This document shows, in pieces, positions 1 to 37,368 of a stretch of DNA of 37,368 nucleotides; positions within the stretch are counted from its first letter, which is position 1, and every line of letters starts with the position of its first letter. Source of the stretch: Deltaproteobacteria bacterium (GTDB lineage: Bacteria > UBA10199 > JADFYH01); NCBI GenBank assembly GCA_015233135.1, contig JADFYH010000029.1:1-37368 (forward strand), in the 5' to 3' direction. A model generated the notes under the pieces. The model worked only from the letters and a program-made list of their open reading frames with translations. It had not been told where the DNA came from and ran no database searches. The translations under genes were made by a program, and so were the position numbers.

Positions 1-7
1 GATCATA

Positions 8-60
8 GGCGAGGCTCCTTTCTTGTCCTTTTCAAACCAAGAAATCCTCGCCTTCTTTTT
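8..60 (+). terminator. Probable intrinsic terminator of an upstream gene outside the window
   Basis: A GGCGAGG arm at 8-14 pairs with CCTCGCC at 46-52. An inner TTCTTG/CAAGAA pairing (20-25 with 38-43) extends the stem, and TTCTTTTT follows. This is the usual layout of a rho-independent terminator reading rightwards. The gene it ends would lie left of the window. The rest of 1-200 is AT-rich with no other feature seen. Confidence 0.5.
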
Positions 61-210
61 ATCTCTAAGCAAAATTAAACTTTCCTTACTTTTTGCTCTT
101 TTTTACCCCCAGTAATTAAATGCATCCGATTTCAAAAATTTAAGCAACTTTTTGGGGGAATTGCCGATAAGATAATCAGAGAAGCTTAATTCAGGAAAAG
201 GGAGCCAAAT

Positions 211-2013
211 ATGCTGACTACACATCGCTTGGATCCAAGGGTTCCGGGTGGAATTCAATTAACTCTTCCTCGTTTACTTCAGGGTGACGCAGCTCCCGAA
301 AGAAATGCACATCCTAATCCTGAAACACAAGCTGCAGTGCAAAACGTAAATACCGATGAAGCTCGTCGACTTGCAGCGCCACCTCCTCAACGGGGAGCTC
401 ATGCGTTGTGGACAGTTCCTCTTCAAACGGTAGCTGCGCCTAGTACTTCAATGTCCCCTCCAACTCCAACGGATACTCGACACTTCATTCCTATTGCGAT
501 TTTTGCAACCTTAGATCCCGGAGCTAATTTCGTTTCATTTATTCCCATTGTGGGCGACAGCCTGACGGCCCTTACGGATACACATCAGCCTTCAGTGCGA
601 GCTGGGGTCTGTGCTTTAGTATATGGTGTTCCCTTATGTTTGGCAGGTGCTGGGCAAAGTACAATTTTCGGTGGCTTGCGCGAAACGCTAAATTTGACAG
701 GTAGTCCCGATCGGACGATGGCAGGACAAACCCAACAAGTATACAACTCAGGAAGTATTGATTTGACAATGGCTAGTCGGGGTCCTCGTGTGAATATCTT
801 TGGAGATCCAGACGCAAGTGGTGCTGCCTTCTATTGGGGGCGTCCCGTTACTGAATTAGGTTTGAGGCTTTCTCTTGGTCAATTTGCAGGGGGAAATCCT
901 CGGCAACCACATGAGATGTTAGTTGGGCTTGGAATCGTGAACACGATGACCAATTTCTTTGATTCTGTTACCTTAGAAGCACCAGTGTTAGGGGTTCGTT
1001 TTGCCTTAACGGCAAGTCTTTTTGATTCTTCGGTTCAGCAAATTTATGGTTCAAGAGGCGCAGCAGTAATTGGGGATCCCAACAGACGAGAAGGCGACGA
1101 TGTTTCCCCCGGTGCTTCAGCGGGACCTTCTTTTACCATTACTTGGTTGCCAAACCATGGCTCTTTTTCTCGAGATCGTGGAGCCCATCCTTTAACCGCC
1201 AGTGAATTATTGACCTATTTTGGCGCAGGGGCTTCTCTCTATTTTGGAAATGATGTGCATGGAGTGCGTGCAGTTGATTCTGCTTATGCTCCTCCAATTC
1301 CAGGTCAAGTGTCGACAGCTCGTCTCTTAGGTTTTGCAGATGGCGTAATGGCTGGGGCTCAGACTGGCGTGTTTGCGGGACTGTTTGAAGATGTGCTGCG
1401 TCGTGGAAATCTAGGCCAAATCTTAGGGGCCTCGGCGGGGTATATGCTTCTTTCTGCTTTACAGCTTTATCCTGCAGCGGCAGATGCTCAGTGGTCTGTG
1501 GCGGTTCCTCCCAGTCGTCATGCAGGTGCTGCAAGTCTTAATTATGAGACTACTTTAATTACGGGGGGATTAGCAGGAGGCTTAGCCTTGTTATCTGCGA
1601 CTGTTCCTGCCCTTGAGCGGCCTGGTGATTGGGATTTTCATTTTGTGAATGCTGCAATTGCTGCAACTGGAGCTGTGTTGCTGGGAATCGGGATAGGGCA
1701 TTTGCCCCACCATCCCTTGGATTTGGATGATCCTTTAGCTGTACGCACTGCCCTAGCTGGTTTTGGTCCTGCAGAGCAATTGCAATATAGAGCAGATTTA
1801 ATGGGTGCTTTTCAAATGGGTAATCTAGGAGCGGGAATCCTTTCCTATGCATGTACACGTTGGGTCTTAAGTTCAGGATGGGGACCATTGACAACGCCTA
1901 TAGCTCATCAGACTACGGATGTTGCCCCAGCAGCGCAGAGAACTGGCTTGACGAGTATTGCTGTGACGGCGAATGGGCAGGGAGCTAGTGTGTTGGTTGG
2001 TTTCAGATTATGA
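211..2013 (+). CDS. Uncharacterised 600-aa protein with several hydrophobic segments
   Basis: I do not recognise this protein. The ATG at 211 follows a good ribosome binding site (GGGAG at 200-204). There is no N-terminal signal peptide: the first 90 residues are polar and rich in Pro, Ala and Gln. Several Gly/Ala-rich hydrophobic stretches follow (roughly residues 95-120, 130-150, 390-420, 445-465, 485-505 and 535-555), which could be membrane helices or buried strands. The protein ends with alternating small and hydrophobic residues, GASVLVGFRL, which would also suit a terminal beta-strand. The stop lies 52 bases before the start of the lipoprotein gene at 2066, so the two are probably cotranscribed. 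The composition resembles the N-terminal parts of the proteins at 21314 and 33601, suggesting a shared lineage-specific style. An integral membrane or surface-associated role is only a guess. Confidence 0.7.
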   Translation: MLTTHRLDPRVPGGIQLTLPRLLQGDAAPERNAHPNPETQAAVQNVNTDEARRLAAPPPQRGAHALWTVPLQTVAAPSTSMSPPTPTDTRHFIPIAIFATLDPGANFVSFIPIVGDSLTALTDTHQPSVRAGVCALVYGVPLCLAGAGQSTIFGGLRETLNLTGSPDRTMAGQTQQVYNSGSIDLTMASRGPRVNIFGDPDASGAAFYWGRPVTELGLRLSLGQFAGGNPRQPHEMLVGLGIVNTMTNFFDSVTLEAPVLGVRFALTASLFDSSVQQIYGSRGAAVIGDPNRREGDDVSPGASAGPSFTITWLPNHGSFSRDRGAHPLTASELLTYFGAGASLYFGNDVHGVRAVDSAYAPPIPGQVSTARLLGFADGVMAGAQTGVFAGLFEDVLRRGNLGQILGASAGYMLLSALQLYPAAADAQWSVAVPPSRHAGAASLNYETTLITGGLAGGLALLSATVPALERPGDWDFHFVNAAIAATGAVLLGIGIGHLPHHPLDLDDPLAVRTALAGFGPAEQLQYRADLMGAFQMGNLGAGILSYACTRWVLSSGWGPLTTPIAHQTTDVAPAAQRTGLTSIAVTANGQGASVLVGFRL

Positions 2014-2065
2014 CTTGTTGGGATGGAAAGTTTTTTATTTAAAGGTCTTTAAGAGGAGAGGGTTC

Positions 2066-5000
2066 ATGAAAAAAAATACATTCAAAAATTTTCTGGTTTT
2101 TTGTTTTATCTCTATTCTCGCTGCCTGTGGCGGTTCTTCTCAAGCTCCCGTACAAAACCCGGTCAGTAACAATGCCAGCAACAATTCGAATAACGCCAAT
2201 ACTAACAATGGTCTCAATCCCAACAGTTTTTTTAATACCCAGCAACTGCAGCAAACTTTTTCACCCGATCTCCAGCAAGGGATACAAAACTATGCCTCTT
2301 TAGCGCGCTCTGCACATCCCGGCGAAACGGCGATGGAAACCAGCTTTGGTCCTGTTTATGCGGGTACTTCAGTTCCGCATGGAACCGAGTCTGCGCCCTC
2401 TACAAGCTCTGCAGGTGCCACAACTGGACCCTGCGATGTGAAAGTAGGGCGTGGAGAGCTGTTTTTGTGTGCATTGATTCCGGATAATTTTGAGGTACCC
2501 AATGACAGTTTGGCTATTCGAGCGGCAGTCGATATGAGCGATGCCGCCATCTATGCGCCGTCGGATCCTATCGCCCTGATTTCAATTTTTAAGTTAGAGG
2601 GGTCTTCTTATGTAAATGTGTCTGAAAGTGTTGTGACCGGTAATGAGGTGACCACGACACGAGGCCCTCAAAAAGAAGTTGGGATATTTAGTAAAACAAT
2701 TACTTTGTCAGGGCCTGGGATTTATCGGGTGGTGTTGGCGTCTTTTCAACTGAATAATACTCGAACAGATATTTCACTGGTGCCTGTGATTATTCATGGA
2801 AAACGCCAAGGGCAGCCTCAGTTGCAACTGATGAATGTTACAGCCGAAGATCCTGGTAACCTGATGAACGCAGGGGCTCACCGGATGGATGAGATTCCCA
2901 ATTATGCCACAATCAGCGCATTTTCGCTGGCGATGAAATTGAAAATGCTGAGTCCAGGGGTTCAGGGGGTTGGGGTCTTTATTCAAAATTATGGACAGAA
3001 TGTGGGTGGAATCTTGCGCTACCAAACTGGGGTCATGTTGAGCAATGATGTCAATCAACAATCCGAAACCAGTCTTAAGCTTTATCCAGGGCTGAATTGT
3101 TTTAGAGTAAGTACGCTCAACCCTGCTTTGGTCGGCTCCACACGTTTTGAGCTTCCCCAGTTTTGTGTTACTAATAATACTCCCACCGTGGGGATTAAAG
3201 TTTTAAGTGATTCACCGGTAAAAGATGGAGCCATGATTCAGGTAGATTCTCACACGGCTTCTGCGGCACAAAATTTAAAATTTTGTTTGGTCAATCATGG
3301 AATGTTGCCTACGCCTATTGCTGCCGATCAATGTATTACAGGCTGGGCGGCATTAACCCCTCGTGATCCTCCTACATTAAAATTTAACGGTGTAGATATA
3401 ACTCCTCTACCCTCGGCAGATTCTACGGGTGTTTATACCGTTCCCCTCACTCCTCAAGTGGGTATGAATATTTATTCGATTAGTGTGACTCGAAAAGATT
3501 TAACGAACCCCGATTCAACAGCTGCACCTATGGTGATTGGTTCTTCTACGGGTGCCTTTGGATATGGAAAATTGAACCATCTGCAAGATTTCACGCCGCG
3601 TGGCCTCACACTAGAGCTGAAATCCGATTTCTTTGATGCTGCGAAAAGGATGCTGCAAACTTATTTAAATCGTCCTGCTCTGCAACAAACCATTCGAGAT
3701 GCTATGGCATCACCTCGTGGAGCAGCATCGGAAGCCTGCACTGAATATCAGTCGCCAGCATCCCCTGCCACTTATCCTTATATACTTCAATTTGATAGCC
3801 CTCACTTATTTGATAGTATTGAAGTGGTAAGTTTAACCCCTACAACGGCCAACGGTTTAGAAGCGATTGTGCTCATTCATGGTATGGAACCGCAGGCCTC
3901 CATTCATATTCCTGGCTTACTTCCTTTATTAGATTCTCAAGGTCGTGATGTAAATGTTACGCCGATTGATTTTCATATTCAAACTTTGACAGTTCGTCTG
4001 GGTATTCATTTCAACAAAATTGATGGGATCAATTATTTGGATATCCGTGGCCTGGAAGGTGTGCACGGTGCGGATGGCCGTCCTCTAGCTTTGGATATCG
4101 TTTCCAGTTATGGAACCGGACAATGGATTTCGATTAATACAGCGCGTAATCCTAATGCTATTTATTATCGCCGTGTGGAGCCTGTTTTACAGTCCACCTT
4201 TTTGGATGCCTTTAATAAGACGATTCTTTGCGACATCGAAAAAGGCCTCAATGCCACATACCCCTTTGATCCTGCGAGTACCGCAAATGGCGATTTCGGA
4301 AAATGGCTGGCGGATATAGACAAAATCCAGGATTACGATGCCACCAACCCCCTGCGTCTGGCCTTCCGTCAGCATATCAGCAGCTTGAATAGTGATCTGG
4401 GCCTGGATGTGGCTTACAATGTGCTGAAAGGGGATTTTCAATTTACCAACCAAAGTTTACGCATCAATAATATTCCCATCCGCCTCAATCCTTCGCCGGC
4501 GGTGCATCATCTGACTCCTGAAATTTTGGCGGGAACGGTGGGTTCTATGAGTGCCCCTGTGGACACTAGTGTTCCAACTAGTCCACTGGTGGGAGGTCAT
4601 CGTGTGTTCGGAGTTGCCTTATCCGAAGACATGATCAACCAGGCCCTATTTGCCGCTAATGCGACGGGTTTGCTCAATTTGAGTATCGATTCCAATTTTT
4701 ATACCGATAATAATATTGGCTTTGTTTCTTCGGAGGCCTTGCCGAATGCCATTAAAATGTTGGGTGCGGGAGCCGCCAAGCTGGATCTCAATCAAGATGG
4801 CATCGTGGAAACAGAAGAAGCCCAATGGCCTGTACAGATGCGTTTGGCGTTGAATCCCAATTTTCCTCCCAATGTGCATTTTTTGACCCATGCCGAAAAG
4901 ATGCACATGATAAATGCGATAGCAACTGACCGTCAAGCGAGTGAGGCGGCAGCTGCTGCTGCAGCTCATCCCCCGCGGGCGCCAATCCCCCAGGGCAGCT

Positions 5001-5962
5001 TGAATCCCGATTTGAATTATATTCGCATCACCTTGCCCAACGTCGACATCAGCTTTTATGCGGTAGACTCCAACGAGGCAGACACCCGCCATTTCTGCGT
5101 GGCGACCACTACGGAAATTCAATCGGCCAACGAATATTCGCGTATCCCGCCGATGCTGGCGGGGGTGGATGAAAATCCCCCTGAAAGCGATACGAGTGGG
5201 GGCTATGACCAAAACACGCATCTGTGTCTGGAATCTGTTTCGCAGGTGTCACAAATTGATGTGAGTCAAACTTGTTCTACGGTCAGCAGTTCAACGATGA
5301 TATCGAGTACTGCCCAAGAAGAAATAGGAAAAATCAGAATTCACAACTCACGCGAAGTCCGCAGTGCCTTGCCAGGTGTACCGAATGCCCCTTTGGTGAG
5401 GCTTAAGGCCAATCTGGTTTTGCACGCCGTTTATTATCCGCCTAAAAAAGAATTGCCTTTTGCGGACTTTCTGAATGGGGAAACCTTGCTGAAATTGATG
5501 ACGCATATTCGTTTTATTCCTGGAACGATCAGTCCAAAGATGAATTTTGAAAATTTTGAGGTGGTAGAAAACAATACCTCTCTCAAAGACTCGGTATTTG
5601 GTGGTGGGGATTCGGGTCTGAATTTTTTGGTTCAGCATGCCTTGTTGCAAGATCAATGCGTATTCATGAATGACTTTGGAATTCCTATCCCCACCCGTTT
5701 CCCGGATGTTGGATCAGATACAACAACTGGGCTTGCTCCTACTTTGCGTGATCTGGGGGTGGCCTTTGTGAGATTGGCTGGCATGCAGGCTAATGGAACG
5801 GCCACCGATGTTCCACAAATAGATCTGAGAGAGGATAATGCCGATTTATTTATGGATGTGAGTAGTGATTTGGGTGTGTGTTTCAGTTCGGATAGAACTT
5901 GTAATCCATTTATGTTTATTTTTCCTTTACCCATTGATCCTTCAATTTTTCTCAGACACTAA
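2066..5962 (+). CDS. Giant lipoprotein (1298 aa) of unknown function with an EF-hand-like loop
   Basis: The start is the ATG at 2066, preceded by AAGAGGAGAGG at 2051-2061. It gives a classical lipoprotein signal peptide: a basic N-terminus (MKKNTFKN), a hydrophobic core and the lipobox LAAC with the lipidated Cys at residue 21. Opening the frame further upstream at 1973 would bury this signal and overlap the previous gene. After the Cys comes a Ser/Asn/Gln-rich linker to about residue 70, then long beta-rich sequence without further membrane segments. A calcium-binding-type loop DLNQDGIVETEE lies at about residues 907-918, with Asp/Asn/Asp at positions 1, 3 and 5 and Glu at 12, as in EF-hand or dockerin loops. 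The mature protein should be anchored to the inner or outer membrane facing the periplasm or outside. No family is recognised. It is followed after 11 bases by a second giant lipoprotein, so the two probably work together. Confidence 0.85.
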   Translation: MKKNTFKNFLVFCFISILAACGGSSQAPVQNPVSNNASNNSNNANTNNGLNPNSFFNTQQLQQTFSPDLQQGIQNYASLARSAHPGETAMETSFGPVYAGTSVPHGTESAPSTSSAGATTGPCDVKVGRGELFLCALIPDNFEVPNDSLAIRAAVDMSDAAIYAPSDPIALISIFKLEGSSYVNVSESVVTGNEVTTTRGPQKEVGIFSKTITLSGPGIYRVVLASFQLNNTRTDISLVPVIIHGKRQGQPQLQLMNVTAEDPGNLMNAGAHRMDEIPNYATISAFSLAMKLKMLSPGVQGVGVFIQNYGQNVGGILRYQTGVMLSNDVNQQSETSLKLYPGLNCFRVSTLNPALVGSTRFELPQFCVTNNTPTVGIKVLSDSPVKDGAMIQVDSHTASAAQNLKFCLVNHGMLPTPIAADQCITGWAALTPRDPPTLKFNGVDITPLPSADSTGVYTVPLTPQVGMNIYSISVTRKDLTNPDSTAAPMVIGSSTGAFGYGKLNHLQDFTPRGLTLELKSDFFDAAKRMLQTYLNRPALQQTIRDAMASPRGAASEACTEYQSPASPATYPYILQFDSPHLFDSIEVVSLTPTTANGLEAIVLIHGMEPQASIHIPGLLPLLDSQGRDVNVTPIDFHIQTLTVRLGIHFNKIDGINYLDIRGLEGVHGADGRPLALDIVSSYGTGQWISINTARNPNAIYYRRVEPVLQSTFLDAFNKTILCDIEKGLNATYPFDPASTANGDFGKWLADIDKIQDYDATNPLRLAFRQHISSLNSDLGLDVAYNVLKGDFQFTNQSLRINNIPIRLNPSPAVHHLTPEILAGTVGSMSAPVDTSVPTSPLVGGHRVFGVALSEDMINQALFAANATGLLNLSIDSNFYTDNNIGFVSSEALPNAIKMLGAGAAKLDLNQDGIVETEEAQWPVQMRLALNPNFPPNVHFLTHAEKMHMINAIATDRQASEAAAAAAAHPPRAPIPQGSLNPDLNYIRITLPNVDISFYAVDSNEADTRHFCVATTTEIQSANEYSRIPPMLAGVDENPPESDTSGGYDQNTHLCLESVSQVSQIDVSQTCSTVSSSTMISSTAQEEIGKIRIHNSREVRSALPGVPNAPLVRLKANLVLHAVYYPPKKELPFADFLNGETLLKLMTHIRFIPGTISPKMNFENFEVVENNTSLKDSVFGGGDSGLNFLVQHALLQDQCVFMNDFGIPIPTRFPDVGSDTTTGLAPTLRDLGVAFVRLAGMQANGTATDVPQIDLREDNADLFMDVSSDLGVCFSSDRTCNPFMFIFPLPIDPSIFLRH

Positions 5963-5973
5963 GGAGCTCATTT

Positions 5974-8900
5974 ATGAAAAATATGGGCAATAGAATGAAA
6001 AAGAGTTTTCTTCCGATATTAAAACACCGCAGTTTCTGCCTGCTTTTTATTTTTGTATTCCTCTTTGCAGCCTGCGGAGGTGCAGACAATCCTTATATTG
6101 CTGGTGCTCCGGGTACAGACACGGGTGCTGCAGGAGGCAGCGGATCTAATCCTCCTCCCGGTGGCGGTGGGGGGGGGACTTCAGGAGGTTTAGGCTCGGG
6201 ATGCACCGTCAAATTAAAGGCTGGGGCCAAGTTAGGGGTTCATGTAAAAATCAATCCCGGAGAAGATCCCGATGCTGACCCGAGCGGTATTTTATCTTTT
6301 CCACCAACAGATCTGCCTGATCTCATTTTCCATTTTTCCGGTGAGACCGCTATAATAGATTCAAGCGAGTTTCCTCAGATTACTCTTAGTGCATTTGGTC
6401 AATCGGCGACTGCTAAACAAAAACCTGGGAATCGAGGGAGTGGGACCTATAATTTTGATCAAGGATCCATTAATATTGAGAATGTGATTTTGCAGGTGCT
6501 TAGCCCTATCCAAGTTGAGTTTGCCCCATCTAAATTAACCACAGAAGAACTTCAAATCACCGGGAGTAAAGGCAATTTAACTGAGACTGGTTCTAGGTTA
6601 GATAAGACCACAAAAAAGGTAGCTCTAGTGGGTGGTTTTGCGGTTCCAACAGATTTTGTCTTACCAAAATATCAGGGAACAGCAGTGACCATCAAAATGG
6701 ATGGAGAATTTGATACGGTGCCCGATCCTGCCCAGTGTTCGGGGAGTATCGATGGCCCTGTCGCCTTCAGAGAAGTGACCCCTGCAGCAACAGCGGGCGG
6801 GCCCGCTGTTGAAGTTGCCATCCCTAGCAATACCCTAAATATGAGTTACGTTTACGTCCCCGAGGCGGGAGTGGATAACCCCCAACCCACCGATGCCTTG
6901 TATCCCAAGTTTCATCGAACAAAAACCATAAGGGTCAAAAATAATCAAGCGACTGCACTGAGTGGCACTATTGCCAATTTGCCCTCGGGTTTTAATATGA
7001 GCCCAAGCACCTACAATATTGCGCCTGGCGGCACTCAGGATTTTACAGTCGATTTTGCATTTCTACCCATCAGCAATTATGCCACTGTCGCTGCTTCAAG
7101 TGATGTGACTGCTGCCATTCACTTTGGGCCCGCTACTCTTAATCTGGCGGGCACCGCCAAACGTGCTGCCCCCGAAATGAGTGTGGATGCCGCTCATGCG
7201 ATTGCTTTTGGCACCATCCCCATACACGTTTCCGATAGTGGGGGTGTTTCGCACATGCAGTGCTTCAGCTCAGATGGAATGACGGCCTTAACGCCAAGTA
7301 TAGTTAAAAAAGTATTTATCACCAACAATGGGGTGAGGTCCCTGAATGTTCAAAACATTCTGCCTCCCGCCGATACCGATACCGATACCCAGGTGGATTG
7401 CGGCAGAGGTTTTGGGGGCCAAGAATTTATTCGATTGAATCTGGCAGATGATGTAGCCAATGGGGCTTCCTGTGGGCACCAAAACGTGGCGGGGCATGAT
7501 TATATTTTGGAGCCCTGCAGCATTAATCCTGGAAGAGGTGCCCTGTCTTTCTTTGTGGCCTATATTCCAAAAAACGCAAACACCGTCACGGGCAGCCCTG
7601 CCTTCGATACCGCGAGCATGATTATCAATAACAATGACCCTGCCTTTGCCGCTACCTCCACTACCCCCGCGGGTTATAAAATTGATTTGAATGCAGCCGT
7701 CAGCAAAGATTTATCTGATCTACTCACGATGCAAAAGCAGGTGCCTGGGGCCCCTGTCATTAATAATACTCAGGTAAAAAACAATGGGAGCCTCAGTATT
7801 GATGTGGGGGAGAGTCAAACAGACAAAACTGTTGTCTTTGAACTCATCAATGAAAGTAGCGAACAGTTGAGAATTTCGCAGATCACACTTACAAAACAGG
7901 ATGGAACGGACTCTACAGATCTTCAGCTTGTTCCGGGTACTGCGCCCACCCAGGTACCTGCTTCTGCGCCTGATCCGGGTAAAGCCCCCTTATCAATTAA
8001 ATTTACAAAACCTGCCGGGGCTATTGCGGGTTCTATCACTCCAGCCTTCTTAAAGATAAAATATGCGCCTGCCAGCACCATTACTTCTGCCCAACCTCAA
8101 GGGGTAACCAGTGCCTTCACCTTGAATTTAAGTGGTACAGTAGGTCTCGCCTTTCAAAATGGAAGCTATTCCATACAGGTGGATGTCTTTAATGCTTTAT
8201 TAAAGAAAGATACTCGGGCTGTGACTTCTTTGGATTATCGAATTCCTAATACCCGCACCAATTGGGGATCTGGGCCCTTGAATGTTACCGTACAAGATAG
8301 AGTGAATCATGAGACAGATGACCCTAATCACGTGATTCGTGAGATTCGATTGACAGAGACGCGAAGCCCCGACAGCTTTACCATTCCTTCTCTTCGAGAG
8401 ATGTCTGTAGATGAGAGAAAAAGTTTGATTCGGGTATTTACTTCCAAGAATACTACCTGTCGTGGTGGAGTTTCCTGTGATGATAATAGTGAAACTCCTG
8501 CCTGTGATGAACCAACGAATGCGGATATTTCAGCTCCTTATCCTGCAGCAGGGGGTAAGTGTTCCTATTTTTATTATGTGATGGTACCAGATCCAGACCC
8601 CAGGTTGTCAGCAGCGGACCGCATGGGAACTTACAACACGGAGACCGGGGAACTGGTGATTCCACATGTGAATATAAAATCGATCAACCCTTATCATAAT
8701 GGCATTATTCAACCTAGTGAAGTAGCAGATAATTTGTTAAAAACAACCATTACGACTGGGATCATCAACACTACAAGCCTGATAGATCCTGCTATAGGCA
8801 GTGATTATGTGATTCCCGCTGCAGTTATTGCGGCTCATCCTGCCGACCTGCCGCCTTGTCCTGCAGCGTGGAATCCTACGATTCCCTTGGACGGTGCGCA

Positions 8901-9138
8901 TCCAGAACTGAGCCCTAAATCGACCTTGCAATGTTTTATGGATAGAGGTCCTGGTGGCACGGGGGACGCTTATATGAAAGGCAAAACGGCTGTCCCCTTT
9001 GCAGATGGAGGCACTGTAAAACGATCGATAGCTGTAGTGATGGTAATGAAATATACAGATGAAACGACTGTTCCTAGTTTTTTAAAGGGTTCAGTGATGT
9101 GGATAGGAATGCAAGGAATTTTGGTAGGGCCGCATTAG
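5974..9138 (+). CDS. Giant lipoprotein (1054 aa) with choice-of-anchor-D/ASH-like domains
   Basis: The ATG at 5974 follows AAGGAG (5961-5966), which overlaps the stop codon of the preceding gene, so translation is probably coupled. The signal peptide ends in the lipobox LFAAC with Cys at residue 34. A Gly/Pro linker at about residues 44-75 includes a run of nine G bases (6169-6177) encoding three Gly. Regions at about 315-400 and 600-725 have the pattern of choice-of-anchor-D or ASH (ASPM-SPD2-Hydin) beta-sandwich repeats: hydrophobic strands, N-terminal VKNNQ- or INESSE-like turns, a Pro-Gly loop and a closing LNLAGT/LNLSGT strand. These domains are common in extracellular and periplasmic proteins of delta-proteobacterium-like organisms. 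The C-terminal 250 residues contain several Cys, possibly forming disulphides. Exact function is unknown; a structural or adhesive surface role is inferred. Confidence 0.85.
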   Translation: MKNMGNRMKKSFLPILKHRSFCLLFIFVFLFAACGGADNPYIAGAPGTDTGAAGGSGSNPPPGGGGGGTSGGLGSGCTVKLKAGAKLGVHVKINPGEDPDADPSGILSFPPTDLPDLIFHFSGETAIIDSSEFPQITLSAFGQSATAKQKPGNRGSGTYNFDQGSINIENVILQVLSPIQVEFAPSKLTTEELQITGSKGNLTETGSRLDKTTKKVALVGGFAVPTDFVLPKYQGTAVTIKMDGEFDTVPDPAQCSGSIDGPVAFREVTPAATAGGPAVEVAIPSNTLNMSYVYVPEAGVDNPQPTDALYPKFHRTKTIRVKNNQATALSGTIANLPSGFNMSPSTYNIAPGGTQDFTVDFAFLPISNYATVAASSDVTAAIHFGPATLNLAGTAKRAAPEMSVDAAHAIAFGTIPIHVSDSGGVSHMQCFSSDGMTALTPSIVKKVFITNNGVRSLNVQNILPPADTDTDTQVDCGRGFGGQEFIRLNLADDVANGASCGHQNVAGHDYILEPCSINPGRGALSFFVAYIPKNANTVTGSPAFDTASMIINNNDPAFAATSTTPAGYKIDLNAAVSKDLSDLLTMQKQVPGAPVINNTQVKNNGSLSIDVGESQTDKTVVFELINESSEQLRISQITLTKQDGTDSTDLQLVPGTAPTQVPASAPDPGKAPLSIKFTKPAGAIAGSITPAFLKIKYAPASTITSAQPQGVTSAFTLNLSGTVGLAFQNGSYSIQVDVFNALLKKDTRAVTSLDYRIPNTRTNWGSGPLNVTVQDRVNHETDDPNHVIREIRLTETRSPDSFTIPSLREMSVDERKSLIRVFTSKNTTCRGGVSCDDNSETPACDEPTNADISAPYPAAGGKCSYFYYVMVPDPDPRLSAADRMGTYNTETGELVIPHVNIKSINPYHNGIIQPSEVADNLLKTTITTGIINTTSLIDPAIGSDYVIPAAVIAAHPADLPPCPAAWNPTIPLDGAHPELSPKSTLQCFMDRGPGGTGDAYMKGKTAVPFADGGTVKRSIAVVMVMKYTDETTVPSFLKGSVMWIGMQGILVGPH
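6169..6177 (+). repeat. G9 homopolymer inside a lipoprotein gene
   Basis: Nine consecutive G encode GGG GGG GGG (residues 66-68) in the flexible linker just after the lipobox. Gain or loss of one base would truncate the protein. Tracts of this length act as slippage-based phase-variation switches in some surface-protein genes; whether this one does cannot be told from one sequence. Confidence 0.6.
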
Positions 9139-9150
9139 TTGTTCCACTCT

Positions 9151-9190
9151 TCACCCTCTCCTTGGACGGGAGAGGGCAGGGAGAGGGTGA
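9151..9190. repeat. GC-rich palindromic element (CCCTCTCC...GGGAGAGGG family)
   Basis: CACCCTCTCCTTGGACGGGA followed by GAGGG, GGGAGAGGGTGA forms a nested inverted repeat 13 bases after the stop of the lipoprotein operon. It belongs to a family seen at many places in the window. It could form a hairpin in the mRNA, but no T-run follows directly. Confidence 0.75.
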
Positions 9191-9308
9191 AAAATGGAAC
9201 AGCATCTCTTTTACTTTTTGACGCACCCAAGCTACTACTTTTCTTCAACGGCTGTTCGATTAGGTGGTAATATTCCGCCGCCGTGATTGCAGGTTTTGAG
9301 AATTGAAA

Positions 9309-9350
9309 AACACCCCATTTGCAATAGTGAGTGGGGTGTTTTTTTTTTTT
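9309..9350 (+). terminator. Intrinsic terminator (within direct repeat, copy 1)
   Basis: AACACCCCA (9309-9317) pairs with TGGGGTGTT (9332-9340), followed by a further ten T. It would end transcription from the giant lipoprotein operon. The same hairpin recurs at 10305-10341. Confidence 0.8.
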
Positions 9351-9393
9351 GACAGTTTTTCGATTGATCTCAGTCGCAGATCTTTTATAGTTA
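9309..9393 (+). repeat. Direct repeat copy 1: terminator plus promoter cassette
   Basis: About 85 bases nearly identical to 10305-10385. The unit holds an intrinsic terminator, then GACAGTTTTTCGATTGATCT and CAGTCGCAGATCTTTTATAG, and ends in TATAGTTA. The last part contains a plausible promoter (TTGATC, 16-base spacer, TATAGT). The two copies differ mainly in the hairpin loop and T-run length. They bracket the HigBA-like pair. Confidence 0.85.
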
Positions 9394-9610
9394 AACTTGA
9401 GTTCCGCAGATTTTTAGATGTAAACTTTGCTATTTCCAATAAATACGGATTTAACAAGCATTTCCCCTCTCCCTTGAGGGGAGAGGGTTAGGGTGAGGGT
9501 GATTTTGATGCAACTTACATCCACTATCACCCTCCCTCTAGCTCCCTCCCCTCAAGGGAGGGAGGACTTTTGAGACAAATCATTCTTAAAATCTGCGGAA
9601 CTCAAGGTTA
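9391..9610. mobile_element. MITE-like element, about 220 bp, with roughly 30-bp terminal inverted repeats
   Basis: The left end 9391-9420 and the right end 9581-9610 are inverted copies; the conserved core is TTGAGTTCCGCAGATTTT and its complement, with a few mismatches outside it. A TTAA lies at each outer edge and could be a target duplication or part of the ends. Inside are two palindromic GC-rich elements (about 9463-9502 and 9524-9565). No open frame fits a transposase, so it would be non-autonomous. It sits immediately downstream of the -10 box of repeat copy 1 and upstream of the toxin-antitoxin pair, probably separating them. Confidence 0.6.
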
Positions 9611-9685
9611 AAGTTAAGAAGGTAAAAAAATTGAAGAAAAAAATGGTAAAGTGTAGGGGAATGCATAGGTGCAGTTTAATTTAAA

Positions 9686-9964
9686 ATGATTATTAATTTT
9701 CGTCACAAAGGTTTAGAAAAATTTTTCATTTCAGGCAGCATTAAAGGAATTCCTTCTCAGTTTAGACGAAAACTAGAAGATATTTTAGACCAATTAAATG
9801 CTGCAGTTGAAATTGAAGATATGAATTATCCAGGATCGGACTTACATCCATTGAAAGGAAATTTGAAGGGGCAGTGGGCAATTAAAATCTCTGGGAACTG
9901 GCGGTTGGTTTTTCGGTTTGAGAAGGGCAAGGCTTTTGATATCGATTTAATCGATTATCATTAA
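9686..9964 (+). CDS. HigB/RelE-like toxin (plasmid maintenance killer protein family)
   Basis: The 92-residue protein has the compact HigB layout: an N-terminal beta-strand and two helices (FRHKGLEKFFISG, then the RRKLEDILDQLN helix), the YPGSDLHPLKGNLKGQW loop typical of the family, and C-terminal strands with WRLVFRF. Family members cleave mRNA at the ribosome; the basic and aromatic residues of the C-terminal strands are the usual active-site region. The stop is 13 bases before the antitoxin gene, so the order is toxin first, as in higBA. The upstream region contains a MITE-like element and no strong ribosome binding site (start ATG preceded by TTTAATTTAAA). Regulation by antitoxin binding to the operon promoter is normal for the family. 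Confidence 0.85.
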   Translation: MIINFRHKGLEKFFISGSIKGIPSQFRRKLEDILDQLNAAVEIEDMNYPGSDLHPLKGNLKGQWAIKISGNWRLVFRFEKGKAFDIDLIDYH

Positions 9965-9977
9965 AAAGGAATTTTAT

Positions 9978-10271
9978 ATGTTAGAGAAAAAAAGAAAACC
10001 TACTCATCCTGGTGGAATATTAAAGCGGCATTATTTAGAACCACTCCATGTGAGCGTTTCTGAGTTGGCAAAAGTGTTGAAAATTTCTCGTTCAACAATT
10101 TCAAAACTTGTAAACGAACAAGGGCATATCAGCACAGACATTGCGCTGCGTTTATCAGCAGCATTAAAAACAACTCCTCAGCTGTGGCTTAATCTGCAGC
10201 AAAATTATGATTTGTGGCAGGCGCAGAAAAATCTGAAAGATTTGAAAAGTATACATCCCATTGCGGCGTGA
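9978..10271 (+). CDS. HigA-like antitoxin (XRE-type helix-turn-helix)
   Basis: 97 residues. The N-terminal HPGGILKRHYLEPL motif is typical of HigA antitoxins and is followed by a helix-turn-helix (about residues 26-62: VSELAKVLKISRSTISKLVN, then the recognition and dimer helices) and PQLWLNLQQNYDLWQA, another hallmark of HigA proteins. It should neutralise the preceding toxin and repress the operon. AAAAAGGA at about 9963-9970 provides a ribosome binding site for the ATG at 9978. A duplicated terminator hairpin starts 34 bases after the stop. Confidence 0.9.
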   Translation: MLEKKRKPTHPGGILKRHYLEPLHVSVSELAKVLKISRSTISKLVNEQGHISTDIALRLSAALKTTPQLWLNLQQNYDLWQAQKNLKDLKSIHPIAA

Positions 10272-10304
10272 TTTGAATGTAGCAATGACAAACTTCAATT
10301 TACG

Positions 10305-10385
10305 AACACCCCATTTGCAAGAGTGAATGGGGTGTTTTTTTAGACAGTTTTTCGATTGATCTCAGTCGCAGATCTTTTATAGTTA
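10305..10385 (+). repeat. Direct repeat copy 2: terminator plus promoter cassette
   Basis: The second copy of the 9309-9393 unit. The AACACCCCATT/AATGGGGTGTT hairpin plus T7 (10305-10341) terminates the HigBA operon. The remainder carries TTGATC at 10356-10361 and TATAGT at 10378-10383 (16-base spacer), placed to drive the gene starting at 10391. Confidence 0.85.
10356..10383 (+). promoter_or_regulatory. Candidate sigma-70 promoter inside direct repeat
   Basis: TTGATC (-35, 4 of 6) and TATAGT (-10, 5 of 6) are 16 bases apart. The predicted transcription start is only a base or so before the GTG at 10391, so the message may be leaderless. The identical boxes exist in copy 1 at about 9364-9391, now followed by the MITE-like element. 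Confidence 0.4.
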
Positions 10386-10390
10386 GGGTT

Positions 10391-10627
10391 GTGAATACAG
10401 CTCTTGCTTTAGAAAAAGAAATACATAAAAAAATTCACAATCTTCCCTTGAAGAAAAAACTACAAGCGAAGTTGTTTGTCGATTTTCTCAGTTTTTCGGT
10501 GGATGATGATGAGGAAATGTCGACTTTCTTTTTGAGCCCGGAAGTAAAGAAAAAATATAGAAAGGCGAAAAAAGAAATCAAAGAAAAAAAGACGGTAAAA
10601 TGGAGTGAAATTCATCGTGTAGTTTGA
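10391..10627 (+). CDS. Orphan antitoxin-like protein (78 aa), partner toxin decayed
   Basis: A small, very Lys/Glu-rich protein beginning with a GTG at 10391. It has an N-terminal helix (LEKEIHKKIHNLPLKKKLQA), the FVDFLSF segment seen in DUF2281-like antitoxins, an acidic DDDEE patch and a basic C-terminal tail. Such proteins precede RelE/ParE-type toxins, and a toxin-like remnant does overlap its end here. No Shine-Dalgarno sequence is evident; the start is set by the frame and by the promoter placement. A possible alternative is an unrelated small basic protein. Confidence 0.55.
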   Translation: MNTALALEKEIHKKIHNLPLKKKLQAKLFVDFLSFSVDDDEEMSTFFLSPEVKKKYRKAKKEIKEKKTVKWSEIHRVV

Positions 10628-10730
10628 AATTGAATTTTCCAAATCATCCGCAAAATTTTATAAGTACTGTGAGTCAAAACTTGCCCGGCGCTTGAATGAA
10701 GCTTTTGCAAAAATTCAAATTGACATTTGA
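10623..10730 (+). pseudogene. Remnant of a RelE/ParE-type toxin
   Basis: Read in frame from 10623, the sequence gives FEIEFSKSSAKFYKYCESKL and continues ARRLNEAFAKIQIDI before a stop at 10728-10730. This matches the start of RelE-family toxins (first strand, then two helices). There is no start codon: TAG immediately precedes the first TTT. The catalytic C-terminal strands are missing. Its position overlapping the end of the antitoxin-like gene is what is expected for the toxin of a pair. I read it as a decayed toxin gene. Confidence 0.55.
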
Positions 10731-10808
10731 TTCATCCGTATTCAACTTTTTTAAAAGTGAAAGGGTGATTTTTATTATTTCCCTTTTGTTGGGTTTACAT
10801 TCTTTGTT

Positions 10809-11798
10809 ATGAAAACACTCGTCATCGGCGCCTCTGGTTTTCTGGGTTCTCATTTGGTTCGAGAACTCTTAAAAAGAAATTTTAAAGTTCGCGTCTTTGT
10901 GCGTCCCGAAAGTTCTCTTTTGGCCTTGGAAAATCTGGAAGTTGAAATTTTCTTTGGGGACTTAAATAATCTATCTTCTTTAAATGTAGCCATGAAGGGT
11001 TGTTCGTCTGTCTTTCATGCGGGCGCTTATTATCCATTATATTCTTTAGACCGGGAAGCGCAAATCAAAGAGGCCCTGCAGCAGACCCAACATTTTTTGA
11101 AGGCCTTGGAAAAAAATAAAATCAAGAAATGTATTTATACCAGTTCCATCAGTACGATTGGAAAAGAAACCTCTTCTCTTTCTAATGAAGAAACACCCTA
11201 TGAATCTAAAAAAATGCCTGGGCTCTATTATGAAATTAAATATCTCATGGAACAGGAAGTCCTGAAGGCGGCTCGAAAGTCGTTGCCTATTATCATCATG
11301 AATCCAACGGGCCTCTTTGGAGAAGGCGATGTAAAGCCTACCTCGGGGACTCTGGTGCTAGAAATTGCGCGTAAAAATCTTCCTTTTATTTTTAATGGAA
11401 AAATGAATGTAGTGGATGTGCGCGAAGTGGCTCATGCTCAAGTGAACGCCCTGGAAAAAGGAAGGATAGGCGAACGTTACATCTTGGGAGGCGTCAATAC
11501 CACCTTCCCTGAATTTTGTCAGATCGTGGCGGGTCTCGCCAAAGTATCAGCCCCGCATTTTAAGATGCCTCTTGTTCTGGCTCGTCCCTTGGCTTTAGCA
11601 GCCGAGATTTTCTCCAAGGCATTCAATCAGCAAAAGCCCATATTTCCTGTCGTAGGTTTGGATTTCATCCAAAATGGAATTCATGTGGATTGTCAAAAAG
11701 CTAAGGATGAATTGGGCTTGAGAGAAACGAATTTGAAAGAAACCATTGGTAGAACTCTTCAGTGGTTTAGGAAGAAGGGGTATTTTGAAAAAGATTAG
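10809..11798 (+). CDS. NAD(P)-dependent epimerase/reductase of the extended SDR family
   Basis: 329 residues with the Rossmann nucleotide-binding motif GASGFLGSHL at residues 8-17, an acidic FFGDL at about 49-53, a TSSIS catalytic strand at about 116-120, and the YxxxK pair in YYEIK at about 144-148, followed by NPTGLFGEGD. This is the dihydroflavonol-4-reductase/HpnA-like branch of the SDR superfamily, which acts on nucleotide sugars, sterol-like or flavonol-like substrates in the cytoplasm. The substrate cannot be inferred here. No ribosome binding site is seen; TACATT at 10796-10801 is a possible -10 box that would make the mRNA start at the ATG. The stop overlaps by three bases the stop of the convergent PIN-domain gene. 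Confidence 0.85.
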   Translation: MKTLVIGASGFLGSHLVRELLKRNFKVRVFVRPESSLLALENLEVEIFFGDLNNLSSLNVAMKGCSSVFHAGAYYPLYSLDREAQIKEALQQTQHFLKALEKNKIKKCIYTSSISTIGKETSSLSNEETPYESKKMPGLYYEIKYLMEQEVLKAARKSLPIIIMNPTGLFGEGDVKPTSGTLVLEIARKNLPFIFNGKMNVVDVREVAHAQVNALEKGRIGERYILGGVNTTFPEFCQIVAGLAKVSAPHFKMPLVLARPLALAAEIFSKAFNQQKPIFPVVGLDFIQNGIHVDCQKAKDELGLRETNLKETIGRTLQWFRKKGYFEKD

Positions 11799-12220
11799 TT
11801 CCAATATTCGACATCAAATTTGAGATAATTTTGAATAAGAGAAAAATCTGTTTTGTCTGCGGTAATTAAAGTAGCTTGCGTGTCACGCGATCCTAACGCA
11901 ATTAAGATATCGTTTTGTAATAGAAGGATATCTTGTTTGTTTCGTTTTTTTATTTTGAGAAGAAGTTCTGAGATGTGGGCACATTCAATCCAATTTGAAT
12001 AGGTAGGAACAATCGTTTTTCCTCCGAAGAGTGAGATTAGACCCATGGCAATATCTAAAGATTCTTTATCGTGACAGCCACGTAGATACTCATTTAAAGA
12101 AACTGCAGAGGTGTAAATTTTAATTTTTGGATTTAAAAAAGTTTCAATAGATGAAATGAAATTGCCTCTTTTAGTCACTTCAATGAGAATACTTGTGTCT
12201 AATAGGACTTTATCGCTCAT
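11795..12220 (-). CDS. PIN-domain ribonuclease toxin (VapC-like)
   Basis: 141 residues from the ATG at 12220. PIN-domain acidic residues are visible: Asp in LLDTSILIE near the N-terminus, Glu in SLNEYLRG, and the C-terminal pair in NDILIALGSRD and TADKTDF. These bind the metal ions for RNA cleavage. The start overlaps the last 11 bases of the antitoxin gene, typical for VapBC-like operons. A TTG six bases further upstream is an alternative start. The gene ends against the epimerase gene in convergent orientation. Confidence 0.85.
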   Translation of the reverse strand: MSDKVLLDTSILIEVTKRGNFISSIETFLNPKIKIYTSAVSLNEYLRGCHDKESLDIAMGLISLFGGKTIVPTYSNWIECAHISELLLKIKKRNKQDILLLQNDILIALGSRDTQATLITADKTDFSLIQNYLKFDVEYWN

Positions 12221-12407
12221 AATCAACTACCTTGCTTTTCCCCGCATTTTTTTTAAAAAAATCCACAACTTCGTAATTTCTGACACTATTTTCTAAGCAT
12301 TCATGAATAATTTCTGTCTTGGTTTTGCCCTTGAATACTTTCATGGCGCGTTTCATTAAATCTGCTGAAATATTAATGGTGGTGTGAACTGTGTTTTTAT
12401 TTTTCAT
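12210..12407 (-). CDS. Antitoxin for the PIN-domain toxin (ribbon-helix-helix or VapB-like)
   Basis: 65 residues. The start at 12407 is fixed by a strong AAGGAGATATTTT leader on the minus strand. The sequence TVHTTINISADLMKRAMKVF suggests a short beta-strand followed by helices, as in ribbon-helix-helix antitoxins, then a helix containing TKTEIIHECLENS and a toxin-binding tail. It lies directly upstream of and overlaps the toxin gene. It is 64 bases downstream of the end of metH and may receive read-through from it. Confidence 0.75.
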   Translation of the reverse strand: MKNKNTVHTTINISADLMKRAMKVFKGKTKTEIIHECLENSVRNYEVVDFFKKNAGKSKVVDYER

Positions 12408-12471
12408 AAAATATCTCCTTTTCTTGTGCTTATAGTTTAAACATTTATTAAGCATCAGTTCAATAGTAAAT

Positions 12472-15400
12472 TCATCCCACTCCATAATAACTCGCCTGCG
12501 GATGATGAAATACAATCGCCGAAACCGAGGCTTCTGGTTCCATCATAAATCCATCCGTCAGTTCTACGCCGATATCTTCGGGCTTCAACAAATCGAAAAT
12601 AATTTTCTGGTCTTCCAAATTAGGACAGGCGGGATAGCCAGGAGAGTAGCGCTTTCCGTGGTACTTCGCTTGAAATCGATCCATCATGGTCATTTCAGGA
12701 CTGTCAGAAAAACCCCACATGTTGCGAATTTTAGAATGCAAATATTCTGCATAAGCTTCTGCGGTTTCCAGGGCTAGGGACTGTAAGACGTGAGATTTGA
12801 GGTATTCGCCTTTGTTCTTTAGATCTTCGGCTATTTTTCGAATGCCTGTCCCGGTGGTGACGATGAATAAACAAATATTGTCAAATTTGGCACCCTCACC
12901 CTGACCCTCTCCCCTCAAGGGAGAGGGAACTTCTGATCCCCTCGCCCCTTGAGGGAGAGGGTTAGGGTGAGGGGTAATATAGTCTGCCAAGCACAAACCG
13001 TTGGCCTGCTTTTGTCTAGGGAATTTGAATTTCGATAATTTTTTTCCATTCGCATCCATTAGAAAAATTTCATTTCCATTCGAACTGGCCTTGAAAAACC
13101 GGTAAATGGCTTGGGGTTTGAGCAAGCCATTTCTACATTCGTTTTTCAGTGATTCGACGATGTCATAAATCTCTAACGCTTTTTCAAGATCCCCCCTTAC
13201 TCCCCCCTTATTAAGGGGGGTTGGGGGGGATTTTACGATCTGTTTAATGATTCCTCCTTTAATTCCCAAGTGACGTCCATAAAGCATCAGTGGATTAATG
13301 AAGGGGAAAATATGATCGACGGGTGTATTGCGAATCAGATGCCGCTCAAAGTCTGGGACTGCTGGTATTTCACGGAGTATTTCTATTTGCGGGGCCCTCT
13401 CATTACTTTCTTCAATTGGCTGGACGGAACTATTTATTTCAACTTTTTTCTCCGCTTGACGCTTTTTTAATTCTTCTTTCAATTTCTCGAATTCAACTTT
13501 GTCCACCACACGCTTAGCCAATTCCAGGCCATTCATGGCGTCTGCGGCGTAAGCGACCAATCCACGGTACGCGGGAGTGATTTTAAAGTCGCTGAAATTA
13601 CGGGAAAGCGCGGCCCCCCCTACAAGCATCGGGAGATCAATTCCAGCCTTGGTGAAATCTTCTGCAGTAATCACCATTTGCTGGGCGGATTTGACGAGTA
13701 GACCCGACAGCCCAATCATGTCGGGCTGATGCTCGCGCACTGCGGCAATCAGCTGTTCTGGTGGAATTTTAATTCCCAGGTTGATGACCTTGAATCCGTT
13801 GTTCGACAAGATAATATCCACTAAATTTTTCCCGATGTCATGCACGTCGCCTTTGACCGTCGCGAGCAGAACTTTTCCTCGCACCGAAGTATCGGCTTTA
13901 TCCATATGCGGCTCTAGATGAGCCACAGCGGCTTTCATGGCCTCAGCACTTTGTAAAACTTCGGCGACAATGAGTTCATTTTTATTAAAGAGCCGGCCAA
14001 CTTCATCCATGCCCTTCATCAAGGGACCATTGATAATTTCCAAGGGTTTGGAGTTTTGCAGTGCCTTGTCCAAATCTTCTTTGAGGCCATCTTTAGAACC
14101 TTCTAAAATGTATCGAGCAAGGCGTTCATTTAAAGGGAAGGTCTTTAAATCTTTTTTCACTTGAGGTGCTTTTACGCGAAAGTAAGCAGCGAAAGCGGCG
14201 ATGGGGTCAGATATTTCACCCTCACCCTCACCCTCACCCTGGCCCTCTCCCCTCGAGGGAGAGGGGCCTTCCGATCCCCTCGCCCCTTGGGGGAGAGGGT
14301 TAGGGTGAGGGGTATGAAATAGTAAATCCTCCGCTAATTTTTTCTCTTCCTCCAGAAGAGTGGCGTAACGTTCCAGTTTCTCTGCATTCACAATGGCCAG
14401 ATCCAAACCCGCTTGCACGCAATGATAGAGATAAACTGAATTTAAGACTTCACGTCCTGCCGGAGGTAAACCGAATGAAACATTGGAAATTCCTAAAATG
14501 GTTTTGGTCAGAGGGAATTCTTTTTTGACTAAACGGATCCCTTCAATCGTTTCAATGGCAGATCCCACATAATTTTGATCTCCGGTGCCCACCGGAAAGA
14601 CCAGACAATCCCAGTAAATGTCTTCCGGTAAAACGCCATATTTTTCGGTGAGGAGTTTATAGCTGCGCCTGGCAATTTCCATCTTACGTTTGCGCGTGAC
14701 CCCCATGCCTTGCGTTTTATCTTCATCAATCAGACCTACCACCAACGCGGCACCATATTTTTTCGCGAGAGGTACTACCTTTTCAAAGCGCTCTTCTCCA
14801 TCTTCTAAATTGATGGAATTTAAAATGGCTTTTCCTTGCGAGTAAGGCAGGGCCAGTTCGAAAACTTTTGCATCCGTCGAATCGAACATCAGGGGTGCTT
14901 TTACTTTTTTGATCACCTGTTCGAGAAATTGCTTCATGTCCGCTGCTTCATCCCGGTCGGGATCAGCCATACAGATGTCAATAATCTGAGCCCCATTTTT
15001 TACCTGGGCACGGGCGATCTCGGCGCCTTCTTCATATTGTCCTGCAGCAATCATCTGTTTAAATTTACGGGAACCGATCACGTTGCTACGTTCGCCGACG
15101 ATGACAGGACGCATCTCGTCTGTAATTTCCAGATACTCAATTCCCGAGAGAAAAGATTTGTGATGCTGAACGGGAATACGAGGCTTTTTCCCCTGTACGA
15201 GTTTAGCCAGTGCCGCGATGTGAGGGTCCGTTGTGCCGCAACAACCGCCGACCAGATTAATCCAGCCTGCGTCAATAAATCGATCGAGCACACGACAAAT
15301 CATCTCGGGTGTTTCCAGATATTTTCCGTCTTCGTCCGGAAGTCCCGCATTGGGCACACACGCCACGCGAGTCTTGGTGAGCGCGGCTAAGGTACGAATA

Positions 15401-16221
15401 TGATCGGTCATGAATTCAGGGCCGGTCGCACAGTTGAGTCCAATATATAAAAGATCCACATGGGCGAGGGACGCCGCCAGTGCGTCAATGGTTTGCCCAG
15501 CCAGCAAGGTCCCCATCGGTTCAATCGTCACCGAAACCGCAATGGGCAAAGGTTCTTTCACTTCAGCTAAGAATTTTTGAATGCCTAAAATGCCTGCCTT
15601 GATATTGCGCGTGTCTTGGCAGGTTTCGAGCAGATAATAATCCACGCCGCCTTCATAAAGGGCTTTGGCCTGCTGATAAAAATTTTCGACCAGTTCTTCA
15701 AAAGTGACGCCACCCGTGACGGACAAGGCTTTGGTGGTAGGTCCCATAGAGCCTGCGACAAAGCGAGGCTTCACCCGCCCCCTAACCCCCTCCCGTCGAG
15801 GGAGGGGGGATTTTTCGTCCCCTCCCCCCTGGAGGGGTGAGGAAAAGCCGCAGGGTTTTCGGGAGAGGGGGATCTCTGAATATTTATCTGCCGCAGCTCT
15901 CGCCAATTGCGCCGCCTTGAAATTAATCTCATAAGCCTTTTGAGAGAGATTGTATTCCGCTAAAACAAGCGGAGTAGCACCAAAAGTATTGGTCTCAATA
16001 ATATCCGCACCGGCCTTGAGATAGGTTTCATGGATGGAGCTAATGACCTCCGGTCTCGTGAGTACTAAATTTTCGTTACAGCCTTCGAGTTCCAGTCCTC
16101 CAAAATCCTCTGCACTCAGATTTTTGGATTGCAACATGGTGCCCATGGCACCGTCCAGCACAAGGATGCGGGTTTGCAAACTGCTTAAAAGTTGTTTTAC
16201 TCTTTCAGATCGGCTTTTCAA
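12472..16221 (-). CDS. metH: Cobalamin-dependent methionine synthase with four translated palindromic inserts
   Basis: Transfers a methyl group from 5-methyltetrahydrofolate via cobalamin to homocysteine. Domains in order: homocysteine-binding barrel (about 1-345) with zinc-ligand cysteines Cys264 (GLNCATG) and Cys327/Cys328 (GGCCGT); pterin-binding barrel (about 370-635); B12 cap (about 672-775); B12-binding Rossmann domain (about 780-910) with the cobalt ligand His794 in GDVHDIG; and AdoMet reactivation domain (about 950-1249) ending in a typical GYPACP...HHPQASYYGVG tail. It is 1249 residues, near the usual size, despite inserts at about 121-151, 637-668, 998-1013 and 1083-1111. All lie in loops or linkers and come from GC-rich palindromes. 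The start is TTG at 16221 with AGGAG seven bases upstream. It begins 14 bases after the DUF5615 gene and may share its transcript. Confidence 0.97.
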   Translation of the reverse strand: MKSRSERVKQLLSSLQTRILVLDGAMGTMLQSKNLSAEDFGGLELEGCNENLVLTRPEVISSIHETYLKAGADIIETNTFGATPLVLAEYNLSQKAYEINFKAAQLARAAADKYSEIPLSRKPCGFSSPLQGGGDEKSPLPRREGVRGRVKPRFVAGSMGPTTKALSVTGGVTFEELVENFYQQAKALYEGGVDYYLLETCQDTRNIKAGILGIQKFLAEVKEPLPIAVSVTIEPMGTLLAGQTIDALAASLAHVDLLYIGLNCATGPEFMTDHIRTLAALTKTRVACVPNAGLPDEDGKYLETPEMICRVLDRFIDAGWINLVGGCCGTTDPHIAALAKLVQGKKPRIPVQHHKSFLSGIEYLEITDEMRPVIVGERSNVIGSRKFKQMIAAGQYEEGAEIARAQVKNGAQIIDICMADPDRDEAADMKQFLEQVIKKVKAPLMFDSTDAKVFELALPYSQGKAILNSINLEDGEERFEKVVPLAKKYGAALVVGLIDEDKTQGMGVTRKRKMEIARRSYKLLTEKYGVLPEDIYWDCLVFPVGTGDQNYVGSAIETIEGIRLVKKEFPLTKTILGISNVSFGLPPAGREVLNSVYLYHCVQAGLDLAIVNAEKLERYATLLEEEKKLAEDLLFHTPHPNPLPQGARGSEGPSPSRGEGQGEGEGEGEISDPIAAFAAYFRVKAPQVKKDLKTFPLNERLARYILEGSKDGLKEDLDKALQNSKPLEIINGPLMKGMDEVGRLFNKNELIVAEVLQSAEAMKAAVAHLEPHMDKADTSVRGKVLLATVKGDVHDIGKNLVDIILSNNGFKVINLGIKIPPEQLIAAVREHQPDMIGLSGLLVKSAQQMVITAEDFTKAGIDLPMLVGGAALSRNFSDFKITPAYRGLVAYAADAMNGLELAKRVVDKVEFEKLKEELKKRQAEKKVEINSSVQPIEESNERAPQIEILREIPAVPDFERHLIRNTPVDHIFPFINPLMLYGRHLGIKGGIIKQIVKSPPTPLNKGGVRGDLEKALEIYDIVESLKNECRNGLLKPQAIYRFFKASSNGNEIFLMDANGKKLSKFKFPRQKQANGLCLADYITPHPNPLPQGARGSEVPSPLRGEGQGEGAKFDNICLFIVTTGTGIRKIAEDLKNKGEYLKSHVLQSLALETAEAYAEYLHSKIRNMWGFSDSPEMTMMDRFQAKYHGKRYSPGYPACPNLEDQKIIFDLLKPEDIGVELTDGFMMEPEASVSAIVFHHPQASYYGVG
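12889..12977. repeat. Palindromic element translated within metH (insert 4)
   Basis: A pair of CCCTCTCCC/GGGAGAGGG hairpins, read in frame as TPHPNPLPQGARGSEVPSPL and RGEGQGEGA (residues about 1083-1111). It sits in the AdoMet domain between the strand CLADYI and the strand ICLFIV. That is a loop position where other MetH proteins carry a short linker. Confidence 0.85.
13183..13233. repeat. Palindromic element translated within metH (insert 3)
   Basis: A shorter element, CCCCCCTTACTCCCCCCTTA with AAGGGGGGTTGGGGGGGATT, read as SPPTPLNKGGVRGDLEK (residues about 998-1013). It sits early in the AdoMet domain, just after KGGIIKQIVK and before a helix. It is a different subtype from inserts 2 and 4. 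Confidence 0.8.
14215..14313. repeat. Palindromic element translated within metH (insert 2), with CACCCT tandem tail
   Basis: Two CCCTCTCCC-type hairpins plus a CACCCT-type tandem run (14217-14240). It is read as HPNPLPQGARGSEGPSPSRG followed by an EGQGEGEGEGE run (residues about 637-668). It lies in the linker between the pterin-binding barrel and the B12 cap. Confidence 0.85.
15775..15873. repeat. Palindromic element translated within metH (insert 1)
   Basis: CCCCTAACCCCCTCCCGTCG/AGGGAGGGGG-type hairpins, read as FSSPLQGGGDEKSPLPRREG and VRGRV (residues about 121-151). It lies in the homocysteine-binding barrel between a surface helix (AAQLARAAADKY) and the strand PRFVAGSMGP. Confidence 0.85.
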
Positions 16222-16235
16222 AATGAACTCCTGAG

Positions 16236-16607
16236 TTAATGAAGAATAGGCAATTTTCTGATACGAATACGCTCTTCTTCGAAGATGACAATTGAACCTT
16301 CTTTCAATTCGTTTGAGAATTTTTCTAAGTAATTTGAAAGAAGTTTAATTTGTTCTTTGGGATGACGTGGAGAGTTTTTCTTAAATAAAATAAGAGAAGG
16401 TTTTTCGAGAATATTTAATGCCAGGATTGTTGAGAAATCAGTATCGGCGGAGATAATAATTCTTTCTTCCAGGATAGCTCGTTGAAGAATTACTAAATCT
16501 TCTGCTTGATGTAGATTATATTCCCTAACATGAACTGCATCATGTTCTAAATTACTTAAAGCCTCTGCCAAATAGGGCGAAAGACAATTATCAATTAAAA
16601 ATTTCAT
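16236..16607 (-). CDS. DUF5615 PIN-like protein, probable toxin
   Basis: 123 residues. It opens with KFLIDNCLSPYLAEAL, the first acidic residue and helix of the DUF5615/Mut7-C-type PIN-like fold, then has VREYNLHQAEDLVILQRA and IISADTDFSTIL, where the conserved Asp residues sit. Members pair with DUF433 antitoxins, as here: the DUF433 gene ends 12 bases upstream. A weak AGG lies 11 bases before the ATG, so translational coupling to the upstream gene is likely. metH starts 14 bases downstream. Nuclease activity is inferred from the family. Confidence 0.8.
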   Translation of the reverse strand: MKFLIDNCLSPYLAEALSNLEHDAVHVREYNLHQAEDLVILQRAILEERIIISADTDFSTILALNILEKPSLILFKKNSPRHPKEQIKLLSNYLEKFSNELKEGSIVIFEEERIRIRKLPILH

Positions 16608-16619
16608 GCGATTAAAAAC

Positions 16620-16844
16620 CTAGTGATGAAGAGGTATTTCTCTTTCCTGAAGGGCTTCTGCGGCAAATTTAAGAGATTCCAAAATATCTTCTTGAGTGAG
16701 ATCTGGATAATATTTAAGAATTTCTTCGTTACTCATTCCCTCTGCAAACATTCCGACAACAGTTGCCACAGGAATACGCAGTTTACGTATGCAAGGGACT
16801 CCTCCCATTTGGTTTGGATTACTGGTAATTCGTGTGAATTTCAT
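16620..16844 (-). CDS. DUF433 antitoxin-like DNA-binding protein
   Basis: 74 residues from the ATG at 16844 (AAAGGC upstream on the minus strand). It has the DUF433 signature: ITSNPNQMGGVPCIRKLRIP near the N-terminus, then VATVVGMFAEGMSNEEILKY and YPDLTQEDILESLKFAAEAL, a helix-turn-helix region. A start at 16895 would add 17 residues that do not belong to the family pattern. First gene of a minus-strand cluster DUF433-DUF5615-metH, divergent from pfkA. Confidence 0.85.
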   Translation of the reverse strand: MKFTRITSNPNQMGGVPCIRKLRIPVATVVGMFAEGMSNEEILKYYPDLTQEDILESLKFAAEALQEREIPLHH

Positions 16845-16922
16845 AAATTGCCTTTTTTTGATGTTGCCAGACACTGTTTGAATCTGAGTAGTCATTTTTT
16901 TTCAAAAAAACAAGCTCAATAC

Positions 16923-16951
16923 TTGTCATTTTTACAAAGTTCCTTTCTAAT
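16923..16951 (+). promoter_or_regulatory. Probable pfkA promoter giving a leaderless or near-leaderless mRNA
   Basis: TTGTCA (16923-16928, 5 of 6 to the -35 consensus), a 17-base spacer and TCTAAT (16946-16951, 5 of 6 to the -10 consensus). The expected transcription start near 16958 is about three bases before the ATG at 16961, and no Shine-Dalgarno sequence is present. Confidence 0.55.
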
Positions 16952-16960
16952 CCCAAGACT

Positions 16961-17992
16961 ATGAAAATAGCCGTTCTCACCGGAGGGGGCGATTGCCCTG
17001 GTTTAAATGCGGCCATTCGCGCCATTGCAAAATCTGCCTGGGCCGAGGGAGATGAGGTGCATGGCATCTTGGAGGGCTGGGCGGGTTTGGCAAAGAGAAA
17101 ATCCATTCTTTTGAGCCATAAAAAAATCTCAGGGCTTCTGACTTTGGGTGGCACTATCCTCGGTACGGCGCGCATCAATCCTTTAAAATCTGAAAAAAGT
17201 ATTCAAGCGGCAGAAAAATATTTTCGTGAGCAGAAGTTCGATGCGCTGCTGAGTATTGGCGGTGAAGGCACCTTGCAGATTGCGGCGGAGTTTTATCGTC
17301 GTGGAATGCCGGTGATTTGTATCCCCAAAACTATCGACAACGACACCTGGGGGACGGATTACAGTATCGGTTTTGATACGGCGGTGCAAATTGCTACCGA
17401 AGCCATTGACCGTTTGCACACCACAGCAGAGTCTCATCAGCGGGTGATGATTGTCGAAGTGATGGGTCGACATGCAGGTTGGATTGCCCTCTACTCAGGG
17501 ATTGCGGGAGGTGCGGACGCCATCTTGATTCCCGAAAAAGTTTTTCCCATTATTAGGTTGTGCGACATTGTGAAGGCTCGTGCAAAGCGTGGGCGGAAAT
17601 TCAGTATTTTTGTGGTTTCTGAAGATGCAAAAATAGAGCTGGAAGGGAAAAAGATTTTAGAGACGCCTTCCACTCGAGACGAATACGGAGATATTAAACT
17701 GGGAGGCATTGGAGAGGCCTTGGCGACTGAGTTGAGACGGAGAAGTAACTCCGAAGTAAGAGTCACGGTTTTGGGTCATGTGCAACGGGGTGGCACCCCC
17801 ACCGCGTTCGACCGCATCTTGGCCACGCGCCTGGGTGTGAAGGCGGTGGAGCTGGCGAGAAAAAAAGATTTTGGAAAATTGGTGGTGCTCTCCGGAAATG
17901 AAATCCAAACCCTACCCATTCAAAAATCGGCTGGTAAAGTGAAGCAAGTGGATGCGGAGCTTCAAAAAGTGGCGGAGGTGTTTTTTGGTTAG
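16961..17992 (+). CDS. pfkA: 6-phosphofructokinase
   Basis: Phosphorylates fructose-6-phosphate to fructose-1,6-bisphosphate in glycolysis. 343 residues with TGGGDCPGLNAAIR at 7-20, GGEGT at 100-104, PKTIDND at 122-128 with catalytic Asp126, MGRHAGW at 168-174 for sugar-phosphate binding, and GHVQRGG near the C-terminus. At the two positions that separate donors, this enzyme has Gly (in GGEGT, where PPi enzymes have Asp) and Lys123 (PKTIDND, as in PPi enzymes). Such mixed group III enzymes are known, and the Gly favours ATP. The length fits a single-domain bacterial PFK. Monocistronic, with its own promoter; the uup gene faces it from the other strand. Confidence 0.95.
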   Translation: MKIAVLTGGGDCPGLNAAIRAIAKSAWAEGDEVHGILEGWAGLAKRKSILLSHKKISGLLTLGGTILGTARINPLKSEKSIQAAEKYFREQKFDALLSIGGEGTLQIAAEFYRRGMPVICIPKTIDNDTWGTDYSIGFDTAVQIATEAIDRLHTTAESHQRVMIVEVMGRHAGWIALYSGIAGGADAILIPEKVFPIIRLCDIVKARAKRGRKFSIFVVSEDAKIELEGKKILETPSTRDEYGDIKLGGIGEALATELRRRSNSEVRVTVLGHVQRGGTPTAFDRILATRLGVKAVELARKKDFGKLVVLSGNEIQTLPIQKSAGKVKQVDAELQKVAEVFFG

Positions 17993-18016
17993 TTTGCAAT
18001 GACAGGGAGAAAAATT

Positions 18017-19843
18017 CTAACCTCTTTTTTTCTCCAATTCCGCCCAGCGGGCATAGAAATCATCCATTGCTTCCTGCGTTTTCGATATATTCTGACTAAG
18101 CTCTAAAAGTTTGCTGGAGTTTGTAACATTCTCCGGATTTTCCAGATCGCGATTCACTTTTTCAAGCTCTGCTTCCAAGCCCTGAATTTTGACCTCTATA
18201 CCATCAAGCTCCAATTGTTCTTTGAAAGTCAGCTTTCCTTTTTTAGAACCCGATTTTTCGGGCTTGGAAATATTTTTCTTTTCGTCTCGTTTTTCCTGCA
18301 TCAAGGATTTTTTTTCTTCCTCATACCAGTCTTCCCATTGATCCAGCGAGGCAAAGAAGATGTTCTCTCCGTTTTTTCTGGGATTAAACGCCAGCAGTTT
18401 ATTGGCCACCTGGCTTAAAAAATAGCGATCGTGGGTGACGAGTAAAATGGCACCCGGAAAATCGAGCAGGCAATCTTGCAAAATATTCAAAGTCTGCAAA
18501 TCCAAATCGTTGGTGGGTTCATCCAAAATCAGCAAATTGGCTTGGCGCAACATCAGGCGGGCAATGAGTACGCGGCTTTGTTCTCCGCCGGAAAGCTTGC
18601 CCACCTTCATTTCCATTTGTTCCGGTCGAAAGAGAAAGCGATCGAGATAACCTCGAATATGCACGGAGTTTCCGCGGTATTCCACTTGATCTCCACTCGG
18701 GCAAAGGGTTCGCAGCAAAGTGGTTTCAGGATCCAGACTTTCGCGATTTTGTTCAAAGTAGGCAATCTCCAGGTGTTCGGAATGAAATATTTCTCCGCTG
18801 TCTGGAACCTCTTCCCCACATAAAACCCGCAGCAGGCTGGATTTTCCGCAGCCATTGGGACCTATGAGTCCCAGGCGAGTTTTGGGGCTTAAAAGCAGAT
18901 CCAGATTTTTAAACAAGACATGATTTCCAAAAGTTTTGGAGATGTTTTTCGCTTCGAGTAATTTTTTGGGATGCCGTTCGCTGGATTGAAAATCAATTTG
19001 TGTCGTAAAAGTTTGATTGCGTGCCGAAATTTCTTCGACGGTATTTTTTAAAACCTCCGCACGCTTGATGCGCCCCTGTTGTTTGGTGGTACGCGCCTTG
19101 GCGCCTTGGCGTAGCCATTCGGTTTCGCGTCTAAGCGTGTTGCGCAGCACCGTTTCTTGCTTTTGTTGATTGGCTAAAATTTGTTCTTTGAGTTCCAAAT
19201 AATCGGCATAGTTTCCTTTGACACTCAAGATACCACCGGGATTTTGCCGATCCAATTCCAAAATTCTGTCGCTCACCCGCTGCAAAAAATAGCGGTCATG
19301 CGTGATGGTGAGTGTCGCAAAGTTGGAGTGAGAGAGCAGATCCTCCAGCCACAAAATACTTTCGATATCCAGATGATTGGTGGGTTCATCCAATAACAGC
19401 AAATCAGGCTCTCGCAGCAGCTCGCGAATGAGCGCAATGCGTTTTTTCCATCCTCCAGAAAGATTGGCGATGGGGGTCTCTTCAGATAATTTTTGATGAT
19501 CTTCCAAGCCTAATTTCGAAAGGTATTCCTGAGCGCGCCCTAAAAATTCCCAATCTTCACCGTGGCTGCGGGCTTCCAGAAGACAGGATTCGATGGTAGT
19601 GCCTGGATTAAATTGTGGAACTTGTTCCAAAAAACCAATGCGCAAACCACGTTGTACAGACAGCTCACCTGTATCCGGGCTACTCTGCCCCGCTAAAATT
19701 CGAAGCAGCGAGGTTTTTCCAGCACCGTTGGGGCCAATTAAGCCAATGCGTTCGCCGCTTTCGATGCTGAAGTTCAGACCTTCGAATAAAGGTTTTGCGC
19801 CAAATGTTTTTTTAAGATTTTGTACGGAAAGTAAAATAGACAT
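18017..19843 (-). CDS. uup: ABC-F ATPase of the Uup type
   Basis: 608 residues with two soluble ABC cassettes and no membrane segments. Cassette 1 has Walker A GPNGAGKT (37-44), LSGGWKKR (about 148) and DEPTNHLD. Cassette 2 has GPNGCGKS (about 325-332), LSGGEQSR (about 430) and DEPTNDLD. The ABC-F linker with RRETEWLRQGAKARTTKQQG lies between them, and a charged coiled coil occupies the last 65 residues, which is the Uup C-terminal domain that binds branched DNA or ribosomal sites. Uup affects ribosome function and transposon excision in Escherichia coli. No good ribosome binding site precedes the ATG. Both ATPase sites look intact. Confidence 0.93.
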   Translation of the reverse strand: MSILLSVQNLKKTFGAKPLFEGLNFSIESGERIGLIGPNGAGKTSLLRILAGQSSPDTGELSVQRGLRIGFLEQVPQFNPGTTIESCLLEARSHGEDWEFLGRAQEYLSKLGLEDHQKLSEETPIANLSGGWKKRIALIRELLREPDLLLLDEPTNHLDIESILWLEDLLSHSNFATLTITHDRYFLQRVSDRILELDRQNPGGILSVKGNYADYLELKEQILANQQKQETVLRNTLRRETEWLRQGAKARTTKQQGRIKRAEVLKNTVEEISARNQTFTTQIDFQSSERHPKKLLEAKNISKTFGNHVLFKNLDLLLSPKTRLGLIGPNGCGKSSLLRVLCGEEVPDSGEIFHSEHLEIAYFEQNRESLDPETTLLRTLCPSGDQVEYRGNSVHIRGYLDRFLFRPEQMEMKVGKLSGGEQSRVLIARLMLRQANLLILDEPTNDLDLQTLNILQDCLLDFPGAILLVTHDRYFLSQVANKLLAFNPRKNGENIFFASLDQWEDWYEEEKKSLMQEKRDEKKNISKPEKSGSKKGKLTFKEQLELDGIEVKIQGLEAELEKVNRDLENPENVTNSSKLLELSQNISKTQEAMDDFYARWAELEKKRG

Positions 19844-19987
19844 AAAAGGGGTAAATTTAAAAAAAATAGTTTTAGTCTTTTTGTTTCAAGGCTGGCAATA
19901 TAAAATACGAAGAGCATCCGCTTGAGCTTATTCAATAACAGTAATTCGGCATTCATTTGCCTATACCGATTTGAAAGGGAGGGGAAT

Positions 19988-20440
19988 ATGTCTAATAAAA
20001 AAACCGTGAGCAAAGTTTTTGGGATTTTTTTGCTGGGCGTTTTAGTGTCGATGTTTGTTCTTTTGGAAGGGGGCCATTTAATTCAGTTGCTCCAACCGCT
20101 TACCCTCGCATTCATCCTGGGAATCACCATTTGCGGATCCATTTTCAGTGTGGGCGCTCAAACAACTGTGGCAGGGGTGCTTAATTCTCTCGTGGGCATT
20201 CAAATTGTACCTATTTCGAACAAGGAACTGGAGCTTTATGCCCAGAGAATAAAGGGGATCATTGTCTCCTCAACTATTTTAGTGGCGGTTCTCGGGTTTA
20301 TACAAATCTTGCAACACTTGGACAACATGGAAGAAGTGGGTCACGGTGCCGCTGTGTGTTTAATCAGTATTGTCTACGGGACGATTTTAGCCCTCATACT
20401 TCCCGCTACCGTATATTCGAACCCGAGTAATCCCCAGTAA
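19988..20440 (+). CDS. Small integral membrane protein, MotA N-terminal-like
   Basis: 150 residues from the ATG at 19988, preceded by GGGAGGGG. Four hydrophobic segments are visible: about 7-28, 34-52, 82-103 and 118-140. The stretch after the first helix (LLEGGHLIQLLQPLTLAFIL) resembles the first part of MotA/TolQ-type proton channels, where GG-x-L-x-x-L-x-QP precedes the second helix. The cytoplasmic domain and later helices of MotA are not present. Either a shortened relative or a look-alike; no partner gene of the MotB or ExbD type is nearby. Confidence 0.65.
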   Translation: MSNKKTVSKVFGIFLLGVLVSMFVLLEGGHLIQLLQPLTLAFILGITICGSIFSVGAQTTVAGVLNSLVGIQIVPISNKELELYAQRIKGIIVSSTILVAVLGFIQILQHLDNMEEVGHGAAVCLISIVYGTILALILPATVYSNPSNPQ

Positions 20441-20492
20441 AATATTCAATCAAATAATTGATAAATTATCTTAAGTGCTTGATAATTAAAAA

Positions 20493-20565
20493 AGCGGGAG
20501 ACGGGTCTCGAACCCGCGACCCTCAGCTTGGGAAGCTGATGCTCTACCAACTGAGCTACTCCCGC
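20493..20565 (-). tRNA. tRNA-Gly (anticodon CCC)
   Basis: On the minus strand the sequence folds as a full cloverleaf: acceptor GCGGGAG/CTCCCGC, D-arm GCTC...GAGC with AGTTGGTAGA, anticodon stem TCAGC/GCTGA around loop TTCCCAA (anticodon CCC, plus-strand 20530-20532), and T-arm GCGGG/CCCGT with TTCGAGA. The discriminator base is U, as expected for bacterial glycine tRNAs. CCA is not encoded. The remainder of the 20441-20771 gap holds nothing else clear apart from the promoter below. Confidence 0.95.
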
Positions 20566-20720
20566 TAAAAAGATGGTGAGTGGGTCTAACCTGAACGTTT
20601 GGGTTTTTTCAAGGGCAAAAAGGGTGGGGAGAGCACGAAAATCTATAATTTTGCTTAATCATTTTTATTTAGCCTACTTTATTAAATTCCGATAAAATAA
20701 ATCGTTGAAACTTTAGCAAC

Positions 20721-20749
20721 TTTAACTCCCGTATTTACCGATATATACT
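20721..20749 (+). promoter_or_regulatory. Candidate promoter of the Phd/RelE-like operon
   Basis: TATACT at 20744-20749 (5 of 6) with a weak TTTAAC 17 bases upstream. AAAGGAG at 20755-20761 follows. The site overlaps a region where the antitoxin would be expected to bind. Confidence 0.4.
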
Positions 20750-20771
20750 CTGGGAAAGGAGTATTTTCATT

Positions 20772-21032
20772 ATGATAGAAATCGACATCCACCAAAACAT
20801 CAATGAACTTAAAAAAGCCATACAGCAAGTGAAACAGGGCGATTGGGTAACTGTAAAAGATGGGGATGAAAAACTGGCCGTGATTATGTCGCCCATGGAT
20901 GAAGAAGAAATAGAGGCCTTGGAAGATAGACTAGATTTGGAAACATTGCGCCAATTTCGGGAAGATCCTGATCTCGAATTGATTCCCTTTGAGCAGGTTA
21001 TAAAAGAGTTGGGTGATGCAGATGAGTTATAG
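20772..21032 (+). CDS. Phd/YefM-like antitoxin
   Basis: 86 residues. The N-terminal half (IDIHQNINELKKAIQQVKQG, then DWVTVKDGDEKLAVIMSP) follows the Phd/YefM pattern of strand-helix-helix-strand, with a short loop before the VIM strand. The acidic C-terminal half (DEEEIEALEDRLDLETLRQF) would wrap the toxin. AAAGGAG precedes the ATG. The last 11 bases overlap the toxin gene, so translation is coupled. The protein should repress its own operon. Confidence 0.85.
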   Translation: MIEIDIHQNINELKKAIQQVKQGDWVTVKDGDEKLAVIMSPMDEEEIEALEDRLDLETLRQFREDPDLELIPFEQVIKELGDADEL

Positions 21033-21279
21033 AATCGAAATTTCCAGAGTTGTTCGAAAGCAGCTTGAAAAAATACAAAAAAGTGATCGCTTGGAAATTG
21101 AAAAAGAAATTTTAAAATTGTCTGAGAACCCACGACCACACGCCGTGAAGAAAATGAAGGGTGAGGAAAATGTTTATCGTATTCGGGTTGGAGATTATCG
21201 AGTGATGTATGAAATTTTTGATCACGTGTTGAGGGTGATAGTCATCAAAGTAGCGCATAGACGCGAGGTTTATAGGTAA
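21022..21279 (+). CDS. RelE/ParE-family toxin
   Basis: 85 residues from the ATG at 21022. It shows the RelE fold pattern: first strand YRIEISR, helix pair RKQLEKIQKSDRLEIEKEIL, the KKMKGEENVYRIRVGDYRVM segment with the basic residues used in RNA cleavage, and the C-terminal VIKVAHRREVYR. All the parts expected of an active toxin are present. GTG at 21013 is an alternative start, but the ATG gives the normal family N-terminus. The giant gene at 21314 starts 34 bases after its stop. Confidence 0.9.
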   Translation: MSYRIEISRVVRKQLEKIQKSDRLEIEKEILKLSENPRPHAVKKMKGEENVYRIRVGDYRVMYEIFDHVLRVIVIKVAHRREVYR

Positions 21280-21313
21280 GCGCTAAGGTAGCATTTTCTA
21301 AACTGGAGCCACT

Positions 21314-24300
21314 ATGACCAATTGGACGAGGATTCTTACAGGCGATACTTCTACTCAATTCAATTATTATCAAGATGGGAATGGGCACTTTGCTCGTGTG
21401 CAAGAGGCTGACGACCAGCATAGGTCTGGCACTGTCTCGGCTGAGGGTGCTCCAAAAGGTGGGCAAGTTTTAGAGGGGGTATCTAGTGACGCCCAACTCC
21501 GCCAACTCATGCAACTCGACCATGCCCGCGAAACCGCCTCCGCCCCCGAGCCCATGACCGAGGCCAATGGCACACAAAGAGCTGCTCCTACCGTGCAAGA
21601 GCAGGATTTATTTAGTCGGCTCTCTCGGGTTTTTGGAGGGGGAGCTCAAGGTCAAGCCAGGGCCTTGGCGTATATCGATAATCCTCCTACTGGAACTACA
21701 CGTGAAAATTGGATCAGTAATGAACTCCAACGAATGACGCAAACTCCGCCTCCTACTCCCCAATCGCTCAATACCCAACTAGACCGAAATTTAAGGACGA
21801 ATTTGCAGCAACGTTATGTTCATGATTTTGGAATGCCTGAAGATCAAGCTCAGCGAATGTCTGCGGCCGTGCCGGCGGATCAACTGGTTCAGCGCGCACA
21901 ACAAACCCGTCTTCTGGTAGAAGTGCGGCAGCAACTGACCGGTGGTACTCCGCCCTTGATGACCGATGTTCAATTTCAACAATTTGCCGTAGAAAATCAT
22001 TTGGCCGGTAATGATGGTTTGCCTGCCTCCGATTTCAATCCTGCCCTGGCACAGCAAGCAGTGGTTCAGGCTCGGGAAGATCGTCGCCAAGAAGACAGTT
22101 TAAGGACAAGGTTACGAACTGTGGTAGCCAGATCCAGTGATGGGAGAGTAAGGAACAACGCGGAGATCGATCAATCAGTGAATCAAATTATGGATTCACT
22201 GCCGCGTAATGTGGCAGATAGGCGTAGTTTGGTTAGTAGTTATTTAGGGGGTATTAATGCAAACACTAATCTCAATGCAGACAACTTGCGGGATGTGTGT
22301 GGTCAAAGCTTGCGGGCGAGGGTGGAAATTGCCTTGGGAAATCTTTATGGAAACCCTTCAGATAACTATACTCATGCCTTGGCCGCTTTGCCTCAAGATC
22401 ATCACATTGGACAATCGACTGCCAGTGGTGGGCATTACACCTCTGACGAAGTGGATCACCTGATTGCGACCACTCAAAGGGCGGAGCGTCTTTTAGTGCT
22501 TATCGGTATAGAAGAGAGGACGTCGGAGTTGGATGGGAGGAATGTTGCACTTCTTAGAGAGGCAGGATGGATTGATAGACCAGGAGTCATCAATCCCAAT
22601 TCTTCCCTGAGGGAGATCGATTCTTCAATTCAAGTAAGTTTCTTTCGTCGCTCAGTTCGTGATGTTTTACAAAGATCGCCTCTAAGCTTTTCACGAGACG
22701 ATGCAATGTCTCTGAGCGAGTCACTCCCCCTGCCTTATGGTCACACTGACACCAGTGGATTTACTGATGGTTGGCATGCGACTCCTGCGCAAATGCAGCA
22801 GTCATTGCGTTTTTTAGAGAGTTATCCCAGCCGTGAAGCCTTGACGAATGCCCTGCTTCCCCAAGCCCGAGAAGCCTTGGCGCAGCGGATTGCAGAGAGT
22901 GTTTCGACGGCTTCCAATTCCGCAGTAAACGAAAATGATTTGGCTCGCGCCAGGCTTTGGGTTTCGGGACATGAAGCAGGTGTACATGCGAGTGACCGAC
23001 TCAATTTTATTTTGCAACGTGCAAATTATCTGGGGCAAGAACACCCCAATGCGGTAGCTACGGCCTTTAGAACTGAGCTCAGAAACCAGCTTCCTCAAAT
23101 TCAGTTGCCAGCAAGCCCAGCGCCTCAAGCAGCCGATGCTAATCTACGAACTACTGGCACAGGGCCCACTAACTCTCAAATAGCACGGGCTTTAAGTGAT
23201 GCCAGAGCTCGATTAGCGGGGAACTATCAGGCAGCGCTGCCCTTTCAGGAAATGTTCACAGATATCTTAGGGGATGCTCCACCCGCTGAAGTGACTGAGG
23301 TGTTGAATGGGAGTGAGCATTATGGCCATCAACCTAATTTGGGGGGTGTGCAACAGCGTTTGCTGCAGTATTGGGAAGATCATCTCTCTGACGGAATACG
23401 GCACGGTGTGAATGGCACTTTTATCTCTGAACCCGATGCCCATGCTGTGGCTCGCCATTTGATGGCGGAGGCTTTACACGTACCCGCTTTACCCCGAGAT
23501 ACAGATGAGCCTCCGCAGATGCTGCAACAAGGATACCTACATCCCGCATCTAACCAGGTGCGAGATTCTAGCACTTCTGCTTGTCTGCGTTCTTTTGCTG
23601 CCGTGCAAAATTTGGGAATTAATGGAAACGTCAATTCTGCCCCAGCCTATGCAGATACCCAACGAGAAGCTCGCCAGAATTTTGTAACCCAGGCGGCCGC
23701 AGCAATTGCTCGAGATCACCCCGATGGGGTAAACAGAGCTAGCCCTCGTCAAATTGCCGTGGCCTATTTACGCCACTTGGAAGAAACTTCTGCAAATGCT
23801 CATCCTTTTGATCATCCCGGTGAATTGCAAAGACAGGCCCAGGAGTTTGAAAGGGATGGACCGGCCGCAGCCCCTTTACGAGACTTTGTCACTCAGCGAG
23901 TTTCTACTAGCCCACGACAAGAATATGAACGCTTAATGACTTACGTGAATGCGTCGGGAAACGAGGAGTATTCGAGATTGTTGGCTGAGGCTGGCGGGGT
24001 ACAAGCTTCTACTCAACAGCCTGGAATAGCGCATCCTGCCTCAGTACCCGCGGAGGCTGTTTTTGTGGGGAGGTATAATGCGCGGGGAAATAGCGATGTG
24101 TACGCCCTGCCCGACGGTTCGCGAATGTGGATTGTGGGGAATAATCCCAGGGCCCCTCTCAGCGGCACTCCAGATGAAATCCGGGCGCGGCCTGATGCTT
24201 CTATTATTCCTGCGGATATATTTACTCGTATTGGTCAGGGGGGCGGGGATGCCGCCTCTCTGGCTTCCCGAGGTGTTATCACTACAGAGCAGGCCGATCT

Positions 24301-26884
24301 TTATACGATTCTTCATCCAGAGGCACCCACGTCTACGGCAGCCACGCCTGCAACTGCGCCTGCGCGTGGACATCATGGCCATGCTGGACATGCTGCACGG
24401 ACTGCTGCCCCGAGTACACCGCCGCCCGTGGATGAAGGGGCGCGAATATTGAGAGAGTTGGCTGCAGAAGGGACGACAGATGGGCCAGCCCACCGGCATT
24501 TTGAACGCTACCTGCAGCTACAAACCGCCCTGCGTTTTTTGCAAACGCATCAGGCCGCAGGAATTTCCACGGAACTGACTCAACAGCATGGAATTGCCTG
24601 TGGAATATTGAGGGCGGCTCCCCCCTTACCCCCCGCATGGCCCAGTGGAGATCATGCAGCGCAGGGACTCAGTGACTGGGCAAATAGCCGTGCTAATCCA
24701 GGAATGACGGAAAGGGATCAAATGGCCTTTGCTCAAGAGCTGAGGCAAGACCAAGTGGCAGCAAGAGCGGCGCAGGAGCAAGCGGCGGCAGCGACAGCTG
24801 GTGCGCCAACTCCAGTAGGGGCCATGGTTTATACAGTAACTGCTCCTATAAATACCAATTGTGGTACTGCTTTTAATTTAAGGTTCACTTCCACCGGCAC
24901 AATTCTTAGAATACCTGCGCATCATGCAGTACCGACCGGAACTTGGGTATTTAGAGGGAGAACAATTGCTAATAATAATAATACAGCTCATGTGACAGAA
25001 TATTTTCAAATAGGATCTGCAGCTAGTTGGCAAAAAATTGAATACAATGTGCCCCCTTCTACACCAGCGGGTTCTTTTGTAGCCGCAAATCCCCCCCCTC
25101 CACCGCCGGCGTTTACAGCATTATCTGGGGGTACTAGGATGCCTGCTACTCCCGCTTCAACAACACCCACTGCATCCACCACAACCCCCCGCCTCACCGC
25201 CGAGTCCGTCCGACTCGACACCGAGCGTCGACAGGTGATGAATGAGTTTTTAGGTCGGTATCCGGGGGCGTCTCGCGATTTGGTGGGCCTACAAGTTTTG
25301 CGGGGGGAGGGTTTGATTGATGAATATGGGAACCCTACTGCGAACCATACGCCTCAGGAAATAGCCAACACCTTGTTTGGTTTGCATCTTGCTCCAAATG
25401 CTCCCATTCCACCTAGTACTCAACTGCACGAAGTGAGACCTGATGCCGAGTTGCAGGGCATTCAAACTGAAATTACAGCAATTCAAAGCGATTTAGGGGG
25501 GGCTGCACCGGCTGAGGCAGGGGCCGCTACGGGTGCAAGGGGTATCGGGACTAAAGTCGCTGATGAAGTTCCGCCGGCTATAGTCAGACCTGCTTCAACA
25601 GGTGCTACCACAGCAGATCGAGGCGCCCATCGTCCAGCGGCTAGTACCAGCTCTCACTCTGCCAGCGAAAGCGATCCCGATGCCGCAATCATGGCTACAG
25701 GGGATTCGGGTTTAGATAGAGAGCTTGGTTTGGAGAATGAAGCAGGTGGCACTGGGCAGAATGGTCATGCGGTGGCAAATCTCACCCAAGTGGGGCAGCG
25801 GCTGGATGCCATTGCTCATCGTGACATGAGCCCTGCAACCCGTGTGGTAGTTGGGCCTGCCATGAATCAAACTTATGTGGAGGGAGTTCATCAGCATCTC
25901 TTGCATCAAGGTCTGGACGCTCGCCAAGCCCGAGCCATCGAGATGCATTTGGGATTAACGCGAGACATGGAAGGCCATGTGGCGCAAAATTTGAACACCG
26001 ATATCGCCAGTAATTTGTTCCATCGTGTGGTCGATGAAGACAACCCTCGTCACCTCAGTGTAGAAACCCTCACTCAAGAAACCATTGCCGATTGGCGTCA
26101 GGGCGTGGAAGACCAGCTGATTACCCGAATGCACTTAAGCCCAGACGATGCCGCCCGTTACATGATTAGCCGCCATCTTTTTGGTGACGAACACGGAGGC
26201 TTGGTCAACCTGGGCAATTTGGCAGAAGATCATCTGCGTCTACAAAATGCAGAAACTTCACCAATAGAAAACACGAATTATGCGAGGGATATTCACACAG
26301 CCGTCGCTCAAAACCAGACCCTGCCTAGCTCGGGTGAATTACACGACGAAGTACAACGCATTCGCGAGGCTCATGGTGCCTCTGCAGAAGGTGAGGGAGA
26401 AACAACTGGAGGAACGGGTGGCGCAGGTTCTACCGGACATGGAGGTCGAAATGCTGGACACGGAGCTGCTGCTGGGGCTGGACATGGTCGAGGGACGGAG
26501 AGTGCGGATAGTCGTGCTCATGAAGCAGGTGAAGATAGACGTGAGGCACGGAGAGAACGTTCGGCCATGGCACAGGCACGTTATACATCAGACAGACAAG
26601 CAAGGGCTACAATAGATGCAGCGAATATACAAGCCAGGGCCACTCGAGAGAGTTCGAGAACTAGTGCCAGGGCACAGATTGCTACCGCAAGAATACATGA
26701 ACGTTCTGCAATGGCGCAAGAACGTATGCGACAACAAACTGCAATGCTGCAAGCCATGCTTCAACTGCTAGGCCAATTAATTGCCGCCGCCATCGGCGCT
26801 ATGGCCCAGATGCAGGCGGCCAATATTGGTGCGGTGGCGCAAATCAATGCGGGGCTGACGCAATCGCGGAGTAGGGCGGTGTAG
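21314..26884 (+). CDS. Giant 1856-aa protein of unknown function
   Basis: I do not recognise this protein. The ATG at 21314 follows TGGAG. No signal peptide. Residues 1-1000 are mostly helical, rich in Gln, Ala, Arg and Pro. A His/Ala/Pro segment (about 1015-1035) and a Pro/Thr linker follow. A compact beta-rich region at about 1172-1255 (PINTNCGTAFNLRF, then TWVFRGR) has more AT-rich codons and ends in a six-Pro run encoded partly by a C8 tract. A more conserved-looking helical region lies at about 1465-1690. Then comes a Gly/His-rich spacer (about 1690-1735), a long Arg/Ala/Gln-rich coiled coil, and a hydrophobic tail (LLGQLIAAAIGAMAQM) that might insert in a membrane. Two small genes follow closely. 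The layout recalls large secreted or multidomain conflict proteins, but nothing proves this. Confidence 0.8.
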   Translation: MTNWTRILTGDTSTQFNYYQDGNGHFARVQEADDQHRSGTVSAEGAPKGGQVLEGVSSDAQLRQLMQLDHARETASAPEPMTEANGTQRAAPTVQEQDLFSRLSRVFGGGAQGQARALAYIDNPPTGTTRENWISNELQRMTQTPPPTPQSLNTQLDRNLRTNLQQRYVHDFGMPEDQAQRMSAAVPADQLVQRAQQTRLLVEVRQQLTGGTPPLMTDVQFQQFAVENHLAGNDGLPASDFNPALAQQAVVQAREDRRQEDSLRTRLRTVVARSSDGRVRNNAEIDQSVNQIMDSLPRNVADRRSLVSSYLGGINANTNLNADNLRDVCGQSLRARVEIALGNLYGNPSDNYTHALAALPQDHHIGQSTASGGHYTSDEVDHLIATTQRAERLLVLIGIEERTSELDGRNVALLREAGWIDRPGVINPNSSLREIDSSIQVSFFRRSVRDVLQRSPLSFSRDDAMSLSESLPLPYGHTDTSGFTDGWHATPAQMQQSLRFLESYPSREALTNALLPQAREALAQRIAESVSTASNSAVNENDLARARLWVSGHEAGVHASDRLNFILQRANYLGQEHPNAVATAFRTELRNQLPQIQLPASPAPQAADANLRTTGTGPTNSQIARALSDARARLAGNYQAALPFQEMFTDILGDAPPAEVTEVLNGSEHYGHQPNLGGVQQRLLQYWEDHLSDGIRHGVNGTFISEPDAHAVARHLMAEALHVPALPRDTDEPPQMLQQGYLHPASNQVRDSSTSACLRSFAAVQNLGINGNVNSAPAYADTQREARQNFVTQAAAAIARDHPDGVNRASPRQIAVAYLRHLEETSANAHPFDHPGELQRQAQEFERDGPAAAPLRDFVTQRVSTSPRQEYERLMTYVNASGNEEYSRLLAEAGGVQASTQQPGIAHPASVPAEAVFVGRYNARGNSDVYALPDGSRMWIVGNNPRAPLSGTPDEIRARPDASIIPADIFTRIGQGGGDAASLASRGVITTEQADLYTILHPEAPTSTAATPATAPARGHHGHAGHAARTAAPSTPPPVDEGARILRELAAEGTTDGPAHRHFERYLQLQTALRFLQTHQAAGISTELTQQHGIACGILRAAPPLPPAWPSGDHAAQGLSDWANSRANPGMTERDQMAFAQELRQDQVAARAAQEQAAAATAGAPTPVGAMVYTVTAPINTNCGTAFNLRFTSTGTILRIPAHHAVPTGTWVFRGRTIANNNNTAHVTEYFQIGSAASWQKIEYNVPPSTPAGSFVAANPPPPPPAFTALSGGTRMPATPASTTPTASTTTPRLTAESVRLDTERRQVMNEFLGRYPGASRDLVGLQVLRGEGLIDEYGNPTANHTPQEIANTLFGLHLAPNAPIPPSTQLHEVRPDAELQGIQTEITAIQSDLGGAAPAEAGAATGARGIGTKVADEVPPAIVRPASTGATTADRGAHRPAASTSSHSASESDPDAAIMATGDSGLDRELGLENEAGGTGQNGHAVANLTQVGQRLDAIAHRDMSPATRVVVGPAMNQTYVEGVHQHLLHQGLDARQARAIEMHLGLTRDMEGHVAQNLNTDIASNLFHRVVDEDNPRHLSVETLTQETIADWRQGVEDQLITRMHLSPDDAARYMISRHLFGDEHGGLVNLGNLAEDHLRLQNAETSPIENTNYARDIHTAVAQNQTLPSSGELHDEVQRIREAHGASAEGEGETTGGTGGAGSTGHGGRNAGHGAAAGAGHGRGTESADSRAHEAGEDRREARRERSAMAQARYTSDRQARATIDAANIQARATRESSRTSARAQIATARIHERSAMAQERMRQQTAMLQAMLQLLGQLIAAAIGAMAQMQAANIGAVAQINAGLTQSRSRAV
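25091..25098 (+). repeat. C8 homopolymer in the giant gene
   Basis: Eight C bases encode part of a polyproline run (residues about 1260-1265). A one-base slip would remove the last 600 residues. The proline run would probably need elongation factor P for translation. Confidence 0.6.
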
Positions 26885-26897
26885 GGGGATTTGAGTG

Positions 26898-27131
26898 ATG
26901 AACTTCAAAATTTTAGAACCTATAAGCAAAACTGAAGTAATAGCATCTGGAAGAGGAATAAAAGAGTTGAAGAGACTCCAAAAAAACTATGGAATTGCTT
27001 ATTGGAGAAAGTTAAAAGGCTTTGCTAAAATCAAGTTAGATTCAGGTGATATTGTAAAAGCTGAAATTCATTGGTATGAGGCTCATGGAATAGGTAAAAG
27101 AGAATTTAGAATTAAGAAAATATTAAAATAA
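26898..27131 (+). CDS. Small conserved-looking protein (77 aa), unknown function
   Basis: The ATG at 26898 lies 13 bases after the giant gene's stop, with GTAGGGGG upstream; GTG at 26895 is an alternative. The sequence VIASGRGIKELKRLQKNYG, then WRKLKG, followed by a strand with the motif EIHWYEAHGIGKREFRIK, resembles a widespread family of small uncharacterised proteins that I recall from cyanobacteria and metagenomes; I cannot name it. It is basic, with a probable helix followed by beta-strands. Codon use is more AT-rich than in the giant gene upstream, hinting at separate origin. Confidence 0.7.
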   Translation: MNFKILEPISKTEVIASGRGIKELKRLQKNYGIAYWRKLKGFAKIKLDSGDIVKAEIHWYEAHGIGKREFRIKKILK

Positions 27132-27144
27132 TTCCGAGGTATTT

Positions 27145-27357
27145 ATGGCTTATGCAGTTTGCATTCAAAATAAGGGATATTCCGCTTCTCTTGAAAAAAA
27201 GAAAATCTATTCAGTAAAGTCAGATGCAATAGCCGAAAAAAAAGGTTTGCTGAGAGTCATTGATGAGTCGGGTGAAGATTATTTGTATCCCGAGAAATTC
27301 TTTTATCTCTTACCTGCTACTAAAGAGTTGGAAAAGTTTTTAAAGAGGGCAGGTTGA
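27145..27357 (+). CDS. Small conserved-looking protein (70 aa), unknown function
   Basis: The ATG at 27145 follows CCGAGG, 13 bases after the preceding stop. The core is a beta-rich domain: VCIQNKGYSASLEKKKIYSV, then RVIDESGEDYLYPEKFFYLL. I recall many short bacterial proteins with the same L-E-x-x-K-x-Y and RVIDESGEDYLYP signatures, all of unknown function and often found near toxin-antitoxin or mobile genes. Likely cotranscribed with the gene at 26898. GC-rich and inverted-repeat elements follow directly. Confidence 0.7.
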   Translation: MAYAVCIQNKGYSASLEKKKIYSVKSDAIAEKKGLLRVIDESGEDYLYPEKFFYLLPATKELEKFLKRAG

Positions 27358-27383
27358 TTGGACAACCCCTCCCAGCCTTAAAG

Positions 27384-27622
27384 GCATAGGGATCTACACA
27401 TCTCTTTGATACAGTGTAGATCAATGTCTCCACCCTCTCCCCCGGAGGGAGAGGGTAGGGAGAGGGAGAGGGGGATAAATAGAAAGGTACATTTTTTTAA
27501 ATAAAGGATTTTAAGGTACTTTTCTATTATACCCCCTCTCCTCAATCCTCCCCCTCCAGGGGGGAGGAAGCTTTCAAAGTAAGTCCAGATCAATATCACA
27601 GGACTTATGTAGATACCTATGG
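27384..27622. mobile_element. MITE-like element, copy A of the 20-bp-inverted-repeat family
   Basis: The left end GCATAGGGATCTACACATCT (27384-27403) and right end ACTTATGTAGATACCTATGG (27603-27622) are imperfect inverted copies. They match the perfect ends of the element at 30246-30448. The flanks CTTAAAG (27377-27383) and ATTAAAG (27623-27629) agree at 6 of 7 positions, as expected for an aged 7-bp target duplication. The 239-bp interior contains palindromic GC-rich units at about 27430-27473 and 27531-27569 and no transposase gene. It accounts for most of the gap between 27358 and proS. Confidence 0.7.
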
Positions 27623-27662
27623 ATTAAAGGGGAGGGATAAAAAGGAAAAATCCAATTTTCCC

Positions 27663-27691
27663 TTTGCATCTTGAATCACTTTCTCTATAAC
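27663..27691 (+). promoter_or_regulatory. Candidate proS promoter
   Basis: TTTGCA (27663-27668, 4 of 6) and TATAAC (27686-27691, 5 of 6) are 17 bases apart. The predicted start near 27698 would leave almost no leader before the ATG at 27701, and no ribosome binding site is seen. Confidence 0.45.
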
Positions 27692-27700
27692 AAAGCAGCC

Positions 27701-28951
27701 ATGAAATTTACCCAAGCCTTTATCCCCACCTTGAGAGAGGTGCCGGCAGAAGCCGAGGTGATTAGTCACAAACTCATGCTGCGAGCGGGCATGATCCGCA
27801 AGCTGGCGGCAGGGGTTTATAACTATTTGCCTTTGGGCCTGCGGGTGCTCAACAAAATATCCAACATTGTGCGTGATGAGCTGAACAAGGCCGGGGCGCA
27901 GGAGCTGCTGTTGCCCATTGTGATGCCGCGCGAGCTTTGGGAAGAAACGGGGCGCTGGCCCGTGTATGGAAAAGAGTTGCTGCGTTTCAAAGACCGGCAT
28001 GAACGCGACTTTTGTTTTGGTCCCACGCACGAAGAAGCCATTACCGATCTGGTGCGGCAGAATGTAAAATCTTACCGCCAATTGCCTTTAAATCTTTATC
28101 AAATTCAAACCAAATTTCGTGATGAAATGCGGCCTCGTTTTGGGTTGATGCGCGGCCGCGAATTTATCATGAAAGATTGTTACAGTTTTGATCTGGATGA
28201 AAAGACTTCGGTGGAAACTTATTGGAAGATGTTTGAAGTCTATAAAAAAATATTTACGCGCTGTGGTTTGAAATTCAGGCCAGTAGAGGCGGGGACGGGA
28301 GAAATAGGTGGAACGCTCTCTCACGAGTTCCATGTGCTGGCGAGTTCCGGAGAAGATGAGGTGTTTGTTTCTCCCGACCGAGATGTGGCCTATGCCAGCG
28401 ATAAAGTGCCTGCGGATAAAAAAGATCCCGAAACAAAAAGTGATCTGCAAAGCTACCGGGGAATCGAAGTGGGGCAGGTGTTTCATCTGGGCACCAAATA
28501 TTCGGAATCGATGAAGGCGCTTTATCTGGATGAAAAGGGCGAAGAAAAACTCATGGTGATGGGTTGCTACGGAATAGGCATCAGCCGCACCGCTGCGGCC
28601 GCCATCGAACAGAATCACGATGACAACGGCATTGTCTGGCCCTTGCCCATTGCCCCTTTTGCGCTGGAATTGATTCTCTTGAATGTAAAAGATGAGGCCA
28701 TCAAAACGGTGGCGGATAAATTGTATGCCGATCTGCAAGGTCAAAATATTGAGGTGCTCTACGACGACCGCGATGAAAGCGCTGGCGTGAAGTTTAAAGA
28801 TGCGGATTTGCTGGGTATGCCCTACCGGCTGGTGGTGGGTGCCAAAGGCTTGGCGGAGGGCAAGGTGGAGTTGAAGAATAGGGCGACGGGGGAGATGGAG
28901 AAGATTGATTTGGAGAAGGTGTTGGAGAAGGTGGTAAGTTTAGTGAAGTAA
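27701..28951 (+). CDS. proS: Prolyl-tRNA synthetase lacking the editing (INS) domain
   Basis: Attaches proline to tRNA-Pro. The 416 residues show the bacterial-type class II core: motif 1 region (about 60-76, LLPIVMP), TxE-type loop [10 protein letters not shown] (108-117), motif 2 [17 protein letters not shown] (139-155), motif 3 [10 protein letters not shown] (287-296), and the C-terminal anticodon-binding domain (about 320-416). The Escherichia coli type carries an editing insertion of about 180 residues between motifs 2 and 3, which removes mischarged alanine. Here [13 protein letters not shown] leads within about 45 residues to [17 protein letters not shown], so that domain is absent, as in alpha-proteobacterial enzymes. 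The start at 27701 restores the normal family N-terminus ([15 protein letters not shown]); ten more residues upstream are open but not family-like. Confidence 0.95.
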
Positions 28952-28958
28952 AGTTCTA

Positions 28959-29049
28959 CCTCACCCTAACCCTCTCCTACACTAGGAGAGGGGACTGAGC
29001 GATTCCTTCTCCTAGTGTAGGAGAAGGTGCCCGTAGGGCGGATGAGGTA
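28959..29049. repeat. Palindromic element between proS and pyrF
   Basis: CTCACCCTAACCCTCTCCTA followed by CACTAGGAGAGGGG, then a second hairpin TTCTCCTAGTGTAGGAGAAG. Same family as the elements in metH but of a CTCCTACACTAGGAG subtype. It fills the 111-base gap. Confidence 0.75.
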
Positions 29050-29062
29050 GATATAAATTCCT

Positions 29063-29731
29063 ATGAAATTAAACCCACTCATAGTCGCCCTTGATGTTGA
29101 AAATGCAAAACTCGCCAAGGCCTGGGTGAAAAGGCTTTCACCCGAAGTAGTCTTTTACAAAGTCGGTCTACGACTTTTTATTCAAGAGGGTCCTTCTTTT
29201 ATCAAGTGGCTCAAGGGGCAGGGACTCAAGGTTTTTCTAGATCTGAAGCTGCACGATATTCCCAACACGGTGGCCCAGGCGGTGGAATCTGCGCTGAAGC
29301 TGCAGGTCGATTTGCTAAGCGTGCATGCCTTGGGCGGCGAAGAAATGATGAGGGCTGCGGTAAAGGCGGCCCAAAAGAAAACTCAAATCTTTGCAGTGAC
29401 GGTGCTTACTTCTTGTTCTGAAATAAAAAGCATCGGCGTGAAGGATTCCATTCGTCAGCAGGTGCAGCGTTTAACGGCGCTTGCTGCACAGGCAAAAGTA
29501 AATGGAATTATTTGTTCTCCCCAGGAAATAAAATGGGTGAAAGAAATTGTGGAAAAAAGGCAAAAAATACTCACCCCAGGCATTCGTCCCGAAGGGGCGA
29601 ATCTGCACGATCAAAAACGTGTGGCAAGCCCCAGACAGGCGTTGAAAGAGGGCGCGAATTACCTGGTAATGGGGCGGCCTATTTTGGAGGCAGAGGATCC
29701 GGGGGAGTTGATTCGAGGCCTGTTTGGATAG
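29063..29731 (+). CDS. pyrF: Orotidine-5'-phosphate decarboxylase
   Basis: Makes UMP from OMP, the last step of de novo pyrimidine synthesis. 222 residues form a TIM barrel with LIVALDV at 6-12, the catalytic signature FLDLKLHDIPNTV (about 58-70, with the Lys-x-x-Asp proton-relay residues), SVHALGG, VTVLTS and the phosphate-binding TPGIRPEG and MGRPI loops. The start ATG follows TATAAATTCCT with no ribosome binding site, so a near-leaderless message is possible. The gene stands alone, unlinked to other pyrimidine genes. Confidence 0.96.
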   Translation: MKLNPLIVALDVENAKLAKAWVKRLSPEVVFYKVGLRLFIQEGPSFIKWLKGQGLKVFLDLKLHDIPNTVAQAVESALKLQVDLLSVHALGGEEMMRAAVKAAQKKTQIFAVTVLTSCSEIKSIGVKDSIRQQVQRLTALAAQAKVNGIICSPQEIKWVKEIVEKRQKILTPGIRPEGANLHDQKRVASPRQALKEGANYLVMGRPILEAEDPGELIRGLFG

Positions 29732-29773
29732 GGGTTTTGTCTCCCCAATTTTATTTTGGTTGAGGGGTCAGGT

Positions 29774-29806
29774 CTCTTTTTTAGAGCAGAATACTCTAAA
29801 AAAGAG
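29774..29806. terminator. Perfect 13-bp inverted repeat after pyrF, possible bidirectional terminator
   Basis: CTCTTTTTTAGAG (29774-29786), loop CAGAATA, and CTCTAAAAAAGAG (29794-29806). The position, 43 bases after the pyrF stop, suits transcription termination or mRNA stabilisation. It lacks a GC-rich stem and T-run, so an operator for the next gene is also possible. Confidence 0.4.
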
Positions 29807-29883
29807 GTATCAAAATCTAACAGGGCCCGCTTTTTTTTAATGGTATGTCCTTTGCTTTATATATTAAGTGAAGGAGAAAAATT

Positions 29884-30186
29884 ATGGCCAGCTTAGACAC
29901 CAAATATCCTGAAATGAAACTACTGATGAATGAGCAGAACATGATGCTGACCGAGATGGAAAAAATATTGGTGGATGCCTCCCTGGCCTATGATGTGGGC
30001 CTGCAGGAACTCAGCGAGGCGCCTCCATTATCCGCCGATGAAGTCACCGAACGCCTGGAACAAGTGAAAGAATTGTATTTTTCTGCCCGTAATTTTTTAA
30101 GCAAGTATGATCCTGATAAATTGCAGGTTTTGGAGCAGGGCTTGCGTTCGAAAAAGCAGGTGTTGCAGCCCGTTTACCATGCGTGA
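29884..30186 (+). CDS. Small helical protein of unknown function (100 aa)
   Basis: The ATG at 29884 has a strong AAGGAG at 29871-29876. The protein appears all-helical: MKLLMNEQNMMLTEMEKILV, ADEVTERLEQVKELYFSARN and DKLQVLEQGLRSKKQVLQP are amphipathic heptad-like segments, separated by a short Pro-rich turn. No motif points to an activity, and no cysteine or transmembrane segment is present. It could be a small scaffold or regulator. Monocistronic, between pyrF and a palindromic element. Confidence 0.75.
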   Translation: MASLDTKYPEMKLLMNEQNMMLTEMEKILVDASLAYDVGLQELSEAPPLSADEVTERLEQVKELYFSARNFLSKYDPDKLQVLEQGLRSKKQVLQPVYHA

Positions 30187-30189
30187 TCT

Positions 30190-30245
30190 TTCCCCCTCTC
30201 CCTGACCCTCTCCCTGACCCTCTCCCTGACCCTCTCCCTCCAGGG
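30190..30245. repeat. Palindromic element with CCCTCTCCCTGA tandem repeat, split by an insertion
   Basis: CCCTCTCCCTGA occurs three times in tandem, followed by CCCTCTCCCTCCAGG. Its other half, TCCAGGGGAGAGGGG, lies at 30449-30463, beyond the 203-bp inserted element. Rejoining the halves restores a perfect palindromic unit. Confidence 0.8.
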
Positions 30246-30448
30246 GCATAGGTATCTACACATCTTTTGGTATTGCCCCCTCTTAAGCTAAGAGGGGGTT
30301 GGGGGAGTTATGGAAAACCGTGCAAATTACAGTATTTTTGAGTTCAGCAAGATCTTCCATAACCCCTCCTAACCTCCCCTTAGCTTAAGGGGAGGAACAG
30401 CAGAGTCAATAAAACCCATAGTTTGCTGAGATGTGTAGATACCTATGC
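30246..30448. mobile_element. MITE-like element, copy B, with perfect 20-bp ends and 7-bp target duplication
   Basis: Left end GCATAGGTATCTACACATCT (30246-30265) and right end AGATGTGTAGATACCTATGC (30429-30448) are exact inverted copies. TCCAGGG flanks both sides (30239-30245 and 30449-30455), a 7-bp target-site duplication. The interior holds a second inverted repeat around CTTAAGCTAAGAGGGGGTTG and CCTCCCCTTAGCTTAAGGGG, and no coding sequence. It is non-autonomous and would need a transposase encoded elsewhere. Confidence 0.85.
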
Positions 30449-30467
30449 TCCAGGGGAGAGGGGAAAG

Positions 30468-30495
30468 TTGACAGTTCCTTCAGTCCTGCTAAACC
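30468..30495 (+). promoter_or_regulatory. Candidate polA promoter
   Basis: A perfect TTGACA at 30468-30473 lies downstream of the MITE-like element. The best -10 match (TAAACC, 30490-30495) is poor. The ATG at 30502 would be at or near the transcript start. Confidence 0.3.
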
Positions 30496-30501
30496 CAAGG
30501 C

Positions 30502-33243
30502 ATGACAGCAAAAAAACTTTTTCTACTCGATGCCTCTTCTTATATCTTTCGTGCCTTTTACGCGACGCCTTCCCTGAAGAACGCCAAAGGCTTTCCCACC
30601 AATGCGATTTATGGATTTGTACAGATGCTCAGCAGCCTGATGCGTCAGCACGAAATTGACCATCTGGTTTCTGTTTACGATCGACCGGAGCCCACCTTTC
30701 GGAAGCAAGCCTACCAGGAATACAAGGCCCAGCGTGCTGAAACACCAGAAGATTTATCCAGACAAATTCCCCTGTTAAAAGAGATCGTTCAAGAAATGGG
30801 TGTGCCTGCCTTGGAGAAAATTGGTTTTGAGGCGGATGATCTTATCGGCACACTGGCCTATCAAGCCAGAGACCTGGGTTATGAAGTCGTCATCGTCACC
30901 GGAGATAAAGATTTGATGCAGCTGGTGCAGCCGGGGATTCGTCTGCTCGACACCATGAAAAATAAATGGTGCGATGAAGCCGAGGTAAAAGAAAAGTTTG
31001 GGGTGAAGCCTTCGCAAGTGATTGAGGTGCTTGGGCTGGCGGGAGACAGTTCCGATAATATCCCAGGGGTTCCCGGAGTAGGAGAAAAGACCGCGATGGC
31101 CTTGATGGAGCAATTTGGAAATCTGGAAGGCCTGTATGAAAATATCGAGCAGTTGAAAGGGAAACGAAAAGAAATTTTGATCGCCAATAAGGAGCTCGCC
31201 TTTCTTTCTAGGCAACTCGCGACGATCGATACCAAAGTGAGTTTTGAATGGAAGGAGGATGATTTTAAATTACGAGCTCCCGATCAAGAAAAGTTGAATG
31301 CCATTTATCAAGACCTGGGTTTTCAGCGTTTGATAAAAAAAATAGAAACAGAAAGCGAAACAAACGCTGTTTCTGAAAGACCTGAAAAACTTTCTTCTCA
31401 TTACCAGCTGATTCAATCTTTAGAAGCCTTGGATGCCTTGATCCAAAAAATGAAGCAGGCTTCCTGGTTGGCGGTGGATACCGAAACCACTTCACTCAAT
31501 ACCTGGGAAGCCCGTCTGGTGGGGATCTCTCTCAGTTTTAAAGAAGGAGAGGCCTATTATCTTCCGGTGGGGCACTCCTTTCCCACGACTGCTGCTGTAC
31601 CGATTTGGGGTGAAAAAAATGAGACTCCGCCCCTTCATTTGATGCCCGGTCAACTTCCACTGAAAGAGGCCTTGCGGCGTTTAAAAGGGGTTTTGGAAAA
31701 TCCAAAAATATTGAAAATTGCCCAAAATTTTAAATACGATGATCAGGTGTTGCGCAAGTATGGCATTGAAATTCAAGGGTTTGCCTTTGATACTCTGCTG
31801 GCGTCTTATCTGGTTGAACCTGCAGCGGCGCATAATCTGGATCGCCTGTCCCAGCATTATCTGGGGCACAAGATGATCAGCTTCAAGGAAGTGACCGAAA
31901 ATAAAAAAAATCCCTCTTTTGCCGAAGTGAGTCTGGAGAAGGCCCTGGCTTATTCGGCCGAAGATGCCGATGTGGCTTTTCGCCTGAAGAAAATTCTGGA
32001 AGAAGAACTGAAGACCCAGGAGCTGGAGGAGGTATTTCATCAAATTGAGATTCCGCTTTTGCCTATTCTTTCCGGGATGGAATTGTTGGGGATTAAAATC
32101 GACAGGGAATTTTTATCGCAACTACAAAAAGATTTTTCACAAAAATTGGAACTCAGTCAAAAAAAGATTTATGCGCTGGCAGGTCGGGAGATCAATATCA
32201 ATTCTCCCAAGCAGTTGGGGCAGCTGTTGTTTGAAGAGTTGAAACTTCCCGTGCAACGAAAAACCAAAACCGGGTTTTCGACGGATGTGGAGGTGCTCAC
32301 CGAGCTAGCGAAGTATCACGAAGTTCCCAAAGAAATTTTGTTTTATCGATCGATTACAAAATTGAAATCGACCTATGTGGATGCCTTGCTGAATTTGGCC
32401 CGGCCCGGTACGGACCGCGTGCATACCTCGTTTAATCAGACGATTGCCGAGACGGGGCGTCTTTCCAGCTCCGATCCCAACCTGCAAAATATTCCCATCA
32501 AAACCGAAGAAGGCAAAAAAATACGCCAGGCCTTTATTGCTGAAAAAGGCTTTGAACTTTTGTCTGCCGATTATTCCCAGGTGGAGTTGCGTATCCTTGC
32601 ACATCTCTGCTCGGACGCGGCTTTAATTCAGGCCTTTGAGAAGGATGAAGACATTCATCGCCTGACTGCGGCCTCCATTTTTGGAGTGGCTCCTGGGGAG
32701 GTAACGTCGTTGATGCGAGGAGTAGGGAAGACCGTCAATTTTGGCATCGTGTATGGTCAGACTCCCTTTGGACTTTCGCAGCAATTGGGGATTCCTCCGC
32801 AGAAGGCAAAGGAGTACATTGAAAACTATTTTGAAAAATTTCCAGGGGTGCAAAGCTATAGGCAAAGCCTTTTGCAGGAGGCCTACGAAAAAGGAAAGGT
32901 GCGCACCCTCTATGGAAGGCAGCGTATCTTGCCCGACTTACACAGCAAAAATCCAAACCTCAGGAACATGGCGGAGCGCATGGCCTTCAATGCAGTCATT
33001 CAGGGCACTGCGGCGGACATCATCAAATTGGCGATGATTCGTTTTGAAGAAATTAAAAAGAAAGAAAAATTGGAATCGCGTTTGCTGCTTCAGGTGCACG
33101 ACGAATTGGTGTTTGAGGTGAAAGAGGAAGAAAAAGACACGATGAAAAAATGGGTGCAAGAGGCCATGAGCAAAGTAGCGCAGTTTCAAGTGCCTTTAAA
33201 AGTGGAGATGGGCCTTGGAAAAAATTGGGGAGAGGCGCATTAA
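30502..33243 (+). CDS. polA: DNA polymerase I
   Basis: Removes RNA primers and fills gaps in replication and repair. 913 residues with all three domains. The 5' nuclease (1-285) has FLLDASSY, the acidic cluster FEADDLIGTLA, VTGDKDLMQ and GDSSDNIPGVPGVGEKTA. The 3'-5' exonuclease (about 300-505) has all acidic residues for proofreading: Asp326 and Glu328 in DTET, Asp413 in NFKYDD, and Tyr484/Asp488 in YSAED. The polymerase (about 510-913) has motif A DYSQVELRILAHL (Asp690), motif B RGVGKTVNFGIVYG (Arg739, Lys743) and motif C QVHDELVFE (Asp867). Length is close to the Escherichia coli enzyme (928 aa). No Shine-Dalgarno sequence at a useful distance from the ATG. Confidence 0.97.
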   Translation: MTAKKLFLLDASSYIFRAFYATPSLKNAKGFPTNAIYGFVQMLSSLMRQHEIDHLVSVYDRPEPTFRKQAYQEYKAQRAETPEDLSRQIPLLKEIVQEMGVPALEKIGFEADDLIGTLAYQARDLGYEVVIVTGDKDLMQLVQPGIRLLDTMKNKWCDEAEVKEKFGVKPSQVIEVLGLAGDSSDNIPGVPGVGEKTAMALMEQFGNLEGLYENIEQLKGKRKEILIANKELAFLSRQLATIDTKVSFEWKEDDFKLRAPDQEKLNAIYQDLGFQRLIKKIETESETNAVSERPEKLSSHYQLIQSLEALDALIQKMKQASWLAVDTETTSLNTWEARLVGISLSFKEGEAYYLPVGHSFPTTAAVPIWGEKNETPPLHLMPGQLPLKEALRRLKGVLENPKILKIAQNFKYDDQVLRKYGIEIQGFAFDTLLASYLVEPAAAHNLDRLSQHYLGHKMISFKEVTENKKNPSFAEVSLEKALAYSAEDADVAFRLKKILEEELKTQELEEVFHQIEIPLLPILSGMELLGIKIDREFLSQLQKDFSQKLELSQKKIYALAGREININSPKQLGQLLFEELKLPVQRKTKTGFSTDVEVLTELAKYHEVPKEILFYRSITKLKSTYVDALLNLARPGTDRVHTSFNQTIAETGRLSSSDPNLQNIPIKTEEGKKIRQAFIAEKGFELLSADYSQVELRILAHLCSDAALIQAFEKDEDIHRLTAASIFGVAPGEVTSLMRGVGKTVNFGIVYGQTPFGLSQQLGIPPQKAKEYIENYFEKFPGVQSYRQSLLQEAYEKGKVRTLYGRQRILPDLHSKNPNLRNMAERMAFNAVIQGTAADIIKLAMIRFEEIKKKEKLESRLLLQVHDELVFEVKEEEKDTMKKWVQEAMSKVAQFQVPLKVEMGLGKNWGEAH

Positions 33244-33307
33244 AACCTTAGAAATTCGCTCCTCTCGATTAAATAAGCAATGGAGAGTCATTTATAAGGC
33301 CTCAGTG

Positions 33308-33350
33308 TTTCCCCTCTCCCTTCGAGGGGAGAGGGCAGGGTGAGGGTGAT
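33308..33350. repeat. Palindromic element downstream of polA
   Basis: TTTCCCCTCTCCCTTCGAGG followed by GGAGAGGGCAGGGTGAGGGT. It is one hairpin with the AGGGTGAGGGTGA tail shared by other copies. It is the main feature in the gap from 33244 to 33600, which otherwise holds only the small inverted repeat at 33403-33423 and no gene I can support. Confidence 0.8.
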
Positions 33351-33402
33351 ATTGGTGGAATCAAATTGAATCAGTGGAGGGGATTTCTAATCCAAGTGGA
33401 AT

Positions 33403-33423
33403 CTGTCGACTTCTAGTCGACAG
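33403..33423. promoter_or_regulatory. 9-bp inverted repeat, possible operator
   Basis: CTGTCGACT and AGTCGACAG are perfect inverted arms around TCT. No T-run follows, so it is more like a protein-binding site than a terminator. It lies about 180 bases upstream of the GHKL ATPase gene. Confidence 0.35.
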
Positions 33424-33600
33424 TGGTTGAAAGTAGTCGATGAAGCGGCCTGAAGATTTTGCGGGGTGTGCAGCCCTCACTTTATTTTGTTATCTCATTT
33501 TTTCAGGATTCTACACCTCATTTTGCCAAACTTTTTTGTAAAATAGGCGGCAGCTCTTAGCTTTTTCCCTGGCTCACATTTTGCTTTATCCAATAGAGCC

Positions 33601-36044
33601 ATGGCTATCCACAGCTCCAACAATTCGACCACCCAAGGCTGGCAGTCGGGTGACAGGTCCTATCATTTCACCTTGCCCGAATTTCCCGAAGCCCAGTGTC
33701 TCCCGGGCGTTTGGAGGCATTGCTGCGAGAGCATCCCGAACAGGCTTATCAGCAGGCCCTGCAAATTGTTCAGTCTGAATCTTGTTCACTGCAAAGGGTT
33801 TCCAACTTTCTTTTACATCCTTTTACAAATTTAACCGAATCCGCATCGGAGCGTCTGGCTTTTGTGAGCCAGGTGCTTCAAAGTTTGAGAGCCAATCATC
33901 AGGAGCTTTTGGCGAATCAGCTGCAAAGCCAGCTGGAATCTGCCCAAGGCTTTGAGGAACTTTTGTCTACGGTGGGGCAAGGCACTTTTATTTTTGCCCG
34001 CAATCATCAGGAGAGAATCGGTTTTGTCATTGGCTTGGGCTCTCATGTGGCGGGGAGTCTGGCTTATTATCTTTCCACTCGAGTGGGTCTGGGTGGGGCC
34101 GCTTCAGGACTTGCCAGCGGAATCGTCAACGCCTTGTTTCAGAGTGGAATGAATGTTTTGGTTCAGGAGTATCTGTTTGATCAGCATCAAGGCCGACGAG
34201 AAAGGGCGGCCGAGCTGGGGCAATCGGTGATGGATGCCTTGCTCTGCAGTGCGGCGGCGATGGCCTTTGAGCATGGGGAGCAAAATGGATTTGGACAAGG
34301 CAGTCTTCTTTGGTCGGCCTTGAAGTTTAGCGTCGATGTGGGCGTGGAATTTTGCAGCGGCAAGCTGGGTCTCGTCAAATATGTGGCGGGAGTAGAACGC
34401 GAGGCCTGGGGTCATGTGGGATGGGGGATGCTGGCCAATGCCGCTGGAGAAGGCCTTGGAGATGCGGGTAATCATTATATCACTTCACATGTTACTCATC
34501 GTATTGATGCAGCGACGCAGCGCTATCAGGAGAGGGCGGCTCTATTGGAATCGGAGCGGGCTGAGTATCCCCTGAATATTCAGACAGGACTCCGAGCCGG
34601 AGGAGGCTCAGGCACAGGTAAAATCACCCCAAACAATCCGCCCGTTCACCCGCCTACAAGGTTACCCAGACAAAAGCTCCAACTCTTCGTTGCCGCCATG
34701 ATCACCGCCACCCGTGCCGATGCCATTCCGGGCAGGGAAGTTCATCTTCAAAATCGAATGGAACATATTTTAAGCCAGGAAGGATTTACGGGCCTGCTTT
34801 GCGATTTGGAAAGTCGCCAACTGCCCTTGGAGAGCATTGATCTTCTCAAAAAGATTTTTCAAACGGACGATGCCAATCGTGGCGCGGTAGAGGCCATCTG
34901 TAATGGCTTTGATGCAGACTCAAAAAAAGTAACCGTCAAGGCACAAGACGGAGAGATGAAGATTGAAGACGAAGGGCGGGGGATGAGCTTGTATGAGATG
35001 TGTACCTCGTTGCTGATTCCCGGTTTTAGCAAGAATAAACTCAACACCTTTATTGGCCGCTTTGGGGTAGGATTTTACACCTTGCTGCAATATCTCAGAA
35101 CAGAAGAGGATCACGTTCGGGTGACGAGTACACAAGATGGGAAGACCCACGAGCTTTTACTGACCTTGAAAGAGGGCGAGTATCATGTTTCGCTTCAAAA
35201 GCTGAAGCCAAAAAAGAAAAACGGAACCCAGATCTGTGTCAAATCCAATGCAGTACAAGAACAGGCGATTCAAACGGAGATCAGGCAGTATTTACGCTAT
35301 TTTCGTAAGAGTTTGGATCTGATTTATAATAGGGAGAAGATTAATAATTGCGTCATGGAATTAGTGTTTGGCCCCCTCTCCCCAACCCTCCCCCTCCAGG
35401 GGGGAGGGAGCTCGCAATCCCCTCTCCCCTTGGGGGAGAGGGTGAGGGTGAGGGGACAAACATACACCGTCTTCCAAAATCCCCAAGGAACCCCTGGCAA
35501 AGTGGTGATTATGGCGGGCGATGTCGTGGTAGAAGAGTTCACTTCCCCTGTCATCCCGGCGCAGATCGGGATCTCCACGCCTGAACTCGGTACTGAAACC
35601 ATCCTCCAACTCCCCCTCAGCACCAAGATGGATCAACCCCGCCGCGGAGTAGGCGCCAGTCCTGAGCTCTACGCCTTCATCAAAAATTTCACCCAAAGCC
35701 CCCATTGCAATATCCAATTACTGAATGCCCTGGTCCCTTTGGCAATAGAGATGGATACCCGCTCGCCTCAACTTTCTTATCTTGAACTTTTACGCACCAG
35801 AATGCAGGCGCTCTTTTTGGAAAATTCAAAACTCAAATTCTACTCTCGCTCCAGCACCTATAATGAATCCGACCTTATCCTCTTTGCCTCAGATTCTTCG
35901 TCTCTCCCTCGAGGGGAGAGACCGACTGAAGGGCGAGAGAGGGTGATCTCGGATGACACTCTGACCCACTTCCTCCACCCCGCCCTCTGGGTAGAACTCT
36001 ACGCCAACCGTCTCCGCAAACCCAAAGGCGTAGTATACGCGTGA
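33601..36044 (+). CDS. Large protein with a GHKL (Hsp90/MutL-type) ATPase core; 5' frameshift suspected
   Basis: The long frame runs from a GTG at 33696 (782 aa; numbering from there). Residues 1-300 contain Gly/Ala-rich hydrophobic stretches (about 107-160 and 180-192) that may be membrane segments. A Gly/Pro linker follows. The ATPase core at about 390-540 has all Bergerat-fold motifs: N-box AVEAICNGFDAD (Glu399, Asn403, Asp406), G1 IEDEGRGM (Asp425, Gly427, Gly429) and G2 IGRFGVGFYT (454-461), close to Hsp90. The rest is beta-rich, possibly an S5-like and substrate domain, with a palindromic element translated at about 559-587. An ATG at 33601 in another frame encodes MAIHSSNNSTTQGWQSGDRS and more plausible sequence up to about 33695, which would join the long frame by a one-base shift. 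The next gene overlaps by GTGA. Confidence 0.75.
35370..35456. repeat. Palindromic element translated within the GHKL ATPase gene
   Basis: CCCCAACCCTCCCCCTCCAG/GGGGGGAGGGAGC plus CCCCTCTCCCCTTGGGGGAG form two hairpins. They are read as PLSPTLPLQGGGSSQSPLPL and GERVRVRG between two beta-strands (VMELVFG and YTVFQN). Confidence 0.85.
35899..35947. repeat. Second, smaller palindromic element within the GHKL ATPase gene
   Basis: TCTCTCCCTCGAGGGGAGAG and the following GAAGGGCGAGAGAGGGTGA are a single hairpin unit of the family. It is translated as SLPRGERPTEGRERV (residues about 736-750). Confidence 0.7.
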
Positions 36045-37261
36045 AAGACAACAGCGGTCAAAACAAGGCGGGAGTCGTCTGCTACGAAAATATTAATTCC
36101 GATTTTATCTGGGATTCTGAAAATGGGCTCTTGGTGGTGCATGAGAAATTTAGAGAGGAGGTGCCGGAGGAATTACTCTGGGGAGTGCTGGCGGCGATAC
36201 CAGGGGAGAAGGGGTTTGAAGTGACGGTGTCGCAGATGCAGGAGGTGAGCGAGGTTGGATCAATAGAGACGCAAAAAATGAAACAGCAGGCAGACATTAT
36301 AAAAACATGCCCTTGGGAGGTATGGGATGAGATTGGTCTCTCTCCCAATCAAGTGAGAGCTTTAGAAGATTATCACTTTGAAAAATCTTTTCAGGTGGGG
36401 AGTCAAGCTTACTATCTGGTTTCATTGCCGGGTAAACCTGATATTTATGCCATGGTAGATCAATTTGGAATCACTCATACTGATTTTGAAATTACTTCCT
36501 GTCATGATTTTAGTGAGAATGAATCAGGTTTGTATTTTTATGCTCTCACTCAGGATGGTTCCGCTAAAATTTACTACTTCCCAAAAAAGGGTGATTTACA
36601 ATGCATTTATCGCATTACGGAAGGTCGCTTTACATTAAGTGTGTCTTCGAAAAATGCCTATTTGATCTGCACTGGGAAAAAAGCAAAATTATTAAAATTT
36701 GAAGGGGCGAAGGTAACGGAGCTTGATTTGGCAGGCCTAGATGCAGAGAGGCTAACAACAATAGGTGGTTTTATTGTGTATCATGGAGAGAATCAAGTCA
36801 CTGTCTATGAAATAGCAGACGATCAATTAGTAGAAACTTTTAGGCTACCGAATTGGGTCAAAGTAGATTGTATAGTACAAACCCAAAATGGATCGACCTT
36901 TTTCAGGGGTTACACAAGAGGAGAATGGAAAACTTTAGAAATTAATCAGGCTGGAGAATCTATTGAACATTTAAAGACTAGCAGCTTGGGTCCTGAGAGA
37001 GATATTTTCTTATGCGGAGCTAAGCTCTATAGCGTGCAAAACCATCAGCTCTTTGTGTTTGAAGAGGAGAGGTTTAAACTCGTTGCTGAGAATTTCTATT
37101 CCCATCAGTTTTTTCACGATAGGCTTTTTGTGGCCTACATTATCGATTACGATCTCAGCCGCGTATATGAAATACGGGATGGGAAAGAAAATCTTGTTCT
37201 ACAAACAACAAAAAACTATCTGTTTTTTTATGATGCCCAACGAGATTGTCAGCGCGCATGA
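36041..37261 (+). CDS. Beta-rich protein of unknown function, coupled to the GHKL ATPase gene; 3' end altered by repeat
   Basis: 406 residues. The start GTG at 36041 overlaps the preceding stop as GTGA, so translation is coupled. No signal peptide or membrane segments. Residues 1-110 are mixed, with an amphipathic EEVPEELLWGVLAAIPG helix. From about 115 the sequence is a run of short beta-strands with turns every 20-45 residues (SQAYYLVSLPGKPDIYAMVD, GLYFYALTQDGSAKIYYFP, GGFIVYHGENQVTVYEIADD, GAKLYSVQNHQLFVFEEERF), which suggests a beta-propeller. The last four residues (CQRA) are encoded by the first copy of a 23-bp tandem repeat, so the natural C-terminus may have been cut off. A structural or sensor partner of the ATPase is inferred from the coupling. 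Confidence 0.75.
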   Translation: MKDNSGQNKAGVVCYENINSDFIWDSENGLLVVHEKFREEVPEELLWGVLAAIPGEKGFEVTVSQMQEVSEVGSIETQKMKQQADIIKTCPWEVWDEIGLSPNQVRALEDYHFEKSFQVGSQAYYLVSLPGKPDIYAMVDQFGITHTDFEITSCHDFSENESGLYFYALTQDGSAKIYYFPKKGDLQCIYRITEGRFTLSVSSKNAYLICTGKKAKLLKFEGAKVTELDLAGLDAERLTTIGGFIVYHGENQVTVYEIADDQLVETFRLPNWVKVDCIVQTQNGSTFFRGYTRGEWKTLEINQAGESIEHLKTSSLGPERDIFLCGAKLYSVQNHQLFVFEEERFKLVAENFYSHQFFHDRLFVAYIIDYDLSRVYEIRDGKENLVLQTTKNYLFFYDAQRDCQRA

Positions 37262-37343
37262 CAGGGAGCCTGGAGTTCGCATGATAGGGCCCCACCTGTA
37301 CGCATGATAGGGACCCGGTGGTTCGCAAGGATAGGGACCCACT
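37252..37343. repeat. Four tandem 23-bp repeats, possible insertion-sequence end
   Basis: Units begin at 37252, 37275, 37298 and 37321 with a common core CGCATGATAGGGACCC; the first unit is the most degenerate and overlaps the end of the preceding gene. Multiple short terminal repeats of this kind occur at the ends of some insertion sequences, such as the IS21 group, but no transposase is inside the window to confirm it. Nothing else is seen up to the window end. Confidence 0.7.
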
Positions 37344-37368
37344 TTTTCCTCTAAAAAATAGCGACGGA

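Follow-up and report, generated by a model that had tools for sequence, protein, structure and literature searches.

The metH locus and its four palindromic elements

The window, the whole stretch of 37,368 nucleotides analysed here, belongs to contig C29. The draft genome comprises 2.6 Mb in 64 contigs, has an estimated completeness of 98% and is probably a metagenome assembly. It carries metH, the gene for cobalamin-dependent methionine synthase, which was found to be a single uninterrupted ORF of 1249 codons with TTG as the start codon and AGGAG upstream. The first-pass annotation had described four palindromes translated in frame inside this gene, and the frame is indeed open through all of them. 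All five Pfam domains of MetH were found (S-methyl_trans, Pterin_bind, B12-binding_2, B12-binding and Met_synt_B12), and the protein has the homocysteine, pterin, B12-cap, B12 and AdoMet domains together with the Zn cysteines and DxHxxG. Comparison with orthologues revealed that C264, C327, C328 and DVHDIG are invariant, and the closest matches of the protein were records titled Deltaproteobacteria or Oligoflexia. With the invariant residues and the predicted folds kept, the insert-bearing MetH is probably an active enzyme, as had been proposed. An Rfam search of the window returned a tRNA and no other match.

MetH was aligned with 105 orthologues to find extra segments. Inserts 1, 2 and 3 were absent from all of them, with a net gain of 32 residues for insert 1 (aa 119–150), about 32 for insert 2 (aa ~637–671) and about 21–24 for insert 3 (aa ~1085–1110). 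At the fourth element, the corresponding stretch is of the same length in some relatives and about 10 residues shorter in others, so that a loop was replaced or lengthened here and no clean insertion is seen. Absence from orthologues holds for the first three elements and not for the fourth, which is length-neutral against some relatives.

AlphaFold models of parts of MetH, built from 43-sequence alignments, placed the elements where they had first been proposed to lie, in a helix–strand loop of the barrel, in the linker between the pterin domain and the B12 cap, and in loops of the AdoMet domain. Insert 1 is predicted to lie between helix 93–115 and strand 154–159 of the homocysteine barrel, with pLDDT below 50 at residues 121–147. 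Insert 2 corresponds to a predicted disordered pterin/B12-cap linker (pLDDT below 50 at local residues 40–70), insert 3 to a low-confidence coil in an AdoMet-domain loop, and the fourth element to a modelled loop joining two helices of the same domain. The N-terminal model matched Thermus MetH (8ssc) with a TMq of 0.88, and the C-terminal model scored lower in its match to 8sse, presumably owing to domain mobility. By sequence, insert 1 falls between residues 109 and 111 of 8ssc, and insert 2 between residues 594 and 599. In these models, inserts 1–3 are low-confidence loops within otherwise intact MetH folds.

Table 1. Coordinates of metH, its elements and further TM_ECO copies in the window
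Feature	Position	Strand	Remarks
metH, cobalamin-dependent methionine synthase, 1249 aa	12472..16221	-	intact, TTG start, five Pfam domains
Insert 1, diverged head-to-head dimer, plus 20-nt piece GAAAACCCTGCGGCTTTTCC	15772..15867	-	missing in orthologues
Insert 2, TM_ECO pair plus two extra CCCTCA units	14209..14313	-	missing in orthologues, formula match
Insert 2, TM_ECO halves	14231-14265; 14277-14311	minus; plus	exact formula match
Insert 3, TM_ECO pair, codons 12892-12969	12892..12973	-	missing in orthologues, formula match
Insert 3, TM_ECO halves	12893-12927; 12939-12973	minus; plus	exact formula match
Fourth element, aa ~998-1011, peptide SPPTPLNKGGVRGD, unit CCCCCCTT-ATT-AAGGGGGG	13186..13231	-	second repeat family
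Further TM_ECO head-to-head pair, in frame in 782-aa ORF 33696-36044 (HATPase_c_3 domain)	35374..35454	+	formula match
Intergenic single TM_ECO copy	9465..9499	+	exact match to published formula

Identity, copy number and gene context of the repeat

The repeat unit was defined from 70 copies read in register. It consists of a 9-bp stem, CCCTCTCCC/GGGAGAGGG, closed by a 5-nt loop and followed after 2–3 nt by a second G-rich strand, GGGTGAGGG or GGGAGAGGG, and it occurs singly, as a head-to-head pair or tail-to-tail around GTGCAC. The stem base is flanked mostly by TTC or ATC on one side and by spacers of the TTA/TCA type on the other, and no GTAG, CGTC or other tag was seen there in the 70 copies aligned. 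The sequence is not new; it is that of a known intrastrand triplex motif, TM_ECO (PIT, BoxC), published as 5'-CCCTCNCCC-N3-6-GGGNGAGGG-N3-GGGNGAGGG (Holder et al. 2015, PMC4666352; for PIT (BoxC) also Hoyne et al. 2000, as cited in PMC4666352). The two halves of insert 2 and those of insert 3 all fit this formula exactly, and inverted pairs are present at 12893-12973, 14231-14311 and 35374-35454; by sequence, the repeat is TM_ECO.

The four palindromes of metH had also been taken for one element, and a single family for all of them had to be rejected. Inserts 2 and 3 are both head-to-head pairs, built from the same element and 93% identical, whereas the TM_ECO formula fits neither insert 1 nor the fourth element. 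Insert 1 is a diverged, compound relative of TM_ECO, and its 20-nt piece has 6 copies in the genome, one with a mismatch. The fourth element represents a second family, CCCCCCTT-N3-AAGGGGGG, which has a layout similar to TM_ECO and 6 exact copies in the genome, 5 of them well inside ORFs; its carriers include metH, mutL, where it adjoins a first-family copy, and a gene read as carB.

A translation-adapted, stop-poor repeat was considered and rejected, as the units leave 4.0 of the 6 frames open and random 35-mers from the window leave 3.9; only for the core is there some poverty in stops (5.4 against 4.5). MITEs are characterised by terminal inverted repeats and target-site duplication; the head-to-head pairs have inverted ends, and no close relative offered an empty site for reading duplications. 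Phage records gave one match, which was weak and partial.

The core palindrome was matched 35 times in the window, far more than the 0.09 matches expected by chance. Genome-wide, there are 124–150 copies of the core depending on stringency, and the full TM_ECO motif had 100 exact matches against 0 for the reversed control. The core was present in 29 of 46 genomes of the class and in 68 of 385 genomes of a wider set, and the source genome was the richest in core copies in both.

Repeats in genes are a genome-wide phenomenon, not peculiar to metH. We found in-frame copies in about 20 other genes. The core is read in all three frames (11, 10 and 4 times). Repair proteins among the carriers are UvrA, UvrC, MutL and an HhH-GPD repair protein. 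Further carriers are QueA, ATP sulfurylase, a DUF2344 radical SAM protein, a family-3 glycosidase (NagZ-like), a CN-hydrolase, a ComEC-like competence protein, an SNF2 helicase, a FolC-like Mur ligase, a nucleotidyl transferase, PdxA and LeuRS, the last with two in-frame copies; PurD, CysRS and CarB were named by reading the flanking protein rather than by domain search. In several carriers the insertion splits one Pfam domain, both ends of which still match, and adds 9–50 residues. The four repair genes make up 4 of the 11 carriers in an unbiased sample, against an assumed background of 2–5%, and a further, partly targeted set of carriers adds no repair gene.

The unbiased sample covered the elements on contigs 1–7, in listed order, and those in the window. 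The results revealed that 12 of 47 classified element clusters lie inside ORFs, which cover 89% of the sampled stretches (binomial P for depletion about 7e-24). Assuming uniform insertion, coding copies survive at about 4% (~0.04) of the intergenic level. We estimate that frame filtering alone would leave about 22% of coding insertions (one third in frame, multiplied by about two thirds of frames open), and therefore perhaps 1 in 5 frame-compatible insertions is tolerated. Intergenic copies lie 27 times between tandem, 5 times between convergent and 3 times between divergent genes (3/35 divergent). Broken-gene halves around tightly spaced elements were also considered. Among five same-strand neighbourhoods, four have a Pfam domain on either side of the element and the families differ, and the fifth (L151) has a hit on one side only; the elements of the first four are therefore intergenic and not in broken genes.

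Insertion, tolerance and alternative explanations

Among the other metH sequences of the class, five have comparable inserts in the AdoMet domain. At the site of insert 3, one relative (G037) carries a head-to-head pair that is of the insert-3 family but read in a different frame, which argues that it was probably inserted independently of insert 3, and another (G003) carries a putative CGTC-tagged repeat. One unit of the insert-3 family (G014) and two other inserts (G002 and G012, that of G012 palindromic) lie at the site corresponding to residues 1054–1063 of the MetH studied here. By alignment, the loops at residues 1054–1063 and 1085–1110 are recurrent landing places, which fits structural tolerance. 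Similar recurrence was described by Di Nocera et al. (PMC3733652) and in a Rickettsia japonica paper, with recB and the biotin ligase gene.

We consider it highly probable that a dispersed, near-neutral repeat of the triplex type, filtered by reading frame and protein tolerance, explains the inserts in metH. Hairpin or triplex-type repeats, mainly TM_ECO, would have inserted at many sites of the genome, and copies within genes would persist only when the frame is kept and a loop or linker tolerates 20–35 additional residues with a high content of Pro, Gly, Arg, Glu and Ser. MetH, as a long, multidomain protein with tolerant loops, could then have retained several copies, which would be expressed as near-neutral peptides of a functional enzyme. 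The repeats may have been spread by a transposase acting in trans, or by template switching or repair at stalled replication forks; TM_ECO-type motifs have been reported to be unstable at replication forks. Single copies, pairs and compounds coexist, and therefore more than one process may act in insertion.

The recurrent use of the same loops in relatives would also be expected from a dedicated RAYT-like transposase with a sequence preference, for which the metH loops would be target hotspots rather than tolerant sites. Y1_Tnp genes were indeed found in 38 of the 46 class genomes, and the units are often inverted pairs, like REPs, but the occupation of the same loops by different families is a better fit with tolerance. 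In the source genome, a search for the Y1_Tnp family gave only one transposase-like gene, a weak match with no element within the 8.5 kb around it, and REPs driven by RAYT were rejected, as no Y1_Tnp gene is flanked by repeats. Nor does the number of Y1_Tnp genes follow copy number, with 10 genes for one core in G023 and one gene for 150 cores in the richest genome (G000). In E. coli, raised variability was reported around TM_ECO, with no link to mobile elements (PMC4666352). A transposase with target hotspots seems unlikely. Retention for function, in which the peptides or mRNA hairpins would tune the folding, translation or activity of the carrier enzymes, or would mildly impair repair genes and raise the mutation rate, has little probability in our view: the peptides differ, all three frames are used and the carriers are functionally mixed, even though inserts 2 and 3 are predicted to form very stable mRNA structures (about −67 to −70 kcal/mol; z −4.5 and −7.4). 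The share of repair genes in the unbiased sample speaks for such retention and is in line with PMC3733652, but it amounts to four genes measured against an assumed background, and the partly targeted set is without them.

It is likewise improbable that triplex-type repeats are an active protein-insertion engine in this lineage, preferentially kept in repair genes, where the added loops or mRNA hairpins would alter function or mutation rate; if this were true, core enzymes would receive repeats again and again in the same tolerant loops. Dispersed repeats of 85–100 bp in a draft of 64 contigs are common misassembly points, and this counts for an artefact in which the metagenome assembly glued repeats into metH. 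Such an artefact is nevertheless extremely improbable, given that both flanks of each insert are collinear with metH, that the frame is intact across all four elements, that the pattern recurs in about 20 other genes and that the metH genes of relatives, assembled elsewhere, also carry repeats.

Relation to known repeat systems

Triplex-type repeats would be a third broad class of dispersed palindrome entering proteins, besides RPE and tagged REPs, found here in a copy-rich genome of a lineage unrelated to Rickettsia. The survival of coding insertions relative to intergenic ones offers a simple measure of tolerance, and the insert-bearing enzymes form a natural set for loop-tolerance tests. 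Annotators should take PHPNPLPQGxRG-like peptides as the sign of a DNA repeat and not of a protein motif. Among the papers listed for the insert peptide or CCCTCACCCT, none was relevant.

With TM_ECO/PIT, the repeat shares the exact formula, the inverted pairs, TTA as one of the common types of second loop and a patchy distribution across relatives. TM_ECO has been listed from 262 proteobacterial genomes and was reported to be always intergenic in E. coli MG1655 (PMC4666352), whereas here, in a loosely placed lineage, 12 of the 47 sampled clusters lie in ORFs, in frame within conserved genes. Triplex formation in vitro as a single strand is a criterion for TM_ECO, with which the layout of the repeat studied here is compatible. 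In the literature searched, whose reach mostly excluded subscription papers, we found no description of TM_ECO inside proteins. The repeats of Enterobacter sp. 638, CCCTCTCCC-XX(X)-GGGAGAGGG, have the identical core palindrome and number about 100 copies, but they are located at gene 3' ends as presumed terminators (PMC2869309) and were not described inside genes.

The parallel with the Rickettsia palindromic elements that had been drawn at the outset holds, as the copies are in frame, in loops and absent in relatives. Like RPE and WPE, these are dispersed palindromes read in frame in the genes of apparently functional proteins, here metH and about 20 others, and they share an insertion region across elements, as seen in the metH of relatives; one gene has been reported to carry a WPE and an RPE in the same region (PMC3767692). 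The differences are that the repeat has no CGTC tag, that its host is not one of the Rickettsiales and that its sequence appears unrelated. REP-type elements in proteins are not new outside Rickettsia either, as GTAG/CGTC-tagged REPs inside genes had already been described (Di Nocera et al. 2013, PMC3733652). The tagged REPs resemble the present repeat in their 20–30 aa inserts derived from dimers, in repair and tRNA synthetase genes as carriers and in the small number of divergent intergenic positions. They differ from it in that here the stem base has no GTAG or CGTC tag, no RAYT gene is flanked by the repeat and the stem is accompanied by a third, G-rich strand in a triplex layout.

Repeats in frame in other genes

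An additional TM_ECO pair, arranged head-to-head, was found in frame in the window, in a gene whose 782-aa protein has a HATPase_c_3 domain. The linker of MutL contained both TM_ECO and the family of the fourth metH element, with about 100 bp between copies and each in frame. A 1006-aa ORF carried three repeat kinds consecutively, every one in frame.

Locations of the repeats and of the transposase-like gene (G000, source genome)
Feature	Label	Location	Repeats
Repeat site in HATPase_c_3 protein gene		window 35374-35454	TM_ECO pair
MutL	L194	G000:C3:96693-99711	both families
Repeat site in 1006-aa ORF	L197/L231	G000:C21 ~20087-20206	CCCCCCTT type + CCCTCTCCC-like unit + 20-nt piece (part of metH insert 1)
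Y1_Tnp-like gene	L115/L177	G000:C11:24113-24361	none found nearby
Enterobacter hormaechei plasmid	L233	NZ_CP058189.1, 64092-64177	head-to-head pair

Longer intergenic form and transposase search

A longer intergenic element was found at L146, L155, L157, L162, L165 and L180, where a unit and its partner lie tail-to-tail about AGTGCACTC and the outer flanks are conserved (TTGGCAAG...AAAGCATTTC). It is probably a larger mobile form. The source genome had a sole Y1_Tnp-like gene, a weak match.

Occurrence in other genomes

Another genome of the same class, G037, had two metH-like genes (L006/L078 and G037:C69), one with a repeat insertion. The head-to-head pair also occurred on the Enterobacter hormaechei plasmid, with 83% identity across 86 nt, and was positioned there exactly between two convergent genes.
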